A stretch of DNA of 64,000 nucleotides from Pseudomonas vranovensis DSM 16006. GTDB lineage: Bacteria; Pseudomonadota; Gammaproteobacteria; Pseudomonadales; Pseudomonadaceae. Location: positions 682,001-746,000 of the forward strand of contig NZ_AUED01000001.1 in NCBI RefSeq assembly GCF_000425805.1, given 5' to 3'. Within the stretch, counting starts at the first letter, position 1. Each line of letters opens with the position of its first letter. Both the position numbers and the translations under genes were made by a program. Below the pieces are notes generated by a model. That model was not told where the DNA came from, did not search any database, and saw only the letters and a list, made by a program, of their open reading frames with translations. This document shows, one piece after another, positions 1-64,000 of this stretch.

Positions 1-609
1 CAAGGCTGCCGGGCGCATGTATTCCGGCCCCAGCACGTCGAACCAGAACAGGATCATCGACACCAGGATGGTCACCAGCACCAGCAAGCCTACCGCCCAG
101 ACGCTGGTCGAATACAACAGGCCCTGTTCCTTGCGCAGGCGCAAAAAGGTGGGCAGGCCGATGAACAGCAGAAAGGTGGCATAGGCCGAGGCTGCCAGCA
201 GGGCGATCAGCGCCAGCCAACGGCCTGGATACAGCCCGGCAATACCTGCCACAAAGTACGGTGTGGCGCCGTATGCGGCGAATCCGATGCACTGTTCAAG
301 GCTTGGGCGGGTATCGAAGGTGCGCGACATCCAGCGAATGAATCCCCCCATGACGGCAACCCCTAACAGCATGGTCAGGTACAGGAGAATGCCCAGCTCC
401 GCGGCGCTGCCCACGCTCAGGCGCACTCGCTCGGTACCGGCCAGGCTCCAGCCGAAACGGGTGGTGCCGATGAACAGGCACAAGGCGGGAATCAGGGCAA
501 ACACCAACAGGTGGGGCAGGTAGTGGCGCGGGTGTTGTTCTTCCTCGTGGCGGATGTCGATCCAGGCGTCGCCTGGGTGGGTGAAGAGCTTGAGCAGGTG
601 GGTAGTCAT
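1..609 (-). CDS. YIP1-family inner-membrane protein (3' end outside window)
   Basis: The reading frame runs from an ATG at 609 down to base 1 without a stop, giving 203 residues; the C-terminus lies outside the window. It starts MTTHLLKLFTHPGDAW and has a short soluble N-terminus with the 'hPxxaW..I' pattern of YIP1/YohC-like proteins. About five hydrophobic segments follow, with a conserved-looking FAAYGATPYFVAG stretch. Role unknown; the family is a small polytopic membrane protein family often linked to envelope stress. Its upstream region carries an ECF-sigma-like promoter similar to the one in front of the DUF4142 gene. Family assignment is from sequence pattern only. Confidence 0.72.
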   Translation of the reverse strand, partial: MTTHLLKLFTHPGDAWIDIRHEEEQHPRHYLPHLLVFALIPALCLFIGTTRFGWSLAGTERVRLSVGSAAELGILLYLTMLLGVAVMGGFIRWMSRTFDTRPSLEQCIGFAAYGATPYFVAGIAGLYPGRWLALIALLAASAYATFLLFIGLPTFLRLRKEQGLLYSTSVWAVGLLVLVTILVSMILFWFDVLGPEYMRPAAL

Positions 610-656
610 GGTGACCTCCAGACTGAACAGAAGGCGGAATTGCCGCTCCCTGTTCT

Positions 657-684
657 ATTGAGGCGGGCGGGGTGCCGGGGGTTC
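657..684 (-). promoter_or_regulatory. ECF-sigma (AlgU-type) promoter candidate
   Basis: On the minus strand GAACCC (679-684) and TCAAT (657-661) are separated by 17 bases, close to the AlgU/RpoE pattern GAACTT-N16/17-TCTGA. An A-run lies just upstream. The same upstream block AAAAAAGxTGAAC occurs before the DUF4142 gene. GGTTCA (680-685) and TGAACC (693-698) also form an inverted repeat. The start codon at 609 is about 47 bases downstream. Confidence 0.35.
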
Positions 685-755
685 ATCTTTTTTGAACCAT
701 CGAAGGGTGCGTTCAGTCGCAATCAGTGACGACCACAACCTCAGGAGTCAACGAC

Positions 756-926
756 ATGAACGAGCAAACCTGTGCCTGCCCCGGCTGCAATTGCAAAGTG
801 GGCGCCAATGCGGTGATGCGTGAAGGCAAGGCGTATTGCTGCCAGGCCTGTGCCGACCATCATCCATCCGGCAAACCGTGTACGGCCAGTGGCTGTGGCT
901 GTGCCTCTGGCAAGGCTGCTGGATAA
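756..926 (+). CDS. Bacterial metallothionein, short form
   Basis: A 56-residue protein with ten cysteines (6, 8, 11, 13, 28, 29, 32, 42, 47, 49) and a His pair at 35-36, matching the SmtA/BmtA metallothionein pattern (CxCxxCxC near the N-terminus, YCCxxCA, CGCA). It should bind Zn, Cd or Cu in clusters and buffer metal in the cytoplasm. The start at 756 has AGGAG 8 bases upstream; a GTG further upstream is not needed. From memory, Pseudomonas PmtA-type proteins usually carry an acidic C-terminal tail ending near ASDPISP. That tail is absent here, so this is a short member. Single gene, divergent from the YIP1 gene. Confidence 0.9.
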   Translation: MNEQTCACPGCNCKVGANAVMREGKAYCCQACADHHPSGKPCTASGCGCASGKAAG

Positions 927-930
927 TTGG

Positions 931-977
931 CGACTGCTACGCAGTCGATCGCAGCCTCGTCCTTCGGCAGCGGCTAC
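931..977. repeat. REP element (single arm with hairpin)
   Basis: CGACTGC-TAC-GCAGTCG (931-947) is a perfect small hairpin running into CGATCGCAGCCTCG and CGGCAGCGGCTAC (946-977). It is the reverse complement, with about two mismatches, of the arm at 63971-64000. The copy at 63909-63950 has the same hairpin-plus-arm arrangement. It lies directly downstream of the metallothionein stop codon, a typical REP location. Confidence 0.75.
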
Positions 978-1011
978 TGATTGCCCGCCGAACGGATGAC
1001 GCTGCCGGCGG

Positions 1012-1299
1012 TTACTGCAATTCCAGCTGCAATTGCAGCCCGCCATCGTCACACTGCCTGTGGTAATGCACGATGCCCCGATAGATCCGGCCCTCCCAGG
1101 TAAATGCCACACTGTGGGAGCGCTCAAGCTTGTCCGGTACCGGCGCACGCACCTGCATCTGCAATCCCGGCAAGCCATTGAGGTTCAACGGCGCCAGCTG
1201 CACCTCGCATTCCGCACTGCGGGCCACCGGGCCAAACAAGGTATCCTGGACAAAGTCGATCTGCAGGCAGGTCGCACAGGCGCGGTTTGCCATTCTCAT
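1012..1299 (-). CDS. Conserved hypothetical protein, 95 aa
   Basis: The start at 1299 (MRMANRACATC) is chosen because AGGAGGG sits at 1307-1313, seven bases upstream. An earlier in-frame ATG at 1317 overlaps the stop of the DUF4142 gene and has no such site. The protein has four Cys (two in the N-terminal ACATC) and a beta-rich second half; no family was recognised. It lies 14 bases downstream of the DUF4142 gene on the same strand, so the two are probably co-transcribed. Function unknown. Confidence 0.6.
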   Translation of the reverse strand: MRMANRACATCLQIDFVQDTLFGPVARSAECEVQLAPLNLNGLPGLQMQVRAPVPDKLERSHSVAFTWEGRIYRGIVHYHRQCDDGGLQLQLELQ

Positions 1300-1313
1300 G
1301 CCTGGGCCCTCCT

Positions 1314-1817
1314 TCATTCAGCCGCGCGGTATTCGTTTTCCAGTTTCTTGGCCTCCTGCAGGTGATGCTGCAAGGTCGGCAAGGCATTGGTCGCAAAGTT
1401 GCGCAGGTCTGCCGGGGCCGAGGTTGACTGGCGCTGCTCGTCAAACAGGCGGATCGCCTGTTCATGGGCATCGACCTGATGGCTGGCATAGGCGGCATCG
1501 AACGAAGCACCGTCTTGCACCTGCAACATCATTTTACGAGCCTTGTCGGCCAGGGCGGCATCGTTTGGCGCCGGGAGGTCATGCTTTTTTGCCAGTTCAA
1601 GCAACTGCTGATTACTTTGGGTGTGATCCTTGATCATCAGGCGGGCAAACGCCTTGATGTCTGCAGCGTCGGATTTTTCCAGGGCCAGTTGGCTGGTCTG
1701 GATTTCGGCCATGCCGGCGCTCATGGCCTCGTCGATGAAGGTGTTGTCACCGGCCTGTGCCTGCAAGGCCAGCAGGGCAAACAGGCCCAGCGCAAATCGG
1801 GAAGGAAGGCGATTCAT
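1314..1817 (-). CDS. DUF4142 family exported helical protein
   Basis: A 167-residue protein. The start at 1817 (MNRLPSRFALGLFALLALQAQA) gives a clear signal peptide with an AxA cleavage site and has AGGAG (1826-1830) eight bases upstream. The mature part begins with FIDEAMSAGMAEIQ and continues as long helices (DIKAFARLMIKDHTQSNQQL), the DUF4142 four-helix, ferritin-like pattern. It probably acts in the periplasm. The family is often stress-induced in Pseudomonas, but no biochemical role is established. An ECF-like promoter precedes it, and the 95-aa gene follows in the same unit. Confidence 0.85.
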   Translation of the reverse strand: MNRLPSRFALGLFALLALQAQAGDNTFIDEAMSAGMAEIQTSQLALEKSDAADIKAFARLMIKDHTQSNQQLLELAKKHDLPAPNDAALADKARKMMLQVQDGASFDAAYASHQVDAHEQAIRLFDEQRQSTSAPADLRNFATNALPTLQHHLQEAKKLENEYRAAE

Positions 1818-1856
1818 GGGCATAACTCCTGTGAGGCGGCGATCCACTGTTCTATC

Positions 1857-1883
1857 TACGAGACGTCAGCAGGCCTGGAGTTC
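1857..1883 (-). promoter_or_regulatory. ECF-sigma (AlgU-type) promoter candidate
   Basis: On the minus strand GAACTC (1878-1883) and TCGTA (1857-1861) are 16 bases apart. The upstream A-run AAAAAAGCTGAAC matches the block before the YIP1 gene at 15 of 17 positions. The DUF4142 start codon is about 40 bases downstream. The match to GAACTT-N16/17-TCTGA is partial. Confidence 0.35.
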
Positions 1884-2011
1884 AGCTTTTTTACCCAGCG
1901 GACCGCTGGTCGGCGCGGCAGCATTTCGATTCAAACCTTGGCCATGCCATTCCTTCCAAGTAGAAACGGGCGCTGCTTTGCTGGCGCTGAATCCGCTACC
2001 GGGAGGCCACC

Positions 2012-2920
2012 ATGTCCAGCGACAAACCGCGCAATCAGTACCAGATGCAAAACCCCCTGACCCAATACCCGCATCCCCCGTTCCCGGCCCAGTCCCAGCC
2101 GGCACCGGGACTGGACCTGAACATGCGTCCCAAACCCGACCACGGCGAAACCACTTATCAGGGCTTTGGCCGCCTCAGGGGCCGCAAGGCGTTGATCACA
2201 GGCGCCGATTCGGGCATCGGCCGCGCCGTGGCCATTGCCTTTGCCCGTGAAGGGGCCGACATCGTGCTCAACTACCTGCCCATTGAACAGCCCGATGCCC
2301 GCGAGGTGATCAAGCTGATCGAGGCCGAAGGACGCCGCGCCATTGCCTTGCCGGGGGATATCAAAAGCGAAGCGTTCTGCCGCGAGCTGATCGACCAGGC
2401 CCATGAACAACTGGGTGGGCTCGACATCCTGGTCAACGTCGCCGGCAAGCAGGTGGCACGCAAGCAGGTGGGGCAGATCAGCAGCGAGCAGTTCGACACC
2501 ACGATGAAAACCAACATCTATGCGATGTTCTGGCTGTGCCAGGCCGCCGTACCACTGATGCCGGCAGGGGCGACCATTATCAACACCGCTTCCATCCAGT
2601 CCTACGACCCTTCGGCGACGTTGCTCGACTACGCCACCACCAAGGCGGCGATCGTGGCCTTTACCAAATCCTTGGCCAAACAAGTGATCGAACGCGGTAT
2701 TCGAGTCAATGCCGTGGCCCCCGGGCCGATCTGGACCGTGCTGCAACCCAGCGGCGGGCAGCCGGATGAGAAGATCCCTGACTTCGGCGGCCACACGCCC
2801 ATGAAGCGTCCCGGCCAGCCGGCCGAATGCGCGCCTGTGTATGTACTGCTGGCGAGCCAGGAGTCGAGCTATATCACCGGGGAAGTGTTCGGTGTCACCG
2901 GCGGCAATCCGACGCCGTGA
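2012..2920 (+). CDS. SDR family NAD(P)-dependent oxidoreductase, YghA type
   Basis: A 302-residue classical short-chain dehydrogenase with a proline-rich N-terminal extension of about 50 residues, as in E. coli YghA and Gram-positive general stress dehydrogenases. Visible motifs: cofactor loop TGADSGIG (63-70), NVAG (142-145; usually NNAG), catalytic Ser194, Tyr207 and Lys211 (YATTK), and PGPIWT after the active site. It should oxidise or reduce an alcohol/carbonyl substrate with NAD(P); the substrate is unknown. GGGAGG precedes the ATG. It lies 72 bases before ku and divergent from the DUF4142 gene, which suggests a general stress setting. Confidence 0.9.
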
Positions 2921-2992
2921 GTCGGCGGGATCAAACCTTCGCGGCCGGCGGTAGTCGCATGCACTAACAGCGGTCCTCAAAGGAGTCCGGTC

Positions 2993-3859
2993 ATGGCCAG
3001 AGCCATCTGGAAAGGTGCCATCAGCTTCGGCCTGGTGCATATCCCGGTTTCGCTCAATTCAGCAGTGAAGAGCGACCGGGTCGACTTTGACTGGCTCGAT
3101 GGGCGCAGCATGGAGCCGGTGGGCTACAAGCGGGTGAACAAGGTCACGGGCAAGGAAATCAGCCGTGAACATATCGTCAAGGGTGTGCAGTACGAGAAGG
3201 GTCGCTATGTGGTCATCAGCGAGGAGGAAATCCACAAGGCCCGTCCCGAGGCGACCCAGACCATCGACATTTTCGCCTTCGTCGACAGCAGCGAGATACC
3301 GCTGCAGCAGTTCGAGACGCCTTATTACCTGAGCCCCGACAAGCGCGGTGGCAAAGTCTACGCCTTGCTGCGCGAGGCATTGGAAAGCACCGGCAAGGTG
3401 GCCCTGGCCAAAGTCGTGCTGCACACCCAGCAACACCTGGCGCTGCTGCGGCCGCTCGAAGACGCGCTGGTGATGATCACCCTGCGCTGGCCCGAGGAAG
3501 TACGCAGCCTGGATGCCCTGGAGCTGGACAAAAATGTGCGTGAGGCCAGCCTCGACAAGCGCGAGCTGGAGATGGCCAAGCGGCTGATCGACGACATGAG
3601 CGGGCAGTGGACGCCCGATGAGTACCGCAACGACTTCAAGGACACCATCATGGACCTTGTCGAGGAGAAAGCCAGCCAGGGCAAGATCAGCACGGTCGAG
3701 CCGCTGGAGGGCGAAGGCGAGCAGAAGAGCGCCGACATCATCGACCTCACCGAACTGCTCAAGCGCAGCCTGGGCGGGCGCAAGGCGCCAGCGAAGAAGG
3801 CGACGGCGACCGAGAAGAAAGCACCTGCCACCCCCCGCAAGACGCGCAAGAAAGCCTGA
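2993..3859 (+). CDS. ku: Non-homologous end joining protein Ku
   Basis: A 288-residue bacterial Ku homodimer subunit that threads onto DNA double-strand ends and recruits LigD. The N-terminus MARAIWKGAISFGLVHIPV is diagnostic, followed by the Ku core (about 1-250) and a Lys/Ala-rich tail (KKATATEKKAPATPRKTRKKA) typical of Pseudomonas Ku and likely to bind DNA. AAAGGAG precedes the ATG. LigD is encoded on the opposite strand about 8 kb away, with its own associated operon facing this gene. Confidence 0.97.
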   Translation: MARAIWKGAISFGLVHIPVSLNSAVKSDRVDFDWLDGRSMEPVGYKRVNKVTGKEISREHIVKGVQYEKGRYVVISEEEIHKARPEATQTIDIFAFVDSSEIPLQQFETPYYLSPDKRGGKVYALLREALESTGKVALAKVVLHTQQHLALLRPLEDALVMITLRWPEEVRSLDALELDKNVREASLDKRELEMAKRLIDDMSGQWTPDEYRNDFKDTIMDLVEEKASQGKISTVEPLEGEGEQKSADIIDLTELLKRSLGGRKAPAKKATATEKKAPATPRKTRKKA

Positions 3860-3862
3860 GCC

Positions 3863-4258
3863 TCAGGGGCAGGGCGTTTCATGCAGGCGCAGCCAGCGTA
3901 GGCTGCCATTCTTCAGTTGCTCGAACACCGCCGTCGAGCGCCGTACGCTGTGCAGCACCCGGGCATCGTGCTGGTGCTCGCGGTAATGCACCACCGTCAG
4001 GCCATCGGCTTGTGCAATCAGTTGCAATTCGTCGATACCGATCTCAAGGCCAGGGCGCTTGCCGTAGGCTTGGGTGAACAACGCGTGCAGTCCCGCATGG
4101 TCCAATTGCAGCCCGGACAACCCGATCATTGAAAACGACGGGCTGAAGTGCGCCATCAGTGCGGGCAATTGATCGCTCTGGGCCGCGCCGGCCAACCATT
4201 GCTGGATCAACACATGGAGGTCGATGACGGCGGCAAAACACACAGGGTCAGTAGGCAT
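3863..4258 (-). CDS. SnoaL-like / DUF4440-type small protein
   Basis: A 131-residue protein (MPTDPVCFAAVIDLHVLIQQ...) with the cone-shaped NTF2/SnoaL pattern: an N-terminal helix with LAGAAQSDQLPALMAHFSPSFSMIG, then 'HAGLHALFTQAYGKRPG' and C-terminal strands ending LRWLRLHETPCP. Such proteins bind or isomerise small molecules; no substrate can be inferred. It starts two bases after the stop of the MFS gene (TGACCATG), so it is translationally linked to it. It ends 3 bases from the convergent ku stop. Confidence 0.65.
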   Translation of the reverse strand: MPTDPVCFAAVIDLHVLIQQWLAGAAQSDQLPALMAHFSPSFSMIGLSGLQLDHAGLHALFTQAYGKRPGLEIGIDELQLIAQADGLTVVHYREHQHDARVLHSVRRSTAVFEQLKNGSLRWLRLHETPCP

Positions 4259-4260
4259 GG

Positions 4261-5463
4261 TCAGGATTCCAACGCAGTAGAGGAAAGCCCCAGGGCTTGC
4301 GCCCCGGGTAGCTTGAGTACTGCCGGCAGGGCCAGCAGGGTGATTGCAGCGGCCAGCACAAACACCTGGGTGTAGGCTGTGGGACGAGGCAGCAAGGCGT
4401 CGAGCATGGCCCCAAGCACGCCAGCTCCCAGGCCAAAGCTCAGTTGTCGGTTGAGATTCCACAGGGTGCTGGCAGCGCCCATGCGCTCGGGCGCGATGGC
4501 AATGAAGGCCAGGCTTTGTGCGCTACTGCTGCACAGGCTGCTGCCCAGGCCCAGGAGCAGGAAGATCAACACCTGCACCCCCTTCAACTGCGCCAGCCCG
4601 GGTATTGCCAGCCCGATCAGCGCCAGGCTTTGCAACAGGATGCCGGCGCACAGCAAAGGCCGCGGGCCCCATTGCCTGAAGCGCCAGCGCACCAGACTGA
4701 TCGCCGCCAGGGCACCCAGCGACCAGGGCAGCATCAGCGCGCCGGTGGAGGTGGCGCTTAGCCCCAGTTGTGCTTGCAGGTACAACACGGCCAGCAGATT
4801 GGCGCCGATGAACACGCCGGGCACGCACAGGTACACCAGCATCGCGGTGCGCAACAGCGGCTGGCGCAGCAGTGCAAGGTCGAGCAAGGGGCCGGGACCG
4901 GGCCGCGGTACGCGTGTCGGTAACCAGGCCAGGGTCAACAGGCCGGTGAGCAAGATCAGCGGCAACAGGGCGAAGAAGATCCAGCGCCAACTGGCGTGAT
5001 CCACCAGCATCCCTCCCACGGCAGGCGACAGGGCCGGTACCAACAGGGCAACCATCATCACGCGCGCAGTCAGGGCGTGGCGCTGTTCAGGCGGGCAGGC
5101 GCGGTAGGCCATGGCTTGCCCCACCGGAATCAACAGCCCGCCGCCGACCCCCTGCAGCAGGCGCCACAGCAGCAGGCTGTCAATAGCGCGCGCGCTGCCG
5201 GCAAGCACCGTGGCAAGGCCAAACAGGAGCAGCGACAGCAGCAGAGTCTGGCGCTCGCCGATGCGCCGGGCAAGCCAGCTGCCCAGCGGGATCACCAGGG
5301 TCAGGCCAATCAGGTAGAGGTTGCTGACCCAGCTCAGTTGGGCTACCGAAGCCTGCAGCTCCTGGCCCATCACTGGGTAGGCGCTGCCCAGGGCGAACAG
5401 GTTGAGCAGGTCCAGGGCGAAGCCAAGCAGGTAGATGAAAGCGACTTTGGAAGGGGCGGGCAT
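4261..5463 (-). CDS. MFS transporter (drug-efflux type)
   Basis: A 400-residue protein with about 12 hydrophobic segments. Major facilitator motif A appears as 'GSWLARRIGERQTLL', and 'LLLWRLLQGVGGGLLIPVGQAMAYR' resembles the DHA multidrug-efflux pattern. It should be an inner-membrane proton-driven exporter; the substrate is unknown. It is first in a two-gene unit with the SnoaL-like gene and is divergent from a LysR regulator, the usual arrangement of a regulated efflux gene. The intergenic region (5464-5574) should hold the shared operator; GTGCAGATTATTTTGACA near 5540 is a plausible LysR-controlled area. Confidence 0.88.
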   Translation of the reverse strand: MPAPSKVAFIYLLGFALDLLNLFALGSAYPVMGQELQASVAQLSWVSNLYLIGLTLVIPLGSWLARRIGERQTLLLSLLLFGLATVLAGSARAIDSLLLWRLLQGVGGGLLIPVGQAMAYRACPPEQRHALTARVMMVALLVPALSPAVGGMLVDHASWRWIFFALLPLILLTGLLTLAWLPTRVPRPGPGPLLDLALLRQPLLRTAMLVYLCVPGVFIGANLLAVLYLQAQLGLSATSTGALMLPWSLGALAAISLVRWRFRQWGPRPLLCAGILLQSLALIGLAIPGLAQLKGVQVLIFLLLGLGSSLCSSSAQSLAFIAIAPERMGAASTLWNLNRQLSFGLGAGVLGAMLDALLPRPTAYTQVFVLAAAITLLALPAVLKLPGAQALGLSSTALES

Positions 5464-5574
5464 GGTAGGCAGCGCATTAAGGAAAGACGAAGTCTAGAGG
5501 GCGCGAGGGGCTTGAATAAGCCTCTGATATCCGCCAGATTGTGCAGATTATTTTGACAATCAAGGGCGCATTGC

Positions 5575-6495
5575 ATGGTCAGCCTCGACCGCTTCGAACT
5601 GTTTTGCGCAGTGGTGCAGAGCGGCTCCTTCACCGGCGCGGCGGCGCGGTTGCAGCAAACTCGCGCCGCGGTCAGCTTCAGTATCAAGCAACTGGAAGCC
5701 GAGCTTGGCGTCACCCTGCTGACCCGTACAACCCGGCGCGTTGCCCTGACCGAAGCGGGTGAGCGCTTTTACCGGCGCTGCCTGGAGGTGGTGCAGGCGG
5801 CGCAGGTGGCCATCGATGAGGCCCGGGCCGAGCACAGCGGCTTGCAGGGCAGCCTGCGGATCACGTCCACCGTGGAGTACGGCCTGACGGTGCTAGCGCC
5901 GGCGTTGCAAGGCTTTTGCCGGCAACATCCTCAGTTGCAGGTACACCTGCAGACCCATACCGCCCAGGTGGACTTGGTGCGCGACGGGGTTGATGTGTCC
6001 ATCCGTCTGGGGCAGGTACACGACTCCAGCTACCGTGGTGTTTGCCTGGATCGCTATGCAGTGTGCCTGGTGGCGGCGCCAGCACTGCTGGCCCAGATGG
6101 AGGGCGGGCTCGACCACCCCGAGCGCCTGGGACAACTGCCGCAGTTGTTGCACAGCCGTTTCCAGCAGCACGACAGCTGGCCAATCGAAGACGCCTGCGG
6201 CAATGCCGCTGTCTATCAGGGGCGCGGGCCGGCAGTGATGGTCGCGGACAATGCCTCGCTCCTCAGGGCGTTTGCCTTGCAGGGAATGGGCGTGGTGTTG
6301 CTGCCGCATTGGCTGGTGGCCGACGACCTGGCCAGTGGTGAGCTGCTCGATACCTTGCCCGGCTATCGATTTGCCCGGCAAAGCGTGTACGCCCTATACC
6401 CCGACACCCGTCATGTACCGCGCAAGGTGCGCGCCTGGATCGACTACCTCAAGGCCTATCTTCAAGACCCGGCGCGGGCTCGCCCAGGCGCTTGA
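5575..6495 (+). CDS. LysR-family transcriptional regulator
   Basis: A 306-residue protein with an N-terminal winged HTH (LDRFELFCAVVQSGSFTGAAARL, then SFSIKQLEAELGVTLLTRTTR) and a C-terminal periplasmic-binding-like effector domain. AAGGG lies upstream of the ATG. Divergent from the MFS/SnoaL-like pair, it is the likely regulator of that pump. Its last 47 bases overlap the end of the convergent glycosyltransferase gene, so the two C-termini are encoded on opposite strands of the same DNA. Confidence 0.92.
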   Translation: MVSLDRFELFCAVVQSGSFTGAAARLQQTRAAVSFSIKQLEAELGVTLLTRTTRRVALTEAGERFYRRCLEVVQAAQVAIDEARAEHSGLQGSLRITSTVEYGLTVLAPALQGFCRQHPQLQVHLQTHTAQVDLVRDGVDVSIRLGQVHDSSYRGVCLDRYAVCLVAAPALLAQMEGGLDHPERLGQLPQLLHSRFQQHDSWPIEDACGNAAVYQGRGPAVMVADNASLLRAFALQGMGVVLLPHWLVADDLASGELLDTLPGYRFARQSVYALYPDTRHVPRKVRAWIDYLKAYLQDPARARPGA

Positions 6496-7129
6496 GAAAG
6501 TCGCCGAAGCCGCCGCTTACCCGGCAATCGCCGCGGCTGCTGGTGGACACGCTGTTGAGGGCTGTCCATACGATGTGCGCCCCGCTGGCATGCAGCGCAC
6601 TGACCAGTTGCACATCCTCGTCTACGGCCAGGGGCTGAAAACCGCCGACCCGTTCATAGGCCCTGGCGCAGACGCCAAGGTTGGCCCCGTGAATGTGGCG
6701 GTGACCTTCCCGGGCCTGGTAGCGGGCCAGGTAGCGTGCGCGCAGGGCTGCGTCCTGGTACGCCTGCCAGCGCGGCACATGCACGGTCCCGCACACCGCA
6801 TCGGCGGCAAAGTCCAGCTGGCAGACCAGCCAGTCCACCGGCACACAACTGTCGGCGTCGGTGAAGGCCAGCCAGCGTGCCCCGCGCTCGAGCATCAGCG
6901 CCGCACCCGCACGCCGGGCATAGCCGACATTACGCGCACTGACGCTAAGCACCTCGACCCCATATGCCTGCGCCACCTGCTCGGTGGCATCGCTGCAATC
7001 ATCCAGGACCACCACGATCTGCACCGCCTCGCCCAGTGCTTTTACCGCTCGGCGGGCGTGCAACAGGGCACGCAGGCAGGGCCCGAGCAAGTGCTGCTCG
7101 TTGTGGGCCGGGACAATCACGGCGATCAC
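6449..7129 (-). CDS. Family 2 glycosyltransferase
   Basis: A 226-residue GT-A fold protein: N-terminal IAVIVPAHNEQ, VVVLDDCSDAT, then the metal/nucleotide-sugar motif FTDADSC and a later 'HIHGANLGVCARAYERVGGF' acceptor region. No transmembrane segment is seen, so it is cytoplasmic. It starts with GTG, whose bases overlap the stop of the methyltransferase gene (GTGA). Last gene of the unit 3-TM protein, ACAD-like, PIG-L, methyltransferase, glycosyltransferase. Together with a PIG-L deacetylase it recalls pathways that first glycosylate with an N-acetyl sugar and then deacetylate; the product is unknown. Confidence 0.88.
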   Translation of the reverse strand: MIAVIVPAHNEQHLLGPCLRALLHARRAVKALGEAVQIVVVLDDCSDATEQVAQAYGVEVLSVSARNVGYARRAGAALMLERGARWLAFTDADSCVPVDWLVCQLDFAADAVCGTVHVPRWQAYQDAALRARYLARYQAREGHRHIHGANLGVCARAYERVGGFQPLAVDEDVQLVSALHASGAHIVWTALNSVSTSSRGDCRVSGGFGDFLKRLGEPAPGLEDRP

Positions 7130-7725
7130 AGGCAGTTTTCCTCAAGGTCGATGGCACTGGGCTGTAGGCTCCAATACTCCAGCAGGAAGTCGGCCTCTTC
7201 ATGGCGCACGCAACGGTACAACGCCAAGCGCTTGGCCAGCAGCGCATGGACCTGATGGCCGCTCTGCGGGCAGCCGTCGATGGGGTGCAGCCAATGGCAA
7301 GCCAGCAGTGCACCGTTGGTGCCGAGGCAGGCCAGGGCGTGCTCCAGTACCTCCAGCCACTGGACCGGGTCCAGGTAGTAGCCGATTTCGCTGAGAACGA
7401 TCAGGTCGAACTCACCGCCGGGCCAGTCACCCGGCAGGTGACCCTGATCGACCCGAACATGGGGCCATGGGCGCAGGCGTTGGCGTGCCAGCGCCACGGC
7501 GGTGGCATCGAGGTCCTGGCAGAGCAGTTGCTCGCAGCGTTCGGCCAGTGCCGCGCTGAGCTCACCGTTGGCACAGGCCGGTTCGAACACTCGCTGATAG
7601 TGCTGGCGCGGCAGACAGGCCAGTAGCAGGTCGCGTTTGCGCTTTTCGTACCAGCGGGTACGAAACGCCCAGGGATCGTCGCTGTGGGCGAACAGTTGCT
7701 TGAAGTACTCGGCCGGCATGCTCAT
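7126..7725 (-). CDS. SAM-dependent methyltransferase, NodS-like
   Basis: A 199-residue class I methyltransferase. Motif I reads VFEPACANGELSAAL (SAM-binding loop), followed by acidic 'CQDLDATAVALAR' and the post-motif FDLIVLSEIGYYL. The N-terminus DPWAFRTRWYEKRKRDLLLA resembles the NodS family (N-methylation of chitooligosaccharides in rhizobia). In that light the substrate here may be an amine released by the neighbouring PIG-L deacetylase; this is inference from gene order. Start and stop overlap its neighbours by 4 bases (ATGA upstream, GTGA downstream). Confidence 0.88.
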   Translation of the reverse strand: MSMPAEYFKQLFAHSDDPWAFRTRWYEKRKRDLLLACLPRQHYQRVFEPACANGELSAALAERCEQLLCQDLDATAVALARQRLRPWPHVRVDQGHLPGDWPGGEFDLIVLSEIGYYLDPVQWLEVLEHALACLGTNGALLACHWLHPIDGCPQSGHQVHALLAKRLALYRCVRHEEADFLLEYWSLQPSAIDLEENCL

Positions 7726-8474
7726 GTGAACACCAGTTCAAACGGTTGCAGCAAGCGCACCAGGGTGGTCGGTAGCAGCACCGCCGGGGTGTCGCCGTCG
7801 GCCAGCAGCTGGCTGGTGTGGGCGGCAATGGCCTGTTGCTTGAGCACCCGCACGCCGGGGTCGAGAAACAGCTTGTGGGCACGCGGCCAGGGCAGGCGCG
7901 GGTCGTTGGGGCGGGCCCAATGCCAGGCCCAGATCGGCACCTCCAGCAGTTGCGCACCCACGGTTTCACACGCCCGGGCGCAGGCACGGCCCACGGCGTC
8001 GTGGTCGCTGTGGCCATCCAGGCGCCAGGTGGTCAATACCCGGTCCTGGGGCCGCAGCAGCCCGACCAGGTGTTCCGCCAGCCAGCGTTCGTGCTGGGCC
8101 ACGGTGGTGTCGGCCAGCCCCAGGCGCAGCCACTGCAGTTGGCCAAGGTCCAGGCCGAGGCGTCGCAACGCCGCCGCACTTTCCCGTGGGCGCTGCTCGC
8201 GCAAACGTTCCTGGCTCCACTGCTGGGAGTGCGGATGGCTGGCTTCACCATCGCTGACCGACACCAGCAACAGTGCCGGCTCGCGCCCGTGCAGCATGGC
8301 CAGCAGGCCACCGCAACCGAGTATTTCGTCATCCGGGTGGGGCGCCACGACCACCAGTCGACAGCCTGTCGGGAGCAATTGCTCAAGACTGATGGCCGGC
8401 ACCGCCTGCAGCTGCGCCGAGGCTTGCCACTGGGCCAACGGGGTGCCTGGATCCTGTGCCTGGAAGGTTGTCAT
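7722..8474 (-). CDS. PIG-L family N-deacetylase
   Basis: A 250-residue protein with the PIG-L/LmbE zinc motif PHPDDE in 'RLVVVAPHPDDEILGCGG' and the second metal motif 'DGHSDHDAVGRAC'. The family removes acetyl groups from N-acetylglucosamine-type sugars (MshB, BshB, GlcNAc-PI deacetylase). The start at 8474 (MTTFQAQDPG) is chosen because it overlaps the previous stop as ATGA; the longer open frame upstream is only overlap with the dehydrogenase gene. Third gene of the ligD-proximal operon. Confidence 0.9.
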   Translation of the reverse strand: MTTFQAQDPGTPLAQWQASAQLQAVPAISLEQLLPTGCRLVVVAPHPDDEILGCGGLLAMLHGREPALLLVSVSDGEASHPHSQQWSQERLREQRPRESAAALRRLGLDLGQLQWLRLGLADTTVAQHERWLAEHLVGLLRPQDRVLTTWRLDGHSDHDAVGRACARACETVGAQLLEVPIWAWHWARPNDPRLPWPRAHKLFLDPGVRVLKQQAIAAHTSQLLADGDTPAVLLPTTLVRLLQPFELVFT

Positions 8475-9511
8475 AGTGACCACTCCGTCATTGGCGCACT
8501 GGCCACCCGGCGGCCCAGCTCGGCCAGGTCGCGCTCCGCGTGGCTCTGGCGCAGGAACACCGGCAGGTCGGCGGCGAGCCTGGCGAAATGCGCAATGCGA
8601 CAATAGGGTGTAGCGCCCAGGGCACGGCCGACGTGGGCCAGCACGGCGGTCGCGGCAACTTCGACCTGGGCCCGCAGGCGGCGTACGGGAACCTCGGCAT
8701 CGGCTCCCGGATGACCGTCGATCCACTGTGCGGTTTCGCGCAGGCTCGCCGCCGCACCGGCCAGTTGCGCATCCACCGCGCCCAGGTGGGCCAGGGCGTG
8801 GGGGTCCTGGTGGCTTGCGCAATGTTCATGCAGGTAATTGGCCAGCGCCGAGGCCGCGCCATACCAGCAGGCAGCGATGCCACCGCCACCGTGCCAGAAG
8901 CCCGGGCGACTCAGGTAGTGCCCGCTGTCGCCCACCTGCTGCCCAGCGCATAGCTCGAAGGCGACCTCGACACTGGCTGTGCTGCCCATTCCCACCGCCT
9001 GCCAGCCGGTACCCAGCACACGCAGGCCGGGATCATCGAGCCTGACCGCCACCAGTTGCGGACGCTGTTGCTCATCCCACGCGGTGAGCAACGCGCGGTC
9101 GATCTGCAGTGCGCCGGAGCACCAGGCCTTGCGTCCTTGCAGACGCACTTCGCGGCCATGACGGGCGACGATCTGTACCCGCGCATCCGGTGGCTCGGCC
9201 GCCCACACGCCCCAGGTACCGCGCGTGTCCAGGTCGGTGGCGGCGCACTCGGTAATGATCGCCAGGGCATCGGTATGGCCTTCATAGAGCTTGGCCAGGG
9301 CCAGGTCGGCGGCAGCGACCTGGGCCAGTACCTGCCAGCGCTGCAGTGTGCGGCCATGGCCGGGCAGCGGCAACTGGTCCAGGCCATTGGCCCGGCATTG
9401 CGCCAGGCAGGTCTGGAGCAGCCGGTCGGTGTGGGTGTCCAGAGGCCTGGTTGTGACCTGTTCGAGCCAGGGCATCAGGGCAACGGCGAGGTCGTTTTGG
9501 GCAAGGGTCAT
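8471..9511 (-). CDS. Acyl-CoA dehydrogenase-like protein
   Basis: A 346-residue protein starting MTLAQNDLAVALMPWL at an ATG overlapping the preceding stop (ATGA). The fold is recognisable: a helical N-domain with 'QVAAADLALAKLYEGHTDAL', a beta-domain with 'TWGVWAAEP', 'GRKAWCSGA' and 'GWQAVGMGSTASVEVAFE', and a helical C-domain. It is shorter than ordinary acyl-CoA dehydrogenases (about 380 aa), and the usual catalytic Glu region is not recognisable. It may be a flavoenzyme acting on a non-CoA or carrier-bound substrate. It belongs to a coupled operon with sugar-modifying enzymes, unlike beta-oxidation genes. Confidence 0.8.
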   Translation of the reverse strand: MTLAQNDLAVALMPWLEQVTTRPLDTHTDRLLQTCLAQCRANGLDQLPLPGHGRTLQRWQVLAQVAAADLALAKLYEGHTDALAIITECAATDLDTRGTWGVWAAEPPDARVQIVARHGREVRLQGRKAWCSGALQIDRALLTAWDEQQRPQLVAVRLDDPGLRVLGTGWQAVGMGSTASVEVAFELCAGQQVGDSGHYLSRPGFWHGGGGIAACWYGAASALANYLHEHCASHQDPHALAHLGAVDAQLAGAAASLRETAQWIDGHPGADAEVPVRRLRAQVEVAATAVLAHVGRALGATPYCRIAHFARLAADLPVFLRQSHAERDLAELGRRVASAPMTEWSL

Positions 9512-9768
9512 GAGCGTTGCTCCTGGGCCGGTGTGGTTTTTTTCAGCCCGCGCAGGTTCATGGCGCACAGGCAGATTTGCAGCACGATCAGCGCCCAGGC
9601 CTGTGCATGCCAGCCCCAGAGCGTCCAAAGCAGATTACTGGCCAGAAAGCAGGCAAAACCGATGCGCCGGCGCTGGGGCTTGCGCGAGCCAATCCACCAG
9701 GCGGCCAGCACAGTGGTGAGCATGGCCGGCCATTGCAGCAGGTCGATCAGGTTCAGATCGCGCATCAT
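9508..9768 (-). CDS. Small three-TM membrane protein
   Basis: An 86-residue protein with three hydrophobic segments ('LLQWPAMLTTVLAAWWIG', 'IGFACFLASNLLWTLWGW', 'WALIVLQICLCAMNLRGL') and a basic/polar tail. The size and Asn/Trp in TM2 recall half-transporters of the SemiSWEET/PnuC type; that comparison is weak. Two in-frame ATGs (9768 and 9765) overlap the ligD stop codon (ATGATG), so translation is coupled to ligD. It links ligD to the dehydrogenase/PIG-L/methyltransferase/glycosyltransferase genes in one transcription unit. Confidence 0.7.
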   Translation of the reverse strand: MMRDLNLIDLLQWPAMLTTVLAAWWIGSRKPQRRRIGFACFLASNLLWTLWGWHAQAWALIVLQICLCAMNLRGLKKTTPAQEQRS

Positions 9769-12200
9769 TCAAGCCCCAGGCGGCGGCGCATGTCTTTGGT
9801 AATCGATTGGCGAACCTTGGCGTAACCGGCCCAGGGATCATCGCCTTCGGCCAGGCGCTCGCCAACGGTGTGCAGTGTCCACTGGTTGGCGCCCTTGAGT
9901 TCGGTCAACTCCTCGCGATGGATCGGTACCGAAACCGGCAAGCCTTCGCGAGCGCGCAAGGAGTAGGCGCACACGGTGGTGGCGCCCTTGCCGTTGCGCA
10001 GGTAGTCGATGAAGATCCGCCCCACGCGGTTTTTCGGCCCGGAGACAGCCGACAGGCGCTCTGGAAACAGCCCGGCCAGGTGCTTGACGATGGCATGGCT
10101 GAAGGCCTTGACCTCATCCCAGCCAGCGCGGCGGGTGAGGGGCACGACAAGGTGCATGCCTTTGCCGCCGCTGGTTTTCAGAAACACCTGCAAACCCAGT
10201 TCATCCAGCAGCGTCAGGGTCAGTTGAGTGGCTTCGAGCATGGCTTTCCAGGGCAGGGCAGGATCGGGGTCAAGGTCGAGCACCAGCCGGTCCGGCTTGT
10301 CGAAGTCCTGGGCGGTGGCGTTCCAGGTGTGCAGTTCAAGGGTGTTCATCTGCACTGCACCGAGCAGCGTATTGGCCTGGTCGATGATCATCACGGCCTG
10401 GCCTGTCTCGGCCTTGTCGTGGCTTTCAACGTCGGGAAGGTTCAGCTGGGCGGCGTTTTTCTGGAAGAACAGCTCACCGGCCAGACCGTCGGGGGCGCGT
10501 ACCAGTGCCACCGGCCGGCGCTTGAGGTGCGGCAGGATCCAGGGCGCCACGTGGGCGTAGTACTCGGCGATGTCGCGCTTGGTAGCGTCGGTGCTGGCAT
10601 CGACAATGCGCTCGGGATGAGTCAGGTGCAGGCATGAGGTACTTGGCGGCGTTTTCACAGGCTGCTCCAGGCTGATGGCGCGGGCCGGTTTGTCATCGCG
10701 CAGGCCGTGGAACACCGAGTGGCGCACGATGCCATCGCGGGTCATCTGGGCGTATGAGACCTCGGCAAGCACCTGGGGCTTGAGCCAGTGCACGCCGTGC
10801 GCCTCGGCCCCGGCAGGCGGCTGGGCCAGCGGTGTTTTTTTGATCTGCAACGGGCTCAGGCGCTGGTGAATGCGTTTGAGGCCGGCGCTGTCGAAGCCGG
10901 TTCCGACCTTGCCGGCATAGCGCAGCTCGCCAGTGTCGGGGTCATGCAGGCCCAGCAGCAATGCGCCGAACGCTTCGCGGCTGCCCTTGGGATCGGTGAA
11001 GCCAATGACCACGAATTCCTGGCGCTGCTTGCACTTGAGCTTGATCCAGTCGCTGCTGCGCCGGCTGACGTAGGGGCTGCCGGCGCGCTTGCCGATCAGG
11101 CCTTCGAGTTGCAGGCGGCAGGCGCTGTCGAGCAGGGCCTGAGGCGTTTGGTCGAAATCGGCGGAAAAGCGCACGCAGCTGTCGTCTGCATCTTCCAGTA
11201 CCTTGGCCAGCGCGGCCCGACGCTGCTCCAGCGGACACGGGCGCAGGTCGACGCCGTTGAGGTAGGGTGCATCGAACAGGTAGTAGAGGATGGACGCGTC
11301 GCTGGCACTGTCGAAGGCGTTCTGCAAGGCCTGGAAATCTGCTACGCCTTCGCTGTTGTTCACCACCATTTCGCCATCGAGCCAGGCCGATTCAAGCTTC
11401 AGTGTCTTGAGGGCGGCAGCCTGACGGGCCAGCTTGGCAGTCCAGTCGTGGCCGTTGCGGGTGAACAGTTGCACCTTGCCATGGTCGATACGAGCCAGGA
11501 CGCGGTAGCCGTCGAACTTCACCTCATAGCGCCAGTCACCTTCCGGAGGGGATTCCACAAGAGTGGCCAGTTGGGGTTTCAGACTGTCGGGGAGAGGGGC
11601 TTTTTTCGCCCGGGGTCTACGGGGTCTAGGCGGCTTGTCCGTGACCAGGGTGCGGTCGCTCAGGACGCTGTCGGGCTCGGCTTCCAGCACGTTGTACTCG
11701 GCTTCGGGGCGAGCCTGGGTATCAGCCGACTTGACCAGTAGCCATTGTTCTTTCTTGCCGGCCAGGTGGGTGCGAAACAGGTTCCAGGTACCGGAGAGTT
11801 TCTCGCCCTGCAGGCGAAAGCGCAGTTTGCCCTTGGCATAGTCTTTGTGTGGGTCGCCTTCGGGCAGCCACACGCCACGGTCCCAGACGATGACATCACC
11901 GGCGCCGTAGTGACCTTCAGGAATATGGCCTTCGAAGTTGGCGTAGTCCAGCGGATGGTCTTCGACATGAACGGCCAGGCGTCGTACCTTGGGATCCAGC
12001 GATGGCCCCTTGGGGATGGCCCAGCTTTTCAGGGTGCCGTCGAGTTCCAGGCGGAAGTCGTAGTGCAGGTGGCTGGCGTCGTGCTTCTGGATGCAATACT
12101 GCAGGGCGCCGCTTGATTCGCGGGGCAAGCGCGCTCCAGCAGGTTCCGGGGTGGCGTCGAAATTGCGCTTGTGCGCGTATTCCTGCAACGGCTTGGGCAT
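9765..12200 (-). CDS. ligD: NHEJ DNA ligase D (PE-LIG-POL)
   Basis: An 811-residue multidomain repair enzyme. N-terminal 3'-phosphoesterase (HYDFRLELDGTLKSWAIPKG and GHIPEGHYGAGDVIVWDRG, about 45-150); ATP-dependent ligase with the adenylated lysine in YEVKFDGYR (about 225) and later DWIKLKCK; C-terminal primase/polymerase (about 520-811) with 'LDLDPDPALPWK' and 'SGGKGMHLVVPL'. The domain order matches Pseudomonas LigD. It works with Ku, encoded about 6 kb away. The last codons overlap the 3-TM gene. Upstream of the ATG only a weak AGGT is seen. Confidence 0.97.
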   Translation of the reverse strand: MPKPLQEYAHKRNFDATPEPAGARLPRESSGALQYCIQKHDASHLHYDFRLELDGTLKSWAIPKGPSLDPKVRRLAVHVEDHPLDYANFEGHIPEGHYGAGDVIVWDRGVWLPEGDPHKDYAKGKLRFRLQGEKLSGTWNLFRTHLAGKKEQWLLVKSADTQARPEAEYNVLEAEPDSVLSDRTLVTDKPPRPRRPRAKKAPLPDSLKPQLATLVESPPEGDWRYEVKFDGYRVLARIDHGKVQLFTRNGHDWTAKLARQAAALKTLKLESAWLDGEMVVNNSEGVADFQALQNAFDSASDASILYYLFDAPYLNGVDLRPCPLEQRRAALAKVLEDADDSCVRFSADFDQTPQALLDSACRLQLEGLIGKRAGSPYVSRRSSDWIKLKCKQRQEFVVIGFTDPKGSREAFGALLLGLHDPDTGELRYAGKVGTGFDSAGLKRIHQRLSPLQIKKTPLAQPPAGAEAHGVHWLKPQVLAEVSYAQMTRDGIVRHSVFHGLRDDKPARAISLEQPVKTPPSTSCLHLTHPERIVDASTDATKRDIAEYYAHVAPWILPHLKRRPVALVRAPDGLAGELFFQKNAAQLNLPDVESHDKAETGQAVMIIDQANTLLGAVQMNTLELHTWNATAQDFDKPDRLVLDLDPDPALPWKAMLEATQLTLTLLDELGLQVFLKTSGGKGMHLVVPLTRRAGWDEVKAFSHAIVKHLAGLFPERLSAVSGPKNRVGRIFIDYLRNGKGATTVCAYSLRAREGLPVSVPIHREELTELKGANQWTLHTVGERLAEGDDPWAGYAKVRQSITKDMRRRLGLE

Positions 12201-12270
12201 GGCAGTGACCTGCGGCTTTTCGGCTGCTTGTTAGCTTGGGAAAAGCGGCGGGTGCGGGAGTTCAATCGTA

Positions 12271-12345
12271 TTGGTGCGCAAGCGGGCTTGCCCGCGATAG
12301 CGATGTGACTGGAGATCGCTATCGCGGGGCAAGCCCACTCCCACG
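12271..12345. repeat. REPIN (inverted REP pair)
   Basis: GGGCTTGCCCGCGATAGCGAT (12284-12304) and its inverted partner ATCGCTATCGCGGGGCAAGC with CC (12315-12336) flank a 10-base loop. The outer sequence CACTCCCAC is the typical end of the Pseudomonas REP 'GTGGGAGCGGGCTTGCCCGCGATAG'. It lies between the fusA2 stop and the ligD start and may also end fusA2 transcription. Confidence 0.9.
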
Positions 12346-12349
12346 GTGG

Positions 12350-14455
12350 TCAGCCCTGTTTCTTGATGATCGCGTCGGCAATGCTCGCCGGTGCCTCGGC
12401 ATACTTGGTGAATTCCATGGTGTAGCTCGCCCGGCCCTGGGTCATGGAGCGCATCTGGGTGGAGTAGCCGAACATCTCGCCCAGCGGCACCTCGGCCCGC
12501 ACCACTTTGCCAGCCGGGGTCTCGCCACCTTCCTGAATGACCCCGCGACGTCGACTCAGGTCACCCATGATGTCACCCTGGTATTCCTCAGGTGTCACCA
12601 CTTCGACTTTCATCACCGGCTCCAGCAGCACGGCGCCGCCTTTTTCCTTCAGTTGTTTGGTCGCCATGGAGGCGGCCACCTTGAAGGCCATCTCGTTGGA
12701 GTCGACGTCGTGGTACGAACCATCGAACACGGTCGCTTTCAAGCCGATCAGCGGATACCCGGCCACCACACCGTTTTGCATCTGCTCTTCGATGCCTTTC
12801 TGGATCGCCGGGATATACTCGCGCGGCACTACGCCACCGACCACTTCGTTGACGAACTCCAGGCCTTCCTTGCCTTCTTCTCCCGGGGCGAAGCGGATCC
12901 AGCAATGCCCGTACTGGCCACGGCCACCGGACTGGCGCACGAACTTGCCTTCGATTTCGCACGTCCTGGTGATTTTTTCGCGGTAGGCCACCTGCGGCTT
13001 GCCGATGTTGGCCTCGACCCCGAACTCGCGGCGCATGCGGTCGACGATGATGTCCAGGTGCAGCTCACCCATGCCGGAGATGATCGTCTGCGCGGTTTCT
13101 TCGTCGGTGCGTACCCGGAACGACGGGTCCTCCTGGGCCAGCTTGCTCAGGGCAATGCCCATTTTCTCCTGGTCGGCCTTGGTCTTGGGCTCTACCGCCA
13201 CCGAGATCACCGGGTCGGGAAAGTCCATGCGTTCGAGGATGATAGGCTTGTTGATGTCGCACAGGGTGTCACCGGTGGTGACGTCCTTCATGCCGATCAG
13301 CGCGGCGATGTCGCCGGCGCACACGTCCTTTATTTCGGCGCGCTGGTTGGCATGCATCTGCACCATGCGGCCAATCCGCTCCTTCTTGCCCTTGACCGAG
13401 TTGAGCACGGCATTGCCCGAACTCAGGACGCCGGAGTACACCCGGGCGAAGGTCAGGGTACCGACGAAGGGGTCGGTGGCAATCTTGAACGCCAGGGCCG
13501 AGAACGGTTCATTGTCGTCGGCGTGACGCTCCAGGTGTTTCTCTTCGTCGTCGGGGTCGGTGCCGTGGATGGCCGGGATTTCCGACGGTGCCGGCAGGTA
13601 GTCGATCACCGCATCGAGCATCAGGGGCACGCCCTTGTTCTTGAACGAGGAGCCGCAGATGGCCGGGACGATTTCATTGGCCAGGGTGCGCTGGCGCAGC
13701 CCGGCCTTGATCTGTTCATTGCTCAGTTCCTGGCCATTGAGGTACAGCTCCATGAACTCGTCATTGGCCTCGGCGGCTGCCTCGATCATGTGGGCACGCC
13801 ACTCATTGGCCAGGTCCTGCATGTCGGCGGGAATGGCTTCCTCGCGATAGCTGGTGCCCTGGTCGTCTTCGTTCCAGTAGATGGCTTTCATCTTCACCAG
13901 GTCGATCTGGCCGACGAAGTGTTCCTCGGCGCCAATCGACAGCTGGATGGGGACCGGGTGGTGCCCCAGGCGCTGGTCGATCTGCTTGACCACCTTGAGA
14001 AAATCAGCGCCCTGGCGGTCCATTTTGTTGACGTAGGCCATGCGCGGGACGTGGTACTTGTTGGCCTGGCGCCAGACTGTTTCCGATTGCGGTTCCACCC
14101 CATCGGCGCCGCTGAACACCACCACCGCTCCGTCGAGTACCCGCAGCGATCGCTCCACCTCGATGGTGAAATCGACGTGGCCGGGGGTGTCGATGATGTT
14201 GAAGCGGTACTTGTCGGGGAACTGCTTGGTCGAGCCCTGCCAGAACGCCGTGGTGGCGGCTGAAGTGATGGTGATGCCGCGCTCTTGCTCCTGGGCCATC
14301 CAGTCCATGGTTGCGGCGCCGTCATGCACCTCGCCCATCTTGTGGTTGACCCCGGTGTAGAACAGGATGCGTTCGGTGGTGGTGGTCTTGCCGGCATCAA
14401 CATGGGCGACGATGCCGATGTTGCGGTACAGCTCGATGGGGGTGGTGCGCGCCAT
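12350..14455 (-). CDS. fusA: Elongation factor G, second copy type (FusA2/FusB)
   Basis: A 701-residue translation GTPase. G1 is [13 protein letters not shown]3 DTPGHVDF, G4 NKMD; domains II-V follow to the C-terminal '...[14 protein letters not shown]'. It catalyses ribosomal translocation and, with RRF, recycling. Pseudomonas usually carries one fusA in the str operon and a second EF-G elsewhere. No rpsL, rpsG or tuf flank this gene, so it is probably the second copy (called fusA2 or fusB). AGGTGA lies upstream of the start. Confidence 0.95.
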
Positions 14456-14634
14456 GAGGGGTCACCTGTGCGAAATGCGGAGAAGGGGGTAATCCCAAGG
14501 TAGCAGAAGTAGGCAGGCTTGCACGGCGGCGCATGGTTGAACAGGGATCATCCATGCTGTGAGCAACCATCGGTTGTAAAGCGCCCGGTGCCTGACGCTT
14601 AATCGTTCTATCCGATTGCCAAGGGAGTACCGTA

Positions 14635-15987
14635 ATGCCGCTGGAAAAGACTGTCGATGCCTGGTGCCAGACTCACCCGCTGATCGCCGAGCTGGTAGCG
14701 TTGCGGGCAACCAGCTGGTTCAATCCCGCCATCGCACCCAGCGCCCAGGCCTTGAGCGATGTGCCGCTGAACGCTGAAGACGTCCGCGAGGCCAGCGCGC
14801 GATTACAGCGGTTTGCACCGTTCATAGCCTCGGCCTTCGCCGAAACCCGTGCCAGCCACGGCATCATCGAATCGCCGTTGTTGGCGCTGCCCGCCCTGCA
14901 GGGAGTGTTGCGCGCCGAGCATCAACTGCCAGAAGGCGGCGCGTTGTGGCTCAAGGCCGACAACCTGCTGCCGATTTCCGGGTCGATCAAGGCCCGCGGC
15001 GGAATCTACGAGGTGCTCAAGCACGCCGAAGACCTGGCCCTGGCCGGTGGCCTGCTGCAGCCGGGCGATGACTACGCCAGGCTGGACAGTGACGCGGCGC
15101 GGGCATTTTTCAGCCAGTACAGCATTGCCGTGGGCTCCACGGGCAACTTGGGGTTGTCCATCGGCATCATCAGTGCGCGCCTGGGCTTCAAGGCCACGGT
15201 TCACATGTCAGCCGATGCCCGGCAATGGAAGAAGGATCGCCTGCGCGCCCACGGTGTAGAGGTACGCGAATACAGCGCCGACTACAGCGTGGCGGTGGAA
15301 CAGGGACGTCGTGAGGCTGAAGCCGATCCACACTGCCATTTCGTCGATGACGAGAACTCACGCAACCTGTTCCTCGGCTATGCCGTGGCCGCCGAGCGCT
15401 TGCAGCGCCAGTTTGTCGAGCAAGGCATCGCAGTGGATGCCGAGCACCCGCTGTTCGTCTATCTGCCGTGCGGCGTGGGCGGTGGGCCTGGTGGCGTGGC
15501 GTTTGGCCTCAAGCTGGTATTCGGCGACGCCGTACACTGCCTGTTTGCCGAACCCACGCATTCGCCATGCATGTTGCTCGGCGTTTACACCGGCCTGCAT
15601 GACCACGTCTCGGTATACGACTTCGGCATCGACAACCACACCGCCGCCGATGGCCTGGCCGTGGGCCGGCCTTCCGGCTTTGTCGGGCGGGCCATGCAGC
15701 GCCTGATCGATGGCTACTACACGGTGGACGACGCCACCCTGTACCGCTTGTTGGCGCAAATGCAGGCCTGCGAAGGCCATGAACTGGAGCCGTCGGCACT
15801 GGCCGGTGTGCCGGGCATGGTGCAGGTGCTGCAGGAGCAGCAAGGCTATCGCCAGCGCCTGGGGCTCAGTGACACGCGCATGGCGCAGGCCACGCATCTG
15901 GTCTGGGGCACGGGTGGCAGCATGGTGCCGCGGACGGAAATGGACGCCTACCTGGCCAAGGGCCGCGTTGAATTGGCCGGGCAGTAG
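14635..15987 (+). CDS. dsdA: D-serine ammonia-lyase (D-serine deaminase)
   Basis: A 450-residue PLP enzyme converting D-serine to pyruvate and ammonia. Recognisable are the long N-terminal region ([25 protein letters not shown]), the PLP-lysine segment [17 protein letters not shown] (Lys about 122), the Gly-rich PLP phosphate loop [14 protein letters not shown], and the C-terminal '[13 protein letters not shown]'. Length equals the family norm (about 440-450). AAGGGAG precedes the ATG. A LysR gene starts 2 bases after the stop, so enzyme and regulator are co-transcribed. D-serine is toxic and can serve as a nitrogen or carbon source. Confidence 0.96.
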
Positions 15988-15989
15988 CT

Positions 15990-16928
15990 GTGCAGACGTT
16001 GCCGACTCGCCTCAGCGCCCGCTTGACCGGGGCCCAGTTCGCCAACCTGCATACCTTCGCCGTCGCCGCGAGGCACCTGAGCTTTACCCTGGCGGCCGAG
16101 GAACTGTGCCTGACGCCGAGTGCCGTCAGCCATCGCATCGCCCGCCTGGAGCGGGCGCTTTCGTTGCGCCTGTTCGAGCGCCTGACCCGACGCATACGTC
16201 TGACGGCGGAAGGCGAACGCTTGTACCGCCTGATACAGGGGGTGGTGGAAAACCTGGAGGAAGCCCTGCAACCGGACTCGACCGCCAGCGTCAGCGGGGC
16301 ATTGACGCTGTATGCGCGGCCGTCGATCACCCAATGCTGGTTGGTGCCGCGGCTGGCGGACTTCCAGCAACGCTACCCGCAGATCAGCCTGGACATTCGT
16401 ACCGGTAACGAAGCCGTCGACTTTCGTGCCCGTCACATCGACCTGGCACTGCTCTATGGTGATGGCGAGTTTCCCGGCCTGGCCAGCCACCTGTTGATGA
16501 CCGAACAGGTGGCGCCGGTGTGCAGCCGGGCCTATGCCGAGCGCCACGGCCTGCTTGATGCGCCGGATCGCCTCGACCAATGCACCCTGTTGCACGATGC
16601 CCTGGCCTGGGAACACGCAGCCTTCGACGCCGAGTGGCAGCGCTGGGCCCGACAACACCGGGTGCAACTGCCCAGCGCTGGCCTGACCTTTGATCGCGCC
16701 GACCTGTGTGCATTGGCCGCCAGCAACCATGCCGGTGTGGCGATGGGGCGCCAGCGCCTGGTACAGCCGCTGCTGGACCAGGGGTTGCTGATACTGCCGT
16801 TGGGCGGCTTCGAGCCGACGGCCGGGCAGGGCTACTACCTGGTACACGCGCCGCGCGAGCCGCTACCGCTGCGGGTCAAGGTGATGGTCGAGTGGCTCCA
16901 GGCGTGCGCAGCCGTCGTCGGAGGGTGA
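15990..16928 (+). CDS. LysR-family regulator, DsdC-like
   Basis: A 312-residue LysR protein starting at GTG (15990), two bases after the dsdA stop. The HTH reads FANLHTFAVAARHLSFTLAAEEL and SAVSHRIARLERALSLRLFERLTRR, which resembles the DsdC/GcvA branch; the effector domain follows. It probably activates dsdA in response to D-serine. In E. coli dsdC is divergent from dsdXA; here it lies downstream on the same strand and no dsdX permease is visible. It ends 4 bases before the convergent Ada-domain gene. Confidence 0.88.
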   Translation: MQTLPTRLSARLTGAQFANLHTFAVAARHLSFTLAAEELCLTPSAVSHRIARLERALSLRLFERLTRRIRLTAEGERLYRLIQGVVENLEEALQPDSTASVSGALTLYARPSITQCWLVPRLADFQQRYPQISLDIRTGNEAVDFRARHIDLALLYGDGEFPGLASHLLMTEQVAPVCSRAYAERHGLLDAPDRLDQCTLLHDALAWEHAAFDAEWQRWARQHRVQLPSAGLTFDRADLCALAASNHAGVAMGRQRLVQPLLDQGLLILPLGGFEPTAGQGYYLVHAPREPLPLRVKVMVEWLQACAAVVGG

Positions 16929-16932
16929 TGTC

Positions 16933-17166
16933 TCAAAAGGGCTTGCAGATCTTGCAGGGTCGGTAGCCCGCCGCGCGGGCCGTCTGTGCATCCCAAAAAA
17001 ATACCCGCTGCTTCACATAGCCGCCCCGGGCGATGGCTCGCAGTGCGCAGGGGCAATCCAGGCGTCCATAGAGCTTGCTGCGGCGGTGCCCGCCCAATTG
17101 CCCGGGTTGATCGCTCAGATACACAGCACCATCGGCGCCCAGCAAACGCCATGGCCCGCCGCTCAC
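16933..17166 (-). CDS. Stand-alone Ada-type metal-binding domain protein
   Basis: A 77-residue protein resembling the N-terminal zinc domain of Ada: 'GRLDCPCALRAI' (Cys38, Cys40), then RVFFWDAQTARAAGYRPC with CKIC (Cys71, Cys74). In Ada the zinc-bound cysteine takes methyl groups from DNA phosphotriesters. Here no AraC HTH or methyltransferase domain is attached, and the first Cys pair is spaced C-x-C, whereas Ada has C-x3-C. The GTG start overlaps the stop of the upstream ogt-like gene (GTGA), so the two are coupled. Confidence 0.75.
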   Translation of the reverse strand: MSGGPWRLLGADGAVYLSDQPGQLGGHRRSKLYGRLDCPCALRAIARGGYVKQRVFFWDAQTARAAGYRPCKICKPF

Positions 17167-17684
17167 GGGCAGCCCCTGCGTTCGTGCTCCAGCAGCCAGC
17201 GCTTGCGTTCAATACCACCACCGTAACCAGTCAGTGAGCCTGCACTGCCGATCACCCGGTGGCAGGGAATGGCCAGGCTTATCGGGTTCAAGGCATTGGC
17301 CAGGCCTACTGCCCGCGCCGCCGAGGGGCTGCCGATAGCGACAGCAATTTGTCCGTAGGTGCGAGTGGTGCCGGTGGGGATCTGCCGCAATGCCGTCCAG
17401 ACCCGCTGTTGAAAGGCGGTGCCACCCGCGGCTACCGCCAGCGCGTCGAGGGCATGCAGGTCACCAGCAAAATAGTCTTGTACCGGCGTGCTGAACGGCG
17501 CCAGATCCGCTGTTTCGCGTAATCTGAGGCCACTGCCGAAGCGGGTGTGGAGCAGCCGTAGCAGGCGTATTTCTGGCTCGTCGAACTCCAGGCCGACCAG
17601 TTCGTGCCCATTGCTGACGATCAGTACCTGCCCGATCGGGGCGGGCAGGGTGAGGCGGTATAACAGCAGTTCAGCAGGTGACAT
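17163..17684 (-). CDS. ogt: Methylated-DNA-[protein]-cysteine S-methyltransferase
   Basis: A 173-residue suicide repair protein that moves O6-alkyl groups from guanine to its own cysteine. The active site is IPCHRVIG (Cys about 141), preceded by the HTH 'GTTRTYGQIAVAIGSPSAARAVGLANALNPI' and followed by LTGYGGGIERKRWLLEHE. The start is set at ATG 17684 (GAGG about 8 bases upstream); a TTG six bases earlier is less likely. It is coupled to the Ada-like zinc domain gene downstream. Confidence 0.93.
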   Translation of the reverse strand: MSPAELLLYRLTLPAPIGQVLIVSNGHELVGLEFDEPEIRLLRLLHTRFGSGLRLRETADLAPFSTPVQDYFAGDLHALDALAVAAGGTAFQQRVWTALRQIPTGTTRTYGQIAVAIGSPSAARAVGLANALNPISLAIPCHRVIGSAGSLTGYGGGIERKRWLLEHERRGCP

Positions 17685-17779
17685 CGTCAAAGCCTCAATC
17701 TTCCCTGGATAAGTCCTGGCAGATTAAGGGCATCCCGCAGCGACGTCACTCCGCTGTTTGCGGTTGAATTGCCGACAGA

Positions 17780-18463
17780 TCAGAACCAACGATCATTGCG
17801 CTTACGGCCACGGGTCAGGGCTGGCAGAATCAAGCCCGCCAGCAAGCCGGCACCGGCGATCCCGCCGCCATACACCATGTAGCGCATCAGCACCTGTTTA
17901 TTCTCGTCGCCCAGGCGCGCCTGGGTACTGCGCAATTCCGACTGGGTGTCGGCAAGTTCGGCATTGAGCGCCTTGCTGCGGGCTTCCAGTTCATCGATCA
18001 ACGCCTTGCGCGAATCCAGGGTTTCTTGCATCCCTTGCACGCGAGTCTTCCAGCTGTCGTCGATGGTCTTGAGCTTCTCGCTCAGTTGGCTGACCTGCTC
18101 GGTCAACTGCGGTACGCGCTCGGCCTGGCCGGGCACACTCTGCAGATCGCCGCTGGGAATCCACACGGTATCGCCGGACTCGCCACGCACCTGGCTGTAG
18201 TTGCCCTGGGTCGTGAGCAGGGTGACTTTCTGTCCGGACTTGAGGTTGCCAACAATCCGATGGCCATCGGTAGGGCCACTGCGTACGTAGGTGGTCAGGC
18301 TGTCACTGACCCAGCGCTCGTTGCTGGTGGTTTCTTCCGCCTGCAGCACGCCTGATACGCTCAGCAAAGCACCGAGCATGCCGACCGCCAGCCTGGTGCG
18401 TGAGCGGTTGAAAAAGGAAGAACGGGAGGCGAGCGCCGCAGGAACAGGACGAGAGATAGGCAT
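17780..18463 (-). CDS. SH3-domain and coiled-coil envelope protein (TIGR04211/YgiM type)
   Basis: A 227-residue protein. N-terminal signal region with 'LAVGMLGALLSVSGVLQAEE'; bacterial SH3 domain (about 45-110, TTYVRSGPTDGHRIVGNLKSGQKVTLL); coiled coil (about 115-190, VPQLTEQVSQLSEKLKTI...); one C-terminal membrane helix (GGGIAGAGLLAGLILPAL) and a basic tail. This is the YgiM/TIGR04211 layout: a periplasmic SH3 domain tethered to the inner membrane. Role unknown, probably in the cell envelope. Single gene. Confidence 0.88.
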   Translation of the reverse strand: MPISRPVPAALASRSSFFNRSRTRLAVGMLGALLSVSGVLQAEETTSNERWVSDSLTTYVRSGPTDGHRIVGNLKSGQKVTLLTTQGNYSQVRGESGDTVWIPSGDLQSVPGQAERVPQLTEQVSQLSEKLKTIDDSWKTRVQGMQETLDSRKALIDELEARSKALNAELADTQSELRSTQARLGDENKQVLMRYMVYGGGIAGAGLLAGLILPALTRGRKRNDRWF

Positions 18464-18600
18464 GGTGGTCTTCGCGTGAAATAAAAAATAAAAGCCCGCT
18501 GACTGGGCCGGTGAACGTGGGCGTGCGCGCAAGCCGCCAGCTCAAAGACCACTTTTATGTAGGCTGGTTCACTGAAGGGTGTAGGAAAATGGCAGCAAAT

Positions 18601-18627
18601 ATTGCGGACACACGCTGTGTCCGCAAT
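18601..18627 (-). terminator. Perfect hairpin downstream of ppnN
   Basis: Arms ATTGCGGACACA (18601-18612) and TGTGTCCGCAAT (18616-18627) around a 3-base loop, 16 bases beyond the ppnN stop. The minus-strand transcript would continue ATTTGC after the stem, a weak U-tract, so termination is likely but may be inefficient. Confidence 0.55.
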
Positions 18628-18643
18628 AAAACGCAGGAGGGGA

Positions 18644-20017
18644 TCAGCTTACGACGCGGTAGCAGGGCACATATTCAGCACCCCCTGGTAGCTTCATGCG
18701 GTGTTGGGCAACGAAGGCTTCCAGCAGTTTGCCCAGGGGCTGCATGACCACGGGATCGCCGTGGATTTCGTACGGGCCTTTTTCTTCGATCAGGCGGATA
18801 CCGTTGTCCTTGACGTTGCCGGCGACAATTCCGGAGAACGCCCGGCGCAGGTTGGCGGCCAGTTCATGGGCCGGCAGATCGCGGCGCAACTGCAGGCTGG
18901 CCATGTTCTCGTGGGTCGGATCGAAGGGGCGCTGAAAGCCTTCTTCGATCTTCAGCAGCCAGTTGAAGTGGAAGGCGTCGGCGCGCTCGCGACGGAACTG
19001 CTTGACCTCCTTGAGCCCTTCGACCATCTGTCGGGCCACCTCGGCCGGGTTGTCGATGATGATCTGGTAGTGGCTTTGCGCCTCTTCGCCCAAGGTGGCG
19101 CCGACGAAGGCGTGCAGCTGCTGCAGGTACGGCTCGGCGCTCTTCGGCCCGGTGAGGATGACCGGGAACGGCAGGTCGCGGTTGTCCGGGTGCATGAGAA
19201 TGCCGAGCAGGTACAGGAACTCTTCGGCGGTACCGGCGCCACCGGGAAAGATGATGATGCCGTGGCCGACACGCACAAAGGCTTCCAGGCGCTTTTCGAT
19301 ATCCGGCAGGATCACCAACTCATTGACGATCGGGTTCGGCGCTTCGGCAGCGATGATCCCTGGCTCGGTCAGGCCCAGGTAGCGGCTGCCGCTCATGCGT
19401 TGCTTGGCATGGGCGATGGTCGCGCCCTTCATCGGGCCTTTCATCACGCCAGGGCCGCAGCCGGTGCAGACGTCCAGCTTGCGCAGGCCCAGCTCATGGC
19501 CGACCTTCTTGGTGTACTGGTATTCCTCGGTACTGATCGAATGACCGCCCCAGCACACCACCATCTTCGGCTCCACGCCCGGGCGCAGGGTGCGGGCGTT
19601 GCGCAGCAGGTGGAAGACGTAGTCGGTAATGCCCTGGGAGCTTTCCAGGTCGATGCGCTGGCTGGCCAGTTCGCTTTCGGTGTAGACGATGTCGCGCAGG
19701 GCGCTGAACAGCATCTCGCGGGTGCTGGCAATCATCTCGCCATCGACAAAGGCGTCGGCCGGCGCGTTGAGCAGCTCCAGGCGTACACCGCGATCCTGCT
19801 GGTGAATACGCACCTCGAAGTCCTTGTAGGCTTCGAGAATGGTCTTGGCGTTGTCGACATGGGCGCCGGTGTTGAGGATTGCCAGGGCGCATTGGCGGAA
19901 CAGGGTATACAGGCTGCCGGAACCGGCTTCACTCAGTTGCTGGACTTCACGTTGAGACAGTGTTTCAAGGCTGCCTTTTGGGCTTACGGAGGCATTGATG
20001 ACTTCACGTTGGGGCAT
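18644..20017 (-). CDS. ppnN: Pyrimidine/purine-nucleotide 5'-monophosphate nucleosidase (PpnN)
   Basis: A 457-residue protein of the LOG/YgdH family that cleaves nucleoside monophosphates to base plus ribose 5-phosphate; E. coli PpnN is stimulated by (p)ppGpp. The central Rossmann-like domain carries the LOG signature 'GHGIIIFPGGAGTAEEFLYLLG' (PGGxGTxxE) and 'CTGCGPGVMKGPMKGA'. N- and C-terminal extensions fit the long PpnN form (E. coli 454 aa). The start at 20017 (MPQREVINASVSPKG) has AGGAAA upstream; the longer frame is not supported. Confidence 0.94.
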   Translation of the reverse strand: MPQREVINASVSPKGSLETLSQREVQQLSEAGSGSLYTLFRQCALAILNTGAHVDNAKTILEAYKDFEVRIHQQDRGVRLELLNAPADAFVDGEMIASTREMLFSALRDIVYTESELASQRIDLESSQGITDYVFHLLRNARTLRPGVEPKMVVCWGGHSISTEEYQYTKKVGHELGLRKLDVCTGCGPGVMKGPMKGATIAHAKQRMSGSRYLGLTEPGIIAAEAPNPIVNELVILPDIEKRLEAFVRVGHGIIIFPGGAGTAEEFLYLLGILMHPDNRDLPFPVILTGPKSAEPYLQQLHAFVGATLGEEAQSHYQIIIDNPAEVARQMVEGLKEVKQFRRERADAFHFNWLLKIEEGFQRPFDPTHENMASLQLRRDLPAHELAANLRRAFSGIVAGNVKDNGIRLIEEKGPYEIHGDPVVMQPLGKLLEAFVAQHRMKLPGGAEYVPCYRVVS

Positions 20018-20251
20018 TCTGGGTTTCCTGTGAGCGGGTAAACATCCATCTTCCGAATACCACCATACCGACAAATTGTCGCAGCAACGAGAGGCTTTAT
20101 GCTCAAGTGTGGTTCTGCGCTCTCCAGCCGATGGCAAGCATGGCGTCGAGCAGCCGTTCGGGCTTGAGTGCCAGCGCTTGGTTGCCATTGGCCTTGCGCC
20201 CACAGTAATGAGAAAAGTGGCAGTTCTCCGGCGTGGTCGAAGGCGAATTGA

Positions 20252-20277
20252 AAAGGCCTGGGTGTACCCACCCAGGC
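20252..20277 (-). terminator. Intrinsic terminator after hcp
   Basis: Read on the minus strand, GCCTGGGTG (20269-20277) pairs with CACCCAGGC (20256-20264) around a 4-base loop and is followed by CTTTTC. It lies about 40 bases past the hcp stop and should end the tssB-hcp operon. Confidence 0.8.
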
Positions 20278-20314
20278 ATCGAACCTGTTCTCGACCTGAT
20301 GAGGGGTAACAGGG

Positions 20315-20833
20315 TCAGGCTTCGATCGGCTTGCGCCAGTCGTCCGAACCTTCGGTGCCAGCGGTGGTGTGGGTCCAGGTAATCTTGCGGTAAGCCATGG
20401 CGACTTCGATCAACTGGGTGTAGTTGGCGTTTTGTTCGTCTTGTGCGTGAGGCAAGACAGTGTTGATGTCGACGATGGTGGCATCCTCAAGCTTGGTGGT
20501 GAAAAAGTGCTCCTGCTTGCCCTCGGACGAGGTGCGGTACCAGCTGACTTCTACGGTCGGCAGTTTTTCACCGCTGGCCAGGGCCTGGTACATCAACGGA
20601 GTGGCTTTGTTCAGCGAACTGGTGAACCGGAACGCCTTGTGTACCCGCTGGCCCGCGGGCTGGCCGCTTTGCGGGTCGGTTGGCACAGTGACCTGATGCT
20701 GGATCTGCTGTACCAGGATTTCATCTTCGTGACCCTCGACAAACACATTGCCGACCGAGTCGGAGGTGAAGGCACCCTGGGTGATGTTGCCTTGGGTTTC
20801 CCCTTCGATTTTGATGTAGGCGGGTGTTGGCAT
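20315..20833 (-). CDS. hcp: T6SS inner tube protein Hcp (TssD)
   Basis: A 172-residue Hcp: MPTPAYIKIEGETQGNITQGA, then 'HKAFRFTSSLNKATPLMYQALASGEKLPTVEVSWYR' and 'YRKITWTHTTAGTEGSDDWR'. Hexamers stack into the tube that is propelled with effectors. The start at 20833 follows AGGAG. It is last in the minus-strand T6SS operon, separated from tssL by 143 bases that contain a strong hairpin, which fits separate, high expression of this abundant secreted subunit. A terminator follows. Confidence 0.95.
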   Translation of the reverse strand: MPTPAYIKIEGETQGNITQGAFTSDSVGNVFVEGHEDEILVQQIQHQVTVPTDPQSGQPAGQRVHKAFRFTSSLNKATPLMYQALASGEKLPTVEVSWYRTSSEGKQEHFFTTKLEDATIVDINTVLPHAQDEQNANYTQLIEVAMAYRKITWTHTTAGTEGSDDWRKPIEA

Positions 20834-20858
20834 GGTTATCTCCTGCTTCATTGTCAAT

Positions 20859-20881
20859 CACGCTCACAGCCTGTGAGCGTG
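20859..20881. other. Hairpin in the tssL-hcp intercistronic gap
   Basis: CACGCTCACA (20859-20868) and TGTGAGCGTG (20872-20881) form a perfect 10-bp stem with a 3-base loop, 26 bases upstream of the hcp start. There is no U-run on the minus strand (ATTGAC follows). A role in mRNA processing or 5'-end protection of an hcp transcript is more likely than full termination; this is inference. Confidence 0.6.
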
Positions 20882-20976
20882 GCCATCGGTAGATGGCGTG
20901 GGCAACAAGGCCAGGCTGCCAAAACGGCAGTGCGGGCGCTTGTCAGGTGTTTGAACGGTCTGGTGGTTGCCGCCGG

Positions 20977-21837
20977 CTATAGCCGAAGAATTGCGCCCAG
21001 CGACTGCAGCACCTCATGGGTGATCGCTTGCAACTGGTAGGTGTAGAGGCCATACAAAGTGGCCAGAAGAGCCCCGGCGATCAGCAAGGGACTCCACCAG
21101 GGCCATTGCCGATTGATGCGAAAGTTGCGTGAGGCCACATTGCTCAACGGGTCGCTGAGTTGTTCGGGAGTGGTGCCTCGCAGGTCACGGATCATGCGCT
21201 GCAATCGGCTGATGATCCCTTGCAAGGCCTCATCGCCTTTGGGCTGAATGGCGTATTTGCCCCTCAACCCCATGCACAGGCACAAGTACATGAACTCCAG
21301 TACGTCGTGGTAGCGCTGAGGTTCCATCATCATTCGCGACAATACGGTGAAAAATTTCTCGCCTCCCCACGTCTCGTGGTGGAACTCGCTGAGCAGCGGC
21401 TTGTGGCTCCAGATGGAGTTGTTGCCCCACGTGGTGCCCAACACGCTTTCGTCCAGGTACAGGCACAACGCATAGGAATAGGCCAGTTGCTGGGCCGGCT
21501 CGTAGGGGTGAAGGCGAATTTCTTCGAGCACGGTGGTGACCTGATTGTGTACATCGGCGTACAACGCACCGATGTCGTTGGGGGTATCAGTTGTGCGTAG
21601 GCGCATGGCCAGACCGAACAGTGGCATGGCGGCGTCGACCATCGGGTTCTTGAAACCACCCCGCAGCTGGAATTCAGGGTCTGCCGGATAGTGGATATCA
21701 AGTACTGCCTTGGCTGATGGCGTGGTTGAGCCCTTCTCAGGCTCAGGCGTTGCGTGCGTGCTGGCAGGGGGCCGCGGAAGCTGGGCCGTCAGAAGCGTTT
21801 TATCCAGCGTATATGGCGTGTTGTCGGCTGGAGTCAT
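20977..21837 (-). CDS. tssL: T6SS membrane complex protein TssL (DotU/IcmH)
   Basis: A 286-residue inner-membrane component that binds TssM and the baseplate. The proline/threonine-rich N-terminus is followed by the DotU domain ('NPMVDAAMPLFGLAMRLRT', 'AYSYALCLYLDESVLGTTWGNNSIWSHKPLLSEFHHETWGGEKFF') and one C-terminal TM helix (WWSPLLIAGALLATLYGLYTY). There is no OmpA-like peptidoglycan-binding extension. The start at 21837 comes one base after the tssK stop. Confidence 0.95.
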   Translation of the reverse strand: MTPADNTPYTLDKTLLTAQLPRPPASTHATPEPEKGSTTPSAKAVLDIHYPADPEFQLRGGFKNPMVDAAMPLFGLAMRLRTTDTPNDIGALYADVHNQVTTVLEEIRLHPYEPAQQLAYSYALCLYLDESVLGTTWGNNSIWSHKPLLSEFHHETWGGEKFFTVLSRMMMEPQRYHDVLEFMYLCLCMGLRGKYAIQPKGDEALQGIISRLQRMIRDLRGTTPEQLSDPLSNVASRNFRINRQWPWWSPLLIAGALLATLYGLYTYQLQAITHEVLQSLGAILRL

Positions 21838-21838
21838 G

Positions 21839-23176
21839 TCAATCGCTCCTGATGGCCCAGAACTGCAGCTCGAGGTCAGGGAATTCGCCGGCAATGTGGA
21901 AGCCAAAGCCTGTGCTGTCTTTCAAGGCTTGCCAGGCGGCGCTGCGTCGCTCCAGCTCGAAGTAACTGAAACCAGCATGAAACGGCAGCTCGCGCGGCGC
22001 CACGGGCAAGGGGGTAAGGGGAATTCCGGGCAGTTGCAGTTGCACAAGGTCGGTCAGTGATTCGAGCGACGCCACCTTGGCCTTTTGCAAGAATTGCTGG
22101 CGCAGACTTTCTGCTGGCAGGTTTGCGCGCACTGCAAGTACAAACGCGGCGGTGTCCAACAGGCGTCTGTCTTCCAGGCTGGCGCTTAGAACACCGTACT
22201 GTTGCTCGAAAATTGGCAGCGAAATGGCGCGTGGTTGCAACACGGTGCCCAAGGCACGACGCAATGTCTCTTCCAGCGGCCGAAATGAGGTGTGCAATGC
22301 GTTGTGTTGATAGGCCGGGTATTCCTGAGGCAAGCGTTGGTGATCGGTAAAGGTCACCAACTCGCCACAGGCCTGGCTAAGGGCAACATAGAGCTGCTCC
22401 GAATGCGCATGGGGCTGACGCGCCAGGTGCTGGAAGTAGGGGAACCAACGGTTCAGGGCCTGCAGCAGGTTGAAGTCGGTCACATCGGCGACACCCGACT
22501 GCCCGGATGATCCGATGCGCGTAGCCAGGTTGCGCGCACGTTCGCGGAACATGCCGGAAATCTCATCGAGAAAGCGCTTGAGTGCGGGGATCGCCTGCAG
22601 GGACACGCTGGTGGGGTAGAACGTCTCGTCCATCAGCAGGCTGCCGTCGGGGCGTTTGTCGAGTACCCGGCCCAGGGCAAGCCGGGTATAGGTGCTGCTG
22701 TCGTCGTTGTCGAGCTTGATCTGCAGGTTGGGTACAGCAAGTTCCACCTGAACCAGATCGCCATCGTGGGTATGGGTGTCTTTGAGCTCCTGTGGGCTGG
22801 CGATGTAGCGGCGGGTCGCTTCACTGTCGGGCCAGGTCACTTCGCAGCCGCCTTCTGTGCGTAATGGCAGGCACAGGTAGAGTTCCCGCTTGGCGATACC
22901 GCCGTCGTGTATTTCAAGGGGGGCAGGAGGCGGCATGTCGGCGGGAATATCGAACACGCTGCCATCGGGCATGACGCCCCTGGCACGGGTGATGGCGACT
23001 TTACCGAAGGTCAGGTACTCCTGGTTCAGTTCAAGTTCGCTGAATCCGTAGAAGGCCGGGTTCAAACTGGAAAAACGCTGGTGCGCCGCTGCCTCGGTTG
23101 CCCGGGCTTGTTGTTGAAAGTGCTGCGGCTTGACGAACAAACCTTCGCGCCAGATGACCGGGTTGCGTGAACTCAT
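21839..23176 (-). CDS. tssK: T6SS baseplate protein TssK
   Basis: A 445-residue protein with the diagnostic N-terminus 'VIWREGLFVKPQHFQQQ' of TssK. It trimerises and links the TssE-F-G wedge of the baseplate to the TssL/TssM membrane complex. The length is normal for the family. It lies between tssJ (58 bases upstream) and tssL (start just after its stop). Confidence 0.96.
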   Translation of the reverse strand: MSSRNPVIWREGLFVKPQHFQQQARATEAAAHQRFSSLNPAFYGFSELELNQEYLTFGKVAITRARGVMPDGSVFDIPADMPPPAPLEIHDGGIAKRELYLCLPLRTEGGCEVTWPDSEATRRYIASPQELKDTHTHDGDLVQVELAVPNLQIKLDNDDSSTYTRLALGRVLDKRPDGSLLMDETFYPTSVSLQAIPALKRFLDEISGMFRERARNLATRIGSSGQSGVADVTDFNLLQALNRWFPYFQHLARQPHAHSEQLYVALSQACGELVTFTDHQRLPQEYPAYQHNALHTSFRPLEETLRRALGTVLQPRAISLPIFEQQYGVLSASLEDRRLLDTAAFVLAVRANLPAESLRQQFLQKAKVASLESLTDLVQLQLPGIPLTPLPVAPRELPFHAGFSYFELERRSAAWQALKDSTGFGFHIAGEFPDLELQFWAIRSD

Positions 23177-23234
23177 GAGTGGAAATCCAGGAATGGAGTG
23201 GAGTTGCTTCGGTGTGCGAGGCTGTTGGCGGGCA

Positions 23235-24023
23235 TCAGCTTTCTTCCTTCAACAGCACCTGTTTATCTTCGACCTGTACTGCCAAGGCGACCTTGCGACC
23301 GTGTGGCTCGATACGAAGTGCCTGTTTCCAGGTGACATCGTTTCTATCCCGGTAACTGGCGATCACGGCGATGAATCGAGTTGCCGGTTCGATGGCTTCA
23401 AACGGTACGAACTTGAACTGACCTGGCAGCAACAAGTAGTCGTCATCACGAACGTAGGTGCTGCGCAATGCTTTCTGAAGGTCCTCATCAAGGGCGCTGA
23501 ACGTGGCGTTCAACAGCAACGAGTCATCGCGTAGTTGCAGCACTTTCACGGCAATCGGTGTGGCGATTCGGGTCGCGGTCGCAGGTGGCGTACCCGGCAT
23601 TGCCAAGTGAACGCCTGCCGCTTCGTAGTGCCCCAGACTGTCGAGCACAGCGGGTGATTGCTCCAGCGTGTCCTGCGGATCTGGCGGTACCGGTGACATG
23701 GCCGGAAACTCGCTTTGAAGATGCGCCAGCAAGCCCAGCAGTTTGCCAGTCAGCGCGTGTGGGTCTGCGGCGGTGAGGCTCACCGCATAAGGGGCAGGGG
23801 GCATTTCCGATGCATGCGCGGCTACTGCTGGTTCCACACTTCGTGGATTGCCGTTGAGTGTCGGGCTGGCGTACAGGCTCAGGGCTACCTGTGTGGGTTG
23901 GTCCCCCAGGCCTCCGACCGCAATCGACGGGTCCATGATGACCTGACCCATTTTGCCCAGAGTGGTGCAGCCACCCAGCACCAGGCATAGCGACACGATT
24001 ATCGAGTGTGTTCGCAGGCTCAT
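23235..24023 (-). CDS. tssJ: T6SS outer-membrane lipoprotein TssJ
   Basis: A 262-residue lipoprotein: N-terminal 'IIVSLCLVLGGC' is a lipobox (LGGC, Cys19), followed by the beta-sandwich beginning 'QVALSLYASPTLNGN'. It anchors TssM at the outer membrane. The protein is longer than most TssJ (about 160-190 aa), with an insertion rich in Ala/Pro between the first strands and the conserved 'PIAVKVLQLRDDSLLLNATFSAL' region. The start codon overlaps the stop of the FHA gene (ATGA). Confidence 0.92.
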   Translation of the reverse strand: MSLRTHSIIVSLCLVLGGCTTLGKMGQVIMDPSIAVGGLGDQPTQVALSLYASPTLNGNPRSVEPAVAAHASEMPPAPYAVSLTAADPHALTGKLLGLLAHLQSEFPAMSPVPPDPQDTLEQSPAVLDSLGHYEAAGVHLAMPGTPPATATRIATPIAVKVLQLRDDSLLLNATFSALDEDLQKALRSTYVRDDDYLLLPGQFKFVPFEAIEPATRFIAVIASYRDRNDVTWKQALRIEPHGRKVALAVQVEDKQVLLKEES

Positions 24024-24607
24024 GGGAGCACCGATGTCAGGGTGCAGTTGATCCAGTAATCTTCAGGTCGCGCAGGTGAGCGCAGTGCATCCAGCGCCGC
24101 CAGAGGGTCCAGCCCTTCACCCGTTGTCCGTGTTCGGCTCAGTTCGGCGAACACCCGGGACGGCGCGCTGCGCAGGACGGGGATGGGCACTTCGGCGGGG
24201 AGATCACGGATGAACGTATCGAGTACCTGTTCGTGCTCATTGATCAACGCCGTCACACAGTGGCGTGCCAGATGCTGTGTGGTTCCGTCTGTGAGGGTAT
24301 GGATTTGAACCTGAAAGCCGCCGATACGCAGGTGGTCGCCATCGCACAAACGCACGGGTGCGAGTGTTCCGAGGCTCAGGTCATTGTTGTTGAGGTAGGT
24401 TTGTCCGCAGCGATCGACCACACAGAAGCAGCCTTCCGTCCAGAGGATTTCGCAGTGGATCGGTTGAACGCTGCAGTCACAGTCGCTCAATCGCCAGCTA
24501 GCCCCCTGGCTGCCAATGGTGCCGCCCCGGGTATCAAGCTGGTGGCTGGGCTTGACCCCATGCTGCAGGCGCCCAGGGTTGCAGACGGTCAACGTGAGAC
24601 GGCTCAT
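24020..24607 (-). CDS. FHA-domain T6SS protein (Fha/TagH type, short)
   Basis: A 195-residue protein starting MSRLTLTVCNPGRLQHG, with a forkhead-associated domain (about 5-105: 'GGTIGSQGASWRLSDCDCSVQPIHCEILW ' region, then 'LNNNDLSLGTLAPVRLCDGDHLRIGGFQVQIH' region) and a short helical tail. It should bind phospho-Thr or act as a structural scaffold. TagH/Fha proteins usually carry a longer C-terminal domain and often come with a PpkA/PppA kinase-phosphatase pair. Neither gene is present here. ATGA overlaps on both sides couple it to tssG and tssJ. Confidence 0.85.
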   Translation of the reverse strand: MSRLTLTVCNPGRLQHGVKPSHQLDTRGGTIGSQGASWRLSDCDCSVQPIHCEILWTEGCFCVVDRCGQTYLNNNDLSLGTLAPVRLCDGDHLRIGGFQVQIHTLTDGTTQHLARHCVTALINEHEQVLDTFIRDLPAEVPIPVLRSAPSRVFAELSRTRTTGEGLDPLAALDALRSPARPEDYWINCTLTSVLP

Positions 24608-25626
24608 GAACGTACCTTGATCCTGACAATGCCTTCGCATTGCCCTTGAATGATTTCAATGAAGCTGGTCCACCCCAGGTGAGTGCCGTGGTTGCGACTC
24701 AGGCAAAAGGCAGGCACTTCATCGTCCTTGAGCACCAATTCGAGGTCATATGCCAAGCCGTCGCGCAGGAGAAAGTCGATGAGCGCGCGTATCCGTTCGA
24801 AGTGCTCGCCACTGGGCAGGAATTCACGCAAGCGCACCTGGGTAAGCTGGGAAATGACAAGGGTAAATTTGCTGCTGCGCGTGCGCGTTCGCGTGCCGAC
24901 AGTAAAGTCGTTGCCCAGGTGGCCGTTCTGCCGGCCCAGGCTGAGCATCTGTCGGGGATCAAGCCGGAGCGAACGCGCTTCGAATTCACGAATCTGTACG
25001 CAGGGCAAATCAAAGCAATGGGCGATGATCCCTGCGACCGTGCCGGGGGCGCGGCTACGGCTGGCAATGACGCCGGCAAAACTGAGCAGTCGGCCCCAGG
25101 GCAGGGCGGTGTTGCCACGCAATTGCCCGTCGTTCAAGCCTATGAGGGCGAATACATAGCGGGAAAAGTCATCGTTGGCTTGCGCCTGAAAGCGGATGTA
25201 ATAGCGGTACTTGCGCCAGCTGCGATGCAAGAGGCTGAGCAGGTAATGGTTGAAAAAGTCCAGAAAGGCAGGGCGAATACCGATGCCCTGAGTTTGCTCA
25301 TAGGCAACCTGGTCGAGATAGAAGCCGGGCAAGGGTGAATCGGTACCGTGCAGGCCGAAGAAGGTAGCGCAGACGTTGTAGCGCTGACCGTCCGACGTCT
25401 GCATCATACGTTCGGCCTTGCGGATGTCGGAAGCGGGGAACGACAGGCACGCATCGCTTCGTAGCCACACGCGCTGACGTGCTGAGGCAATCGGGCGCTG
25501 TGGCTCCAGGTCATCGCCATGCAGCCCGTGCAGCCGCTCCAGTAATTGGAAGAAGTTGTGCTGGTGGGCCTCGGCGAGCAACGTGTTGGCTAGATCAGTG
25601 GTTGTCTGCCGGTCAGCAAAGGCCAT
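24604..25626 (-). CDS. tssG: T6SS baseplate protein TssG
   Basis: A 340-residue protein. The start at 25626 (MAFADRQTTTDLANTLLAEAHQ) leads into the typical 'HNFFQLLERL' opening, and 'GLHGTDSPLPGFYLD' is the family core motif. It forms the baseplate wedge with TssE and TssF. The start lies inside the end of tssF (37-base overlap). The longer open frame upstream is tssF read in another frame. Confidence 0.93.
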   Translation of the reverse strand: MAFADRQTTTDLANTLLAEAHQHNFFQLLERLHGLHGDDLEPQRPIASARQRVWLRSDACLSFPASDIRKAERMMQTSDGQRYNVCATFFGLHGTDSPLPGFYLDQVAYEQTQGIGIRPAFLDFFNHYLLSLLHRSWRKYRYYIRFQAQANDDFSRYVFALIGLNDGQLRGNTALPWGRLLSFAGVIASRSRAPGTVAGIIAHCFDLPCVQIREFEARSLRLDPRQMLSLGRQNGHLGNDFTVGTRTRTRSSKFTLVISQLTQVRLREFLPSGEHFERIRALIDFLLRDGLAYDLELVLKDDEVPAFCLSRNHGTHLGWTSFIEIIQGQCEGIVRIKVRS

Positions 25627-27356
25627 GTGTAGTGCTCGTTGTTGGTTGTGTTGATCACTTCCAGTTGATGGAAGGAATTGACGCTGGCGTACAGTGCGAA
25701 GAAATGCGAAAGGACTGTGCCGAACAGGTACAGGTCGCCTTCGCACAAGAAAGCGTCCTGGTCGAGCTCCAACCGGGTTTGCAGGCCGCGTATGGGCAAG
25801 CCCTTGATCAACCAGTCCAGGGGGGCGGTGCGGGCTTGGCCAATACCGTTGAGGCGCTTGCGGGTGGCGCGGGCCTGCTGGATGTCATGCAAGGCCGCGA
25901 AGTCATAGGCACTGATCACAGCTTTGAGCGGCTCGGCCGAGAGCAGTGACAGGTAGTTGAGCGACAGGTTGGAGATCAACGTCCATTGCAGTTGACCGTC
26001 GAGTACCGGGCGGTAGGGGCGGGTTGGACGAGTGATGTTGCGGTAACTGGCCAGGGGAGGAGTCGCCTCGGTGGCGAGGCTGATGTCGCCCACGCCGAGT
26101 GCCAGCGGCAGGTTGCGGTTGGTACACGTCAGGTCTACCGAGGCGGTTTCCAAGTCTCCGATGTAGGCACTCTCGTCGCCGCGCACGAAAGCGATTCGGT
26201 GTTCCAGCCCGTCACCCCGTAGCGATTCTTCGACTTTGCAGCGGTAATACAATGCCGTTCGGCCCCGGGCGACTTCAATCTCGTGGGCGAATGACTCGAA
26301 GGGCTGGAAGATTCGCAGCCGTTCGCTGCTATTGCCATCCGTCGCCACGCGCCAGCTTGCCACCTGGTCGACGCTGAAGATCTCGTAGGCATCCGGGCGC
26401 TGGCCGCTGGGCGTGAGGCGTATCTGGTCGGCGTGGCCAGCAAGGTCAATGGGTTCGGCGCTGTGTTCGAACAGGTTGATTGCCGGTGCGCAAAACAAGC
26501 TGAAGTCACCATTACCAACACGCAGGGTCGCGGGCAGGGGGCGGCTGAAGTGAAATTCCAGGCAGATCTTGCGGCTGTCCTGATCGGGCCATAGGCGGCT
26601 CAACTGCGTCAGGGTGAAAAAGTGAAAGCGCTGCGGGAAGACAAAATATTCCTGCAGTATCCGATAGCCGTCAAAAACGTTGCGAGGGTAGGGCAGTAGT
26701 GCTTCTTCGGGGGTGAATCCGGGAAACGCCAGCGAGCTTGCCGGCAGTTGTCGACGTTCCCCGTTGACTGTGATGCTGACAGCGCTCAGGTAGTGCGAAA
26801 GCCACAGATAAAGGCTCTGTGCGTTTCGGTCATCACCGCTGAGGTGGAAGTCAAGGCGATCACAGCCCAAGGTGTTCAAGGGCCTGTTCACCAGGGTGTC
26901 CAGGTCGATACACACGGTGGAGCGTTCGCGCGTATGCGTGGCGTCGACATTGGCAATGGCAAGGGGATAGATATTGACCTCTGTGCAGGTTCGATACTCA
27001 CAGGCCACGCCTTCGACAGGGTGTGCGAACAGTCGAGCGCCCTTGGGAATGCATTGTTGCTCGCTGATCGATTGCTCCACAGGGGTGAACTGAACGATCG
27101 TCGCGCTGGGCAGGGGGCGCAAGTAGTTGGGCCAGAGCATTTGCAACAGTGAATGGGTGAGCTCTGGCAGGTCATCCTCGAGTTTCAGGCGTAACTTGGC
27201 AGTCAGAAATGCAAAGCCTTCCAACAGTCGTTCGACGTCCGGGTCCCCGCCTTGTTCACCCAGGAAACGGCTCAGTTGCGGGTTGTCCTGGGCAAACTCG
27301 GCACCCAACTCTCGCAGGTAGCTCAACTCTTCGCCAAAGCGGTCTTTGAGGGTCAT
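25590..27356 (-). CDS. tssF: T6SS baseplate protein TssF
   Basis: A 588-residue protein with the classic TssF N-terminus 'FGEELSYLRELGAEFAQDNPQL', then 'DPDVERLLEGFAFLTAKLRLKLEDDLPELTHSLLQMLWPNYLRPLPS' region. It forms the TssF2G wedge of the baseplate. It is three bases downstream of tssE, and its 3' end overlaps tssG. Confidence 0.96.
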   Translation of the reverse strand: MTLKDRFGEELSYLRELGAEFAQDNPQLSRFLGEQGGDPDVERLLEGFAFLTAKLRLKLEDDLPELTHSLLQMLWPNYLRPLPSATIVQFTPVEQSISEQQCIPKGARLFAHPVEGVACEYRTCTEVNIYPLAIANVDATHTRERSTVCIDLDTLVNRPLNTLGCDRLDFHLSGDDRNAQSLYLWLSHYLSAVSITVNGERRQLPASSLAFPGFTPEEALLPYPRNVFDGYRILQEYFVFPQRFHFFTLTQLSRLWPDQDSRKICLEFHFSRPLPATLRVGNGDFSLFCAPAINLFEHSAEPIDLAGHADQIRLTPSGQRPDAYEIFSVDQVASWRVATDGNSSERLRIFQPFESFAHEIEVARGRTALYYRCKVEESLRGDGLEHRIAFVRGDESAYIGDLETASVDLTCTNRNLPLALGVGDISLATEATPPLASYRNITRPTRPYRPVLDGQLQWTLISNLSLNYLSLLSAEPLKAVISAYDFAALHDIQQARATRKRLNGIGQARTAPLDWLIKGLPIRGLQTRLELDQDAFLCEGDLYLFGTVLSHFFALYASVNSFHQLEVINTTNNEHYTWPLLTGRQPLI

Positions 27357-27359
27357 GGC

Positions 27360-27770
27360 TTACCTCACTTTGGTGTAGCGGTTATGGCCATTGACCAGTA
27401 GCTCGATTTGCAACTGCTGTTGCTGGTTGCGTACCTGCAGTTGGCATTCGAGTCGAAAGTCCAACTGCAGGGGGACCTCGGGATCAGGCTGACACCGTAT
27501 TGCGCATACCTTGATGCGCGGCTCGTACAAATGGATGGTGCGACGAATGTCGGCAGCGATCTGTTTCAATACGTCACCGCGGCTTAGTGCATGGTCGTTG
27601 AAGTCGCGCAAGCCCAGTGCTGGACTACTTTGCGAGCTGCCTTGACGGCTGTTCAGCAGGCGCTCCAGGTGCTGTTTGATCGCCTCGAACTTCTCTGCGA
27701 CGTATTCCTGGCAATGCGACGGGCGCCGCGCAGGTGTATCGGATTTCAGGCGCTCAAACAGGCTGCTCAT
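27360..27770 (-). CDS. tssE: T6SS baseplate protein TssE (gp25-like)
   Basis: A 136-residue protein: MSSLFERLKSD, then the gp25-like domain with 'GLRDFNDHALSRGDVLKQIAADIRRTIHLYEPRIKV', and a C-terminal beta-strand region. It nucleates sheath assembly at the baseplate. The start at 27770 overlaps the tssC stop as ATGA. Confidence 0.94.
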   Translation of the reverse strand: MSSLFERLKSDTPARRPSHCQEYVAEKFEAIKQHLERLLNSRQGSSQSSPALGLRDFNDHALSRGDVLKQIAADIRRTIHLYEPRIKVCAIRCQPDPEVPLQLDFRLECQLQVRNQQQQLQIELLVNGHNRYTKVR

Positions 27771-29245
27771 TGGGTGTCGAGCCGCCCTACCAGGGAAATC
27801 TCGAAGTTGGCGCCCATGTATTTGAAGTGAGGGCGTACCGCGAGCGAAACCTGGTACCAACCTGGATCGCCGGCAACATCGGTCACTTCAATTCGGGCCG
27901 CGCGTAATGGACGGCGACTGCGGACATCGGCAGAAGGGTTTTCCTGATCGGCTACATACTGTTTGATCCAGCGGCTGAGTTCGCTTTGCAGGTCCTGGCG
28001 TTCCTTCCAGCTACCGATCTGCTCGCGCTGCAGAACCTTGATGTAGTGGGCCAGGCGGTTGACGATGAACAGGTAAGGTAACTGAGTACCCAATTTGTAG
28101 TTGGTCTGTGCTTCCTGGCCTTCGGGCGTTCTGGGGAACACCTTGGGTCGCTGCGCCGAGTTGGCCGAGAAGAACGCGGCATTGTCGCTGTCCTTGCGCA
28201 TGGTCAGGGCGATGAAACCTTCCTCGGCCAGTTCAAATTCCTTGCGGTCCGATATCAACACCTCAGTGGGGATTTTTGCCTGTAACCGGCCAAGGGACTC
28301 ATACAGATGAACCGGCAGATCGTCCACCGCACCGCCGGACTGCGGGCCGATGATATTTGGGCACCAGCGGTAACGGGCAAAGCTTTCGTTGATGCAACTG
28401 GCCAGCAGGAACGCGGCATTGCCCCACAAGTAGTTACTGTGCTCGCCGTCAATGTTTTCGTCATAGCTGAAGCTGGTTATGGGGTGTTCGTTACGCTCGT
28501 AAGGCTGGCGCAGCATGAAGCGTGGCAATGCCAATCCGACGTTGCGTGAATCCTCGGCATCGCGAAAGGAGCGCCATTTGGCGAAGCGGGGCCCCTCAAA
28601 GATGTCCTTCACCTCTTTCAGATTAGGCAGGTCTTCAAAGCTGTTCAGGTTGAAAAAATCAGGCCCGGGGGCTGTGATGAATGGTGCATGTGACATGGCG
28701 GCCACGGAGGCGACATAACTAAGCAGCTTTATGTCACTGGAAGACGGGCCAAATGAGTAATTGCCGATCATGGCGGCAACCGGTTCACCGCCGAATTGTC
28801 CAAAGCCAGCGGTGTAGACATGTTTGTAAAGACCGCTGCTGGTAATGTCGCCGGCATTATCGAAGTCTTCCAGCAAGTCATTCTTGCTGATGTGCAACAC
28901 CTCGAGTTTTATGTTCTCGCGAAAGTCGGTTCGGTCCACTAACAGCTTCAGGCCGCGCCAGGCTGATTCCAGTTGCTGGTATTCGGGTTGATGCAAGATG
29001 ATGTCCATTTGCCGCCCGAGTGCGCGGTCCAGTTCGGCAATCATTAGATCGACACGATGCTTGTTGATGAGTTGGTCGCGCTCGTTGCTTTTCAGTATTT
29101 CCGTAATAAATGCTGCAACCCCTTGCTTGGCGATCAGGTAACCTTCCTGGGTTGGCTGCAACATGGTTTCGGCCATGATTTGATCAAGCAGACAGGGGTC
29201 ACCCACTGTTGTTGGTGACGTGTTCGGGGTGGTCCTAGTTGGCAT
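27767..29245 (-). CDS. tssC: T6SS sheath large subunit TssC (VipB)
   Basis: A 492-residue contractile sheath subunit. Family segments: 'LDQIMAETMLQPTQEGYL', 'QMDIILHQPEYQQLESAWRGLKLLVDRTDF', 'GEPVAAMIGNYSFGPSSSDIKLL', and the C-terminal 'VSLAVRPHFKYMGANFEISLVGRLD'. It pairs with TssB. There are 55 bases between it and tssB. Confidence 0.97.
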   Translation of the reverse strand: MPTRTTPNTSPTTVGDPCLLDQIMAETMLQPTQEGYLIAKQGVAAFITEILKSNERDQLINKHRVDLMIAELDRALGRQMDIILHQPEYQQLESAWRGLKLLVDRTDFRENIKLEVLHISKNDLLEDFDNAGDITSSGLYKHVYTAGFGQFGGEPVAAMIGNYSFGPSSSDIKLLSYVASVAAMSHAPFITAPGPDFFNLNSFEDLPNLKEVKDIFEGPRFAKWRSFRDAEDSRNVGLALPRFMLRQPYERNEHPITSFSYDENIDGEHSNYLWGNAAFLLASCINESFARYRWCPNIIGPQSGGAVDDLPVHLYESLGRLQAKIPTEVLISDRKEFELAEEGFIALTMRKDSDNAAFFSANSAQRPKVFPRTPEGQEAQTNYKLGTQLPYLFIVNRLAHYIKVLQREQIGSWKERQDLQSELSRWIKQYVADQENPSADVRSRRPLRAARIEVTDVAGDPGWYQVSLAVRPHFKYMGANFEISLVGRLDTQ

Positions 29246-29300
29246 CGTGTCGCTCCGTTGTCGATTTCAAGACCGGCAGGGCCGGACTCAAGGCGGGCTG

Positions 29301-29804
29301 TCAATCTTCGTTGGGGGCTTCCAGAACAAGCTCCAGCTCCTGGGCCAGTTGGTTGCGCGACTGCTCATCGCTCAGCAGGTACTGCAACTGTTTTCGGAAG
29401 GCCGGAACGTTACCCAGCGGGCCCTTGAGGGCCACCAGTGCTTCACGCAGTTCAAGTAGTTTGTTCAGCTCCGGGACCTGGCGGGCAATTGCATCCGGCC
29501 CGAAGTCGTTGATCGATCGAAACTGCAGGCGCACCTGCATCTCTGCATCTGGTGCCTGACTCAGCGCCAAGGGCACGTTCATGTCCAAACGAACGTCAGC
29601 ATCGTCGAGCACGTTGTTGAAGTTGTGTTTGTCCACGCGCATGACTTGTCGGTCTTCGAGGGCACGATCATCAATCAGGCCAAAGTCACCCGTTATCAGC
29701 ATCTTGTGCGGCAGTTCGACTTCCGCTTGTTGATCGCCCGTGGCAGGGACATATTTTATGTTTATACGTTCTTTGGGGGCGACAGAGCTTGATGGCTTGG
29801 CCAT
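29301..29804 (-). CDS. tssB: T6SS sheath small subunit TssB (VipA)
   Basis: A 167-residue protein: MAKPSSSVAPKERINIKYVP, 'AEVELPHKMLITGDF', then the helical region with 'LQFRSINDFGPDAIARQVPELNKLLELREALVALKGPLGN' near the C-terminus. It forms the contractile sheath with TssC. First gene of the minus-strand T6SS operon; GGAG lies 11 bases upstream of the ATG. Confidence 0.97.
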   Translation of the reverse strand: MAKPSSSVAPKERINIKYVPATGDQQAEVELPHKMLITGDFGLIDDRALEDRQVMRVDKHNFNNVLDDADVRLDMNVPLALSQAPDAEMQVRLQFRSINDFGPDAIARQVPELNKLLELREALVALKGPLGNVPAFRKQLQYLLSDEQSRNQLAQELELVLEAPNED

Positions 29805-30085
29805 GCGTTGAGAACTCCATTAAGTCAATTCAGGTTGTAGGAAGTTTCTTTTTCTAATATCAGGTGCTGGCAATTAAATGGTTTGCGAACTGTTTGTAGG
29901 AAAATTCTGGTGGCTGTAAGTAGGTGCTTGCTGTTTTTTAAGACGATGCATGGGGTGAGGTGTTTGCGTCGAGTCGCAAGGTGTTACTTCATGTTTATTT
30001 GTTTTTATCCAAGTTAATACCCTAAGCTCCCGTCCGATTCGCTGGTGAGGTATTTCCGTGCAAGTGTGCAGACGGAGGTAGGTCA
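29805..30085. promoter_or_regulatory. Divergent T6SS promoter region
   Basis: A 281-base AT-rich gap between tssB and vasI that must hold both operon promoters. No sigma-54 -24/-12 pair with correct spacing was found: TGGCA and TTTGC near 29868-29888 are 4 bases too far apart. GGAGG at 30074-30078 is the vasI ribosome site. No gene-like ORF on either strand is convincing. Confidence 0.5.
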
Positions 30086-30772
30086 TTGGTACGTATGATT
30101 TCAACGACAGGGTTGGCGCTGATGGATCGTTATGTTGGTTGGACGCTGGGGAGTTACTTGTTGTTCTGTGTGGGACAAGTTCAGGCAAGTGGCCCGCGTG
30201 ACTGCACCGGTATTGTCTCCAACGTCGAGCGTCTTGCATGTTTTGATGAGGCGGCGGGAACACCGGTAGTGGTACCCCGGTTACCCGTCAGGCAAATACC
30301 GGAACCTGCAGCCCCGACCCGGACCCTGATCATGTCCAATGAGGTGCAGCGAGCGCCTGGCCAATCGGGTTTCGTCATGAGCAGCGAGAATGAAAGCGTC
30401 GACGGCAAGCAGCAACGGGTATTGATTTCGGCACCGGCTTCTGCACATCCCCACACCTATTTGGCAATCAGCTGTGTGCAGAACATTACCCGTCTGCAGT
30501 TGCTCACTGCACAGCCTGTGGAAACCAGTCGCGTCAGCATTGGCTTGGGGCCCAACCTCGGCGCTGCAAGCAAGCGGCCTTGGCAGGTGATGGAAGATGG
30601 CACGGTGATTGACGTCGGTCGCGGTCGAACCGCAATCGAGATGGTGAAGGGCGTGCTCGATTGGCAATACATTCACATCAGCAGCGACAATGCGCTGCTC
30701 AATGGCCTGGTGTTCGATAGCAACACCCTGGCGCCCATGATCAACCAGGCGCGTACAGCATGTCATTGGTAG
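30086..30772 (+). CDS. T6SS-associated protein VasI (TagO-like)
   Basis: A 228-residue exported protein. It probably starts at TTG 30086, because GGAGG is 7 bases upstream; ATG 30095 is the alternative with poor spacing. A signal-like segment (WTLGSYLLFCVGQVQA) precedes 'DCTGIVSNVERLACFDEAAG', the small Cys-containing motif of the VasI/VCA0118 (PF11319) family. The C-terminal beta-rich domain begins 'HTYLAISCVQNITRLQL'. The exact role in secretion is not settled. First gene of the plus-strand T6SS operon, overlapping tssA by 13 bases. Confidence 0.85.
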   Translation: MVRMISTTGLALMDRYVGWTLGSYLLFCVGQVQASGPRDCTGIVSNVERLACFDEAAGTPVVVPRLPVRQIPEPAAPTRTLIMSNEVQRAPGQSGFVMSSENESVDGKQQRVLISAPASAHPHTYLAISCVQNITRLQLLTAQPVETSRVSIGLGPNLGAASKRPWQVMEDGTVIDVGRGRTAIEMVKGVLDWQYIHISSDNALLNGLVFDSNTLAPMINQARTACHW

Positions 30773-32199
30773 TCGAAGCACCTGCTCAGGTGGCAGCGTT
30801 ACTCTTGGCTCCGATCGATTCGAAGACGCCCGCCGGGTTGTTCGACATTGAAGACGAAACCTATCAAGCAATCGACCAGGAGATGGTCAAGCTGGGCGGG
30901 TTGCAGGAAGCCAACATCGACTGGCAGTACATAGAGGAAGCTTCACAGCAGTACCTGAGTAGCCGATGCAAGCAATTCCGCATTCTTGTCCATCTGGGCA
31001 CCGCCTGGTTGCGCCGTCGCTGCTGGGAACGCTGGTGTACCGTGGTGAACGTGCTGGCCGGTATGGTCGAGACCTATTGGGAAAGTGCCTATCCTAAACC
31101 GGGGCCGACGGGATACCTGACCAAGCGCAAACTCGTCGAAGGACTGCTCAAACGCCTGGCAACTACGCTGCCGACACTGGAGCGGGCGAGCTTCGTGCCC
31201 GCTCACGGCGCCTTGGCGCAAGAATCACTTGCACGGTTGATGAAGTGTTCAGGTAGCGCGCAGTTGGACCAGGCAGCGTTGCTGGAGCTGCAGCGATTGC
31301 TCGAGGAGCAGGCGACCGCAGCCCGCGACGGCCCGTCAAAGCAGTCATTGGCAATTGTTCCCTCGAGTAGCGACGACTCTCTTGGCCGGACGCTACTGTC
31401 TGCTCAGAACGGTATTTCGCTGGGCAATGATCGCGAAACTCGACACGCCGTGTTGACCATGGCCGAGTTCATCAATCAGCAGGACATCTATGACCCAACG
31501 GGTTACCAACTGCGCCGCTTTGGGCTGTGGGCACATGTTCATGCGTTGCCTCCTGTCAGAAAAGAACTGCGTACGGAGCTGATGGCCGTCCCGGTTGAAA
31601 TCGTGAGTCGATACCAGGATGCCTTGTCCGGCACGGTGGTCGAGCCTGAGCTGCTGCTCAGGGTGGAGCGCAGTGTAGTCGCCTCGCCATTCTGGGCGCG
31701 AGGGAGCTTCATGGCCGCTAGCATTGCCAACCGACTGGCCATGGGCGAAGTGGCTGAAGCTATTCGCCAGGCAACCGAGCGCTTTGTCAGGCGCTTGCCA
31801 GCCATGCAGCAGCTTTGCTTCAGCGACGGCACAGCCTTTGTCGATGAGCAATGCATGGCCTGGCTGAAAGGCAGCGGGACAGCGCAAGGGGCGGACTCGC
31901 ACTGCCATGAATTTCAACGTTTGCGAGAAGAACTTGTTGCCCAGCTCGAGCAGGAAGGGGTCGAGCACGTGCTACTGCGCCTGCAGGCATTGCAGGGCGA
32001 CTACCGTTCGCCGCGTGAGCGCTGCCATGCCACGTTGATTGCCGCTGACTTGCTGGCTTCGCGTGGGTTGTCATGGCTGGCAGGTGACCTGTGTGCAGGC
32101 GTCGCGCGCACCATGCAAGAAACCATGGCCACGCAGTGGGAACCCGACGTTTATCAGAAACTCAAGCAGTGTGGCGGCTCGTCACGGCTGAACGATTAG
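30760..32199 (+). CDS. tssA: T6SS protein TssA (ImpA_N, VasJ type)
   Basis: A 479-residue cap/baseplate-assembly protein. The N-terminal ImpA_N domain is visible as 'YQAIDQEMVKLGGLQEANIDWQYIEEASQQYLSSRCKQFRILVHLGTAWLRR' region, followed by a 'WESAYPKPGPTGYLTKRKLVEGLLKRL' block; the long C-terminal half is helical and ends with 'QWEPDVYQKLKQCGG'. TssA classes differ in the C-terminus; this looks like the long VasJ-type form found next to vasI and tssM. Confidence 0.92.
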   Translation: MSLVVEAPAQVAALLLAPIDSKTPAGLFDIEDETYQAIDQEMVKLGGLQEANIDWQYIEEASQQYLSSRCKQFRILVHLGTAWLRRRCWERWCTVVNVLAGMVETYWESAYPKPGPTGYLTKRKLVEGLLKRLATTLPTLERASFVPAHGALAQESLARLMKCSGSAQLDQAALLELQRLLEEQATAARDGPSKQSLAIVPSSSDDSLGRTLLSAQNGISLGNDRETRHAVLTMAEFINQQDIYDPTGYQLRRFGLWAHVHALPPVRKELRTELMAVPVEIVSRYQDALSGTVVEPELLLRVERSVVASPFWARGSFMAASIANRLAMGEVAEAIRQATERFVRRLPAMQQLCFSDGTAFVDEQCMAWLKGSGTAQGADSHCHEFQRLREELVAQLEQEGVEHVLLRLQALQGDYRSPRERCHATLIAADLLASRGLSWLAGDLCAGVARTMQETMATQWEPDVYQKLKQCGGSSRLND

Positions 32200-32224
32200 A
32201 CCAACAGGGCGTTAGGAGTCTGCG

Positions 32225-35200
32225 ATGGGGAAATTCCGGGATTACTTCAAGCGTTGGGGGTTGTCAGCATTGCGTCGGGTCACCGGGGTCTTGCCACTGA
32301 TGTGGGTATTTGGGACAGTGCTGTTGTTGGTGGGTATCTGGTGGCTAGGGCCGCAATGGACCTGGCGTGAGCAGCAACCCTTGGCCAGTATGGCGCACCG
32401 TAGTATCGTCAGCCTTCTTGCCGTGCTGCTGCCCTTGCTGTTCTGGGCCTTGTTGTTGCGGTCGCGCTTTCGGCGCCTGCAAGGTGAGCGTCGACATGAA
32501 GCGTCGGTAGTCGCCGACCCCTGCTTGCCTTATGTGCAAGCCCAGGAGGGCGCGCTGAATCGAAGCCTTGCCAATTTTCTCGACAATGCAGGGGGGCGTC
32601 GAGCGCTTTATCAGTTGCCGTGGTACCTGGTATTGGGTGAGGAGAACGCAGGCAAGTCGAGTTTTATAACGCGTTCCGACCAAAGCTTTGCATTGACCCG
32701 CGTGAGCAAGGCCCAGGCCCGCAGCCGTGCAGATGGTGAGCTGGCGTATCCCGTGGATTGGTGGATTGGCAACGATGCGGTAATTATCGACCCGCCGGGC
32801 GAGCTTGTTGCACAGGCTGCGACCGAGGGTAATGCGCAAAGCGCAAAAGCCAAGACACGTCCATTGCTACCGCCCGGTACGCAAGCCAGGCTCTGGAGCC
32901 ATTTGCTGGAGTGGCTGGCGCGTAACCGAAGTCGCCGCGCCCTCAACGGAATTGTCCTGGTTATTGACCTGTCCGCTTTATTGCAGTCCTCGCCGACACA
33001 ACGAATCGAGCTGGCGCATGTGCTGCGCGCTCGCCTGTATGAGCTCAGCAGTCAGTTGGGGTCGCGGCTGCCGCTCTATGTGGTGTTGAGCAAGTTCGAT
33101 CTGATCGAGGGCTTTGACGCGCTATTTGCCAGGTTACCCGTTTCGGTTCGTGAGCAGATGCTTGGATTTACCTTCAAGCTGGACGCGGTTACCTCGTTTG
33201 ACGCCTGGCTGGAAGAATGCGCAGCTCACTATGATCACTTGCTCGAGGTGCTTGAAGAGCACGTACTGGATTGCATGGGGGCGATCACTTCGACTGATCA
33301 GCGCCAGCGGCTCCTTTCATTGCAAGCCCAACTGATCGGTCTGCGTCCTGCGTTGTTGCGCTTCTTGACCGAGGCGCTGGGCAGCGACCGTTTCACGACC
33401 CCTGCGCTGGTACGTGGCCTGTACTTTTCTTCGGTGTGCCAGCAGGGCGAAATCAACAATGCCTTTGTACGGGCTGCCGCCCAACCCTACAAGCTGGCGG
33501 TGCCTCTGAGTGATACAAGGCCGCAGGTGGCGCCGCAGGTCTACTTTGCTCAGCAGGTGTTCCGGAAGGTCATCTACCCGGAGGCGGGGCTGGCGGGTGA
33601 CAACGTCAAGGTGGCACGCAGCAAGCGGCGCTTGTTGTGGGTCAGCTCGGGGCTAGGGGTGCTGGCCGTCGCCATCGGTGTGGCGACCTGGCAACGCAAT
33701 TTCGATGGCAACCGCGACAAGGCCATGAGTGTGCTGGCCAAGAGTCAGGAGTTCAGCGGTCGCGACATCGACACCCGAATCGACCCGACCGCGCGCAACT
33801 TGTTGGCCCCGCTGGACCAAATTCGTGATGCCGTCTCGGTGTATGGGGACTATCGCTCGGCTTGGCCGTTGGTGGCAGACGCGGGTCTTTACCAGGGCAA
33901 GTCTATTGGGCCAACCGTGGACCAGGCTTACTTGACCTTGTTGTCGCGGCGGTTTCTACCGGCGCTAGCCAGTGGGGTTGTCGACGCCATGAACGCAGCC
34001 CCTGAGGGCAGTGAAGCGCAAATGGCAGCCTTGCGTGTGTATCGGATGATCGAAGATAAGAACAATCGCCGCCCGCACATGGTCGAGGAGTGGATGGCGC
34101 GTCAATGGCAGGCCGCATTCCCGGGCCAAGGCCAGGTGCAGCGCGACCTGATGCGTCATCTGCAGTATGCGCTGACTTATGCAGAAGCCGATTTGCCACA
34201 GTTTCGCCAGCAAGTTGCACAGGTGCAGCACGTGTTACGCAAGGTGCCCTTGCCACAGCGCATCTACATGACACTGAAACAGCAGGCCCAAGAGCAGCTG
34301 CACAGTGGGCTGGATTTACGCAATGAGGTCGGCCCGGCCTTCAATGTGGTGTATCAGCCTTTGGCCAGCCCCCGTGACGAACCGACTTCGGACGCCATGT
34401 TGTTGGCACCGCTACTGACGGCCAAGGGATACAAGGATTACTTCGAACCCAATAGTCAGGGCATCACAGACTTGGCGATGGTCGATCAATGGGCGCTGGG
34501 CGAGCGCGACCGGCTGGACTATTCGGCGGTTGACCAGCAGGCGCTTACCGAGCGTATCCGCGCGCTTTACTATGCCGATTACGTTGACAGCTGGCGTCGG
34601 GCCTTGAACCAGTTGGCCGTGACTGATTTTGAAGACCTGGCCCATGGTGTGTCAGTGCTGGAGCACTTGACCGGGCCTTCGGCGCCCCTGCGCCGGCTAC
34701 TGGAGGTTGTACGCGACAACACCGTCATCAATCTGCAGCTGCCGGTTGTCGAGGGGCAAGCAGCCAAGGCACTTGAGGTAGCCAGTCTCGATGTTGCCCA
34801 CCCGCATCAAGCCATGGGGATCCGCAGGGCATTTTCCGGATTGGCCGAGTTGTTGGCGGCCAAGGGAGACAAACCGACCAACTACGATGAAACACTTAAT
34901 GCCGTCATGGCGGTCTATGACTATGCCAAGGCGGTACAGGATAGCCCTGATCGTGGCAAGGCCGCACTCAGCACGGTACTCAACCGCTTCTCCATGACTG
35001 CTCCCGACCCGATCAGCACATTGCAGCGTGTAGCAACCGGCTTGCCTGAGCCGATAAACCAGCACATCCGGAAAGTCGCGGATCAGACCGCCCAAGTATT
35101 GGTGGAGGAAGCACTGCGTGAGCTGGAGAAACGTTGGGAGTCGGAAGTCTACAGCTTCTTCCAGCAGCGCTTGGCCGGGCGCTATCCGTTTGTTGCCAGC

Positions 35201-35866
35201 GGGCCGGATGCAGCGCTGGACGACTTTGAAGCGTTTTTCGGACCCAGAGGCCGTTTGCAGCAGTTCCAGGATCAGTACTTGAAGGTATTTCTAAAGGACA
35301 ATCTGGACGCCTTGTACTCCCACAGCCGTAACGGCTACCTGGTTCGCACCGACGTCATTGAGCAGTTGGAGCTTGCTGATCGCATTCGCGAGACGTTTTT
35401 CGATCATCGGGGAAGCCTGAGTGTGCAGTTCAGCGTCGAACCATTGGGACTGAGCGCAAACCAGCGTACCAGTGTGCTGGACCTCGATGGCCAACTTGTC
35501 TCATACACCCATGGCCCCAGTATTATCACTGGCCTGATCTGGCCCAATACACTCAGTCAGCAGGTGCGCAGTAACCTGACCCTGATCAAGTTGAACGGTA
35601 ATAGCAGCAGTCTGGAGTTTCGTGGTCCCTGGTCGATGTTTCGTCTGCTCGGCCGCGGCAGTCTCAATGGTCGAACTGCAACCAGCGTCGATCTGAGCTT
35701 CAAGACCGGCGATGGCATGATGCGCTATCAATTGAGTTCTGAAAAAGCGTTGAATCCGATCACCCAGCGCCCATTCAAGGGTTTTGTACTGCCACGGACA
35801 CTGCTGCAGAGCTCCCACGGTGCCTTGGCGCAAAACGAGGCACCGTATTTGGGGCGTGCATTGTGA
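32225..35866 (+). CDS. tssM: T6SS membrane complex protein TssM (IcmF)
   Basis: A 1213-residue inner-membrane channel subunit. Two N-terminal TM helices (about 20-42 and 60-78), a cytoplasmic NTPase domain with Walker A 'GEENAGKSS' (about 138), a third TM near residue 475 (WVSSGLGVLAVAIGVATWQ), then a large periplasmic part ending in the TssJ-binding C-terminal domain. AGGAG precedes the ATG. Full length for the family; last gene of the plus-strand operon. Confidence 0.96.
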   Translation: MGKFRDYFKRWGLSALRRVTGVLPLMWVFGTVLLLVGIWWLGPQWTWREQQPLASMAHRSIVSLLAVLLPLLFWALLLRSRFRRLQGERRHEASVVADPCLPYVQAQEGALNRSLANFLDNAGGRRALYQLPWYLVLGEENAGKSSFITRSDQSFALTRVSKAQARSRADGELAYPVDWWIGNDAVIIDPPGELVAQAATEGNAQSAKAKTRPLLPPGTQARLWSHLLEWLARNRSRRALNGIVLVIDLSALLQSSPTQRIELAHVLRARLYELSSQLGSRLPLYVVLSKFDLIEGFDALFARLPVSVREQMLGFTFKLDAVTSFDAWLEECAAHYDHLLEVLEEHVLDCMGAITSTDQRQRLLSLQAQLIGLRPALLRFLTEALGSDRFTTPALVRGLYFSSVCQQGEINNAFVRAAAQPYKLAVPLSDTRPQVAPQVYFAQQVFRKVIYPEAGLAGDNVKVARSKRRLLWVSSGLGVLAVAIGVATWQRNFDGNRDKAMSVLAKSQEFSGRDIDTRIDPTARNLLAPLDQIRDAVSVYGDYRSAWPLVADAGLYQGKSIGPTVDQAYLTLLSRRFLPALASGVVDAMNAAPEGSEAQMAALRVYRMIEDKNNRRPHMVEEWMARQWQAAFPGQGQVQRDLMRHLQYALTYAEADLPQFRQQVAQVQHVLRKVPLPQRIYMTLKQQAQEQLHSGLDLRNEVGPAFNVVYQPLASPRDEPTSDAMLLAPLLTAKGYKDYFEPNSQGITDLAMVDQWALGERDRLDYSAVDQQALTERIRALYYADYVDSWRRALNQLAVTDFEDLAHGVSVLEHLTGPSAPLRRLLEVVRDNTVINLQLPVVEGQAAKALEVASLDVAHPHQAMGIRRAFSGLAELLAAKGDKPTNYDETLNAVMAVYDYAKAVQDSPDRGKAALSTVLNRFSMTAPDPISTLQRVATGLPEPINQHIRKVADQTAQVLVEEALRELEKRWESEVYSFFQQRLAGRYPFVASGPDAALDDFEAFFGPRGRLQQFQDQYLKVFLKDNLDALYSHSRNGYLVRTDVIEQLELADRIRETFFDHRGSLSVQFSVEPLGLSANQRTSVLDLDGQLVSYTHGPSIITGLIWPNTLSQQVRSNLTLIKLNGNSSSLEFRGPWSMFRLLGRGSLNGRTATSVDLSFKTGDGMMRYQLSSEKALNPITQRPFKGFVLPRTLLQSSHGALAQNEAPYLGRAL

Positions 35867-35947
35867 GGAGACGACGCTCAGGTAACGATGGATTCCAGGT
35901 TGCGACGTGTGCTCATATCCAGATCAATAAACCCACAGGAGTGAGTG

Positions 35948-36571
35948 ATGCTACGGATACTGGGCAAGGCTTCATCGATCAACGTGCGCAAGGTGCTGTG
36001 GACGTGCGCTGAATTGGACCTGGATTTCGAGCGCGAAGAGTGGGGCTCGGGCTTCCAGTCGACCCAGGACGAGGCCTTTCTGGCGCTCAACCCCAACGCA
36101 ATGGTGCCGGTGATCCAGGACGGCGATTTTGTGTTGTGGGAGTCCAACAGCATCATCCGCTACCTGGCTAATCGCTATGGCGGTGAGCACCTGTATCCCA
36201 CCGCGCCACAGTTGCGGGCGCGGGTTGACCAATGGATGGACTGGCAGGCCACCGACCTCAATGGTGCATGGCGCTATGCCTTTCTCTCGCGGGTTCGCCA
36301 GTCGCCCGCGCATCAGGACCCGGAAGCCCTTGCGGCGGCCTGCCGCAATTGGGCGCGCAACATGACGATTCTCGATCGCCAGCTGGAGCGCACCGGTGCG
36401 TATGTCAGTGGCGATACCTTCAGCCTGGCCGATATCCCCATTGGGCTGTCGGTCAATCGCTGGTTTCAGACCCCGATCGAGCATCCTCCGCTTCCCGCCG
36501 TGCAGGCCTACTACGACCGCTTGAATGCGCGTGAAGGCTACCGATTGCATGGGCGTAACGGCACGCCTTGA
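35948..36571 (+). CDS. Glutathione S-transferase family protein
   Basis: A 207-residue GST. The N-terminal thioredoxin-like domain opens [22 protein letters not shown] and has '[27 protein letters not shown]', with the conserved Pro and the ES motif that binds glutathione. The helical C-domain has '[15 protein letters not shown]'. AGGAG (35937-35941) favours the ATG at 35948 over the GTG three bases earlier. Substrate unknown. It ends four bases from the convergent beta-lactamase gene. Confidence 0.92.
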
Positions 36572-36575
36572 GGCC

Positions 36576-37745
36576 CTAGCGGTCCACTGCGCCGAGAATC
36601 GCGTGGGCCGCTTTTATTCGCTCGGCGTTGGGGTAGTTCTTGTTCGCCAGCAGCACAATGGCGATGTTCTTCGACGGAACAAACGCGACATAGGCGCCGA
36701 ATCCATTGGTCGAGCCTGTCTTGTTCAGCCAGGTGTCGGGCTGCGGGACGCGGATGGGCTTGAGCCAGGTTACCGGCTGCGGCTGCAGCGCCATTTCGTT
36801 TGTGTTGCCCTTGAGCAGTTGATCAAGGGAAACGGGATAGCGATACATTTCCCAGCCCAGACCTTGAATCATTTCACCGACCCGGTAGTAGCCGGTCTGG
36901 GTAATCGCCAGGGTACGCTCCAACACCGGGCTCTGGGCCTTCGGCCGCATGTTCAGTTCCAGATAGTGCAGCAGATCGGCCGATGTGGTTTTCAAACCAT
37001 AGGCTTCGGCGTCCAGCGGCCCCGGGCCGACGCGCACCGGCTGATCGTCCTTGTTGTAGCCCTGGGCATAGTGGCTCAGTTGCTCTGTGGGTACCTGGAT
37101 GAAAGTGTGCTGCAAGCCCATTTGCGGCAGCAGCTGTTTTTGCATGAGGTCTGCGAACGGGGCATTCAGGCTCCGGGCGGCGAGGTAGCCGAACAAACCC
37201 AGGCTGGGGTTGGAGTACAACCGATGGGTGCCGGGTGCATAGTCGGCTTTCCAATGGGTGTAATAGCCGAGTAGGTCGGACGGGGCCTTGACTTCGTCGG
37301 GAAATTGCAACGGCAAGCCGCCGGCACTGTAGGTGCCCAAGTTGAGCAAGGTGATGCCATCGAGCGCGGTGCCCTTGAGTGCCGGCCAGTGCTTGCTGGC
37401 CGTGTCGCTGAGCGACAGCGCACCGCTGGCCTGGGCGAAACCTGCCAGGGTGGCGGTGAAGGTCTTGCTCACCGAGCCGATTTCGAACAGGGTGTCGGCG
37501 GTTACTGGCTGCTCGGTTTGCTTGGATGCAACGCCAAAGTTGAAGTAGTGCTGTTTGCCCTCTACCGAGATTGCCACTGCCATGCCTGCAATTGCCTGTT
37601 GCTGCATCAGCGGGCGGATAGCAGCACTGACGGTCGATTCGAGTTGGGCATCGGCCAGCGGTGCAGCCAGCGCGGGGGCTGCAACGATCATCAGGGTGGC
37701 AGCGGCCAGGATCGCCGGCATGGCCCGGGTTCTATCGTGTTCCAT
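36576..37745 (-). CDS. ampC: Class C (AmpC-type) beta-lactamase
   Basis: A 389-residue serine beta-lactamase. The signal peptide 'AMPAILAAATLMIVAAPALAAP' is followed by class C motifs SVSK (active serine), YSN in 'HRLYSNPSLG', and KTG in 'LNKTGSTNGFG'. The start at 37745 gives GAGG nine bases upstream and a normal class C length; it lies 14 bases inside the 3' end of the AraC gene, so the two may be co-transcribed. No ampR-type LysR gene is adjacent, which is unlike the inducible P. aeruginosa ampC. Confidence 0.92.
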   Translation of the reverse strand: MEHDRTRAMPAILAAATLMIVAAPALAAPLADAQLESTVSAAIRPLMQQQAIAGMAVAISVEGKQHYFNFGVASKQTEQPVTADTLFEIGSVSKTFTATLAGFAQASGALSLSDTASKHWPALKGTALDGITLLNLGTYSAGGLPLQFPDEVKAPSDLLGYYTHWKADYAPGTHRLYSNPSLGLFGYLAARSLNAPFADLMQKQLLPQMGLQHTFIQVPTEQLSHYAQGYNKDDQPVRVGPGPLDAEAYGLKTTSADLLHYLELNMRPKAQSPVLERTLAITQTGYYRVGEMIQGLGWEMYRYPVSLDQLLKGNTNEMALQPQPVTWLKPIRVPQPDTWLNKTGSTNGFGAYVAFVPSKNIAIVLLANKNYPNAERIKAAHAILGAVDR

Positions 37746-38574
37746 CTGACAAGGCCTCATGTGTAGCGATTTCGGTGGATTGAGTGCGAAAGAACGCTCC
37801 CGGTGGCAAACCGAACTGTTTGCCGAAGGCAGCAATGAAGGCCGACAGCGAATCGTAGCCGCACGCGAGGGCGACATCGGTTACCCGCTCGCCGCGCTCC
37901 AGCGCCGGTAGCGCGCTCAACAGGCGCATGCGTTGGCGCCAGAGGCGAAAACTCAGGCCTGTCTCGCGCTGGAACAGGCGGCTCAGTGTCTTTTCCGACA
38001 CCCCTTCACGCAATGCCCAGTCGTTGAGTCCGGTCGACGCATCAGGTTGTGCCTGAAGGTGGGCACACAAGGCGCGCAGTCGGCTGTCGTGGGGCAGGGG
38101 CAGCATCAGGTGCTGCTCTGCCGCTGCTTGCAGTTGATCGACCAATACCTGCACCAGGCGGCCATCGGCACCCTGCAGGTCGTAATGCACGGGCAGTTCG
38201 CTGAAGGTGCGGATCAACTCGCGCAACAGCGGGTTGATCGCGAGCACCCGGCATTGCGTGGTCGACCAGTCGCTGGGCGCGTGTTCCAGATAGAGGCTGC
38301 GCAGGTGGGTGTCGTCGGCGCAGCTGACGCGGTGCTGGACTTGTGCCGGCACCCATACCGCCCGCTGTGGCGGGACGAGGTAGAAGCTGTCGTCCGTGTG
38401 CACTTCGAGCACGCCGCCAATGGCATGGGACAACTGCCCCCAGGGGTGCGCGTGGCGGTACCCCAGGACGATGTTCGGTAACGTCTGGCGGTGGCCATAG
38501 ACCGGGCGCGGCAGCTGGGTCAGGTGTTCGAGCGCCTGGGGCTCGGGGAGGTTGGGTTGTCCGTTTGGCGACAC
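37732..38574 (-). CDS. AraC-family regulator with cupin sensor
   Basis: A 280-residue protein with an N-terminal cupin-like domain ('HAHPWGQLSHAIGGVLEVHTDDSFYLVPPQRAVWVPAQVQHRV') and a C-terminal AraC double HTH ('REGVSEKTLSRLFQRETGLSFRLWRQRMRLL', 'VTDVALACGYDSLSAFIAAFGKQFGLPPGAFF'). The start appears to be GTG 38574; no in-frame ATG is near and no strong ribosome site is seen. It overlaps ampC downstream and is divergent from the BASS transporter, so either may be its target. Confidence 0.88.
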   Translation of the reverse strand: MSPNGQPNLPEPQALEHLTQLPRPVYGHRQTLPNIVLGYRHAHPWGQLSHAIGGVLEVHTDDSFYLVPPQRAVWVPAQVQHRVSCADDTHLRSLYLEHAPSDWSTTQCRVLAINPLLRELIRTFSELPVHYDLQGADGRLVQVLVDQLQAAAEQHLMLPLPHDSRLRALCAHLQAQPDASTGLNDWALREGVSEKTLSRLFQRETGLSFRLWRQRMRLLSALPALERGERVTDVALACGYDSLSAFIAAFGKQFGLPPGAFFRTQSTEIATHEALSDGTR

Positions 38575-38653
38575 TGCGGGGGTTCTGGCGTTAGTGAAGA
38601 ATGTGCGTAGACCTTATCGTCTGCCGCGCCACAATAACAAGTCGGGATCGACC

Positions 38654-39655
38654 ATGAAGTACCTGCGGATGCTGTTCGACAATTTCACCCTGGCCCTGCT
38701 CGGGGTGATCCTCATTGCCACCTTGTTGCCCTGCGAAGGCACCGGTGCCGTGCTGTTCGGCGGGCTGACCAACCTGGCTATCGGCCTGCTGTTCTTCCTC
38801 CACGGCGCCAAACTGTCACGCGAGGCCGTGGCTGCCGGCGCTGGGCACTGGCGCCTGCATTTGTTGGTATTTGCCTGCACGTTCGTGATGTTTCCGCTGC
38901 TGGGCTTGGCACTCAAGCCGCTGTTCTTGCCGCTGGTGGGTGATGAACTGTACCTGGGCGTGCTCTACCTCTGTGCGTTGCCGGCGACGGTGCAATCGGC
39001 CATTGCCTTCACTTCGCTGGCCCGTGGCAACGTACCGGCAGCCATCTGCAGTGCGGCGGCCTCCAGCTTGCTCGGTATTGCACTGACGCCCTTGCTGGTG
39101 GTGCTGTTGATGGGCGTGGAGGGTGATACCGGCTCTAGCCTGGATGCGGTGTTCAAGATTGTCCTGCAGTTGCTGGTGCCCTTTGTTGCCGGGCAACTGG
39201 CGCGGCGCTGGATCGGCCACTGGGTGGCGCGCAATGCACGCTGGCTCAAGGTCGTCGATCAGGGGTCGATCCTGCTGGTGGTCTACACCGCTTTCAGCGA
39301 TGCGGTGGTCAGCGGCCTGTGGCATTCGGTGGCGCCGCTGCGCCTGGCTGGCCTGGTGCTGGTCTGCTGCCTGCTGCTGGCGGTGGTGTTGTGGTGTACG
39401 GCTGCGCTGGGGCGGTGGTTGGGCTTCAGTGTCGAAGATCGCATTACCATTCTGTTTGCCGGCTCGAAAAAGAGCATGGCCACTGGCGTGCCGATGGCCC
39501 AGGTGCTGTTTGTCGGCGGTGGTATCGGCGCGATGATCCTGCCCTTGATGATCTTCCACCAGATTCAACTGATGGTGTGCGCAGTCCTGGCCCAGCGCTA
39601 CGCCGCCCGCACGGACGAGCCGTCAGCCGCGCAGGCGAATCAACCCTTGCTGTAG
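38654..39655 (+). CDS. Bile acid:sodium symporter (BASS/SBF-like, YfeH type)
   Basis: A 333-residue protein with about ten TM segments. The SBF-like core has 'CALPATVQSAIAFTSLARGNVPAAICSAAASSLLGIALTPLLV' and 'FAGSKKSMATGVPMAQVLF', the paired crossover motifs that form the ion/substrate site. It probably imports an organic anion with Na+; the substrate is unknown. Start at ATG 38654; the upstream frame overlaps the divergent AraC gene. Confidence 0.88.
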   Translation: MKYLRMLFDNFTLALLGVILIATLLPCEGTGAVLFGGLTNLAIGLLFFLHGAKLSREAVAAGAGHWRLHLLVFACTFVMFPLLGLALKPLFLPLVGDELYLGVLYLCALPATVQSAIAFTSLARGNVPAAICSAAASSLLGIALTPLLVVLLMGVEGDTGSSLDAVFKIVLQLLVPFVAGQLARRWIGHWVARNARWLKVVDQGSILLVVYTAFSDAVVSGLWHSVAPLRLAGLVLVCCLLLAVVLWCTAALGRWLGFSVEDRITILFAGSKKSMATGVPMAQVLFVGGGIGAMILPLMIFHQIQLMVCAVLAQRYAARTDEPSAAQANQPLL

Positions 39656-39681
39656 AGCAACGTAGTGCGGACAGGCAAGGT

Positions 39682-39714
39682 GGTAACGATATAGTGTTAC
39701 ATTATGCCGTTACC
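39682..39714 (+). promoter_or_regulatory. Operator-like triple GTAAC/GTTAC array
   Basis: GTAAC (39683-39687), GTTAC (39696-39700) and GTTAC (39709-39713) start exactly 13 bases apart. The outer pair extends to GGTAACG and CGTTACC as an inverted repeat. A TATAGT -10-like hexamer (39690-39695) lies inside, so a repressor here would block transcription. It favours the later start codon (39734) for the next gene. Confidence 0.45.
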
Positions 39715-39733
39715 CTTTGCCGTGAGCCTGCAT

Positions 39734-40873
39734 ATGCCCCCCAGCCAATCCCGTCTGCAATCGATCGACGCCTTGCGTGGCCTGGTGATGTTGTTCATGT
39801 TGCTCGACCATGTGCGCGAGACGTTCTTCCTGCATCGCCAAGTCAGCGACCCGATGGACGCGCTGACTATCGCCCCCGAACTGTTCTTCACCCGTTTGCT
39901 CAGCGCCCTGTGCGCCCCGGTGTTCATCTTCCTGACCGGCCTGTCGGCCTGGCTCTACAGCCAGAAGCACAGCCGTGCCGACACCTCGCTGTTCTTGCTC
40001 AAGCGCGGGGTGTTTCTGGTGATGCTGGAGCTGACCCTGGTCAACCTGGCCTGGAATGGCACCTTGCTGCCGCAGACCTTGTGGCTGCAAGTGATCTGGT
40101 GCATTGGCGTCTGCATGATCGTGCTGGCGGCGGCCTTGCATCTTCCGCGCGCGGCGGTACTGGTAATCGGCACCGTGATTGTGGGAGGACACAACGTGCT
40201 CGATGCGCTGGTGCTGCCCCCCGATTCACCCTGGTTCGCGCCGTGGGCGATCCTGCACCAGCGAGACTTCATCGACCTGGGCATTACCCGCGCGCGCACC
40301 ACCTACCCGGTATTGCCCTGGATTGGCGTGATTCTGCTGGGTTGGGGGATCGGCCCCTGGTTTGCGCAAACCAGAGGGGCGAGGCGCCGCCTTGCGCTGC
40401 TGACAGGGTGGGGGCTTGGTTTGCTGGCGGCGTTTGTCGCATTGCGCCTGCTCAATGGCTACGGCGACCAGCCCTGGGTGGCCACGGGTGATGCCGTGCG
40501 TACCACCATGAGTTTCCTCAGTGCGCGCAAATACCCACCTTCGTTGATGTTCCTGCTGCCCACCCTGGGGATGTGCCTGGTACTGCTGGCGCTATTGGAG
40601 CGCTATCAAGCCCGGCGCTGGGTGCCGGTGCTGGCGCTGTTCGGCGCCGCGCCGATGTTTTTCTACCTGCTGCATCTGTATGTACTCAAGGCCCTGTATC
40701 TGTTGGCAGTGGCCGGGTGGGGCCTGAATCAAGGGCAGTACTTTGGTTTTGATCAGGTCAGTGGCGTATGGCTCTGCAGCCTGGTGCTGGCGTTGCTGCT
40801 GTATGCCCCGACGCGCTGGTTCGCGGCGTTGAAACAGCGGCGTCGTGACATTGTCTGGCTCAAGTACTTCTGA
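39734..40873 (+). CDS. Acyltransferase-like membrane protein (DUF1624/HGSNAT-like)
   Basis: A 379-residue polytopic membrane protein with about ten TM helices. N-terminal 'RLQSIDALRGLVMLFMLLDHVRETFF' is the family signature (hydrophobic 'R..sID.lRG..m..m..DH'), and 'FTRLLSALCAPVFIFLTGLSAWLY' follows. The family is related to acetyl-CoA-dependent transmembrane N-acetyltransferases; the substrate is unknown. An ATG at 39704 is in frame but lies within the operator/promoter region, so 39734 is preferred. Confidence 0.8.
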   Translation: MPPSQSRLQSIDALRGLVMLFMLLDHVRETFFLHRQVSDPMDALTIAPELFFTRLLSALCAPVFIFLTGLSAWLYSQKHSRADTSLFLLKRGVFLVMLELTLVNLAWNGTLLPQTLWLQVIWCIGVCMIVLAAALHLPRAAVLVIGTVIVGGHNVLDALVLPPDSPWFAPWAILHQRDFIDLGITRARTTYPVLPWIGVILLGWGIGPWFAQTRGARRRLALLTGWGLGLLAAFVALRLLNGYGDQPWVATGDAVRTTMSFLSARKYPPSLMFLLPTLGMCLVLLALLERYQARRWVPVLALFGAAPMFFYLLHLYVLKALYLLAVAGWGLNQGQYFGFDQVSGVWLCSLVLALLLYAPTRWFAALKQRRRDIVWLKYF

Positions 40874-40880
40874 GCCACCG

Positions 40881-41606
40881 TCAATCATGGCAGCAATGGG
40901 AGGTGTCGCTTGCCCCTTCATAGCGGTCGTGATGGCGGACCCAGTCCATGGTGCCTTCCTCGTTGCGGCCCTTGGGCATCAGGTCGAGGAAGTTGTAGGC
41001 GCCCACCAGGATATCCAGGCCACGCGCGTAGCTGGAATAGGTATGGAAAATCGTGCCGTCGGCATCGCGATAGAACACGCTCAGGCCCGGCAGTTCGGTT
41101 TCCTCGCCCGAGTAGGGTTCGTAGTTGTACTGACTGTTGCCGTCGTCGCTGACGCTGACACCGAAGGCCTGGTTGAAGTGGCTGCCATGGGACGAGACCC
41201 AGGGAAACTTCCAGCCCATGCGTTGCTTGAAGCCCTGGAACTCGGCAAAGGGCGCGCGGGATACGGCTACCAGTGACACATCGTGATGAGCGAGGTGCAG
41301 GTTGGCGCCGTCGAAATGATCGGCCAGGAACGAGCAGCCGCCGCAGCCTTCGTCCCAGCCGTCGGCGAACATGAAGTGGTACACCAGCAATTGGCTGCGA
41401 CCGGCGAACAGGTCAGCCAGGCTCATTCGGCCTTGCGGGCCTTCAAAACTGAAGTCCTGATCGACCCGGACCCAGGGCAGGGCGCGGCGGGCCTTGCTCA
41501 ACTCGTCGCGCTGGTGGGTCAGGGCTTTTTCGTGCAGTAGCAGCTGGCGGCGGGCGGCGAGCCACTCGCTACGCGAGACCACCTGGGGGTTGTGGTAGTT
41601 GTCCAT
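40881..41606 (-). CDS. DUF899 thioredoxin-like protein
   Basis: A 241-residue protein starting MDNYHNPQVVSRSEWLAARR, with the family core 'FAGRSQLLVYHFMFADGWDEGCGGCSFLADH' and 'LHLAHHDVSLVAVSRAPFAEFQGFKQRMGWKFPWVSS' region. Fold and CxxC-like Cys cluster (CGGCS) resemble peroxiredoxin/thioredoxin-like proteins; the activity is not established. The C-terminus HCCHD might bind metal. Convergent with the acyltransferase-like gene (7 bases apart). Confidence 0.85.
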   Translation of the reverse strand: MDNYHNPQVVSRSEWLAARRQLLLHEKALTHQRDELSKARRALPWVRVDQDFSFEGPQGRMSLADLFAGRSQLLVYHFMFADGWDEGCGGCSFLADHFDGANLHLAHHDVSLVAVSRAPFAEFQGFKQRMGWKFPWVSSHGSHFNQAFGVSVSDDGNSQYNYEPYSGEETELPGLSVFYRDADGTIFHTYSSYARGLDILVGAYNFLDLMPKGRNEEGTMDWVRHHDRYEGASDTSHCCHD

Positions 41607-41735
41607 GGGTACGCTCCGGTGGGGGAATGTACTGATGGTCGTTTGCGGGAAGGATGAATCGACATCGCGGGATCGGGGACTGATGAACGGTTCCAGAGGA
41701 CACCACGACCTTGCACAGCATCTGTTGGCGAACAT

Positions 41736-42866
41736 TCACAGTCGATAGCCACCCCCGGCAGCCCCTTCGTGCAACGCAGCCTGCAGATGCGCATACAGTG
41801 CATTGGCTTCCTCCGTTGCAATGGACCTGGAGCTATCGCGCAACACTACCCGAAGCAGCACATTCTCCTGGCCCGGCAGCAGCCCCAGGCGTTCGATGGC
41901 CTGGCTGGGAAGCTCATCCACCGACCAGCGTCCCTTGACCTGCATTTCTTCGATCCAGCCGGCCTTGTCCGCGGCTGCGTGCAGCATCTTCTCTGTCAGC
42001 GCTTCTTCTGTCTGGCCGGGTGTGACGGCAAGCGAAATATCCCGTGTGATCGACGGCAAGCGTGAAACCGGTTTCCACGGCAGCAAGTCATGCATCTGCG
42101 CGCGGACCCTTGGATGCTCATCACGCAGCAGGCGAATATCGGGAATGCCCTTGCGAAGCATGGTCAGTCGGTCCAGGCCCATCCCCAGGGCCAGCCCGCC
42201 ATGTGTGCTTGAGTCGATGTTCAGCCGATTGAGGAGTGAGGTGGCAATGCAGCCACACTCAAGGACTTCGACAGGCTGCCCTTGCGTCAGCAGGTTCACC
42301 TCGATCCCTCCGTCGGTGTAGTGATGCGGGCTATCGCTATGGGTCCAGGCCGCATCAGGCACAGCGATCTTCACGATATCCCCGACCATTCGCAGCAGCT
42401 CAGAGCGAGATGACAGGCAAGGATCACCCAAGACCCAGATGTCCATTTGATGAGGTTCGGCACAGTGCCAGCGATCGCGGGTATCACGCCTGAAGGTGAT
42501 GCCCGGGGCGGCGATCATCAGGGTTTCACCCGGCTTCCTGGCCTGTGCCGCGGCCTGCAGTGCCGGTGGGATCTGGCTGGTGGTCTGGGTGCGCAGCAAC
42601 GAGCGGTCGTCGACCCAGCGCGTATGGGCGCTGCCCAAGGTTGTTTCGTCCGGGCTGTACCCCAGCAAGCCGTAGTTGTCTTGCGCGGACACGATGCGCG
42701 GGCCGGTGACCTGCTGTGCTGCTGGCCAACCCAACAACTTCAAGCCGCTGACGATCTCGCTCATCAAGAGGTAAATGGCGTGAGGGGTAGGAGTGGCTTC
42801 TGTCAGGTCGCTTAGTCCGAGCGCTTGATTGAGTTTTTCGTTGGGAATGAAGTTTTTTATAGGCAT
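41736..42866 (-). CDS. Stand-alone PheS-like synthetase with FDX-ACB domain
   Basis: A 376-residue class II aminoacyl-tRNA-synthetase-like protein. The catalytic core (about 25-265) shows 'SLLRTQTTSQ' (PheS: LLRTHTS), motif 2 'ITFRRDTRDRWHCAEPHQMD' (125-142) and motif 3 'GLALGMGLDRLTML' (224-237). Residues about 268-376 form a ferredoxin-fold anticodon-binding domain (PSITRDISLAV ... EEANALYAHLQ), normally found at the end of PheT. This single-chain layout resembles mitochondrial PheRS, not the bacterial two-subunit enzyme. Possible roles: amino-acid activation for a small molecule or peptide, or a resistance copy of PheRS. Divergent from the peptide/M29-like unit; the start region is AT-rich. 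Confidence 0.85.
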   Translation of the reverse strand: MPIKNFIPNEKLNQALGLSDLTEATPTPHAIYLLMSEIVSGLKLLGWPAAQQVTGPRIVSAQDNYGLLGYSPDETTLGSAHTRWVDDRSLLRTQTTSQIPPALQAAAQARKPGETLMIAAPGITFRRDTRDRWHCAEPHQMDIWVLGDPCLSSRSELLRMVGDIVKIAVPDAAWTHSDSPHHYTDGGIEVNLLTQGQPVEVLECGCIATSLLNRLNIDSSTHGGLALGMGLDRLTMLRKGIPDIRLLRDEHPRVRAQMHDLLPWKPVSRLPSITRDISLAVTPGQTEEALTEKMLHAAADKAGWIEEMQVKGRWSVDELPSQAIERLGLLPGQENVLLRVVLRDSSRSIATEEANALYAHLQAALHEGAAGGGYRL

Positions 42867-43034
42867 GTAGAACCTGTGCGAACTTTATTTGAATGGTGAG
42901 TTGTTTGGTTGTTTCGGTTGAACAATCTAGGTCTCCGGATACTGAATGGCAACGGAGGGGCGTAAAAAAGGAAGTTTCGTTCAGAAAGGTACTACATGTT
43001 TTTCGTGGGTGCGCTTAGTCAGCTGGCTGATTCG

Positions 43035-43053
43035 ATTTTGTAAATAACAAAAT
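43035..43053. repeat. Inverted repeat ATTTTGT / ACAAAAT
   Basis: ATTTTGT (43035-43041) and ACAAAAT (43047-43053) flank a 5-base spacer in the AT-rich gap between the PheS-like gene and the peptide ORF. It is operator-sized; it could also be a weak RNA hairpin. A 15-codon ORF with a ribosome-like site (42996-43043) ends in it, but that ORF may be chance. Nothing else gene-like is visible in 42867-43154. Confidence 0.35.
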
Positions 43054-43097
43054 GAAATACATATTGCCTGGGAAGTGCTTGCTTGCCCGTCGGGGTC

Positions 43098-43113
43098 GTA
43101 CTAAATCTAGTAC
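43098..43113. promoter_or_regulatory. 16-bp palindrome upstream of the peptide ORF
   Basis: GTACTA (43098-43103) and TAGTAC (43108-43113) around AATC form a perfect dyad 42 bases upstream of the peptide start. A third half-site GTACTA lies at 42989-42994. TACTAA within it could serve as a -10, so a bound regulator would control the peptide operon. Regulator unknown. Confidence 0.45.
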
Positions 43114-43154
43114 CACCTCTCGCTGTGAGGGGCTTTCAAAGGGAGATCGTAGTT

Positions 43155-43247
43155 ATGCTCAATGTAGGTGGTAAATTGAACCGGCTGGCTTCAGGGCCAG
43201 ATAATTTTGGCTGGGCTCCTCTTGTTTGGGCTCATGCTGAAGACTAA
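43155..43247 (+). CDS. Putative 30-aa peptide (candidate precursor peptide)
   Basis: An ATG at 43155 with AAGGGAGA about 9 bases upstream opens a 30-codon frame ending TAA. The peptide begins MLNVGGKLNRLASG, continues PDNFGWAP and ends LVWAHAED. It has two Trp, one Phe, no Cys, Ser only once and an acidic C-terminus. It matches no peptide family I know. Support for being real: good ribosome site, a defined hairpin right after the stop, and position at the head of the M29-like gene and opposite a PheS-like enzyme. It could be a scaffold or precursor modified by those enzymes, or a leader peptide controlling downstream expression. Confidence 0.55.
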   Translation: MLNVGGKLNRLASGPDNFGWAPLVWAHAED

Positions 43248-43254
43248 AAGCGAG

Positions 43255-43286
43255 TGATGATAAAGAGGGCGACCTCTTTATCATCA
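43255..43286 (+). other. Perfect 14-bp intercistronic hairpin with GCGA loop
   Basis: Arms TGATGATAAAGAGG (43255-43268) and CCTCTTTATCATCA (43273-43286) pair perfectly around a GCGA (GNRA-type) tetraloop. It begins 7 bases after the peptide stop and ends 4 bases before AAGGAGG of the next gene. No U-run follows, so it is not a clean terminator. Such hairpins commonly stabilise the upstream message and lower downstream expression. Confidence 0.85.
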
Positions 43287-43301
43287 ATGCAAGGAGGTCG
43301 A

Positions 43302-44236
43302 ATGTCTTCCGTCAAAGGTATATTTGATTGGGTTGTGAAGGAGGAGGCAGTGATTGTTACTGACTCTGCTGAGTATGTTTCCCATTTGTTGGGGAGAGGT
43401 GTGCATGCCGAGAATATTCACGATATGGAAATTCTGCCGGCAAAAAGTATAGTGCTGTCGTTCTCCAAGGGAGCGTCAAAGCGTGCGTTTGAGATTGCAA
43501 AAATCTCTATCGAAAAGGAATGTATTTTTTGTGCTTTGCACGTATTTGAAAGCTCTCTAAGTCATGCGGATTATGCATTAAGTCTATTGGCTGGTAGTGA
43601 TTTTTATTCTTCACTTGAAAGCCAGAAAAAAATACTGGCTAAGCTTGATGTGGTGGACAGATTTCAAATTTTAGGACGGGGAGCGAAGGGGGAAATAATT
43701 CTTAGGCCTGGCGCTACTCCTTATGCAATGATCTTGGATGACGTCAAAAAAATTATATTCATTCAGTTGCTGAGTTCTTCGAGGTGCATTATGCGCACAT
43801 GAGCCCTCGAGAGCAGTGTCCGTTTAGTTTTACGGGGATGGTGGCTGTATCAGGAGTACTGACAGTCATTAGGAACGAACACTGGGAGAGGGCAGCGGAG
43901 CTGAAGGAAAGTCTTACGCACCTTGCGCAAGAAGTTGTTGAGTATGAGGCGGTTTTAGTAGTGATCAATAATGTAGTTGAATCTTTCTCTGTGGGTGGAA
44001 AGGAATACTCTCCTTTGCTGGCACTTGCTGCGGGCGATCGAGGGTTGGCGCTTACAGAGTTTGCGGTTGGTGTGAATAAAGAAATTTGCGATGTGATCGA
44101 CTACGGCGTCAATTCCCAGATGAATGAAGGTGTTGAAGGTATTCATGTGGCAATTGGCGACGGCTCCACGGGCTTTCACATCGATTTTCTGAGCCCGGCG
44201 GTGAAGGTCATTTTTGGGGGTGGGGAATCTGCTTAG
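43302..44236 (+). pseudogene. M29-metallopeptidase-like gene with internal frameshift
   Basis: Two overlapping frames, 43302-43802 and 43784-44236, look like one 311-residue protein. Shifting by -1 at the A7 tract (43746-43752) joins '..YAMILDDVKK' to 'NYIHSVAEFFEVHYAHMSP' without a stop. The 3' half resembles the end of thermophilic aminopeptidases (M29). Candidate metal ligands in the joined protein are Glu171, Glu253 (LTEFAVGVN), His282 (IHVAIGD) and His293/Asp295 (FHIDF). The Glu253-His282 spacing equals Glu316-His345 of the classic enzymes. Codon use is AT-rich, unlike the flanks. AAGGAGG precedes the ATG. It may be a pseudogene, a programmed or phase-variable frameshift, or an assembly error. 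Confidence 0.6.
43746..43752 (+). other. A7 tract where the M29-like frame breaks
   Basis: The sequence GACGTCAAAAAAATT places AAA AAA in frame, followed by another A. One extra A, or a -1 slip, restores a continuous frame. A hairpin (TCGAGG 43779-43784 with CCTCGA 43805-43810, inner GTGC/GCAC) lies about 27 bases downstream, further than usual for programmed frameshifting. Confidence 0.6.
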
Positions 44237-44428
44237 TACCTTTGGTTAGCGTCCATTCCCAGTATTGGTAAACGCCCTCGTGAGCAGAGGGCTCCACTAC
44301 GTTTGGCACCGCTGACCTTTCCCTTCCCACCACCGAAAACCCCGTGCGTTTCGCCAAAGCTTGAGTACAATCATCGGTTTTCCCCCGGGCCTGCTCAGTG
44401 CCTGGTTTCAAGGGTTGTGGAAGGCCTC

Positions 44429-46513
44429 ATGCTGATCGGTAGTTACTCTTCTTCGCTGGTGTTGATTTCCCTTTGCGTGGCCATTCTTGCCTCTTATACC
44501 GCACTCGACCTGGCGGGTCGGATTGCCACCGCCAAGGGCCGTGCGGTGTACCTGTGGATGACCGGCGGGGCGCTGGCGATGGGCGTGGGGATCTGGTCGA
44601 TGCACTTTATCGGCATGCTCGCATTCAACCTGCCGATCCAGCTGGGTTATGACCTGGCACTGACCTTGTTGTCGTTGCTCATCGCCGGCCTTTCTTCTGG
44701 CTTTGCCTTGTGGCTGGTCAGCCAGCCAAGCCTGCCCTGGCTGCAACTGGCGCTCGGCTCGCTGGTGATGGGGGCCGGCATCAGCAGCATGCATTACACC
44801 GGGATGGCGGCGCTGCTGATGCAACCCGGTATCGACTACGACCCGCAACTGTTTGCGCTGTCGCTGGTGATTGCGGTGGGGGCGTCGGCAGCGGCGTTGT
44901 GGATAGCCTTCCGGCTGCGCCAGCAAACCCGCTATGTGCGGCAGATCCGTGGTGCTGCTGCGGTGGTGATGGGGGTGGCGATTGTCGGGATGCACTATAC
45001 CGGCATGGCGGCGGCGAATTTCCCCGAAGGCAGTTTCTGTGGTGCGGTGGGCAGCGGCCTGAGTGGTGATGGCCTGGATTACCTGGTGCTGATTACCACC
45101 CTGTCGGTGCTGGCGGTGGCGCTGCTGACATCGGTGCTCGATGCACGCCTGGAAGCACGTACGGCAGCGTTGGCGCAATCGTTGACCCTGGCCAACCAGG
45201 AGCTGACCCAACTGGCCCTGCATGACACCCTGACCGGCTTGCCCAACCGCACGTTGCTGGCCGATCGCATCGAGCAGGCCATCAGCAAGGTGACAGAGCA
45301 GGGCGGTTACTTTGCAATGATGTTCATCGACCTGGATGGCTTCAAGCCGGTCAACGATGCCTTCGGTCACCACATGGGCGACCTGTTGCTCAAGGAAGTA
45401 GCGATGCGCTTGCGCGGTCACCTGCACAGCCAGGACACCCTGGCCCGCATCGGTGGCGATGAGTTCGTGCTGCTGGTGGAGTTGCAGGAGCCGGACGACG
45501 CCGTAGGGGTCGCGGCCAAACAGGTCAACCTGATTTCCCGTGCGTTTCGCGTGGCCGAGCAGAACCTGCAGATTTCGGCGAGTATCGGCATTGTCCTGTA
45601 CCCGGGCAACGGCACCGACCAGCATGAGCTGTTGCGCAATGCCGATGCGGCGATGTACCACGCCAAAAGCGCGGGCAAGAATGGCTACAGCTTCTTTGAT
45701 GTGTCGATGAACAGCAACGCGCGCCTGCAACTGCAATTGCTCCAGGACTTGCGCATGGCGTTGGAGCAGGGCCAGTTCCGCCTCTATTACCAACCCAAGT
45801 TCGATGCCCAGAACTGTCTGCCGATTGGTGCCGAGGCATTGTTGCGCTGGGAGCATCCCCAGCATGGTTTGCTGTTGCCGGATCGCTTCATCGTCCTGGC
45901 AGAAAAGACCGGCTTGATCATCCCCATCGGTGAATGGGTGCTCGACGAAGCCTGCCGGCAGATGCGCGCCTGGATCGACCAGGGGCATGCCGACTGGCGT
46001 ATCGCGGTCAACCTGTCGGCCATCCAGTTCTGTCATGCCGGATTGGTGGAAAGCGTGGCGCGGGTCTTGGCGCGGCATCAGTTGCCGGCCAACAGCCTGA
46101 CTCTGGAAATCACAGAAACCACAGCCATGCGCGATGCCGATGCCAGTATGGCGGTGTTGCAGCAGCTGTCGGACATGGGGGTGGACCTGTCGATCGACGA
46201 CTTCGGCACCGGCTACTCGAGCCTGATGTACCTCAAGCGCTTGCCGGCCAACGAATTGAAGATCGACCGCGGCTTTGTGCGCGATCTCGAGCAGGACAGC
46301 GACGATGCCGCCATTGTTTCGGCGATTGTCGCCCTGGGGCAGGCGCTGGGCCTGCGGATTGTCGCCGAGGGCGTGGAAACCGACCGTCAGCAGAACTTCC
46401 TGACCCGCCTTGGTTGCGACTCATTGCAGGGCTATCTGCTCGGCCAGCCCATGCCGGCCGAGCGCTTCATCGTCGATATCGAGCGTACGCGCAAAGCGAT
46501 GGCGGTGAGCTGA
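44429..46513 (+). CDS. MHYT-GGDEF-EAL cyclic-di-GMP protein
   Basis: A 694-residue membrane protein. Seven-TM MHYT sensor (about 1-240) with the three motifs WSMHFIGM, SMHYTGM and GMHYTGM, thought to bind a metal and sense a diatomic gas; a GGDEF domain (about 265-430, intact IGGDEF) and an EAL domain (about 445-690, EALLRWEHP, 'DDFGTGYSSL'). Both catalytic motifs look intact, so it could make and break c-di-GMP. The start at 44429 follows GGAAGG; the frame upstream has no membrane signal. It ends 4 bases from the convergent DUF1652 gene. Confidence 0.94.
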   Translation: MLIGSYSSSLVLISLCVAILASYTALDLAGRIATAKGRAVYLWMTGGALAMGVGIWSMHFIGMLAFNLPIQLGYDLALTLLSLLIAGLSSGFALWLVSQPSLPWLQLALGSLVMGAGISSMHYTGMAALLMQPGIDYDPQLFALSLVIAVGASAAALWIAFRLRQQTRYVRQIRGAAAVVMGVAIVGMHYTGMAAANFPEGSFCGAVGSGLSGDGLDYLVLITTLSVLAVALLTSVLDARLEARTAALAQSLTLANQELTQLALHDTLTGLPNRTLLADRIEQAISKVTEQGGYFAMMFIDLDGFKPVNDAFGHHMGDLLLKEVAMRLRGHLHSQDTLARIGGDEFVLLVELQEPDDAVGVAAKQVNLISRAFRVAEQNLQISASIGIVLYPGNGTDQHELLRNADAAMYHAKSAGKNGYSFFDVSMNSNARLQLQLLQDLRMALEQGQFRLYYQPKFDAQNCLPIGAEALLRWEHPQHGLLLPDRFIVLAEKTGLIIPIGEWVLDEACRQMRAWIDQGHADWRIAVNLSAIQFCHAGLVESVARVLARHQLPANSLTLEITETTAMRDADASMAVLQQLSDMGVDLSIDDFGTGYSSLMYLKRLPANELKIDRGFVRDLEQDSDDAAIVSAIVALGQALGLRIVAEGVETDRQQNFLTRLGCDSLQGYLLGQPMPAERFIVDIERTRKAMAVS

Positions 46514-46517
46514 TCGC

Positions 46518-46778
46518 TCAGCCGACCGCACGCAGGTTGCAGGAAGGCTCGAAGGCATCGAGTTCGGCTTCGACCGCCTCGATGATGCGTTCGACATCGG
46601 CGGCCGGCATGACGGTGGCACACGGGATGCCGGCAATGGCTAGCAGCGTTTCGCCGGTGGCGCGGTCGAACAGGCGGGCGACCATGCTGCGCGGGGCGTC
46701 CATGCTGGCCTCGAAACCCAGCGGGTGAAAATGCCAGCGCATTACCTGGCAAGCGTTGGGAAAGGTAAGCTTGTTCAT
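46518..46778 (-). CDS. DUF1652 family protein
   Basis: An 86-residue protein (MNKLTFPNACQVMRWHFHPLGFEASMDA..., then 'SMVARLFDRATGETLLAIAGIP' and a C-terminal helix with DVERIIEAVEAELDAF). This matches the small Pseudomonas DUF1652 family, whose function is unknown. GGAGG is present upstream of the start. Single gene. Confidence 0.8.
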   Translation of the reverse strand: MNKLTFPNACQVMRWHFHPLGFEASMDAPRSMVARLFDRATGETLLAIAGIPCATVMPAADVERIIEAVEAELDAFEPSCNLRAVG

Positions 46779-47110
46779 GCCGGCCTCCTTGTAGGGTGAA
46801 CAACAGGGTGATCGGGTCGAGGTGGCTGCAGGCCATGGGACCTTGCGAGAATCCTAAACATAGCACTGCTGAGGTCAGTGTCTGCCCGCGCAAGTGACGG
46901 TTTTGCGATTCTTTGAACCAGGTCTCGGTCAGGGTGCTGCCGGCCTGGATCAACCGTCCGCAACGGCAAACGTTTGCCGGCAAAGTTTCCCCCCGTAGGC
47001 GCTGGCTGTTCTGCTATTTTTACCGGCAGTCGGCTGGGATGCTTGCCTGGGAGACTTTCAGACAAACGGCCAGAACAACGGCGCGCCAGGTTCAGTCAAG
47101 GAGACCCGCC

Positions 47111-48367
47111 ATGCGTTATTCCGCGCTCACCCATCGTATCGCCGGTGACGGCGCTGCTGCCTGGAACATCCACTACCGCGCGGTCGAGTTGCAAAGCCAG
47201 GGGCGGGAGATTTTTCTGTTGTCGATTGGCGACCCGGATTTCGATACTCCGCAGCCGATTGTCCAAGCCGCCATCGACAGCCTGCGTGCCGGCCATACCC
47301 ATTACGCCGATGTGCGCGGCAGCCTGGGGCTGCGCCAGGCCATCGCCAGCCACCAGGCCCGCCATAGCGGGCAGCCGGTCGAACCGCAGAACGTGGTGGT
47401 ACTGGCGGGGGCCCAATGTGCGCTGTACGGCGTGGCGCAGTGCCTGTTCGATCCGGGCGACGAAGTGATTGTGGCCGAACCGATGTACGTCACCTACGAG
47501 GCGGTGTTCGGCGCCTGTGGTGCTCGGGTGGTACCGGTGGCGGTCAAGCCCGAGCAGGGCTTTCGGGTAGACCCTGCCGATGTCGCCGCACGGGTCACGC
47601 CGCGCACCCGCGCGCTGTTGTTCAACAGCCCGCATAACCCAACGGGCGCCAGCCTGCCTCGGTCCACCTGGGAGCACTTGGCACAGATCTGTATCGACCA
47701 CGACCTGTGGTTGATCAGCGATGAGGTCTACAGCGAACTGCTCTACGAGGGGCAGCACTTCAGCCCCGCCAGCCTGCCGGGCATGGCCGAACGCACGGCG
47801 ACCATCAATAGCCTTTCCAAGTCCCACGCCATGTCGGGCTGGCGGGTCGGTTGGGTGATCGGGCCCCAGGTGCTGGGCGAACACTTGAGCAACCTGGCGC
47901 TGTGCATGCTGTATGGGCTGCCGGACTTTATCCAGAATGCGGCCCAGTTGGCGCTGGAGCAGGACCTGCCCGAGGTGCGGCAGATGCGCGACATCTACCG
48001 CGAGCGCCGCGACCGGGTCTGTGCAAGCTTGGCCGATTGCCCTGGCGTGGGGGTACACACGCCTGACGGTGGCATGTTCGTGATGATCGATATCCGTGAA
48101 ACGGGCCTGGGCGCCCAGGCGTTCGCCGAGCGCCTGCTGGAGGACCATGGGGTATCAGTGCTGGCCGGCGATGCCTTTGGGCCCAGTGCTGCCGGGCACC
48201 TGCGCCTTGGCCTGGTGCTCGACAGCGAGCGCCTGGAGCAAGCCTGCCGTCGCATCGCCCAGTGCGCCATGCAAGCACTGGAAGGTCGGGCTTCAGTTGA
48301 GCAAGGCAGCTGCCATGTTGATGGTAAAGCCCAGTATCGCAGTGTTGAACACAAAGCCTACCAGTGA
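47111..48367 (+). CDS. aruH: Arginine:pyruvate transaminase AruH-like
   Basis: A 418-residue class I/II PLP aminotransferase. The N-terminus '[18 protein letters not shown]' and the core '[18 protein letters not shown]' and '[15 protein letters not shown]' (Schiff-base Lys in SLSK) are very close to what I recall of P. aeruginosa AruH, which moves the amino group of L-arginine to pyruvate. The partner aruI is not in the window. The C-terminus runs about 25-30 residues beyond the usual end, into the 3' end of the convergent DUF1345 gene (75-base overlap). AAGGAG precedes the ATG. Confidence 0.88.
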
Positions 48368-48940
48368 GTGGGCCAGCACCACCCGACGCATCTCGCGCCC
48401 GGCAACCCCCACATCCGAGGTTTGCACCGCCACGCTCAAGGTGAATGAAAAATAGTGGAAATCCCAGTAGTCGGGGTGGCGTTCACCGTCGCTGAAGCGC
48501 AGTAACGGCGCGTGCGCGGTGGCGGTGTAGAACAGATGGGCGTAGTGCAGGCTGAAGATGGTGCCGATCAACAACCAGGAACCGGCCACGGTGAGGCCGG
48601 TGAAGGCGTAGTGCGCCAGGGTGGGGCCGTCGTTCAGTTTGGCGCCGGCCACCAGTTGCAAGGTTACCGCCGCCAGGCTCGCTATCGCGGCAATGCTGAC
48701 AGTAAACAGAACCAGGCCAGCGTTCTCGTCCTCGATGCTGGCAACTTCGCGTACCTTGTCGGGATTGGCAGTCAGGCTCAGCCACAGGATCAGCAGCACG
48801 TAGAGCCAGACGCCGAGGTTCCAGCCAACCAGTACATGTTCGATCCAGTCGTTTGCCGGAATCAGCCAGCCGCCCAGTACACCGGCGAGGGCAGCGAGCG
48901 TCAGGCGTGGGTGGCTGCGGGACAGGCGGTGAAATGCCAT
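48293..48940 (-). CDS. DUF1345 family membrane protein
   Basis: A 215-residue protein with about five TM helices: [20 protein letters not shown], '[16 protein letters not shown]', '[21 protein letters not shown]', '[17 protein letters not shown]' and a C-terminal helix. The '[21 protein letters not shown]' block is the family signature. Function unknown; the motif resembles a two-pore channel selectivity region, a loose comparison. It lies 56 bases downstream of nnrS on the same strand and may be in the same operon. The much longer upstream frame is not coding. Confidence 0.85.
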
Positions 48941-48996
48941 GGGGCCTCTGCGCGAAGGGACTCTGGCAACTGTAGCCCATCTGACTGCGCCCGGGC

Positions 48997-50163
48997 TCAA
49001 CCCGGTTGGCCATCGACCCGAGCCGCCCAGAGGATCGGCGCGTAATGGCGCACGAACAGTGCAAATGCCAGCACCCAGCACAGTGCCGACAGGCCCAGCC
49101 CCCAATGGCTGAAGGGCACCACGCCGATCCGCAGTACTGCCGCCAGTTGCACCAGGACAAAAGCGCCAACAATCGCCGCGGGCACCTGCAGCGGCCTGCC
49201 GGTATGGCCCAGGCTCACCCGTGCCATCATCGCCACGATCATCGCGCTCATGGCGCCGACACTCAGGGCATGGCTGGCCAGGCTCTGGTTCAGGCCCAGC
49301 TCCAGGTGCCATGCCGCCATCCCCAGGCTTGCCAACAGTAACCACAGGTAGGCCAGGTGCAGTGACCACAGCAAGGGCACCTTGCGCACCCCCGGTGTGT
49401 ACCAGCGCCACAGCCGCAGCCCATGCAAGAGACACAGCAACAGGAATGCACCAGCCATCGGCAGCGACGGCGCATCACTCAGGCCTGCTGCCGTCAGTAC
49501 CGCCACGCCAAGGCTGCTGGCCAGTGTCAGGCGCTCAAGCCAGGCTTTCCCCGCCGGCTGTGCAGCAAGACCAAGCCCGCGCTGGGTGAAAAACGGAATG
49601 ACCCGCCCGCCAAGCACGGTCATCAACGCCCCGATCAACCACAGCCCGGCCAGCGCGCCGCGCCGTTGCAGTGCCTCATCAGCCTGCAGCAGCCCGCCCA
49701 GGGCCATCCACTGGCAGCCGGCAATCAGTAACACCATGACGACAATCGGGTAGTTGTTGCGCAGCTTGCGGCGGATTATCGGCCTGGCGAGTGCAAGCGC
49801 AACCAGTGGTAGAAACACTGCTTGCAACAGCACCAGGGCGGGCAGGGGCAGGGGGCTGAACCAGGCCAGGCGACCCAGCAGCCAAAGCAGCACCAGGGCC
49901 AGCAGCGGGCGGCCCTTGAGCCCCGGCAGGCCGCTCCAGTTCTGCACCGCCGTCAGCAGGAAGCCGGCAATGATCGCCGCGCCAAAGCCGAACAGCATCT
50001 CGTGCCGATGCCAGGCCAGCATGCCGCCGGTGGGTTCAGGGTTGATCGCCCCCGCCAGCCACAGCGCCCAGAGCAAGATCGCCAGCAAGGCGAAAGCGCT
50101 GCCCGCCAGAAAGAACGGGCGAAAGCCCAGTCGCCAGAGTGGCAGTTGTTCAAGCCAACGCAT
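48997..50163 (-). CDS. NnrS family nitric-oxide-stress membrane protein
   Basis: A 388-residue protein with about 12 TM helices. Family features: '[16 protein letters not shown]', '[28 protein letters not shown]' (conserved His/Glu, haem/copper-related) and '[14 protein letters not shown]'. NnrS proteins protect against nitric oxide and iron-nitrosyl damage. It overlaps the PpyR-like gene by 14 bases. Three NorR-like sites upstream of the operon fit NO control. Confidence 0.92.
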
Positions 50164-50398
50164 GAGGGCACTCCTTGTGCAGTTGATGGTGCGCGACCAG
50201 GCGTAATATGTAACCCACCTTGAGCAGGGTCGGCCCGAGGATCACCAGGCTATGGCCCAGTACCTGGGTGGCGATGGTCAGGTGTGCCTGCCAGCCGTAG
50301 GCAAGCAACAGACCAACGGTCAACAGGGCAAGCCCGCCCGATAGCAGGTAGCTAGATACCAGCAACAGGTGACGGGAATGACTGAACAGGGTGGCCAT
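50150..50398 (-). CDS. ppyR: PpyR-like small membrane regulator
   Basis: An 82-residue protein (MATLFSHSRHLLLVSSYLLSGGLALLTVGLLLAYGW ... KVGYILRLVAHHQLH) with two TM helices and a basic tail. It matches my recollection of Pseudomonas PpyR, encoded beside an nnrS-like gene and described as a membrane regulator of psl and pyoverdine genes. The start at 50398 has GAGGG nine bases upstream. First gene of the NO-responsive-looking operon. Confidence 0.75.
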   Translation of the reverse strand: MATLFSHSRHLLLVSSYLLSGGLALLTVGLLLAYGWQAHLTIATQVLGHSLVILGPTLLKVGYILRLVAHHQLHKECPHALA

Positions 50399-50440
50399 GA
50401 TTTTGCCCTCAATCGATTCTGGTAGGACTGATGAGGTACT

Positions 50441-50456
50441 ATCACGAAACGTGCCA
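50441..50456 (-). promoter_or_regulatory. Sigma-54 -24/-12 candidate before ppyR
   Basis: On the minus strand TGGCAC (50451-50456), five bases, then GTGAT (50441-50445). The -24 element is perfect; the -12 differs from TTGCW at two positions. It lies 43 bases upstream of the ppyR start and about 43 bases from the first NorR-like site, the right geometry for an enhancer-driven promoter. Confidence 0.4.
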
Positions 50457-50498
50457 GGTATAAACCTCTTGTCTATCAAGGGCCTGCTCATGATGTGG

Positions 50499-50553
50499 GT
50501 CATATTGACCCTGGTTGATTCGAGTCAGAATGACCTGATGCAGTCATTCTGAC
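50499..50553 (-). promoter_or_regulatory. Three NorR-like binding sites
   Basis: GTCATATTGAC (50499-50509), GTCAGAATGAC (50524-50534) and GTCATTCTGAC (50543-50553) all fit GTCA-N3-TGAC. They contain the GT-N7-AC core recognised by the NO sensor NorR; the first also fits GGT-N7-ACC. Three sites upstream of a sigma-54 promoter is the arrangement known for E. coli norVW. No norR gene is in the window. Confidence 0.65.
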
Positions 50554-50555
50554 TC
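50522..50555. repeat. 34-bp inverted repeat (13-8-13), loxP-like geometry
   Basis: GAGTCAGAATGAC (50522-50534) and GTCATTCTGACTC (50543-50555) are perfect inverted repeats around CTGATGCA. It ends 20 bases before the recombinase start codon. The same DNA contains two of the NorR-like sites, so its symmetry may come from regulator binding alone. Confidence 0.6.
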
Positions 50556-50575
50556 AGCTCTACAGGATTTCCGGT

Positions 50576-51490
50576 TTGTCCGATTCACTGCACAATCCCT
50601 TGCTGCAATACCTCGCGCGTTTGGCGCCTTCCAGCCAGCTGACCATGAAGTACATCCTCCAGGATGCCGCCGACCGGCTGGGCTTCGAGGATTGCGACAT
50701 CGCCGAGGTGCCCTGGCACCAGCTCGAACCGGGTCATGTCACGGCCTTGGTCGCTGCCTTGCGGGCCGACGGCTATGCACCCAACACCTCGTCGCTGTAC
50801 GTCAACGCCGTGCGCGGCGTGATGAACGAAGCCTGGCGCCTGGGCCTGATCGACCAGGAACAGCTGTTGCGAATTCGCACGGTCAAGCCGACCCAGGGCA
50901 CACGACTGCCAACCGGACGCAACCTCAAGCGCAGCCTGATCCGCGAGCTGATGGATGCATGCGCCGCCGACCCCCGGCCGCAGGGATTGCGTGATGCCGC
51001 AGTGATCGCCTTGCTCTATGGCACCGGCATGCGCAAATCCGAGTCGGTCAACCTGAGCCTGGCCCAGGTCGATTTCAACGAGCGCAGCCTGCAGGTGCTG
51101 GGCAAGGGCAACAAGCAACTGATCAAGTACGCGCCCACCTGGGCCTTCGACAAGCTGAATGCCTGGTTGGCTTTTCGTCGCGAACACCTGCCAGAGGGCC
51201 AGGCAGACGACGACTTCCTGTTCAATCGAATTCGTCGCGGCAGCCACATTACCCGCGAGCGCATTACCAAGCATGCGATCTACTACATTGCCCGCCAGCG
51301 CGGCACCCAGGTGGGGGTCAAGATCATGCCCCATGATTTTCGCCGTTCGTTCATCACTCGGGTGATCGAGGAGCACGACCTGTCGATTGCCCAGAAGCTG
51401 GCACACCACACCAACATCCAGACCACCGCCAACTATGACATGCGTGATGACAACGAACGGCGTCGCGCCGTGGACCGCTACGACTACTAG
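50576..51490 (+). CDS. Tyrosine recombinase/integrase (XerC/D-like size)
   Basis: A 304-residue protein with an N-terminal SAM-like core-binding domain and a C-terminal catalytic domain. The catalytic set is complete: Arg153 (GTGMRKSE), Lys177 (LGKGNK), His253 and Arg256 (HDFRRSF), His277 (LAHHTN) and nucleophile Tyr287 (TTANYDMRD). It starts at TTG 50576 (AGGA nearby). It is not obviously XerC or XerD, and no phage genes or att repeats flank it, so it looks like a domesticated or orphan recombinase. A 13-8-13 palindrome lies just upstream. Confidence 0.9.
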   Translation: MSDSLHNPLLQYLARLAPSSQLTMKYILQDAADRLGFEDCDIAEVPWHQLEPGHVTALVAALRADGYAPNTSSLYVNAVRGVMNEAWRLGLIDQEQLLRIRTVKPTQGTRLPTGRNLKRSLIRELMDACAADPRPQGLRDAAVIALLYGTGMRKSESVNLSLAQVDFNERSLQVLGKGNKQLIKYAPTWAFDKLNAWLAFRREHLPEGQADDDFLFNRIRRGSHITRERITKHAIYYIARQRGTQVGVKIMPHDFRRSFITRVIEEHDLSIAQKLAHHTNIQTTANYDMRDDNERRRAVDRYDY

Positions 51491-51502
51491 CGGCCTGCGG
51501 GT

Positions 51503-52513
51503 TCAGCGCATCTGCACGCCGTGCTGGGCCCGCCAGCTGGCTGGCGGCATACCGAACTGGGCGATGAACCAGCGAGTGAACGAGCTGGGCATCGAGTAGC
51601 CGAGCATGTCGGCGATGCGCCCCAGCGAATAGTTGGGGTTTTCCAGGTAACGGATTACCAGGTCGCGACGCACGCCGTTGACCAGATCGCTGAAAGTCAC
51701 GCCACTTTCCTCCAGGCGCCGTTGCAGGGTGCGCACGTTCATGCCCTGGGTCTGCGCCACCTGTTCAATGGTGGCGCGACCCATCGGCAGCAACAGATAG
51801 ATGGTCTTGCGCATCTCCAGTTCCAGCGACAGCTTGCCGCCTGCCTGCAGGGTATCCAGGTAGCGCTGCGCCAGCCGGGCCATGGCCTCATTGGCCAGCG
51901 GGTTGGCGGTGTCGAGGTCGGCCGCCGGGCAGACGATGCCGTTGAACTCACTGCCAAACACCAGCTTGCAGCCAAAGATACGCCGGTGAATCGACAGGTC
52001 GGCGGGGGCGGCATGGGTGAAGTTTGCGCTGATCGGATGCCAGTGGGCCCCGAGCAGGGCAGCACAGAGGCGCAGCATCACACCAATGGCCAGCTCGATG
52101 GACTGGCGCCCCCGGTGAGGCAGGTCGCTCACCACTTCTTCACGAATGATCACGGTCTTGCCGGCTTCTTCTATATGAATGGCCAGGGCGTCGTTGAGTA
52201 AATGGCGGTATTGCACGATGACTTGAAGCGCATCGCGCAGGGTGCGCTGGTGGCTGAGCAGCAAGCTGATTTCACCGAAATCCGACAACTGGCGCAGCTC
52301 GGCCATGCGCAGGCCGAAGGTTTCACAGCCACTGACCTGGGCAGACTCTTCCAGCAGGGTGATCACGCTGGCCACCGGCAGGCGTTGGTTGGGGTCGTCG
52401 AGCAGGGCAGCGCTCAGGCCCACCTGGGCCAGCAAAGCATGGGGGTTGAGCCCCAGGTGACGGGACACTTCGAGGTAATTGGTCAAGCTTGCAGCACGTA
52501 CGAGGGCGGTCAT
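51503..52513 (-). CDS. AraC-family regulator (Arabinose_bd type)
   Basis: A 336-residue protein starting MTALVRAASLTNYLEVSRHLGLNP, with the 'arabinose-binding-like' N-domain found in OruR/VirS-type regulators and a C-terminal HTH ('GMNVRTLQRRLEESGVTFSDLVNGVRRDLVIRYLENPNYSLGRIADMLGYSMPSSFTRWF' region). This subfamily often controls lipid or hydrocarbon genes. It is divergent from the hydrolase/DUF1302/DUF1329/RND/acyl-CoA operon, its probable target. The ATG at 52513 is preferred over GTG 52528. Confidence 0.9.
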   Translation of the reverse strand: MTALVRAASLTNYLEVSRHLGLNPHALLAQVGLSAALLDDPNQRLPVASVITLLEESAQVSGCETFGLRMAELRQLSDFGEISLLLSHQRTLRDALQVIVQYRHLLNDALAIHIEEAGKTVIIREEVVSDLPHRGRQSIELAIGVMLRLCAALLGAHWHPISANFTHAAPADLSIHRRIFGCKLVFGSEFNGIVCPAADLDTANPLANEAMARLAQRYLDTLQAGGKLSLELEMRKTIYLLLPMGRATIEQVAQTQGMNVRTLQRRLEESGVTFSDLVNGVRRDLVIRYLENPNYSLGRIADMLGYSMPSSFTRWFIAQFGMPPASWRAQHGVQMR

Positions 52514-52541
52514 TTTATTGTTTTCCACGCATTCTCATCAG

Positions 52542-52566
52542 GCGACCCGCTTCTGCGGCGGGTCGC
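52542..52566 (+). terminator. GC-rich hairpin followed by T-rich run
   Basis: GCGACCCGC (52542-52550) and GCGGGTCGC (52558-52566), then TTCTTAT. It has terminator form on the plus strand, yet no plus-strand gene precedes it except the recombinase about 1 kb upstream. It may block read-through into the hydrolase operon, or lie in the 5' leader of the AraC mRNA. Confidence 0.5.
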
Positions 52567-52581
52567 TTCTTATAGCCTGTG

Positions 52582-52686
52582 TGTCGTCAAATGAGAAGCC
52601 GTTTTATGCCCGTTGGTGCGACGCAAATGCCTTGTGTACTGGCGCTTCGGTCGCCTGCCTTTGCCTTTGTCATCAAATGAAAAGTC
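52582..52686 (+). promoter_or_regulatory. Direct repeats TGTCRTCAAATGARAAGYC
   Basis: TGTCGTCAAATGAGAAGCC (52582-52600) and TGTCATCAAATGAAAAGTC (52668-52686) match at 16 of 19 positions, 86 bases apart, between the AraC gene and the hydrolase operon. AraC proteins bind such directly repeated sites. No other gene-like content is seen in 52567-52789. Confidence 0.5.
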
Positions 52687-52789
52687 ACTGACGCTCAATG
52701 TAAAGCGCCTTGCAGGTGGGGTGATTACTGTGACGCCACAAGCGCTCGACAACACTCGCGAGCGGACTGTTCCGAGCAAAGGTACCGAC

Positions 52790-53356
52790 GTGGAAAAACT
52801 GCATACCGCCGCTACTGTTCTGATCGTTCCCGGCCTGCGTGATCATGTGGCCGAGCATTGGCAGACCTTGCTCCAGGCGCGCCTGGCCAAGGTCCGCTCG
52901 GTGCCACCGCTACAGGTCAACGGGCTCGACTGCACGGCACGGGTCGAGGCGATCCAGCGCGAGATCGAGCAGATCGACGGCGATGTGCTGCTGGTGGCGC
53001 ACAGCGCCGGGGTGCTGATGGTTGCCCATTGGGCCGCGCGTTATCAGCGCCCGATCAAAGGGGCGTTGCTGGCCGCACCTCCTGACCTTGAAGCGGCATG
53101 GCCGGACAACTACCCAAGCCCCGATAGCCTGCGCGCCAATGGCTGGAGCCCGCTGCCGATCACGCCACTGCCGTTCCCGAGCATCGTCGCTGCCAGCAGT
53201 AATGACCACCTGGCCAGCCTCGAAGCCGCCAGTGCCATGGCCCGTGGCTGGGGCAGCCAACTGCTGGAGCTGGGTGCGGTCGGCCACCTCAATCCCGCCG
53301 CCGGATTTGGCCCCTGGCCCAAGGCCGAGGCCCTGATTCACATGCTCGACCGCTAA
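52790..53356 (+). CDS. RBBP9/YdeN-type alpha/beta hydrolase
   Basis: A 188-residue serine hydrolase. The GTG at 52790 (VEKLHTAATVLIVPGLRDH) is chosen because AAAGG lies 8 bases upstream and the length fits the family; the open frame further upstream crosses the promoter area. Nucleophile elbow 'LLVAHSAGVLMVAHW' (Ser in HSAG), acid in 'ASSNDHLAS', and catalytic His in 'GAVGHLNPAAGFGPWP'. First gene of the plus-strand lipid-type operon. Confidence 0.82.
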   Translation: MEKLHTAATVLIVPGLRDHVAEHWQTLLQARLAKVRSVPPLQVNGLDCTARVEAIQREIEQIDGDVLLVAHSAGVLMVAHWAARYQRPIKGALLAAPPDLEAAWPDNYPSPDSLRANGWSPLPITPLPFPSIVAASSNDHLASLEAASAMARGWGSQLLELGAVGHLNPAAGFGPWPKAEALIHMLDR

Positions 53357-53442
53357 CGCCTGCCTCACCGCACGGATGCTCGACCAACACCCGCACACGA
53401 CGGGTGGAGTTAAAAACAATAACAATAAGTGGAGTCATCGCA

Positions 53443-55398
53443 ATGCCAAAACATCGCACTCACCGTGCTGTGAACCCACAGCGCTGCCTGCTGGCCTGCG
53501 CCATCAGCCTGCTCACACTGCCCGGTGCCCAGGCGTTCGAAGTCGATACCGGCAGTGAAGACTGGGCCGTGCGTCTGGACAACACCGTCAAGTACAACTA
53601 CGGCGTACGCACCGAAAGCGCCGACAAACGCATGCTCGCCACCCCGAACAACAACGATGGCGACTACAACTTTCGCAAGGCCGGCACCACCGTGACCAAT
53701 CGGGTCGACCTGCTCACCGAACTGGATGTGATCTACCAGGGCAACATGGGCTTTCGCGTCAGTGCCGCCAGTTGGTACGACAAGGCCTATGACAACACCG
53801 GCTCCAACTCCAATCCGTTCGTCAATGGCAACGGTGACACCTCCGGCATCAACCCGAGCCTCAATGGCCTGCCAGGCACGGGTACGCCACTGGGCAGCCC
53901 GCACCTGAGCAACTACGCCCAGCGCTACTACAGCGGCCCGTCGGGCGAAGTGCTCGATGCCTTCGTGTTCATGCGCACCGACATCGGTGATAACTCGCAG
54001 CTCAGCGGCAAGCTGGGCCAGCACAACCTGTTCTGGGGCGAGACGCTGCTCAACCCGGTGCATTCGCTCAGCTACGGACAGTCGGGTCTTGACCTCGCCA
54101 AGCTGGCGGCATCGCCCGGTACCGAAGCCAAAGAGTTGTTCGTACCCCGCAATCAGCTGTCGACCTCGTTCCTGGTCAACCCGGAACTGACCATTGGTGC
54201 CCAGTACTTCCTCGACTGGGATGCCGCTCGCCTGCCCGAAGCCGGCACCTTCTATGGCGGTTCAGACCTGGTGGGCGAGGGCGCCCAGAGCTTCCTGCTC
54301 GGTCATACCGGTACCCCTGGGCTGATCCCGGTACAAGGGGCATTGACCAGCATCCGCCGCGGCCATGACCTGACCCCGGACAAGCGCGGTGACTGGGGGG
54401 TGATGGCCAAGTGGTCGCCCGAGTGGCTGGGCGGCACCCTGGGCTTCTACTACCGCAAGACCTCCGAGATCCTGCCCCAGGCCTGGCTCGATGCACGTGG
54501 CATGACGGTTTCCCGTGGCCCGTTCGGCAACCCGCCGGCAGGTTTCCAGGGCGCGGTCGGCAACCTCTACAACTCGCTGCAAACCCCTACCTATCAGTTT
54601 GCCTACGCCGACAACATCGACGTGTATGGCCTGAGCCTGTCCAAGGACGTGGCCGGCATCAGCGTCGGCAGCGACCTGAACATCCGTCACAACATGCCGC
54701 TGGCGAGCATTCCGGCGATTGTCAGTGCACCGGGAACCGGCGGCCTGGGCGGCGGTTTCGGTCTGTTGCCACCACGCCTGCCGAGCAGTGGCGTGATCTA
54801 CGACGTGCCCGAGGATGGCGATGGCATGAGCGCCACCGGCCAGACCCTGCACTGGACCCTCAATGGCCTGATGACCATTGGCGATACACCACTGTTCGAC
54901 AGCGCCACCCTGCTGGGCGAACTGTTCTACAGCAACCTGCTCAAGCTCGATGGCCACAACGAGGCCTTGTACAAGGGCAAGAGCAGCTACCGCGGCATCG
55001 ACAAACCCACCCGTGACAACTGGGGCATCGCCGTCAACTTCACCCCGACCTGGTACCAGGTGGTGCCCGGCGTCGACCTGAGCATGCCGCTGTCGATCAA
55101 CATGGGCCTGGACGGGGTGTCTCCCGTGCAGGGCGGCGGCGCCGAGGACACCGGCAACTACGCCGTGGGCGTCAGTGCTGCGGTGTACAACCAGTATTTT
55201 GTCGACCTCAAGTACGTCGACGGCTTTGGCAAGTCCCAGTCGTGCAACAACGGCCAGACCGATGGCACGACCCCCAATGCCCTGGACGGCGAGCAGGATT
55301 ACACCTGCTACGGCGGCGGGTACGCGTCTTTCTCTGGCGGCGCAGCCACCACCGAGGACCGTGGCGCGCTCTACCTGACCCTCAAGACCACCTTCTGA
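53443..55398 (+). CDS. DUF1302 outer-membrane-type protein
   Basis: A 651-residue exported beta-rich protein. The signal peptide 'CLLACAISLLTLPGAQAFEV' is followed by the DUF1302 pattern ('WAVRLDNTVKYNYGVR', 'QLSGKLGQHNLFWGETLL') and a C-terminal '...TLKTTF' ending in an aromatic residue, typical of outer-membrane barrels. It is nearly always paired with DUF1329 and an MMPL/RND permease, as here. A role in moving hydrophobic substrates across the outer membrane is inferred. GGAG precedes the ATG at 53443. Confidence 0.9.
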   Translation: MPKHRTHRAVNPQRCLLACAISLLTLPGAQAFEVDTGSEDWAVRLDNTVKYNYGVRTESADKRMLATPNNNDGDYNFRKAGTTVTNRVDLLTELDVIYQGNMGFRVSAASWYDKAYDNTGSNSNPFVNGNGDTSGINPSLNGLPGTGTPLGSPHLSNYAQRYYSGPSGEVLDAFVFMRTDIGDNSQLSGKLGQHNLFWGETLLNPVHSLSYGQSGLDLAKLAASPGTEAKELFVPRNQLSTSFLVNPELTIGAQYFLDWDAARLPEAGTFYGGSDLVGEGAQSFLLGHTGTPGLIPVQGALTSIRRGHDLTPDKRGDWGVMAKWSPEWLGGTLGFYYRKTSEILPQAWLDARGMTVSRGPFGNPPAGFQGAVGNLYNSLQTPTYQFAYADNIDVYGLSLSKDVAGISVGSDLNIRHNMPLASIPAIVSAPGTGGLGGGFGLLPPRLPSSGVIYDVPEDGDGMSATGQTLHWTLNGLMTIGDTPLFDSATLLGELFYSNLLKLDGHNEALYKGKSSYRGIDKPTRDNWGIAVNFTPTWYQVVPGVDLSMPLSINMGLDGVSPVQGGGAEDTGNYAVGVSAAVYNQYFVDLKYVDGFGKSQSCNNGQTDGTTPNALDGEQDYTCYGGGYASFSGGAATTEDRGALYLTLKTTF

Positions 55399-55435
55399 GT
55401 CCGTCTCCCACAGACCAAACAGGAAAACAACAATC

Positions 55436-56794
55436 ATGAACTACGTGCACACACTGTTGGCCACGTGCCTGTCGCTGGCTGCCCTCAATACCGCCCAGGC
55501 GGCCGTTTCCACCGAACAGGCCGCGCGCCTGGGCACCAGCCTGACCGCGATCGGCGCCGAAAAGGCCGCCAATGCCGACGGCTCGATTCCCGCCTACCAG
55601 GGCGGCCTGGTGACCCCGCCGGCCAGCTACAAGAGCGGCGAAAGCATGCGCCCCGACCCGTTTGCCGGTGAAAAACCGCTGCTGGTCATCGACGGCAAGA
55701 ATGCCGAGCAGTACAAGGGCCAGCTGACCGCCACCACCCTGGAACTGCTCAAGCGCTACCCCAGTTTTCGCGTAGACGTCTACCCGACCCATCGCACCGT
55801 CGCCTTGCCGCAAGCGGTACTGGACAACACCCGCAAGAACGCCGTGGGTGCGCGCAGCCAGGAGGGCGGTACGGCCGTCGACAACGTGCTGCCGGGTATT
55901 CCGTTCCCGATTCCGCAGACCGGCGCCGAAGCCATGTGGAACTTCCTGTTGCGCTACCAGGGCGTGAGCATGACCGCCAAGTACGACTCATGGAACGTAG
56001 ACGCCAGTGGCCGGCCAACCCTGTCCACCACCGGCCAGGCCAACATCAGCTATCCGATCTACGAGGACATGAACAAGCTGATCGGCGCCAAGGACACCTA
56101 CTACCAGATGAAGCTGAGCTACACCGGGCCCGCTCGTCGCGCCGGCGAAGCGATGATGCTGCGCGATGCCGCCAACCCGCTGGTACAACCACGCAGCGCC
56201 TGGCAGTACCTGCCGGGGCAGCGCCGGGTCAAGCTGGCACCGAACCTCGCCTACGACACGCCCAACCCCGGTACTTCGGGCTCTGGCACCTACGATGACG
56301 TGTTCGTCTTCAACGGCGCTCTGGACCGCTACGACTGGACCCTGGTGGGCAAGCAGGAAATGTACGTGCCGTACAACACCTACCAGCTCACCTACCACAC
56401 CGACGTCAAGCAGCTGACCACCCCCAACCACCTGGCGCCGCAATTTGTGCGCTGGGAAAAACACCGGGTGTGGGTGGTGGAAGGCAAACTCAAGGACGGC
56501 GCCCGCCACATCTACCACAAGCGCCGCTTCTACCTCGACGAAGACAGCTGGATCGCTCTGGCCTCGGACCAGTACGACGCCCGTGACCAACTGTACCGCG
56601 GCTCGTTCGCCTTCCTCAGCCAGAGCTACGACAAGCAGACCCCGGATGCCACGCCCTTCATGATCTACGACTTGATCGGCGGCACCTACAACCTCAACGG
56701 CGTGGTCGGTGCCTATGGCGGCATCCGCTACATCGAGCCGCTGTCGCGTACCCAATGGTCGCCCGAGTCGTTGGCCGGCGCCGGTATCCGATAA
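55436..56794 (+). CDS. DUF1329 periplasmic/outer-membrane protein
   Basis: A 452-residue protein with a signal peptide (LLATCLSLAALNTAQAAV) and family blocks 'LGTSLTAIGAEKAANADGSIPAY', 'GIPFPIPQTGAEAMWNFLLRYQG' and 'KRRFYLDEDSWIALASDQYDARDQLYR'. DUF1329 is related to the LolA/LolB-like fold in some classifications and may carry a lipid between membranes. It lies 37 bases after the DUF1302 gene with AGGAAA upstream. Confidence 0.92.
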   Translation: MNYVHTLLATCLSLAALNTAQAAVSTEQAARLGTSLTAIGAEKAANADGSIPAYQGGLVTPPASYKSGESMRPDPFAGEKPLLVIDGKNAEQYKGQLTATTLELLKRYPSFRVDVYPTHRTVALPQAVLDNTRKNAVGARSQEGGTAVDNVLPGIPFPIPQTGAEAMWNFLLRYQGVSMTAKYDSWNVDASGRPTLSTTGQANISYPIYEDMNKLIGAKDTYYQMKLSYTGPARRAGEAMMLRDAANPLVQPRSAWQYLPGQRRVKLAPNLAYDTPNPGTSGSGTYDDVFVFNGALDRYDWTLVGKQEMYVPYNTYQLTYHTDVKQLTTPNHLAPQFVRWEKHRVWVVEGKLKDGARHIYHKRRFYLDEDSWIALASDQYDARDQLYRGSFAFLSQSYDKQTPDATPFMIYDLIGGTYNLNGVVGAYGGIRYIEPLSRTQWSPESLAGAGIR

Positions 56795-56863
56795 GCGTCC
56801 ACGAACGGCCTGGCGTCGATACCTGGCGCCGGGCCCCTGGTTGAGCGATCCGGAGGATCGGGT

Positions 56864-57946
56864 ATGTACTGTTTGAAGCGATGGACGACGCTGATGGTGG
56901 CGTTGCTGGCCCTGCACGGCACGGCCCAGGCGGCCACTTATGTAGACGTGCTGGACCTGCCGGCCATGCCCAGCGCCCTGGCCAGCAACAGCGCCTTGCG
57001 CGATGTGACCCGTGCGGGGCCACGCCTGGTGGCGGTAGGGCCGCGCGGGCACATTGTGTATTCCGATGACTTGGGCAGCCGCTGGCAACAAGCGCGAGTG
57101 CCGGTCAGCGCCGACCTCAACGCCGTTACGTTCCCGACCCCGGAGCTGGGCTGGGCAGTGGGCAATGACGGGGTGATCCTGCACAGCCGCGACGGTGGCC
57201 TGAGCTGGGAAAAGCAGCTGGACGGACGCGTACTGGGCGAGCAGGTCGTGGCCTGGTACCGGGCCCAGGCTCACGCCGCGCCGGGGGATGAGCGCTGGGC
57301 AACGTGGGTGGGTGAGGGGGAGCGGCTGGTGGCCGAAGGTGCCGACAAGCCGCTGCTGGATGTGTGGTTCCGCGATGCCGACAACGGCTTTGCGGTCGGG
57401 GTGTTCAACCTGCTGTTGCACACCAGCGATGGCGGCCGGCACTGGACACCGTGGCTTGAACGCACCGACAACCCGCAGGCCTTGCACCTGACCAGCCTGG
57501 CCGAGGTCGACAGCGCGCTGTACATCACCGGCGAGCAGGGCCTGCTGCTCAAGCTCACCGCGGATGGCCAGCACTTTGAACGACTGACCACGCCATACGC
57601 GGGCACCTTCTTTGGTGCGCTCGGCAAACCGGGCGTGCTGCTGGCCTACGGCTTGCGCGGGCATGTGTACCGCAGCACCGATGGCGGCCAGCACTGGCAA
57701 GCCGTCCCCACCGGGCTATCCACCAGCATCACCGCCGCCAGCCTGGACCGTGCCGGGCAACTCTGGCTGTCGAGCCAGGCCGGGGACGTGCTGGTCAGCC
57801 GTGATAGCGGCGTAAGTTTCCAACCGGTGACGCAAACGGCCCGCACCCCGGTCAGCGGGGCGACCTTCGATGCCGCGTCCGACCTGGTGCTGGTAGGCGA
57901 CCGCGGTGTGCGCACCCTGGCCCACGAACAACCGCTGCAGCCATAA
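56864..57946 (+). CDS. YCF48-related beta-propeller protein
   Basis: A 360-residue exported protein with a signal peptide (LMVALLALHGTAQAA) and repeated BNR/YCF48 blades ('LLHTSDGGRHW', 'VYRSTDGGQHWQ', 'ILHSRDGGLSWE'). The family (PSII assembly factor-like) is a scaffold fold; in Pseudomonas it accompanies DUF1302/DUF1329/RND genes. Probably a periplasmic partner of the permease. GGAGG precedes the ATG. Confidence 0.9.
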   Translation: MYCLKRWTTLMVALLALHGTAQAATYVDVLDLPAMPSALASNSALRDVTRAGPRLVAVGPRGHIVYSDDLGSRWQQARVPVSADLNAVTFPTPELGWAVGNDGVILHSRDGGLSWEKQLDGRVLGEQVVAWYRAQAHAAPGDERWATWVGEGERLVAEGADKPLLDVWFRDADNGFAVGVFNLLLHTSDGGRHWTPWLERTDNPQALHLTSLAEVDSALYITGEQGLLLKLTADGQHFERLTTPYAGTFFGALGKPGVLLAYGLRGHVYRSTDGGQHWQAVPTGLSTSITAASLDRAGQLWLSSQAGDVLVSRDSGVSFQPVTQTARTPVSGATFDAASDLVLVGDRGVRTLAHEQPLQP

Positions 57947-57961
57947 CAAGAGAACAACCTG

Positions 57962-60457
57962 ATGGCCAACATCCAACAAGACACCCTGCCGGTGATCCGT
58001 AACCTCGGCGACTTCGATGCACGCTCCGGCAACCTGCTCGAACGCCTGGTGTTCAACCACCGGCTGCCGTTCGTGGTGTGCATGCTGCTGGTTACCCTGG
58101 TGCTGGGCTTCATGGCCCTGACGCGCCTGGAGTTGCGCCCAAGCTTCGAGAAAATGATTCCCCAGAGTCATCCCTATATTCAAAACTACCTGAACAACCG
58201 TGAGTCGCTGCGCGGCCTGGGCAATTCGCTGCGTATTGTGGTGGAGAACACCCAGGGCGACATCTTCGACCCGGCCTACTTGCAGACCCTGCGCCAGATC
58301 AACGATGAGCTGTTCCTTGCCCAGGGCGTGGACCGCGCCTGGATGAAGTCACTGTGGAGCCCGGCGGTGCGCTGGACCGAAGTCACCGAAGAGGGCTTCC
58401 AGGGCGGGCCGGTAATGCCCGACAGTTACCAGGGCTCGGCCGAGGATATCCAGCAACTGCGCCAGAACATCGAGCGCGCCAATATTGTCGGCAGCCTGGT
58501 GGCCCGTGACTTCAAGTCGAGCATGCTCATTGTGCCGCTGTTCGACCGCGACTCGGCCACCGGCCGCGGCATCGACTACCACGACTTTTCCCTCAAGCTC
58601 GAACAGCTGCGCAACCAGTACGAAGCCATCGGTACTGAAAACGGCGGCCAGGGCCACTACAAGATCCATGTGATCGGCTTCGCCAAGCTGATGGGCGATC
58701 TGATCGACGGGCTGATCCAGGTCATGCTGTTCTTCGCCCTGGCAGTGGTGACCACCCTGGTGATCATCTTCCTCTATACCCGTTGCGTGCGTAGCACCTT
58801 GCTGGTGGTGGTGTGCTCGCTGACGGCGGTGGTGTGGCAACTGGGGATCGTCGCCTGGCTGGGCTACGCGATTGATCCGTATTCGATCCTGGTGCCGTTC
58901 CTGATTTTCGCCATCGGTGTGTCCCATGCCGCGCAGAAGATGAACGGCATCATGCAGGACATCGGCCGCGGCACCCACCGCCAGATTGCCGCGCGCTACA
59001 CCTTCCGCCGCCTGTTCGTGGCCGGTGTCACCGCGCTGCTGGCCGACGCCGTGGGCTTTGCCGTGCTGATGCTGATCGACATCCCGGTGATCCAGGACCT
59101 GGCCATCACCGCCAGCATCGGCGTAGCCGTGCTGATCTTCACCTCGCTGCTGCTGATGCCGGTGGCGCTTTCGTACATTGGCGTTGGCCGCAAGGCTGCC
59201 GAGCGGGCGCTGCGAATCGACTCGCGGGCGGCCGAGCACCGCGGTTTCGGCAAGCTCTGGGACCTGCTCGACCGCTTTACCACACGCAGGTGGGCCACCG
59301 CCGCCGTGGTCATTGCCGCGCTGATGGGGGCAGGGGGCTTCTGGGTCAGCCTGCAACTGAAGATCGGCGACCTTGACAGTGGCGCCCCGGAGCTGCATGC
59401 CGACTCGCGCTACAACCGCGACAACGCCTACATCACCGGGCACTACGCGCTGTCCAGCGACACCTTCGCGGTGATGATCAAAACCGCCCCCGAAGGCTGC
59501 CTGCGCTACCAGACCCTGGTGCTGGCCGACCGCCTGGCTTGGGAGCTGCAACAGTATCCGGGGGTGCAGACCACGCTGTCGCTGACCAACGCGGTGCGCC
59601 AGATCACCGCCGGCACTTACGAGGGCAACCCCAAGCTCAACAGCATCCAGCGCAACCAGGACGTGCTCAACTACGCGGCGCAACAGGCCTCGGTCAACGC
59701 CCCGGAGCTGTTCAACAACGATTGCTCGCTGATGCCGGTGATCGCCTACCTCAAGGATCACAAGGCCGACACCCTCAATGAAGTGGTGGCGATTGCCGAA
59801 CGCTTCGCCCAGGCCAATAGCAGCGACGACCGTCAGTTCCTCCTGGCCGCCGGCAGCGCCGGTATCGAGGCCGCCACCAATATCGTGGTGCATGACGCCA
59901 ACCGCACTATGTTGTTGCTGGTGTACCTGGCCGTCACGGTGTTCTGCCTGATCACCTTCCGCAGCTGGCGCGCCACCCTGGTGGCGGTACTGCCACTGAT
60001 GCTCACCTCGGTACTGTGCGAAGCACTGATGGTGATGATGGGCATCGGGGTGAAAGTCGCTACCTTGCCGGTGATCGCCCTGGGCGTGGGCATCGGCGTC
60101 GACTACGCGCTGTACCTGCTCAGCGTGCAGCTGCATTACCAGCGCAAGGGCATGTCGCTGTCACAGGCCTATGAGAACGCTGTGGCCTTCACCGGCCGGG
60201 TAGTGGGCCTGGTGGGCATCACCCTGGCCGCCGGCGTAGTGGGCTGGGCCTGGTCGCCGATCAAGTTCCAGGCCGACATGGGCATCCTGCTGACCTTCAT
60301 GTTCCTGTGGAACATGCTTGGCGCGCTGATCCTGATCCCGGCGCTGTCGTACTTCCTGTTGCCCGACAACAAGGCCCGGGCGACCACCGCAAGCCCCGCA
60401 CCTGCCAAGGGGCAGCCCCTAACCACCCAAGCAGTCGAGTGTTCGCAACATGTCTGA
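57962..60457 (+). CDS. MMPL/RND superfamily permease
   Basis: An 831-residue inner-membrane transporter with about 12 TM helices in two halves, each with a large periplasmic loop. N-terminal 'LVFNHRLPFVVCMLLVTLVLGFMAL', cluster around 'VMLFFALAVVTTLVIIFLYTRC', and the second half with 'LPVIALGVGIGVDYALYLLSVQ' (GxxxDY motif of MMPL/HAE3 proteins). It probably moves lipids or hydrophobic compounds using proton force, together with the DUF1302, DUF1329 and YCF48 proteins. It overlaps the dehydrogenase gene by 8 bases. Confidence 0.93.
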   Translation: MANIQQDTLPVIRNLGDFDARSGNLLERLVFNHRLPFVVCMLLVTLVLGFMALTRLELRPSFEKMIPQSHPYIQNYLNNRESLRGLGNSLRIVVENTQGDIFDPAYLQTLRQINDELFLAQGVDRAWMKSLWSPAVRWTEVTEEGFQGGPVMPDSYQGSAEDIQQLRQNIERANIVGSLVARDFKSSMLIVPLFDRDSATGRGIDYHDFSLKLEQLRNQYEAIGTENGGQGHYKIHVIGFAKLMGDLIDGLIQVMLFFALAVVTTLVIIFLYTRCVRSTLLVVVCSLTAVVWQLGIVAWLGYAIDPYSILVPFLIFAIGVSHAAQKMNGIMQDIGRGTHRQIAARYTFRRLFVAGVTALLADAVGFAVLMLIDIPVIQDLAITASIGVAVLIFTSLLLMPVALSYIGVGRKAAERALRIDSRAAEHRGFGKLWDLLDRFTTRRWATAAVVIAALMGAGGFWVSLQLKIGDLDSGAPELHADSRYNRDNAYITGHYALSSDTFAVMIKTAPEGCLRYQTLVLADRLAWELQQYPGVQTTLSLTNAVRQITAGTYEGNPKLNSIQRNQDVLNYAAQQASVNAPELFNNDCSLMPVIAYLKDHKADTLNEVVAIAERFAQANSSDDRQFLLAAGSAGIEAATNIVVHDANRTMLLLVYLAVTVFCLITFRSWRATLVAVLPLMLTSVLCEALMVMMGIGVKVATLPVIALGVGIGVDYALYLLSVQLHYQRKGMSLSQAYENAVAFTGRVVGLVGITLAAGVVGWAWSPIKFQADMGILLTFMFLWNMLGALILIPALSYFLLPDNKARATTASPAPAKGQPLTTQAVECSQHV

Positions 60458-62228
60458 TTACCTCCCACCTTTGCGCGACATGGAATTTCTGTTCAACGAA
60501 GTCTTCGACATCCCGTCTCAGTGGGCACGGATGCCGGCCCTGGCCGAGCAGATCGATGCCGACACCGCCCGGGCGGTACTGGAGCAGGCCGGCAAGGTCA
60601 TCGCCCAGGTGGTGGCGCCGCTCAACCGCAGTGGTGATGAACAGGGCTGTCGCTTCGACGCGGGGCGGGTCGTCACCCCCGACGGCTTTGTCCAGGCCTA
60701 CCGTACCTACGCCGCCGATGGCTGGGTGGGTGTGGCCGGCTCGCCGGAGTTCGGTGGCATGGGCATGCCCAAGGTGATTGGCGCGCAGGTCGAAGAGATG
60801 CTCAATGCCGCCAACCTGTCGTTTGCCCTGTACCCGATGCTCACGGCGGGTGCCTGCCTGTCGCTGCTCAACCATGCCAGCGAAGCGCTCAAGGCCCGCT
60901 ATCTGCCGCCCATGTACGAAGGGCGCTGGAGCGGCTCCATGTGCCTGACCGAGCCCCATGCCGGCACCGACCTGGGGCTCATCCGTACCCGCGCCGAGCC
61001 CCAGGCCGATGGCAGCTATCGGGTCAGCGGTACGAAGATCTTCATCACCGGCGGCGAACAGGACCTGAGTGAGAACATCATTCACCTGGTGCTGGCCAAG
61101 CTGCCCGATGCGCCCGCCGGAGCCAAGGGCATCTCGCTGTTCCTGGTACCCAAGGTGATGGTTGGCGACGACGGGGCGCTGAACCAGGCCAACGCGGTGA
61201 GCTGCGGCTCCATCGAGCACAAGATGGGCATCAAGGCCTCGGCCACCTGCGTGATGAACTTCGACGGCGCCACCGGCTACCTGGTGGGCGAGCCGAACAA
61301 GGGCCTGGCTGCCATGTTCACCATGATGAACTACGAGCGCCTGGGCGTGGGTATCCAGGGCCTGGCCCTGGGCGAACGCTCGTACCAGAACGCCATCGAG
61401 TATGCCCGCGAGCGCCTGCAAAGCCGTGCGCCCAGCGGGCCGCAAGCCGCCGAGCAGGCGGCCGACCCGATTGTCGTACATCCGGACGTGCGCCGCATGC
61501 TGCTGACCATGAAGGCGCTGAACGAAGGCGGGCGGGCGTTTTCCACCTACGTGGCGCAACAACTGGACCTGGCCAAGTACAGCGAAGACGCCGCGGCGCG
61601 CAGCCAGGCCGAGGCCCAGGTCGCGTTGCTGACGCCAGTGGCCAAGGCCTTCCTCACCGACCTGGGCCTGGAAACCACGGTGCATGGCCAGCAGGTGTTC
61701 GGAGGCCACGGCTACATACGCGAATGGGGCCAGGAGCAGTTGATCCGCGACTGTCGTATCACCCAGATCTACGAAGGCACCAATGGTATCCAGGCCCTGG
61801 ACCTGATGGGGCGCAAGCTGGTGGCCGACGGTGGTCGCACCTACGGGCTGTTGTCCGAGCAGATCAAGGCCTACGCAAAAGGCCTGCCAGCGTCGCGTGC
61901 AGAGTTCGGCGCACCGCTGCTGGCCGCCATGGCCAATCTGGACGAACTGACGGCCTGGGTGCTCGACCGCGCCCACGGCGACCCGCGGGAAGTCGGCGCG
62001 GCGGCGGTGGAGTACCTGCATGTGATGGGCTACACGCTGTACGCCTGGTTCTGGGCGCAGATGGCCGACGTGGCCCTGGCCCGGCAGGAACAGGGGGCGT
62101 TCTACCAGAGCAAGCTGGGCACTGCGCGCTTCTACTTTGCCCGCCTGTTGCCGCGCATCCACTCCCTGAGCGCCAGCGTCAAGGCCGGCAGCCACAGCCT
62201 GTACCTGCTCGACGCCGAGCAACTGTGA
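60450..62228 (+). CDS. Acyl-CoA dehydrogenase, long form with C-terminal extension
   Basis: A 592-residue FAD enzyme. Signatures: 'CLTEPHAGTDLGLIRTRAEP' (substrate/FAD), 'GGHGYIREWGQEQLIRDCRITQIYEGTNGIQALDLMGRK' region, and a C-terminal all-helical extension (PF12806 type, about 470-592). It introduces the alpha-beta double bond of an acyl-CoA. In this operon it sits between a hydrophobic-substrate permease and an acyl-CoA ligase, which suggests catabolism of an imported acid. Confidence 0.94.
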   Translation: MSDYLPPLRDMEFLFNEVFDIPSQWARMPALAEQIDADTARAVLEQAGKVIAQVVAPLNRSGDEQGCRFDAGRVVTPDGFVQAYRTYAADGWVGVAGSPEFGGMGMPKVIGAQVEEMLNAANLSFALYPMLTAGACLSLLNHASEALKARYLPPMYEGRWSGSMCLTEPHAGTDLGLIRTRAEPQADGSYRVSGTKIFITGGEQDLSENIIHLVLAKLPDAPAGAKGISLFLVPKVMVGDDGALNQANAVSCGSIEHKMGIKASATCVMNFDGATGYLVGEPNKGLAAMFTMMNYERLGVGIQGLALGERSYQNAIEYARERLQSRAPSGPQAAEQAADPIVVHPDVRRMLLTMKALNEGGRAFSTYVAQQLDLAKYSEDAAARSQAEAQVALLTPVAKAFLTDLGLETTVHGQQVFGGHGYIREWGQEQLIRDCRITQIYEGTNGIQALDLMGRKLVADGGRTYGLLSEQIKAYAKGLPASRAEFGAPLLAAMANLDELTAWVLDRAHGDPREVGAAAVEYLHVMGYTLYAWFWAQMADVALARQEQGAFYQSKLGTARFYFARLLPRIHSLSASVKAGSHSLYLLDAEQL

Positions 62229-62239
62229 AGGACACGCAC

Positions 62240-63889
62240 ATGATCAACACCCGCGTCATACCGCCGGCCCCCGGGGCCTATAACTACCCCTTGCTGATCA
62301 AGCGCCTGCTGCTGTCGGGCGTGCGCTACCAGCCCGGCCAGGAAATCGTCTATGCCGACACGCTGCGCTACACCTACACCACCCTGAATGAGCGCATCCA
62401 GCGCCTGGCCAATGTACTGACCCAGGCCGGGGTCAAGCCCGGCGATACCGTGGCCTTGCTCGACTGGGACAGCCATCGTGCGCTGGAATGTTTCTTTGCC
62501 GTACCGATGCTGGGCGCGGTGCTGCACACCGTCAATGTGCGGCTGTCGGCGGAACAGGTCCGCTACACCATGAACCATGCCGAAGATCGCCTGGTGCTGG
62601 TGCATGACGATTTCCTGCCGCTGATGGAGCAGATCGGCGGCGAGTTGACCACGGTCGAGCGTTATATCCGCTTGAGTGACCAGGGTACCTGTATCACCGA
62701 CCTGCCCGTGGCAGGCGAGTACGAAGCGTTGCTTGCCGGGGCTTGTGACGAGTATGAGTTCCCCGACTTCGACGAGAACTCGCTGGCGACCCTGTTCTAT
62801 ACCACCGGCACCACGGGCAATCCCAAAGGGGTGTATTTCACTCATCGGCAGCTGGTGTTGCACACCCTCAACGAGCTGGGTACCTTCGCCGCCTGCGGGG
62901 CGGAGCCCTTGCTGCGCTCGGGCGATGTGTACATGCCGATCACCCCGATGTTCCATGTGCATGCCTGGGGCGTGCCCTATGTCGCCACGGCATTGGGCAT
63001 CAAGCAGGTGTACCCCGGCCGCTACGAGCCCAACCAGTTGGTGCGCCTGTTCCGTGAGGAACAGGTGACGTTCTCCCACTGCGTACCGACCCTGTTGCAG
63101 ATGATGCTCGATTGCGAAGAGGGTCGGCGCACCGACCTGGTCGGCTGGAAAATGCTCCTTGGCGGCAGCGCCCTGACCCAGGGCCTGGCTGCGCGCGCCA
63201 GCGCCCGGGGCATCCGGGTGTACTGCGGCTATGGCATGTCCGAGAGCTGCCCGTTGCTGAGCCTCACCTGCCTGAGTGCGGAAGATCTTGCGCTGCCCAT
63301 GGACCAGCAACTGCCACTGCGCATCAACGCCGGCGTGCCTGTGCCCCTGGTCGACCTGCGCATTGTCGATGGCCAGGGCAAAAGCGTCGCCCATGACGGA
63401 GAAAGCCTGGGCGAGATCGTGGTACGTGCGCCCTGGCTCACCCAGGGCTACCTGAACGCACCGGAGCAGGGGGCCGAACTGTGGGCCGGTGGCTGGATGC
63501 ATACTGGCGACATGGCCTGCATCAATGAGCGCGGCGTGGTACAGATCCGCGACCGGATCAAGGACGTGATCAAGACCGGCGGCGAGTGGATCAGCTCGGT
63601 GGAACTCGAGAGCCTGATCAGCCAGCACAGCGATGTCGATGCCGTGGCCGTTGTGGGTATTGCCGACACGCAATGGGGTGAACAGCCCTTGGCGCTGGTG
63701 GTGTGTGTCGCCGGCGCGCGGCTGGACCAACCCGGTTTGGCGCGGCACCTGCAGCAGTTTGTCGACAGCGGCCGGCTGAACAAATGGGCGATACCGCGCC
63801 AGGTACGCTTTGTCAGCGAGATACCCAAGACCAGCGTTGGCAAGATCAACAAGAAGCTGATTCGCGAGGGCCTCGGTAATCTGGGGTAG
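62240..63889 (+). CDS. Long/medium-chain acyl-CoA synthetase (AMP-forming)
   Basis: A 549-residue ANL-superfamily ligase. AMP-binding P-loop 'LFYTTGTTGNPKG', A5 'YGMSESCP', A7/A8 'GWMHTGDMACINERGVVQIRDRIKDVIKTGGEWIS' region, and the catalytic Lys near the C-terminus in 'KTSVGKINKK'. It activates a carboxylic acid to its CoA thioester. The start at 62240 has AAGGA upstream; the frame before that overlaps the dehydrogenase gene. Last gene of the operon. Confidence 0.94.
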   Translation: MINTRVIPPAPGAYNYPLLIKRLLLSGVRYQPGQEIVYADTLRYTYTTLNERIQRLANVLTQAGVKPGDTVALLDWDSHRALECFFAVPMLGAVLHTVNVRLSAEQVRYTMNHAEDRLVLVHDDFLPLMEQIGGELTTVERYIRLSDQGTCITDLPVAGEYEALLAGACDEYEFPDFDENSLATLFYTTGTTGNPKGVYFTHRQLVLHTLNELGTFAACGAEPLLRSGDVYMPITPMFHVHAWGVPYVATALGIKQVYPGRYEPNQLVRLFREEQVTFSHCVPTLLQMMLDCEEGRRTDLVGWKMLLGGSALTQGLAARASARGIRVYCGYGMSESCPLLSLTCLSAEDLALPMDQQLPLRINAGVPVPLVDLRIVDGQGKSVAHDGESLGEIVVRAPWLTQGYLNAPEQGAELWAGGWMHTGDMACINERGVVQIRDRIKDVIKTGGEWISSVELESLISQHSDVDAVAVVGIADTQWGEQPLALVVCVAGARLDQPGLARHLQQFVDSGRLNKWAIPRQVRFVSEIPKTSVGKINKKLIREGLGNLG

Positions 63890-63908
63890 GAGCAACTGTC
63901 ATGAACCA

Positions 63909-64000
63909 CGACCGCTGTGCGGTCGATCGCAGGCTGTCGCCAGCGGCTACACCGGACTGATTTGCAATCTGTAGCCGCTGCCGAGGAACGAGGCTGCGAT
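63909..64000. repeat. REPIN (inverted REP pair, reaches window end)
   Basis: CGACCGC-TGT-GCGGTCG (63909-63925) hairpin plus arm CGATCGCAGGCTGTCGCCAG with CGGCTAC (63924-63950), then the opposite arm GTAGCCGCTGCCGAGGAACG with AGGCTGCGAT (63971-64000). Same element as at 931-977. It follows the acyl-CoA ligase stop by about 20 bases. Confidence 0.85.

What the first reader, a model, noticed from the sequence alone, without database searches (positions are those of the whole stretch)
43155..44236. Candidate new peptide system: 30-aa ORF, GNRA hairpin, M29-like enzyme, opposite a PheS-like synthetase
Seen: a 30-codon ORF with a good ribosome site, 7 bases later a perfect 14-bp hairpin with a GCGA loop, 4 bases later AAGGAGG and an M29-metallopeptidase-like gene, all AT-rich in a GC-rich chromosome; a stand-alone PheS/FDX-ACB protein faces it. 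Known: many precursor-peptide operons have a small first gene, a stabilising/attenuating hairpin, then enzyme genes. Inference: the peptide may be a scaffold or precursor to which an activated amino acid is added, with the metallo-enzyme trimming or releasing the product. I know no described pathway with this set. A leader-peptide/attenuator role is the main alternative.
Basis: partly seen in the sequence, partly recalled or inferred. Interest (0 to 1): 0.85.

Follow-up and report, generated by a model that had tools for sequence, protein, structure and literature searches.

The report
Pseudomonas peptide trio with PheRS-like ligase
In Pseudomonas genomes a conserved gene for a 30-33-residue peptide sits between a gene for a crocagin-type peptide-binding protein and a gene for a look-alike of phenylalanyl-tRNA synthetase, a trio that likely makes a small modified peptide; in this genome the binding-protein gene is split between two reading frames.

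Summary
The 30-codon ORF (43155-43247) is a real gene: found in 14 of 298 same-genus genomes, this one included, and 29 named Pseudomonas records. The hairpin recurs in 34 of 34 distinct loci with changed but complementary arms; its GCGA loop does not. The 'M29 metallopeptidase' is a homologue of CgnB, the metal-holding peptide-binding protein of crocagin biosynthesis. Here it is split into two frames near 43745-43754; 11 of 13 relatives' loci have it intact. The 'PheS' is SrmL, NCBIfam's 'PheS-related mystery ligase': mitochondrial-PheRS-like fold, adenylation motifs kept, phenylalanine pocket changed. The peptide was never found without SrmL beside it where sequence sufficed. SrmL stands without the peptide in 16 of 30 genomes, with an open frame in 15. 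Best reading: an undescribed small RiPP-like system in which SrmL acts on the peptide or its product. Self-protection by SrmL is the main rival. No product is known; this genome's copy may be dead.

The parts
41736..42866 (-). SrmL: free-standing PheRS-like protein (class II core plus FDX-ACB-like C-terminal domain), 376 aa, divergent from the peptide
   Evidence: NF051887 437.6 bits, cut-off 300; PF01409 79.8 bits, PF03147 21.6 bits, below its cut-off of 31.1; AF2 model pLDDT 90.2, best PDB fold human mitochondrial PheRS
42867..43154 (.). divergent intergenic region (288 bp, 45% GC) between SrmL and the peptide
   Evidence: composition and comparison with relatives
43155..43247 (+). precursor-type peptide, 30 aa, MLNVGGKLNRLASGPDNFGWAPLVWAHAED
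   Evidence: core pN/pS 0.079 over 34 distinct loci
43255..43286 (+). intercistronic hairpin, 14 bp stem, GCGA loop, no U-tract after it
   Evidence: conserved position with covarying arms in 34 of 34 distinct loci
43291..43297 (+). Shine-Dalgarno-like AAGGAGG of the CgnB-like gene
43302..43802 (+). N-terminal piece of the CgnB-like gene (homology ends near 43754)
43784..44236 (+). C-terminal piece of the CgnB-like gene in another frame; carries five of the six metal-ligand positions; homology in this frame begins near 43745

Best explanation
The 30-codon ORF is a conserved gene for a small precursor-type peptide that is predicted to be bound and processed by the CgnB-like protein encoded just downstream, while the divergently encoded PheRS-like protein SrmL likely adenylates an amino acid other than phenylalanine and joins it to that peptide or its product. 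Shown by the calls: the three genes and their linkage, peptide-level selection on the core, the covarying hairpin, the CgnB relationship with metal ligands kept in relatives, and SrmL's PheRS-like predicted fold with kept motif 2/3 residues and a changed pocket. Inferred: binding, the chemistry, the ligase substrate, and that the hairpin sets the ratio of peptide to CgnB-like protein by guarding the upstream message or damping the downstream one. In this genome the CgnB-like frame is broken, so the pathway is likely inactive here unless the break is an assembly error.
For: Peptide in 14 of 298 same-genus genomes, own included, every one with SrmL beside it. Of 30 pattern hits 29 are Pseudomonas; all 29 have a CgnB-like match just downstream (cut by the locus end in some, truncated in L083), and 27 of 27 with enough sequence have divergent SrmL upstream. 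Core pN/pS 0.079. C-tail of exactly four residues in 34 of 34 distinct loci. CgnB relation: PDB 6zsv E 2.6e-22 and 6zsu 4.9e-11 by profile, TM 0.82 to CgnB by fold, PF26231 precomputed for the 120 of 147 homologues that were listed. Positions matching CgnB's metal ligands are invariant in 30 aligned relatives (ligands from PMC10070186). CgnB binds its precursor CgnA (PMC10070186). SrmL: R126, H139, D142, H181, Y183, T184, G230, R233 invariant in 40 aligned sequences, window's included.
Against: SrmL stands without the peptide in 16 of 30 SrmL genomes, with an open frame in 15, and none of the 16 shows an intact CgnB-like gene; the orphan pairs tested look under purifying selection. So SrmL seems to have a use without the peptide. 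SrmL is divergent, not in the peptide's operon, and is richer in GC than the CgnB-like gene in 12 of 12 loci measured. Two same-class genomes outside the genus carry SrmL with no CgnB-like match in the flank held, up to 1.5 kb. No ligase activity or substrate is known. A net positive leader like CgnA's is seen in only 18 of 34 peptides, and weakly (+1) in the window's. The SrmL of L073 lacks the HxY pocket.
Confidence: 0.4

Rival explanations
1. SrmL is the self-protection gene: peptide plus CgnB-like protein make a toxic compound, and SrmL disarms it or guards its target; strains that lose the producer genes keep SrmL against producing neighbours.
For: Asymmetry: peptide without adjacent SrmL 0 of 14 genomes and 0 of 27 records with enough sequence; SrmL without peptide 17 of 31 loci. 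Losses are repeated: CgnB-like remnants at L046, L066, L072; L057 lacks the segment that its syntenic relative L059 has; full and orphan rows are mixed on the SrmL tree, at least 6 changes forced by starred branches. Of 8 orphan-orphan pairs that I chose, 7 have SrmL dN/dS 0.065-0.213 and 1 is saturated. Broken CgnB-like frames beside peptide and SrmL: window, L061, L052, L096. Divergent orientation.
Against: No toxicity or target is known. SrmL relatives occur in other phyla, so an ancestral function could explain the orphans. The changed pocket argues against a simple resistant spare PheRS. Orphan pairs may have shared a full ancestor for part of their divergence, and the pairs share members. 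In L072 SrmL itself is frameshifted beside the CgnB-like remnant.
Confidence: 0.3
2. Peptide plus CgnB-like protein form a two-gene RiPP unit, and SrmL is an independent neighbour with an unrelated job, kept nearby by shared regulation or shared transfer.
For: SrmL occurs without the peptide in 17 of 31 Pseudomonas loci and has relatives elsewhere; GC differs between the two halves in 12 of 12 loci.
Against: The peptide was not found without SrmL beside it, across differing flanks; no third gene is shared by more than 5 of 14 full loci.
Confidence: 0.17
3. The ORF is only a leader peptide or attenuator for the downstream gene.
For: Short ORF, hairpin, then a gene.
Against: Selection is on amino acids while codons vary (4 to 6 codons at several invariant Gly, Ala, Pro, Leu positions); no U-tract follows the stem in the window; the stem lies after the stop codon in 34 of 34 distinct loci; the downstream protein is of a precursor-binding family.
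Confidence: 0.03

Closest known systems
Crocagin RiPP biosynthesis (CgnA precursor, CgnB/CgnE; Chondromyces crocatus by recall; PMC10070186)
   Same: CgnB-family protein beside a short peptide with aromatic residues near its C terminus; single-copy CgnB-like proteins keep the metal ligands, as here in relatives
   Different: No conserved third gene near it; the peptide ends WA plus four residues instead of Tyr-Trp; SrmL is added; only one CgnB/E copy seen
NCBIfam NF051887 'PheS-related mystery ligase SrmL'
   Same: The window protein scores 437.6 bits against a cut-off of 300
   Different: The family name states no function; whether its authors knew of the peptide and CgnB-like partners could not be seen here
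Mitochondrial PheRS (single-chain, e.g. PDB 3cmq)
   Same: Best fold match over most of the length, catalytic core plus C-terminal domain; motif 2 and 3 residues
   Different: Phenylalanine-pocket FPFT of PheS replaced by HHYT; Glu of HQxE replaced by Asp (against two Pseudomonas PheS)
Peptide aminoacyl-tRNA ligase (PEARL) pathways (PMC11962472, start of abstract seen in the search listing)
   Same: Idea of adding an amino acid to a small ribosomal peptide
   Different: PEARLs are LanB-like (recalled); no such domain here

Membership tests
CgnB/CgnE peptide-binding family (PF26231) | homology to CgnB | tested here: met
   profile E 2.6e-22 to 6zsv; TM 0.82; PF26231 on the 120 listed of 147 homologues. 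Our own Pfam copy gave no PF26231 match for 4 intact relatives
CgnB/CgnE peptide-binding family (PF26231) | CgnB-type dinuclear metal ligands (E161, E252, E274, H280, H291, D293) | tested here: met
   matching positions invariant in 30 relatives (A4; alignment). In the window five of six lie in P0003 and the first lies between the frame break and the listed start of P0003. Metal binding itself not tested
Crocagin-like gene cluster | CgnC-type oxygenase beside CgnB/CgnE | tested here: not met
   no third gene in more than 5 of 14 full loci within about 6.5 kb, ORFs of 80 aa or more; the neighbours were not each scanned by Pfam
Crocagin-like gene cluster | precursor ending in Tyr-Trp | tested here: not met
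   all 34 distinct loci end in WA plus four residues
SrmL (NF051887) | score over the curated cut-off | tested here: met
   437.6 vs 300 bits
Phenylalanine--tRNA ligase | phenylalanine-binding FxF and HQxE residues | tested here: not met
   HHYT for FPFT and HQMD for HQVE; H181, Y183, D142 invariant in 40 aligned sequences. That these are the phenylalanine-binding residues is recalled
Phenylalanine--tRNA ligase | aminoacylation of tRNA-Phe | not testable with these tools
   needs biochemistry
M29 aminopeptidase | match to the M29 family and its fold | tested here: not met
   no M29 match for 4 intact relatives at E up to 1; TM 0.44-0.50 to AmpT/PepS/AmpS against 0.82 to CgnB
PEARL | LanB-like ligase | tested here: not met
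   no such domain in SrmL, the CgnB-like pieces or 4 intact relatives
Attenuator leader peptide | terminator hairpin with U-tract and regulatory codons | tested here: not met
   no U-tract in the window, stem after the stop codon, codons vary under a fixed protein sequence

The most novel reading that the evidence does not exclude
A new RiPP class of only three genes, in which a free-standing mitochondrial-type PheRS paralogue with an altered amino-acid pocket ligates an amino acid, perhaps without tRNA, to a peptide presented by a CgnB-type metalloprotein; strains that stop producing keep the ligase to disarm the compound. This would give SrmL, a ligase of unknown purpose with relatives in several phyla, its first partner and substrate.
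Probability: 0.28. Interest if true: 0.85.

Novelty: new variant of a known kind. Interest (0 to 1): 0.62.

Why it matters
SrmL has a curated family but no stated function, and close relatives carry names from Azotobacter, a leptolyngbyacean cyanobacterium, Melainabacteria, Longimicrobium and Corallococcus (only the Corallococcus one is itself named SrmL there). Here it has a conserved candidate partner: a 30-33 aa peptide with a CgnB-type binding protein. That makes the ligase question directly testable with three small genes. If confirmed, synthetase-like ligases would join crocagin-type peptide presentation as a route to modified peptides. The one-sided loss (producer genes lost, SrmL kept) also offers a test for self-protection.

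Tried and rejected
Leader-peptide/attenuator: rejected on amino-acid-level selection, stem after the stop, no U-tract. M29 peptidase: rejected. Canonical or resistant spare PheRS: disfavoured by the pocket. PEARL: no domain. Rfam: 0 matches in the window at gathering thresholds. Programmed frameshift in the CgnB-like gene: not supported, since 11 of 13 relatives' loci have one uninterrupted frame; L061, L052 and L096 are broken elsewhere in the gene. Wider distribution: SrmL at E<=1e-40 in 3 of 369 genomes of the class sample including the window's own and 1 of 398 of the phylum sample, the window's own; CgnB-like at E<=1e-6 in 1 of 398, the window's own. The two other genomes are the only two held of their family. 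The Burkholderiales MAG hit L095 looks like a chance match: it lies inside a 241-codon frame with no SrmL or CgnB-like match in its 8 kb. Literature: (7 searches of open-licence PMC papers; only the listed top rows were seen, as titles and starts of abstracts) listed no paper on this trio; (GWAPLAWA, 'mystery ligase', PF26231, NF051887) returned 0. Only PMC10070186 was opened: outline with abstract, term passages, and section 9; not its supplements.

Caveats on counts: the 29 named loci were found with a pattern that fixes NFGWAPLxWA, so invariance of those residues there is by construction, and it enters the core pN/pS; in the 14 loci found by whole-peptide similarity it was not forced by that search, although one search also used an NFGWAP anchor. 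could miss diverged peptides. The 14 and the 29 overlap in strains: 43 loci gave 34 distinct. L072 was left out of the tree and dN/dS because its SrmL is frameshifted (30 of 31 loci used). The 15 dN/dS pairs were chosen by hand; 1 was saturated; the 4 full-full pairs gave 0.049-0.121. On the tree the full and orphan labels are no more clustered than shuffled ones (11 changes, shuffled mean 10.3). L075 (a canonical PheS locus) was dropped. Hairpins were picked as the best stem in each locus, which inflates own-arm pairing (own mean 0.944, lowest 0.8; swapped mean 0.403, highest 0.9); one search treats shuffles the same way: 22 of 34 loci had 0 of 100 shuffles reaching the observed score, the other 12 had 1 to 6. 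The first folds used simple base shuffles, z -1.3 to -7.2.

Full report
What is in the sequence. One search shows the features as described: a 30-codon ORF (43155-43247), a perfect 14-bp stem with a GCGA loop (43255-43286), AAGGAGG (43291-43297) and an ATG at 43302; a PheS-like gene faces them on the minus strand (41736-42866). The 43001-44000 bin is the most AT-rich of the window (44.6% GC; next 52.5%). The hairpin is unusual for its composition (z -5.7, 0 of 200 shuffles). The downstream gene is not one frame: P0002 and P0003 lie in different frames, and a profile of relatives switches frame at about 43745-43754.

The peptide is a real gene. The window's 30-aa sequence finds 14 of 298 same-genus genomes at E<=1e-3, its own included. 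A degenerate DNA pattern for NFGWAPLxWA finds 30 stretches in the collection of one genome per species; 29 are in Pseudomonas records (among them P. fragi, P. mandelii, P. thivervalensis, P. psychrophila, P. syringae PA-6-8C, P. viridiflava), and one Burkholderiales MAG hit looks like chance. Over 34 distinct loci the core (columns -5 to +9) changes almost only at synonymous sites (pN/pS 0.079, against 0.46 in the N-terminal part and 0.41 in the tail). The search pattern itself fixes nine of those residues in the 29 named loci, but residues outside the pattern are also fixed or nearly so (Arg at -7 in 34 of 34, Ser at -4 and Pro at -2 in 33 of 34). Every one of the 34 has exactly four residues after the last WA. 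A net positive leader, as in CgnA, is seen in only 18 of 34.

The hairpin is conserved as structure. In all 34 distinct loci a stem with at least 9 pairs lies between the stop codon and the next gene, with different sequences. Own arms pair at 94.4% of up to 10 positions, arms swapped between loci with differing 5' arms at 40.3% (906 swaps). Under a best-stem search, 22 of 34 loci had no dinucleotide shuffle of 100 reaching the observed score, and the other 12 had 1 to 6. Loops vary, so the GNRA loop is not a shared feature. In the window no U-tract follows, so it does not look like an intrinsic terminator; an intercistronic stabiliser or damper of the downstream gene is the inferred role.

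The downstream protein is CgnB-like. The 120 listed of 147 homologues carry PF26231, which UniRef names in some rows give as a crocagin CgnE/B domain. A profile matches PDB 6zsv at 2.6e-22 and 6zsu (CgnE) at 4.9e-11. The AF2 model of an intact relative (pLDDT 92.7) matches CgnB (6zsv) first (TM 0.82), CgnE next (0.80), M29 peptidases and a 2,5-dihydroxypyridine dioxygenase far behind (0.44-0.50). PMC10070186 reports that CgnB holds two zinc ions through E161, E252, E274, H280, H291 and D293, that CgnB binds the precursor CgnA, that no aminopeptidase activity was observed, and that in genomes with a single copy the metal site is intact. The matching positions are invariant in 30 Pseudomonas relatives. 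Its main text does not mention Pseudomonas (0 occurrences) or a tRNA synthetase partner (its one 'tRNA' is in a reference title). Its supplements were not read.

The facing protein is SrmL. It passes NF051887, 'PheS-related mystery ligase SrmL', with 437.6 bits against 300. The AF2 model (pLDDT 90.2) matches human mitochondrial PheRS best (TM up to 0.78). Class II motif residues R126 and G230-LD-R233 and the HQ motif are kept; the carboxylate of HQxE becomes Asp; the FPFT stretch of PheS (recalled as the phenylalanine pocket) becomes HHYT. H181, Y183, T184 and D142 are invariant in 40 aligned sequences, though the orphan SrmL of L073, not among the 40, has lost H and Y. So adenylation is plausible, and phenylalanine is an unlikely substrate. 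Relatives of an SrmL from outside the genus are found in records named Azotobacter, Leptolyngbyaceae, Melainabacteria, Longimicrobium, Corallococcus and Myxococcales; these were not scored against the NF051887 cut-off here.

Linkage and loss. NF051887 exceeds its cut-off in 30 of 298 same-genus genomes, 31 loci. Fourteen loci carry the peptide; 17 loci in 16 genomes do not. In 15 of those 16 genomes SrmL is an open frame; in G269 (L072) it is frameshifted. The 16 genomes hold no intact CgnB-like gene at E<=1e-3; three have remnants, all beside SrmL. L046 has SrmL 98.9% identical to the window's and the same flanks, but the peptide and CgnB-like segment is deleted to a remnant; L057 lacks the segment that syntenic L059 has. 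Full and orphan rows are mixed on the SrmL tree (11 changes by parsimony, 6 forced by starred branches). Of 8 orphan-orphan pairs chosen, 7 have dN/dS 0.065-0.213 and one is saturated; 4 full-full pairs have 0.049-0.121. The reverse case, a peptide without SrmL beside it, was seen in 0 of 14 genomes and 0 of 27 named loci with enough sequence. No other gene is shared by more than 5 of the 14 full loci. The window fits the same path: SrmL and peptide intact, CgnB-like gene broken.

How it most likely works. By analogy with CgnA-CgnB, the CgnB-like protein is predicted to bind the peptide's N-terminal part and act on the Trp-containing core; SrmL likely makes an aminoacyl adenylate and joins it to the peptide or its product. 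The best rival is that SrmL protects against the product; the one-sided retention speaks for it, and SrmL's relatives in other phyla keep the ligase-in-biosynthesis reading open. I cannot separate these with sequence alone.

Known or new. The pieces belong to known families (CgnB/E, SrmL). The trio was not found in seven literature searches, judged from the rows they listed. It fails two crocagin-cluster features (CgnC neighbour, Tyr-Trp end), so I call it a new variant of a known kind (RiPP), not a crocagin cluster.

Noticed in passing
43098-43113: Perfect palindrome GTACTA-AATC-TAGTAC in the divergent intergenic region, a possible operator.
   Followed up: partly
divergent intergenic regions of the 14 full loci: Relatives share short words such as TTTCAGAA, CAAATAAC and TGTATTAAT in the SrmL-peptide intergenic region, possibly promoter parts; the window's own region looks different.
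   Followed up: partly
25590-35866: Type VI secretion genes (TssF, VasJ/ImpA, IcmF) lie upstream; nothing links them to this module.
   Followed up: no
L057, L059, L061 near the 3' ends of SrmL and the CgnB-like gene: Diverged repeats of about 90-100 bp, some inverted, flank the module in these loci, possibly repeats that helped the deletions.
   Followed up: no
L073 and L074: Two orphan SrmL copies (53% identical to the window's) sit in a shared neighbourhood; in the one aligned (L073) the conserved HxY pocket and part of motif 3 are changed, suggesting a further change of function.
   Followed up: no
L096, L061, L052: CgnB-like gene broken or frameshifted while peptide and SrmL are kept, as in the window.
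   Followed up: partly
40881-41735: DUF899 gene directly follows SrmL on the same strand; its cluster is also in L046, but it is not among the genes shared across full loci.
   Followed up: partly
L109 (G381): An SrmL outside the genus, about 39% identical, with no CgnB-like match within 1.5 kb (as L077) and no partner recognised by eye among nearby ORFs of 70 aa or more.
   Followed up: partly
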